A stretch of 10,872 nt of DNA from NCBI GenBank assembly GCA_001412365.1, contig LKUE01000038.1, positions 1-10,872 of the forward strand, in the 5' to 3' direction. This stretch comes from Desulfuromonas sp. SDB. Its GTDB lineage: Bacteria > SDB-A. The position numbers and the translations under genes are program-made. Shown in pieces: positions 1-10,872 of this stretch; the stretch's first letter is position 1; every line of letters begins with the position of its first letter. Under the pieces are notes generated by a model that saw only the letters and a list, made by a program, of their open reading frames with translations, had not been told where the DNA came from and did no database searches.

Positions 1-669
1 ATCATCGCCTGGATGTTCAGCCAAAAAACTCTCCATCATCATTTATTGGTTAGTATCCTAGTCGCATTGGGGATAGGATTGATTGCGGGATTATGCGGTT
101 TTTTAATTTTCAGAAAAATTAATATGACCGGAGATCAACAGTCTTCTGTAGAAAAAATATTTAAAAATCTCCAGATAATGACTTCCTGTTACGTCGCTCT
201 TGCTCACGGTGCTAATGATGTGGCAAACGCCATCGGACCTCTAGCTATAGTTATCACGGTGATAACTTCAAGAAGTTTAACTGCTGCTGATCAGTCCTCC
301 ATTCCAAAATTTTTATTAGCTTTAGGAGGTATTGGCATCGCCCTGGGCATTGGCATTTTAGGCCACAAGGTAATGAAAACTATTGGAGAAAAGATAACTT
401 CTCTTAATAATTCCCGCGGTTTCACCATAGACTTTTCCACTGCCACTGCGGTAATTATTGCTTCTTCCCTGGGAATGCCCATTTCTTCAACTCATACCGT
501 AGTGGGATCGGTAATTGGTGTAGGTTATGCCCGGGGTATTGAAGCAGTTGATTTCGGAGTGGTAAAACAGATATTTTTATCCTGGCTGATAACTGTACCC
601 GCAGCAGCGGTAACTTCCGGATTACTGTATAAATTTATAATTTTCAGATTGATATTAAGCTTATATTAA
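1..669 (+). CDS. Inorganic phosphate transporter, PiT family (5'-truncated, C-terminal half)
   Basis: The reading frame is open from base 1, so this is the last 222 residues of a longer protein; the first ATG at 13 is internal. PiT (PHO-4) proteins are inner-membrane symporters of inorganic phosphate. The C-terminal copy of the family signature is visible: HGANDVANAIGPLA at about fragment residues 69-82, and GMPISSTHTVVGS at about 158-170. Several hydrophobic helices are visible, at about residues 15-37, 64-88, 104-122, 146-176 and 190-214. A hydrophilic linker with a Lys-rich stretch (about 38-55) separates the first helix from the signature. The stop codon lies 21 bp before the next gene, so the two are probably co-transcribed. 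The family call is firm. The ion used (Na+ or H+) cannot be read from this fragment, and any PhoU-like partner would lie outside the window. Confidence 0.93.
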   Translation: MIAWMFSQKTLHHHLLVSILVALGIGLIAGLCGFLIFRKINMTGDQQSSVEKIFKNLQIMTSCYVALAHGANDVANAIGPLAIVITVITSRSLTAADQSSIPKFLLALGGIGIALGIGILGHKVMKTIGEKITSLNNSRGFTIDFSTATAVIIASSLGMPISSTHTVVGSVIGVGYARGIEAVDFGVVKQIFLSWLITVPAAAVTSGLLYKFIIFRLILSLY

Positions 670-679
670 TTTTATTTAC

Positions 680-686
680 AAGGAGG
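680..686 (+). promoter_or_regulatory. Strong Shine-Dalgarno of the dehydrogenase gene
   Basis: AAGGAGG lies 4 nt before ATG 691. It fixes the start and shows that this organism uses SD-led initiation. Similar purine-rich sites precede the HD gene (AAGGAGA, 1873-1879) and the first aconitase gene (GAGGAG, 2452-2457). Confidence 0.85.
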
Positions 687-690
687 AAAT

Positions 691-1884
691 ATGTCCAGAA
701 CTATAGTAGCAATGCCCGGAGACGGAATTGGCAAAATTGTAATTCCTGAGGCAATAAAACTGCTGGAAGCAGTTGGTTTTGAAGCTGATTACGTTCACGC
801 CGATATCGGATGGGAATTCTGGTGTAAAGAAGGCAATCCCCTCCCCGATAGAACCCTTCAGCTTCTGGAAAAATATAAAATTGCCCTGTTTGGAGCAATT
901 ACTTCTAAACCCAAGGATAAAGCTGCTTTGGAAATTGATCCCCGGTTAAAGGATAATGGATTTGTATATTACAGCCCGATTGTGGGATTAAGACAGCATT
1001 TTAATTTGGATATTTCCATCAGACCCTGCCGTTCCTTTAAAGGAAACCCTTTAAATTTCATTCGAAGAGGAAAACAAAATGATGTTGAAGAACCGATGGT
1101 GGATGCGGTAATTTTCCGCCAAAACACCGAAGGTCTTTATTCCGGGGTGGAATGGACTGATCCCCCCGACCAGGTATATGAAGCTTTAAAAACCCATAAA
1201 AAATTTACTCCTTATACCAGGGTGCCCAAGCAAGATTTAGCCATTTCCGTAAGGATTTTTACTCGTCAGGCAGTGGAAAGAATACTCCAAGCAGCTTTTA
1301 ACTATGCAAAAAAACACGGCTACAAATCAGTAACTATCTGTGAAAAACCCAATGTGATCAGAGAAACCTCAGGGATGATGAATACTATGGCTCAACAGAT
1401 AGGCAGGGAAAAATTCCCGGATATTGCTGTAAAATCAACTAATATTGACGCCCAGATGATGTGGCTTACAAAAAATCCAGAGATTTACGAAGTGATCGTA
1501 GCGGGTAATATGTTCGGGGACATCGTTTCAGATGGCTTTGCGGGATTAGTGGGAGGATTGGGTTTTGCCTGCAGTGCAAATATCGGAGAAGAAGTGGCAA
1601 TTTTTGAACCCACTCACGGTAGCGCTCCCAAATATGCTGAATATCCGGTTTCCATAGTAAACCCCTGCGCAATGTTTCTTTCTTCAGCGATGATGCTGGA
1701 TCATATCGGGGAAAATGAAAAAGCGGAAAAAATACGCCAAGCGGTAGCAAAGGTAGTTGGAGAGGGCAAAATCCGGACTTACGATATGATGAAATTATCC
1801 GGATCTCCCCAGGTCATCCAGCAGGGCGCAGCCACCACTTCGGAAATGACCGATGCAGTCATCAATGCAACTAAGGAGATTTAA
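691..1884 (+). CDS. Isocitrate dehydrogenase-like (isocitrate/isopropylmalate dehydrogenase family)
   Basis: This is a beta-decarboxylating dehydrogenase of 397 aa, the usual length for the family. ATG 691 follows a perfect AAGGAGG at 680-686. Landmarks by comparison with E. coli Icd: GDGIG at 10-14; substrate-binding S95, R101, R111 and R143; Y150; K219 and N221; metal-binding D253, D277 and D281 (GDIVSD); THGSAPKYA at 308-316. K314-Y315 match the Lys-Tyr pair that in E. coli Icd contacts the NADP 2'-phosphate; NAD-dependent relatives usually have Asp-Ile there. The Ser-x-Asn of true isocitrate dehydrogenases is Ser-Pro-Ile (95-97), so the substrate is less certain. With aconitases in the same operon the likely reaction is isocitrate to 2-oxoglutarate with NADP+. 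Homoisocitrate or a related 3-substituted malate is a possible alternative. Confidence 0.85.
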   Translation: MSRTIVAMPGDGIGKIVIPEAIKLLEAVGFEADYVHADIGWEFWCKEGNPLPDRTLQLLEKYKIALFGAITSKPKDKAALEIDPRLKDNGFVYYSPIVGLRQHFNLDISIRPCRSFKGNPLNFIRRGKQNDVEEPMVDAVIFRQNTEGLYSGVEWTDPPDQVYEALKTHKKFTPYTRVPKQDLAISVRIFTRQAVERILQAAFNYAKKHGYKSVTICEKPNVIRETSGMMNTMAQQIGREKFPDIAVKSTNIDAQMMWLTKNPEIYEVIVAGNMFGDIVSDGFAGLVGGLGFACSANIGEEVAIFEPTHGSAPKYAEYPVSIVNPCAMFLSSAMMLDHIGENEKAEKIRQAVAKVVGEGKIRTYDMMKLSGSPQVIQQGAATTSEMTDAVINATKEI

Positions 1885-1885
1885 C

Positions 1886-2452
1886 ATGAAAAATAAATTA
1901 AAAGATCTTTTCCAGGATTTACTTGATCTTATTGAAGACCGAGCTTTAGCGGATAAGGTAGTGGATGTATTAACCGATGCAGCTGAACAGGGTAATTGGC
2001 AACCTGAAGATTTGGAAAAAATTCCCTTCACCCTGCTCACCAACACTCAGGGCATCAACCTTATTGAACATACCAAGGCGGTTACCTATGCTTCTTTAGG
2101 TATTGCCGATGCTCTTGAAAAAGCTTATAAAAACCTGCCTTACTCCATCAATAGGGACTGGTTAATTGCCGGAGGGATACTCCATGATGTAGGAAAATTT
2201 ATTGAGATTGGCAGGGATGAGAATGGAAATTACATAAAAAGCCATCGGGGAAAACTCCTCCGTCATCCTATATCAGGAGCAATTTTAGCTGCCCACCACG
2301 GTTTGGGTGAAGAGATCCAGAATATTATTGCAAATCATGCCAAGGAAGGGGAAGGACGACCTCAGCGGATAGAAACAGTTTTAATTCATCAAGCTGATTT
2401 TGCTACTTTTAATCCCATGGTAATGATGGAGAAAAAAATATTAATAACCTAG
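1886..2452 (+). CDS. HD-domain metal-dependent phosphohydrolase (unknown substrate)
   Basis: This 188-aa protein uses the ATG at 1886, one base after the dehydrogenase stop and 6 nt after the SD AAGGAGA (1873-1879). A longer in-frame reading from 1853 would overlap the dehydrogenase gene and lacks its own SD. HD superfamily residues appear in the expected order: H62 (EHTKAV), H100-D101 (ILHDVGKF), H127 (LRHPISG), H137-H138 and H151, with a late D171 (HQADFA). This is an almost bare HD domain with a short N-terminal acidic helix region and no transmembrane or sensor domain, so a cytoplasmic enzyme cleaving a phosphate monoester, nucleotide or cyclic nucleotide is likely. The substrate cannot be read from the sequence. 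Its place between the dehydrogenase and aconitase genes is unusual and suggests a role linked to central carbon metabolism or its control; that is inference. Confidence 0.85.
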   Translation: MKNKLKDLFQDLLDLIEDRALADKVVDVLTDAAEQGNWQPEDLEKIPFTLLTNTQGINLIEHTKAVTYASLGIADALEKAYKNLPYSINRDWLIAGGILHDVGKFIEIGRDENGNYIKSHRGKLLRHPISGAILAAHHGLGEEIQNIIANHAKEGEGRPQRIETVLIHQADFATFNPMVMMEKKILIT

Positions 2453-2462
2453 AGGAGAGATT

Positions 2463-4283
2463 ATGGCTAATGATAAACCCCGCTCCTTAATTGAAAAAAT
2501 ACTAATCAATCACAGCGATGTTGATGATTTAAATCCCGGAGATATTGTCAATGTAAACATTGATGCCCGGGTTGCCAGAGACTTCGGGGGGGCAAATGTA
2601 GTAAACAATCTGGAAAAACATAATTTAACCATCCAGGACCCTCATAGAACCTTTTTCACCTTTGACTGCAATCCAGGAGGATCGGATCAAAAATATGCAG
2701 CCAATCAGCAACGGTGCAGAATATTTGCTCGAAATCAAAAACTCAAGATTTTCGACATAAATCAAGGCATAGGCACCCATCTGGCTATTGACCTGGGTTT
2801 AGTGTCTCCTGGTGGAACTTTTGTTTCAACTGACTCCCATGCTAATATCATCGGGGCAATAGGTGCCTTCGGACAGGGGATGGGAGATGTGGATATTGCT
2901 TCAGCCTGGGCTCATGGATCTGTTTGGTTTAAAGTCCCCCCTTCTATGAAAGTAACTCTAACTGGAAAACCCGGCAAATTTGCAACTGCCAAGGATATTG
3001 TACTGCGACTTCTTCAGCATTTCGGAGCAAACGGAATGCTGGGTTATGCAGTGGAGTACAGCGGAGATATAGTAGATCAGCTGAATTTATCTGACCGTAT
3101 AACCATTGCCAGCATGGCTACGGAGATGGGAGCAATCATCACTTTGTTCGTCCCCAATGCTGATATTATCAGATATCTTGAAGAGAAAACCGGCAAGCAG
3201 TTAAAAATTGTAAATGCCGATCCTGAATATGCATATCAGCAAGAGCAGACAGTGGACTTGGGAAATCTCAGACCCATGATTTCCCGACCGGGTCATCCCG
3301 AAGACGTTGTATCAATTGATGAGATCAGCAAGGTGAAGATTGACTCCGCATTCATAGGTTCCTGCACCAACGGCAGATTTGAAGATCTAGCCAAGGCAGC
3401 CCAGATATTGACCAACCGCAAAGTAGCTCCCGGAGTGGTATTAAAAATTGTACCGGCTACTGATAAAATTTGGAATAAATGTCTGGAAAAGGGAATCCTG
3501 GAAATTTTCAAAAAAGCAGGAGCATTAGTAGGAAATGCAGGATGTGCAGGATGTGCCGCCGGTCAAATAGGTCAAAATGGTCCGGGGGAAGTTACCATAT
3601 CCACCGGTAACCGCAACTACGCTGGGAAACAGGGCAAGGGTTCTGTTTATCTGGCTTCTCCGGCTACAGTAGCTGCATCTGCCATTGCCGGTTACATTGT
3701 ACCTGAAGATAAAATACCGGAAAAACCTGAAATATTCGTTAGTTCTGCAACTCTGGAATCTACCCACAAGATTACTCCTTCCGGTCCCCAACAGGAACAT
3801 CCCTTGGAAATAACAGGAAGAGTCTGGATTATAAATAAAGACAATATTGATACAGATATGATTTATCACAACAAACACCTGGCTATAACTGAAATTTCCG
3901 AGATGGGACAATATGCATTAGGTAACTTAGATGGCTGGCAGGATTTCCCTCAAAAATCTAAACCTGGTGACATCATTTTAACCGGAAAAAACTTTGGAGC
4001 AGGAAGCAGCAGACAACAGGCAGTTGATTGTTTCAAAGCCCTAGGTATTAGTGCCATCATTGCGGAAAGCTTTGGAGCAATTTACGAACGCAACGCCATA
4101 AACACCGGTTTTCCCATACTTACCTTAAAAACCAGGTTAAGTGAGTTAAATATTAACAACGGTGAGCAGATAAAGGTTAATTTAGAAAAAGGAACTGTAA
4201 TTAAATCAGATAGGACTGTTATTCAGATAAATCCGTTTAATACTGTACAAAAAGACATTTATCTAAGAGGTGGTTTGTTATAA
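2463..4283 (+). CDS. Aconitase-superfamily hydro-lyase, LeuC-LeuD-type fusion with altered active site
   Basis: This 606-aa protein has a large LeuC-like part (about 1-415) fused to a swivel LeuD-like domain (about 450-606). ATG 2463 follows GAGGAG at 2452-2457. The three [4Fe-4S] ligands are present: C301 in SCTNGR, and C361 and C364 in GCAGCAAG. The TDSH motif is at 123-126, the swivel-domain entry INKDNIDTDMIY at 457-468, and the active-site serine loop GAGSSRQQA at 512-520. Two usual features are changed: the Asp-His pair near residue 68 is Asp-Cys (FDCNPGG), and the SSREH/SSREQ loop is SSRQQ. The fold and cluster look functional, so this is a specialised paralogue rather than a broken gene. 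Candidate substrates are citrate/isocitrate, homocitrate, 3-isopropylmalate or another 2-hydroxy di- or tricarboxylate; the sequence does not decide. Confidence 0.85.
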   Translation: MANDKPRSLIEKILINHSDVDDLNPGDIVNVNIDARVARDFGGANVVNNLEKHNLTIQDPHRTFFTFDCNPGGSDQKYAANQQRCRIFARNQKLKIFDINQGIGTHLAIDLGLVSPGGTFVSTDSHANIIGAIGAFGQGMGDVDIASAWAHGSVWFKVPPSMKVTLTGKPGKFATAKDIVLRLLQHFGANGMLGYAVEYSGDIVDQLNLSDRITIASMATEMGAIITLFVPNADIIRYLEEKTGKQLKIVNADPEYAYQQEQTVDLGNLRPMISRPGHPEDVVSIDEISKVKIDSAFIGSCTNGRFEDLAKAAQILTNRKVAPGVVLKIVPATDKIWNKCLEKGILEIFKKAGALVGNAGCAGCAAGQIGQNGPGEVTISTGNRNYAGKQGKGSVYLASPATVAASAIAGYIVPEDKIPEKPEIFVSSATLESTHKITPSGPQQEHPLEITGRVWIINKDNIDTDMIYHNKHLAITEISEMGQYALGNLDGWQDFPQKSKPGDIILTGKNFGAGSSRQQAVDCFKALGISAIIAESFGAIYERNAINTGFPILTLKTRLSELNINNGEQIKVNLEKGTVIKSDRTVIQINPFNTVQKDIYLRGGLL

Positions 4284-4335
4284 GATTTTAAATGACTTTC
4301 AATAATTATCAGCGATTTAGGCAATAATTCAAAAC

Positions 4336-4342
4336 GGTGAGG
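4336..4342 (+). promoter_or_regulatory. Shine-Dalgarno that decides the start of the second aconitase
   Basis: GGTGAGG is followed 6 nt later by ATG 4349. It contains an in-frame GTG that would otherwise be taken as the start codon. The 65-bp gap from the previous gene (4284-4348) shows no terminator-like hairpin. Confidence 0.6.
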
Positions 4343-4348
4343 TTTAAT

Positions 4349-6127
4349 ATGGGTAAAACTTTTGTGGAAAAGATATTCAATGCTCCTGCCGGAAGCATTG
4401 TTTTTCATCAGCCGGATATCGTACTGTCCCATGACAATACTGCTTCTATTGCAAAAACTTTTTCCCAGATGGGCGGACAGAATATTAAATATCCTGACCG
4501 TTTACTGGTAGTTCTGGATCATAATGCTCCTCCCACCACTACAAAACTAGCCAATGACTATCAATTCATAAAAAATTTTGTCAAACAACAGGGAATAGGA
4601 AAATTCCACGGGGAAGGGGAGGGTATCTGCCACCAGGTAATGTCTTATTATGCCAAACCGGGAATGGTGATTGTGGGCAGCGACAGTCATACTTCCACCG
4701 CGGGTGCGTTCAATGCTTTTGCCGCGGGAATAGACCGGACAGAGACTGCAGGAATTTGGCTAAAAGGAGAAACCTGGTTCAGAGTGCCTGAATCAATTAA
4801 GATAGTATTGGAAGGAAAACTTTCTCCGGGAGTGTACTCCAAAGACTTAGCCCTATGGATTATCGGGATGATATCCTCTTCAGGGGCTAATTATCAAAGT
4901 GTGGAATTTCACGGACCAGGAGTGGAAACACTTACCATATCAGACCGCATGGTTCTGGCAAACCTTTCTGCGGAAATGGGAGCGAAAAATGCAGTATTTC
5001 CCAATGATGATATTCTCCAGGACTTCTTACAACAAGACATAAAAGGCACTTGGTCTGACCCCGACGCACACTATGACCAGGAAATTAAAATCAATTTAGC
5101 TGATGTCTTTCCAGTGGTTTCCGCTCCTCATCATGTGGATAATGTCAAAGCGGTTGATCAGGTAAAAGGCACTTTAATCAACCAGGTAGTAATCGGCACC
5201 TGTACCAATGGACGTATTGAAGATCTCCGCATTGCAGCGGAAATATTAAAAAATCAACAGGTTGATCCCGATGTGCTCATGGTGATAATACCAGCTTCCC
5301 GTAAGATTTTTCAGCAAGCAGCCAGAGAGGGTTTACTGGAAATATTTTCCCAGGCTGGAGCTACCGTAATGGTTCCTTCCTGCGGACCCTGTCTGGGTAC
5401 GGGGCAAGCATTGCCTGCAGATAACTGGAATGTAATTTCCACCGCTAACCGTAACTTTTTAGGTAGAATGGGAAATCCCCAAGCATCAATTTTTCTGGCT
5501 TCTCCAGCCACAGTAGCTAGTTCAGCAGTTAAGGGGAAAATTACTCCGCCTCCCGGAACTGAAAACCAAAATTCTTTTCCCCACACTCCTCCTCAAAGTG
5601 AAACAGTAAATATTCAATCCGGAGATGACCGGTATAATCAAGGAATCTGGGATTATTCAGATGTGGATAACCTAAACACTGATCAAATGTTTGCCGGCAG
5701 TTTAACCTACACCATTAAAAGTTCTGAGCCGGAAACTATCATCCCTCATTTATTTATGGGTCTTGATGGAAGCTTTGCCTCCCGCTTAAAATCCGGTGAC
5801 ATAATACTGGGAGGTGAAAATTTCGGCTGCGGCAGTTCCCGAGAACATCCTTCGGTAGGACTAGCTCACGCAGGAGTAAAAGCAGTAATAGTCAAATCAG
5901 TTGCCCGGATATTTTACCGAAGTGCGATAAACCAGGGTCTATTGGTGATAGTTGCTCCTCAGGCAGTTCAAGCTTATAAACCTGGTATTGGCATTGATAT
6001 TGATCCCCTCAATGGGAAAATTACCGTAGGCGATCAAACCATCCAAATCCCTCCCCTGCCTGATAAGCTTAAACAAATTATTGACGCAGGCGGACTTAAA
6101 AAGCTGCTTAAAAATTCAGGTAATTAG
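4349..6127 (+). CDS. Aconitate hydratase-like protein, LeuC-LeuD-type fusion
   Basis: This is a 592-aa aconitase-superfamily enzyme. I chose ATG 4349 because GGTGAGG (4336-4342) sits 6 nt upstream as its SD; the in-frame GTG at 4337 lies inside that SD. The catalytic set looks complete: D57-H58 (VLDHNAPP), H95 (GICHQV), SDSHT at 111-115, C285 (TCTNGR), C345 and C348 (SCGPCLG), and GCGSSREHP at 493-501. A proline-rich linker (about 399-418) separates the large part from the swivel domain (about 430-592). The length and one-chain layout match the compact bacterial aconitases that resemble fused isopropylmalate isomerase. With the dehydrogenase in the same operon, citrate-isocitrate isomerisation through cis-aconitate is the most likely role. 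Homoaconitase or isopropylmalate isomerase activity remains possible. It is clearly a paralogue of the protein encoded just upstream. Confidence 0.87.
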   Translation: MGKTFVEKIFNAPAGSIVFHQPDIVLSHDNTASIAKTFSQMGGQNIKYPDRLLVVLDHNAPPTTTKLANDYQFIKNFVKQQGIGKFHGEGEGICHQVMSYYAKPGMVIVGSDSHTSTAGAFNAFAAGIDRTETAGIWLKGETWFRVPESIKIVLEGKLSPGVYSKDLALWIIGMISSSGANYQSVEFHGPGVETLTISDRMVLANLSAEMGAKNAVFPNDDILQDFLQQDIKGTWSDPDAHYDQEIKINLADVFPVVSAPHHVDNVKAVDQVKGTLINQVVIGTCTNGRIEDLRIAAEILKNQQVDPDVLMVIIPASRKIFQQAAREGLLEIFSQAGATVMVPSCGPCLGTGQALPADNWNVISTANRNFLGRMGNPQASIFLASPATVASSAVKGKITPPPGTENQNSFPHTPPQSETVNIQSGDDRYNQGIWDYSDVDNLNTDQMFAGSLTYTIKSSEPETIIPHLFMGLDGSFASRLKSGDIILGGENFGCGSSREHPSVGLAHAGVKAVIVKSVARIFYRSAINQGLLVIVAPQAVQAYKPGIGIDIDPLNGKITVGDQTIQIPPLPDKLKQIIDAGGLKKLLKNSGN

Positions 6128-6129
6128 TT

Positions 6130-6681
6130 ATGAAAATTGCTGCTTTAGTTGCAGATGGTTTTGAAGAAATTGAATTAATTTCAGTAATTGATTTACTGCG
6201 GAGAGCTGAAATTAAAACAGAAATCTGGGGATTGAACCAGCTGCAGTTTTCAGGAGGACATAATATAAAGTTAATTGCAGATAAAATTTTTCCCCCTGGG
6301 AACAGTACTGAAATTGACGGTCTATTTCTTCCCGGAGGCAAGCAGGGAGTGGAAAACCTGGTTAATTCTCCTCCTGTTTTAAATTTAATTGAAAACCTTT
6401 ATAATAAACAGAAATGGCTGGTGGCTATATGTGCAGCTCCTTTTGTACTGGAAACTGCGGGGGTGCTTCAGGGAAAAACAGTCACCATTTATCCCGGATG
6501 GGAAAGCAAATTAATAACCGCTGCGCGTGTTGTAAATCAACCGGTGGTTATTGACGGCAAAATAGTAACCAGCAGAGGGGTAGGAACTGCTTTAGAACTG
6601 GGATTAACTCTGTGCAGGCTATGGTGCGGACAGGATCAAGCAGATTATCTGGCTTCTGCTATACTTTATGATCAAAGATAG
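6130..6681 (+). CDS. DJ-1/PfpI family protein (YajL/DJ-1 type)
   Basis: This 183-aa single-domain protein starts 2 bp after the aconitase stop. It has the DJ-1 fold landmarks: an N-terminal strand followed by DGFEEIE, with E15 at the position of the conserved acidic residue that hydrogen-bonds the active cysteine; the nucleophile elbow AICAAP with C101; and SRGVGTALELGL at 148-159. The DJ-1 position that is His126 in the human protein is Tyr (Y121). Family members have been assigned chaperone, deglycase/glyoxalase-like or redox-sensing roles, so the biochemical activity here is open. No signal peptide is seen, so it is cytoplasmic. It is the penultimate gene of the run, and its stop codon abuts the next start codon. 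Confidence 0.9.
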   Translation: MKIAALVADGFEEIELISVIDLLRRAEIKTEIWGLNQLQFSGGHNIKLIADKIFPPGNSTEIDGLFLPGGKQGVENLVNSPPVLNLIENLYNKQKWLVAICAAPFVLETAGVLQGKTVTIYPGWESKLITAARVVNQPVVIDGKIVTSRGVGTALELGLTLCRLWCGQDQADYLASAILYDQR

Positions 6682-7299
6682 ATGAAGATATTGATATCAC
6701 TAGCAGGATTAGAAGTATCTTCAAAAACGGTTAAATCCTTAGCTGATGATTCTGATTTTATTATTGCCGCCGATGGCGGATATCTACCCCTGGAGAAAAA
6801 CAACATCCAGCCAAATTTAATCATTGGGGATTTTGACTCAGTGAGTATTGAAAATTTTTCCAGTTCAGTTGAAGTGATTAGACATCCCCGGGAAAAAGAC
6901 AAAAGTGATGGGGAACTGGCGGTGGAATTGGCTTTAATGAAAAATCCCCGTACAATCATACTCACCAATGCCCTGGGATTAAGACCTGATCAGTATCTTG
7001 CCAATTTAATATTAACAATTAACCATCCAGGTTTAGTTGAAATAGTTGATGATAACTGGATCATCAAGGCTTTGACCGGACCTGTTGACTGTTATCTGCA
7101 AAAACTTGATTCTGGCAAATTAATTTCCATTTTTGCCTGGGGAAAAGAAATTACCGGATTAAGTTTAACCGGTTGTAAATATTCTGTTAATGAAATTAAC
7201 CTTTATCCGGGCACCCGGGGATTGAGTAATGTTATTGAAAGCAGTGAAATCCGGATTTCATTCCAATCCGGTACAGCTCTGTTATTTACAGAATACTAA
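6682..7299 (+). CDS. Thiamine pyrophosphokinase family protein (divergent)
   Basis: This 205-aa protein begins directly after the DJ-1 stop (TAG then ATG), so it is probably translationally coupled. Family motifs in order: AADGG at 29-33; the metal-binding GDFDS at 49-53; EKDKSDGELAVEL at 71-83, the usual D-x-[ST]-D-x-E motif; and a C-terminal beta domain ending with PGTRGLSN (176-183), in place of the common GTSN-type thiamine-site strand. The motif normally seen as G-G-R-x-D-H is changed to G99-L100-R101-P-D103-Q104, so one Gly and the His are lost. The family converts thiamine plus ATP to thiamine pyrophosphate, the cofactor of 2-oxoacid dehydrogenases. Activity in this variant is likely but less certain. 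Its stop overlaps the stop of the opposite-strand gene. Confidence 0.85.
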   Translation: MKILISLAGLEVSSKTVKSLADDSDFIIAADGGYLPLEKNNIQPNLIIGDFDSVSIENFSSSVEVIRHPREKDKSDGELAVELALMKNPRTIILTNALGLRPDQYLANLILTINHPGLVEIVDDNWIIKALTGPVDCYLQKLDSGKLISIFAWGKEITGLSLTGCKYSVNEINLYPGTRGLSNVIESSEIRISFQSGTALLFTEY

Positions 7300-7757
7300 A
7301 AATCCCTCCGGTCAATTTTTTTTACTCCAGTAGCTAATGAACTTACATTAAATAATTTCCAGTATCCATCCTGGTTCTTTTTAAGATGTACCGGAGATGG
7401 ATTATCCTTACCTCCGCTTCGAATAAATATCTTGGATTCCCACTCCCCCTGCTCTGAGTTAGTTTCCATATCCAGGGGAAAATCATATTGGTAATGATAG
7501 TTATTATCAGGGGTACCCCCCAAATAAGATTTGGCGCAATTGCCCTTATCTTTCTTGAAATATTCCAGAAAAGCATTTCTACCCGGAGTTCCGTCATTGA
7601 GGAGATAATTTTTAGGCAAGGTCAAAGCTATCATTTTGTTTCCTTTATCCTCATCTTCCAGGTATTCAATCACCCCGATCAAAAATGCTTTAATCGCCCC
7701 CAATTCGCTTTTTCCCCATTTCTGCTCCCATTGCTGCTTGAATTGCTGATATTCCAT
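7296..7757 (-). CDS. Hypothetical protein resembling the DUF6935 group
   Basis: This is a 153-aa soluble protein without signal peptide or membrane helix. ATG 7757 has a purine-rich AGGGGT just upstream. The N-terminus is a charged, amphipathic helix rich in Gln, Lys and Trp (about 1-35). It is followed by a region with KMIALTLPKNYL (41-52), RNAFLEYFKK (60-69), and SYLGGTPDNNYHYQYDFP (77-94), ending in a beta-rich stretch with KIFIRSGGKDNPSPVHLKK. From memory this pattern recalls small proteins grouped as DUF6935. The function is unknown and I could not confirm the match. Its 3' end overlaps that of the thiamine pyrophosphokinase by 3 nt, tail to tail. It lies 53 bp downstream of the secreted propeller gene on the same strand. 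Confidence 0.7.
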   Translation of the reverse strand: MEYQQFKQQWEQKWGKSELGAIKAFLIGVIEYLEDEDKGNKMIALTLPKNYLLNDGTPGRNAFLEYFKKDKGNCAKSYLGGTPDNNYHYQYDFPLDMETNSEQGEWESKIFIRSGGKDNPSPVHLKKNQDGYWKLFNVSSLATGVKKIDRRDF

Positions 7758-7770
7758 TTATACCCCTATT

Positions 7771-7794
7771 GTTTAATTGACCAATAATTTAAAC
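7771..7794. repeat. AT-rich interrupted palindrome between two minus-strand genes
   Basis: Within the 53-bp gap 7758-7810, the core ATTGACCAAT is a 4-bp inverted repeat, flanked by GTTTAA on the left and TTAAAC on the right, which pair imperfectly around it. No T-run follows on the minus strand, so it is not a convincing terminator. It could be an operator or chance. Confidence 0.3.
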
Positions 7795-7810
7795 TTGCCT
7801 GACCCAACCA

Positions 7811-9328
7811 TCATTTTAAAATAATCATTCTATCCGAGTTTAAACATATCCCGGATGAACACATTTCAACAATGTAAATTCCCGAGGGTAAACCAGAAAT
7901 ATCCAAAGTGGTTTCATTTCTACCCTGGAGTAAAAAACCAAGTTCCCGGCTACCCCATAATCTGCCATCGCTTCCGTATATGTTAAGCTTAACCTGATGT
8001 GGTTCTGTTAAAATTAATACTGCTACTGCATAAGCATTAACTGGATTATTTAATATTTGAATTTCATTTCCATTACTAACCCTAATTTCTACCGGTTGTT
8101 CATTTACTTGATTGCCTTCTCCCTGATATGCTCTTATATCTGTACCTCTGCCGCATAAAGCCAAAGTACCATCATATCCCAATGCCGGTCCACTAACTCC
8201 CTGTATATACTCTTTCCAACGCAGAGAAAGATCCGGATTAAAGGAATAAACCGTATCATCGGAGCTGACCCATATCCTCCCCGATCCGTCCACCGCCATT
8301 CGGGTACTTATACCCGCCTGCACATTCTGAGAAGTATCTATAATCAATCCATTGTCCGGATTAATTCTTATTACTTCTCCACTCCGGCTGTAGCTGTAGA
8401 CACTGCCATCGGGACCAACTGCAAACGATGAAAAGGGTACATATCCCAATTCAACCTGCCATTTCTGAATTAGCTGACCTCCGCTGTCCTGGAAGGCGAC
8501 CAGATAATCAGTGGAAGGATTATTCTGTGATCTGGGTGCGTAAACAGTGCCATCCGGTCCCACCAATAGTCCCACCTGTTGAATATATCCTCCTCCCACC
8601 GGATTACTTTGATAAAGATAAATACCGGTGGACAAATCATAGACATTTACAGTAGGACCACTTGCCCCTGCCGTCCATCCGTACACTTTTCCATTGAATA
8701 CTGCAACCTGTGAACCCCCACTGGTGGGAGAATTTCGATTTACTGTCCAAACATTGCTGCCATCACTGGCATTAATCCGGATAATTTGGTTGAAATTCCC
8801 TATAACCAGATCACCATTGGGGGCAAAGGTTAGTCCTTCCGTACTGGATTCATCTATTAAATCTATTGATTTCCAAAGTTGGGATCCATCTACCGCATTC
8901 AGTGCATATAGATATGTTGCATTAGTATTTCCCGCCCGTGAAACATAAACCACGCTGTCTCTTATTGCAGAGACATGGTTTCTCCAGTCAGTTGAGGGAA
9001 AATCCACTGGTAAATCTGCTGACCATAATTCAGTGCCGCTATGAAGATCATAGGCATATATATAGGTGCCATGAAGAACATCATTTAAATTAAAACATCT
9101 CGCCACTGCCACAAGATCTCCGTCAATCACCGGTTGCCAGGCTATAACCGAATAAGCCCCCCCCTGCCATAGTTTAGTAGTATCTCCAGGTCCAAGTGAA
9201 GAGTTATACCCGAAACGGGCTGGTCTGCCCCCACATCCAACATTCCATTGATCAGCCAGGATAATATCAGAAGGAAATAAATAAAGATTAAATATTACAA
9301 CCGCAATAACCATAAATGTTTTACTCAA
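7811..9328 (-). CDS. Secreted PQQ-like beta-propeller protein with T9SS-type C-terminal tail
   Basis: This 505-aa protein uses the TTG start at 9328, because GGAGG lies 6 nt upstream; the next ATG is codon 6. A signal peptide is clear: hydrophobic residues 5-24, probable cleavage after A25 (IILA-DQW). The body (about 40-400) has repeated blades ending in the PQQ-like pattern Y-[AV]-x-[DN]-x-x-[DS]-G-x-x-x-W, e.g. YAYDLHSGTELW, YALNAVDGSQLW, RINASDGSNVW and YSFNPDLSLRW. This suggests a seven- to eight-bladed propeller. The last 80 residues match the type IX secretion sorting-domain pattern: NPVN at 428, KLNIYGSDGRLWGSREL, then LPSGIYIVEM and MIILK at the end. It is therefore probably exported and surface-attached or released. 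No enzyme residues are evident; a binding or structural role is likely. Confidence 0.85.
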   Translation of the reverse strand: MSKTFMVIAVVIFNLYLFPSDIILADQWNVGCGGRPARFGYNSSLGPGDTTKLWQGGAYSVIAWQPVIDGDLVAVARCFNLNDVLHGTYIYAYDLHSGTELWSADLPVDFPSTDWRNHVSAIRDSVVYVSRAGNTNATYLYALNAVDGSQLWKSIDLIDESSTEGLTFAPNGDLVIGNFNQIIRINASDGSNVWTVNRNSPTSGGSQVAVFNGKVYGWTAGASGPTVNVYDLSTGIYLYQSNPVGGGYIQQVGLLVGPDGTVYAPRSQNNPSTDYLVAFQDSGGQLIQKWQVELGYVPFSSFAVGPDGSVYSYSRSGEVIRINPDNGLIIDTSQNVQAGISTRMAVDGSGRIWVSSDDTVYSFNPDLSLRWKEYIQGVSGPALGYDGTLALCGRGTDIRAYQGEGNQVNEQPVEIRVSNGNEIQILNNPVNAYAVAVLILTEPHQVKLNIYGSDGRLWGSRELGFLLQGRNETTLDISGLPSGIYIVEMCSSGICLNSDRMIILK

Positions 9329-9636
9329 TTATATCCTCCCCTCGTAATTAAAAATCAAAGGGACTTTTTAAATTTTTTTTATTTTATTTTTCAATCCCAA
9401 AACCAGCGAGCTAACCAGCATAATAAATGAAACCGGAATAAATATAAATTTTTCTGTACTTGTTTTTGCAGTTAAATTAGCAAATATATTTAATAAAAAA
9501 TAAACTGCCATAAACCATATTATTATCCCTGCTAATTTCTTCAATCTAATAATTTTTATTAAATCAGCTTGAATTGCGGTAACTAAGATCATAGATAAGG
9601 TAATAACCAGAGCAAAGCTTTCATATAATATTATTG

Positions 9637-9836
9637 TTATGGACAAGAAATCAACTGCACCGGATCTGAATGCAGATAAAATTTGCCATGCTCACTGCAT
9701 TCAAAGATTGTATGAGCGCCAATAAGTGACAACGGTGCCCTACATACGGGACAAACAAAGATGGCTTCGTTCTTGTCTCGGTCGCTCTGTAGAACCCATC
9801 ATAGACACGCTGAGGAGTAATCTCATGCAAACTCAC
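9637..9836 (-). pseudogene. Second cassette zinc-ribbon gene, divergent, needs a frameshift
   Basis: A GTG at 9836-9834 has a perfect AAGGAGG (9849-9843) 6 nt upstream and opens MSLHEITPQRVYDG. From 9795 the next frame reads VLQSDRDKNEAIFVCPVC, then RAPLSLIGAHTIFECSEH and GKFYLHSDPVQLISCP. That is a convincing zinc ribbon (C29-x2-C32 and C47-x2-H50 in the joined protein). The switch falls at GGG 9797-9795: one extra G, or a -1 slip, would give an intact 66-aa protein. The second frame has no start codon of its own before the first cysteine pair. Its TAA stop is 9639-9637, formed by the cassette's left edge (TTATGG), so the two cassette genes both end in CCATAAC. It could be decayed, a sequencing error, or recoded. 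Confidence 0.5.
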
Positions 9837-10049
9837 GTCTCGCCTCCTTGCCAAAAATGTTTACAACAAGTATGCATTGACAAGCCGCCACTTAATGGGC
9901 GAAAAGGAATGTACTACATTTGCCAACACTGTGACTATCCTAACATTGTGCTGTCCCGCAAGAACAGTTTCACGTTTGCACCATATGACAGTAAACTGAA
10001 CAAACAGTCTGAATACTATGACCCCGAATACTTATCTGGCACACCATAA
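9825..10049 (+). CDS. Cassette-encoded small zinc-ribbon-like protein
   Basis: This 74-aa protein starts at ATG 9825, with the SD GAGGAG (9812-9817) 7 nt upstream. The frame is open back to GTG 9726 but that start has no SD. Cysteines occur as C9-x2-C12 and C33-x2-C36 (PPCQKC and YYICQHC), separated by 20 residues with an extra C17, as in a zinc ribbon. The C-terminal half is hydrophilic and tyrosine-rich (SEYYDPEYLSG). No membrane segment is seen. The stop TAA (10047-10049) lies inside the R'' box of the attC site, the usual arrangement for an integron cassette gene. I do not recognise the protein; a nucleic-acid- or protein-binding role is only a guess. Its 5' end overlaps the opposite-strand cassette gene by 12 nt. 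Confidence 0.62.
   Translation: MQTHVSPPCQKCLQQVCIDKPPLNGRKGMYYICQHCDYPNIVLSRKNSFTFAPYDSKLNKQSEYYDPEYLSGTP
9843..9849 (-). promoter_or_regulatory. Shine-Dalgarno of the minus-strand cassette gene
   Basis: AAGGAGG on the minus strand lies 6 nt before the GTG at 9836. It lies within codons 7-9 of the plus-strand cassette gene, whose own SD (GAGGAG, 9812-9817) lies within the minus-strand gene. Confidence 0.5.
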
Positions 10050-10095
10050 CAATTCAATGCAGATGACGCGACTCGTCGCGCATCTGATCTTGGCG
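10044..10095 (+). repeat. attC recombination site (chromosomal part; last 6 nt of R' are at 9637-9642)
   Basis: In the circular form the site is 58 nt. R'' is CCATAAC (10044-10050) and R' is G10095 plus TTATGG, a perfect 7-bp pair. Then come unpaired 6-nt spacers on each side (AATTCA and CTTGGC). The L boxes follow: AT, an unpaired G, then CAGATG on the left, pairing with CATCTG-AT on the right. Next are an unpaired A, a CGCGA/TCGCG stem and a CTCG loop. Two extrahelical bases, the unpaired central spacers and the AAC/GTT ends are the hallmarks of folded attC sites, and 58 nt is close to the classic 59-base-element size. R boxes of the usual RYYYAAC form are deviant here (CCATAAC), but their symmetry is exact. 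Confidence 0.82.
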
Positions 10096-10306
10096 ATGAA
10101 TAATCAGTTAAATTACCTCCCCAAACAATTTCCGGAGGTAATAACTTTATTAACACTAATAAATGAATAATAATCAGCAGAAACAAGCTTATCAACAGTA
10201 TATATCCTGAGATTTTTACAACTGATGAAGGTTTCATAAGCAAATTTTAAATTATGGTTAATATTCTGGCAACTAAAAGCTTGTTGTATATTTTTATATT
10301 AATGAT

Positions 10307-10334
10307 TTGAATATCTGAAATTTAAAATTATAAT
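10307..10334 (+). promoter_or_regulatory. Putative sigma70-type promoter of the peptide transporter gene
   Basis: TTGAAT (10307-10312, 4 of 6 to consensus) and a perfect TATAAT (10329-10334) are separated by 16 nt, in a very AT-rich region between the divergent membrane protein gene and the transporter. Transcription would start near 10341, giving a leader of only about 13 nt. Chance matches are common in such AT-rich sequence. Confidence 0.45.
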
Positions 10335-10353
10335 GGTTTAAAAATTTTTAACC
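10335..10353. repeat. Palindrome at the transporter transcription/translation start
   Basis: GGTTTAAAAA followed by TTTTTAACC is an inverted repeat with one extra T on the left arm. It runs from the end of the -10 box to the base before ATG 10354. Its position suits a repressor operator. No SD is visible in this leader. Confidence 0.35.
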
Positions 10354-10872
10354 ATGCCTGAATTAAAACAAAAATTTCCCAAACCTTTCTACATATTGTT
10401 TTCCATCGAGATGTGGGAGCGTTTCGGCTACTACGGGATGCAGGCATTACTGGTTTTATTCATGGTCAAACACCTAAAATTTTCAGATATCCAGGCAGAT
10501 AACACTTTTAGCGCTTTTGCCGCTCTAGTTTATGCATTTGTATGTGTTGGCGGTTATATTGGGGATAAATTACTGGGGAACCGAAGGACCCTTTTAATAG
10601 GAGCGGTAGTTCTAGCTATGGGTTATTTAATTCTGGGATTGAACAGCGAAAAGTTCTTATATCTAAGTCTGGGAATTATTGTGGCGGGAAATGCTTTATT
10701 TAAGTCAAATCCATCCACTTTAATTTCAAAATTATATCAAACCAATGACCACCGGGTGGATAGCGCTTTCACCGTTTATTATATGGCAATTAATATTGGC
10801 TCATTTATTTCTATGTCTTTCTGTCCCCTTATCGAAAAAATATGGGGTTGGAATTGGGCTTTTCTAGTTAGT
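10354..10872 (+). CDS. POT/PTR family proton-coupled peptide transporter (3'-truncated)
   Basis: The frame is open from ATG 10354 to the window end (173 residues, roughly the first third). It has the POT helix-1 signature E19-x-x-E22-R23-F-x-Y-Y-G (EMWERFGYYG), used for proton coupling and peptide binding. The helix-4 region is GNALFKSNPSTLISKLY, where most members have FFKPN; the lysine is kept. The PTR2 signature region is DSAFTVYYMAINIGSF. The cytoplasmic loop GDKLLGNRRT after helix 2 is typical of the major facilitator fold. The product would be an inner-membrane symporter importing di- and tripeptides with protons, which suits an amino-acid-fermenting lifestyle (inference). No SD precedes the ATG. 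Confidence 0.9.
   Translation, partial: MPELKQKFPKPFYILFSIEMWERFGYYGMQALLVLFMVKHLKFSDIQADNTFSAFAALVYAFVCVGGYIGDKLLGNRRTLLIGAVVLAMGYLILGLNSEKFLYLSLGIIVAGNALFKSNPSTLISKLYQTNDHRVDSAFTVYYMAINIGSFISMSFCPLIEKIWGWNWAFLVS

Follow-up and report, generated by a model that had tools for sequence, protein, structure and literature searches.

So far, integron cassettes are known to have entered secondary sites on a few resistance plasmids and in E. coli laboratory experiments. The clearest single cassette within a gene and outside an array is, according to PMC11213556, the dfrA14 cassette in strA of pCERC1 and its relatives (Ojo 2002; Anantham and Hall 2012). Insertion at attG sites is reported from E. 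coli experiments (Loot et al. 2024, Nat Microbiol 9:228, as described in PMC12901181, PMC12444791 and PMC11023631), and cleavage at a G^AT triplet has been described for secondary sites (PMC10127599). Clusters of attC sites lacking an integrase (CALIN) are defined by at least two attCs; IntegronFinder 2.0 omits single-attC CALIN by default, while acknowledging that true positives may be among them (PMC9024848). In Xanthomonas, each CALIN away from ilvD groups two or more attCs and occupies a conserved locus (PMC12444791). The mechanism and kind of insertion discussed here are thus already known. The addition made here is a multi-site case that occurs naturally in the chromosome of an uncultivated lineage and comes with empty-site controls.

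The locus very probably arose from the action of an integron integrase, which inserted a free circular cassette into a secondary (attG-type) site within a chromosomal gene for a four-helix membrane protein. As with dfrA14 in strA, one cassette that retains its attC and belongs to no array splits a gene at a secondary site and leaves the gene halves intact. Whereas the strA case belongs to a plasmid resistance locus of enterobacteria, the gene here is chromosomal, the bacterium is uncultivated, the cargo is unrelated to resistance and the genome holds several strays. In common with attG insertion as reported, cassettes enter the genome at many loci other than attI and attC; in contrast to the E. 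coli experiments described there, the present record is natural, and the genome encodes an unusual IntI of its own. An attC without an adjacent integrase is shared with the single-attC CALIN of IntegronFinder 2.0, but exact junctions and a restored gene validate the present site. The genome also resembles Xanthomonas in having cassettes on the chromosome elsewhere than beside intI, although here they are single.

The window, i.e. the whole stretch of 10,872 nucleotides that was analysed, is contig C38 of a 3.14-Mb genome in 433 contigs with 98.7% completeness and 3.9% contamination. The tetranucleotide profile of the contig agrees with that of the genome (0.94), and the flanks of the cassette match the genome composition. 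The phylum is represented by four genomes in the genome collection, the other three of which belong to another genus of the same family. Elsewhere in the window (2463-6127), tandem fused LeuC-LeuD/aconitase-like proteins of 606 and 596 aa are encoded, which are 35% identical; none of the three same-family genomes contains a match to the first of them. The features of the locus and of the related loci are collected in the table.

Table. Positions of the inserted cassette, the interrupted gene and other cassettes of the genome (^, junction or cut point)
Feature	Sequence	Position	Strand	Description
Complete integron gene cassette	window	9637..10095	+	459 bp; boundaries G^TTATGG and GGCG^ATGAAT; antiparallel to interrupted gene; foreign composition; single copy
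Left junction	window	9636..9642	+	target G, then cassette R' box, G^TTATGG; R' is the perfect reverse complement of R''
Right junction	window	10095..10101	+	cassette-end G, then target, G^ATGAAT
attC of cassette	window	10044..10095	+	R'' CCATAAC, spacer AATTC, L'', hairpin, L', spacer TTGGC, then G; circle supplies remaining R' from 9637-9642
Cassette ORF	window	9822..10049	+	74 aa from ATG, span includes stop; GAGGAG upstream; two CxxC pairs, zinc-ribbon-like; TAA in R'' box
Short frame	window	9639..9725	+	ATG inside R' box; ends at TAA 9723-9725; same frame reopens until TAA in R''
Zinc-ribbon-like frame CPVC...CSEHGKFYLH	window	9640..9798	-	no canonical start; stop adjoins R' box; zinc-ribbon matches sub-threshold only
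Interrupted gene, 5' part	window	10096..10237	-	ATG, 47 codons and one base; helix 1
Interrupted gene, 3' part	window	9368..9636	-	about 89 codons; helices 2-4; stop
Cassette array	L012 (C253)	1444-8692		TIR-domain protein, AAA_15/OLD-like ATPase, DUF4145, DUF4062, RecG-C-like HTH protein; defence-like cargo
Lone cassette C421	L067	2790-3160		ATTATATTG^TTAGAA...CCGCAG^ATTAATTG; target G^AT; between S4-domain gene and next gene
Lone cassette C184	L063	3779-4404		GNAT acetyltransferase cargo
159-bp piece after C184 cassette	L063	4405-4563		ends G^ATG of next gene; no attC
Lone cassette C67	L062	55-694		attC 46.8 bits

The block at 9637-10095 differs from its surroundings in composition, with a GC content of 45% compared with 32% in the left and 25% in the right flank. 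Its tetranucleotide correlation with the genome backbone is 0.18, compared with a minimum of 0.50 among 100 same-size stretches of the contig, and a whole-genome search found no second copy. The left boundary lies at a G^TT (9636/9637), and a single attC at the 3' end provides an R'' box (CCATAAC, 10044-10050) complementary to the R' box (GTTATGG, 9636-9642), as in an integron gene cassette; the block is a complete one. Exact excision yields a single minus-strand ORF with an ATG start, encoding a protein of 136 aa (MKPSSVV...KNKIKKI) with four hydrophobic helices, and the break falls after codon 47 plus one base. The earlier note had described a GC-rich block of this length and position, junctions with only a G in common, perfectly complementary R''/R' boxes and an in-frame fusion to a four-helix protein on exact removal, all of which was confirmed.

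Shuffling both flanks 20,000 times produced a frame as long as the fused one across the junction in 3 cases. In addition, both halves have an excess of T at codon position 2 in the same frame (0.53, compared with 0.28-0.36 in the other frames). Searches of the phylum, 18 other genomes, plasmids, phages and viral contigs gave no homologue of the fused membrane protein, the weak matches being inspected and judged to be due to chance. Because the interrupted gene has no detectable homologue in the relatives and collections searched, the fused frame serves as the evidence for interruption, and a direct empty site of this gene was not seen. Neither half carries a further lesion, suggesting that the insertion is fairly recent, and the gene was presumably functional before it.

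In the closed circle the attC reads CCATAAC-AATTC-AAT-G-CAGATG-A-CGCGA-CTCG-TCGCG-CATCTG-ATC-TTGGC-GTTATGG. R'' and R' are paired, the central spacers are unpaired, and the L stem has one extra base on each side of a six-pair stretch, so that the extra-helical bases have the same six-pair spacing as those of the class 1 integron attC of aac(6'); one mismatched L-box pair counts against the assignment. A descriptor of attC anatomy gave the closed circle a score of 17, within the range of 13-18 seen for attested class 1 attCs. Among 77,425 shuffled closed circles the highest score was 16, as it was in 53 Mb of shuffled window sequence. The pair descriptor found no match in the linear window because R' sits at the opposite end of the cassette, which makes the closed circle the right test. 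The bottom strand of the circular attC folds with -14.4 kcal/mol (z -3.8).

Two covariance models were also applied. The first, R1, was built from 15 attCs, two of them in this genome's array and the others from class 1 plasmids and environmental intI loci, with the insert excluded. Its best match in the window is at 10044-10101 on the plus strand, exactly at the insert, with 23.1 bits (E 0.0012), a score obtained on the linear form, where target sequence stands in place of R'; the next match has 6.6 bits. The second, R2, was trained without the attC of the insert and partly on other attCs of this genome, and gave 27.2 bits. No second attC near the insert was found in the window by R1, and the locus falls outside the definition of a CALIN. 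Rfam held no matching family. A descriptor match of score 16 inside the intI coding strand received no support from the covariance model and was judged to be due to chance, and a genome-wide scan for the pattern TAACAATTC was uninformative.

The cassette ORF is compact, oriented as the attC and ends at R'', like those of typical cassettes. Family searches gave no match for its 74-aa product, and no homologue was found among plasmids, viral contigs and 84,980 genomes. The frame starting at 9639 may belong to a longer cassette gene that a single stop interrupts, or two genes may be present. On the opposite strand, the frame at 9640-9798 has the sequence CPVCRAPLSLIGAHTIFECSEHGKFYLH and is probably a remnant. 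The cassette may thus carry two divergent zinc-ribbon genes, one of them decayed.

A search of the genome for intI, which the earlier note had proposed along with an attC model and a search for other attC copies, returned a single integron integrase, beside the cassette array of contig C253 (L012:61-1305). The protein of 414 aa scores 396 bits with TIGR02249 (cut-off 265), and alignment with IntI1 shows that the tyrosine-recombinase residues are kept; together with the IntI-specific region, this identifies it as an integron integrase. The nearest relatives found, from groundwater-type Nitrospirae and Deltaproteobacteria, are 54-59% identical across the aligned set. They also have the N-terminal extension, about 100 residues long, that distinguishes the protein from IntI1. 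The contig consists of intI and cassettes only, with no chromosomal anchor, and could in principle be foreign because the assembly is fragmented and carries some contamination. Its array contains R'/R'' pairs that are perfect (GTTGGGC/GCCCAAC, GTTATGT/ACATAAC and GTTGGAA/TTCCAAC), which the perfect match in the insert resembles. A gene-less mini-cassette is found in the same array at about 2346-2513 of L012.

Genome-wide, the attC search returned 15 matches with R1 and 17 with R2. In the three same-family genomes, R2 gave 0, 0 and 1 (E 7) matches, a contrast that is supportive and not independent, as R2 was partly trained on this genome; no integron integrase was found in these three genomes at E 1e-30. 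The matches on C253, C233, C363 and C223 look like arrays. Lone cassettes are present on at least three other contigs (C421, C184 and C67), two of them at inferred G^AT targets, and C35 and C348 are possible further cases. The 159-bp piece that follows the C184 cassette encodes a peptide resembling the start of the C421 cassette protein, with 52% identity over 29 residues, and on account of this resemblance it is probably an eroded second cassette. Excision of the combined stretch (3779-4563) gives the target TTTG^ATG, a G^AT.

Both the C421 and the C184 insertion are intergenic, and both loci have a counterpart in the three same-family genomes, which lack intI. The genes flanking C421 are adjacent there without a cassette, with a gap of about 80 bp in two genomes (G002 and G003) and about 235 bp in the third (G001); the gap in the present genome is 92 bp once the cassette is subtracted. 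The genes flanking C184 are nearly adjacent and without a cassette in all three. These loci are natural empty sites at the gene level, the exact junctions not being alignable across genera.

The target restored in the window is ATTATTG^ATGAATAAT, a G^AT and hence a G^WT site, and no target base is duplicated; it lies outside attI and attC, as is characteristic of secondary (attG) sites. The predicted uninterrupted junction is TATAATATTATTGATGAATAATCAG. The attI adjoining intI reads CAGTAAAATATAAATG^TT, and the array starts on C233 and C223 share GTAAAATATAWATG with it; the targets of the lone cassettes are AT-rich and end in TG or TTG. The window has 782 G^WT sites, 39 of them in the local AT-rich stretch. 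Models that include the array starts of the genome place the window target at rank 4-5 of the former and 1-3 of the latter, whereas a model from the lone sites alone places it 48th; the ranking is suggestive only and is confounded by AT-richness. The copies of the left half of attI (GTAAAATATAWATG^TT) at array starts lie on contigs without intI (L064, C233, reverse strand 2925; L066, C223, about 3380), and are possibly second attI copies or cassettes with attI pieces.

In the proposed course of events, the integrase would pair the folded bottom strand of the cassette attC with the double-stranded target TATTATTG^ATGAATAAT and cut the target between the G and the following base. The product would be ...G^TTATGG(cassette)GGCG^ATGAA..., formed without target duplication, with the gene split after codon 47. 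The lineage's own IntI, or a direct ancestor of it, is the most likely agent, because the same genome has intI and an array as well as lone cassettes outside the array. The earlier note had held that an integron integrase of this lineage put a cassette at a non-attI locus. The G^AT target, the attC, intI and the other strays bear this out as far as the insertion is concerned, and the lineage's enzyme as the agent is what we infer from them.

A different integron integrase, past or transient and borne for instance on a plasmid, might have made the insertion, leaving the C253 integron a bystander. The diversity of the attCs in the genome, which points to cassettes from many sources, and the unanchored C253 contig would both agree with this. 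It is nevertheless rather unlikely, as just one integron integrase in the genome scores above the cut-off and an AT-rich left half ending in TG is common to the array entry sites and the window target; the high rank of that target with the array-entry models points the same way, subject to the low rank with the lone-site model and to AT-richness. It is still less probable that the flanks never formed one gene and that the cassette entered an intergenic AT-rich stretch, the fused frame being a coincidence. The fused protein is without a homologue in the collections searched and the C421 and C184 cassettes did enter intergenic sequence, but a fused frame of 136 codons is rare in shuffled flanks, the codon-position bias runs in the same frame on both sides and the four hydrophobic helices are well formed.

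That the block is an assembly chimera of a metagenome-derived genome could be argued from the 433 contigs, the 3.9% contamination and the foreign composition of the block itself. However, a chimera would have had to join at exactly the integrase cut points on both sides, the flanks match the genome, and the pattern repeats at other loci with flanks syntenic in relatives, which makes this explanation highly implausible. A miniature transposon (MITE) or another insertion element could likewise have short inverted end boxes and a small ORF that is not conserved. Such an origin is scarcely credible for a single-copy block that caused no target duplication, whose boxes belong to a single asymmetric attC at one end and pair inside it, whose attC is matched by the covariance model and whose ORF has its stop inside R''.

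Insertion of a cassette by an integron integrase into the membrane-protein gene is the reading retained, and it concerns a phylum that is uncultivated and thinly sampled. With at least four independent strays at exact junctions, one of them intragenic, and intI-free relatives with empty sites, the reshaping of genomes by integrons outside arrays and the choice of targets become measurable. Tools that drop single attC sites by default would probably miss such cases. More tentatively, the lineage may scatter cassettes routinely, its IntI with the extended N terminus using AT-rich, attI-like G^WT sites across the genome. Cassettes would then act as dispersed single-gene insertions that deliver genes near host promoters and inactivate host genes.
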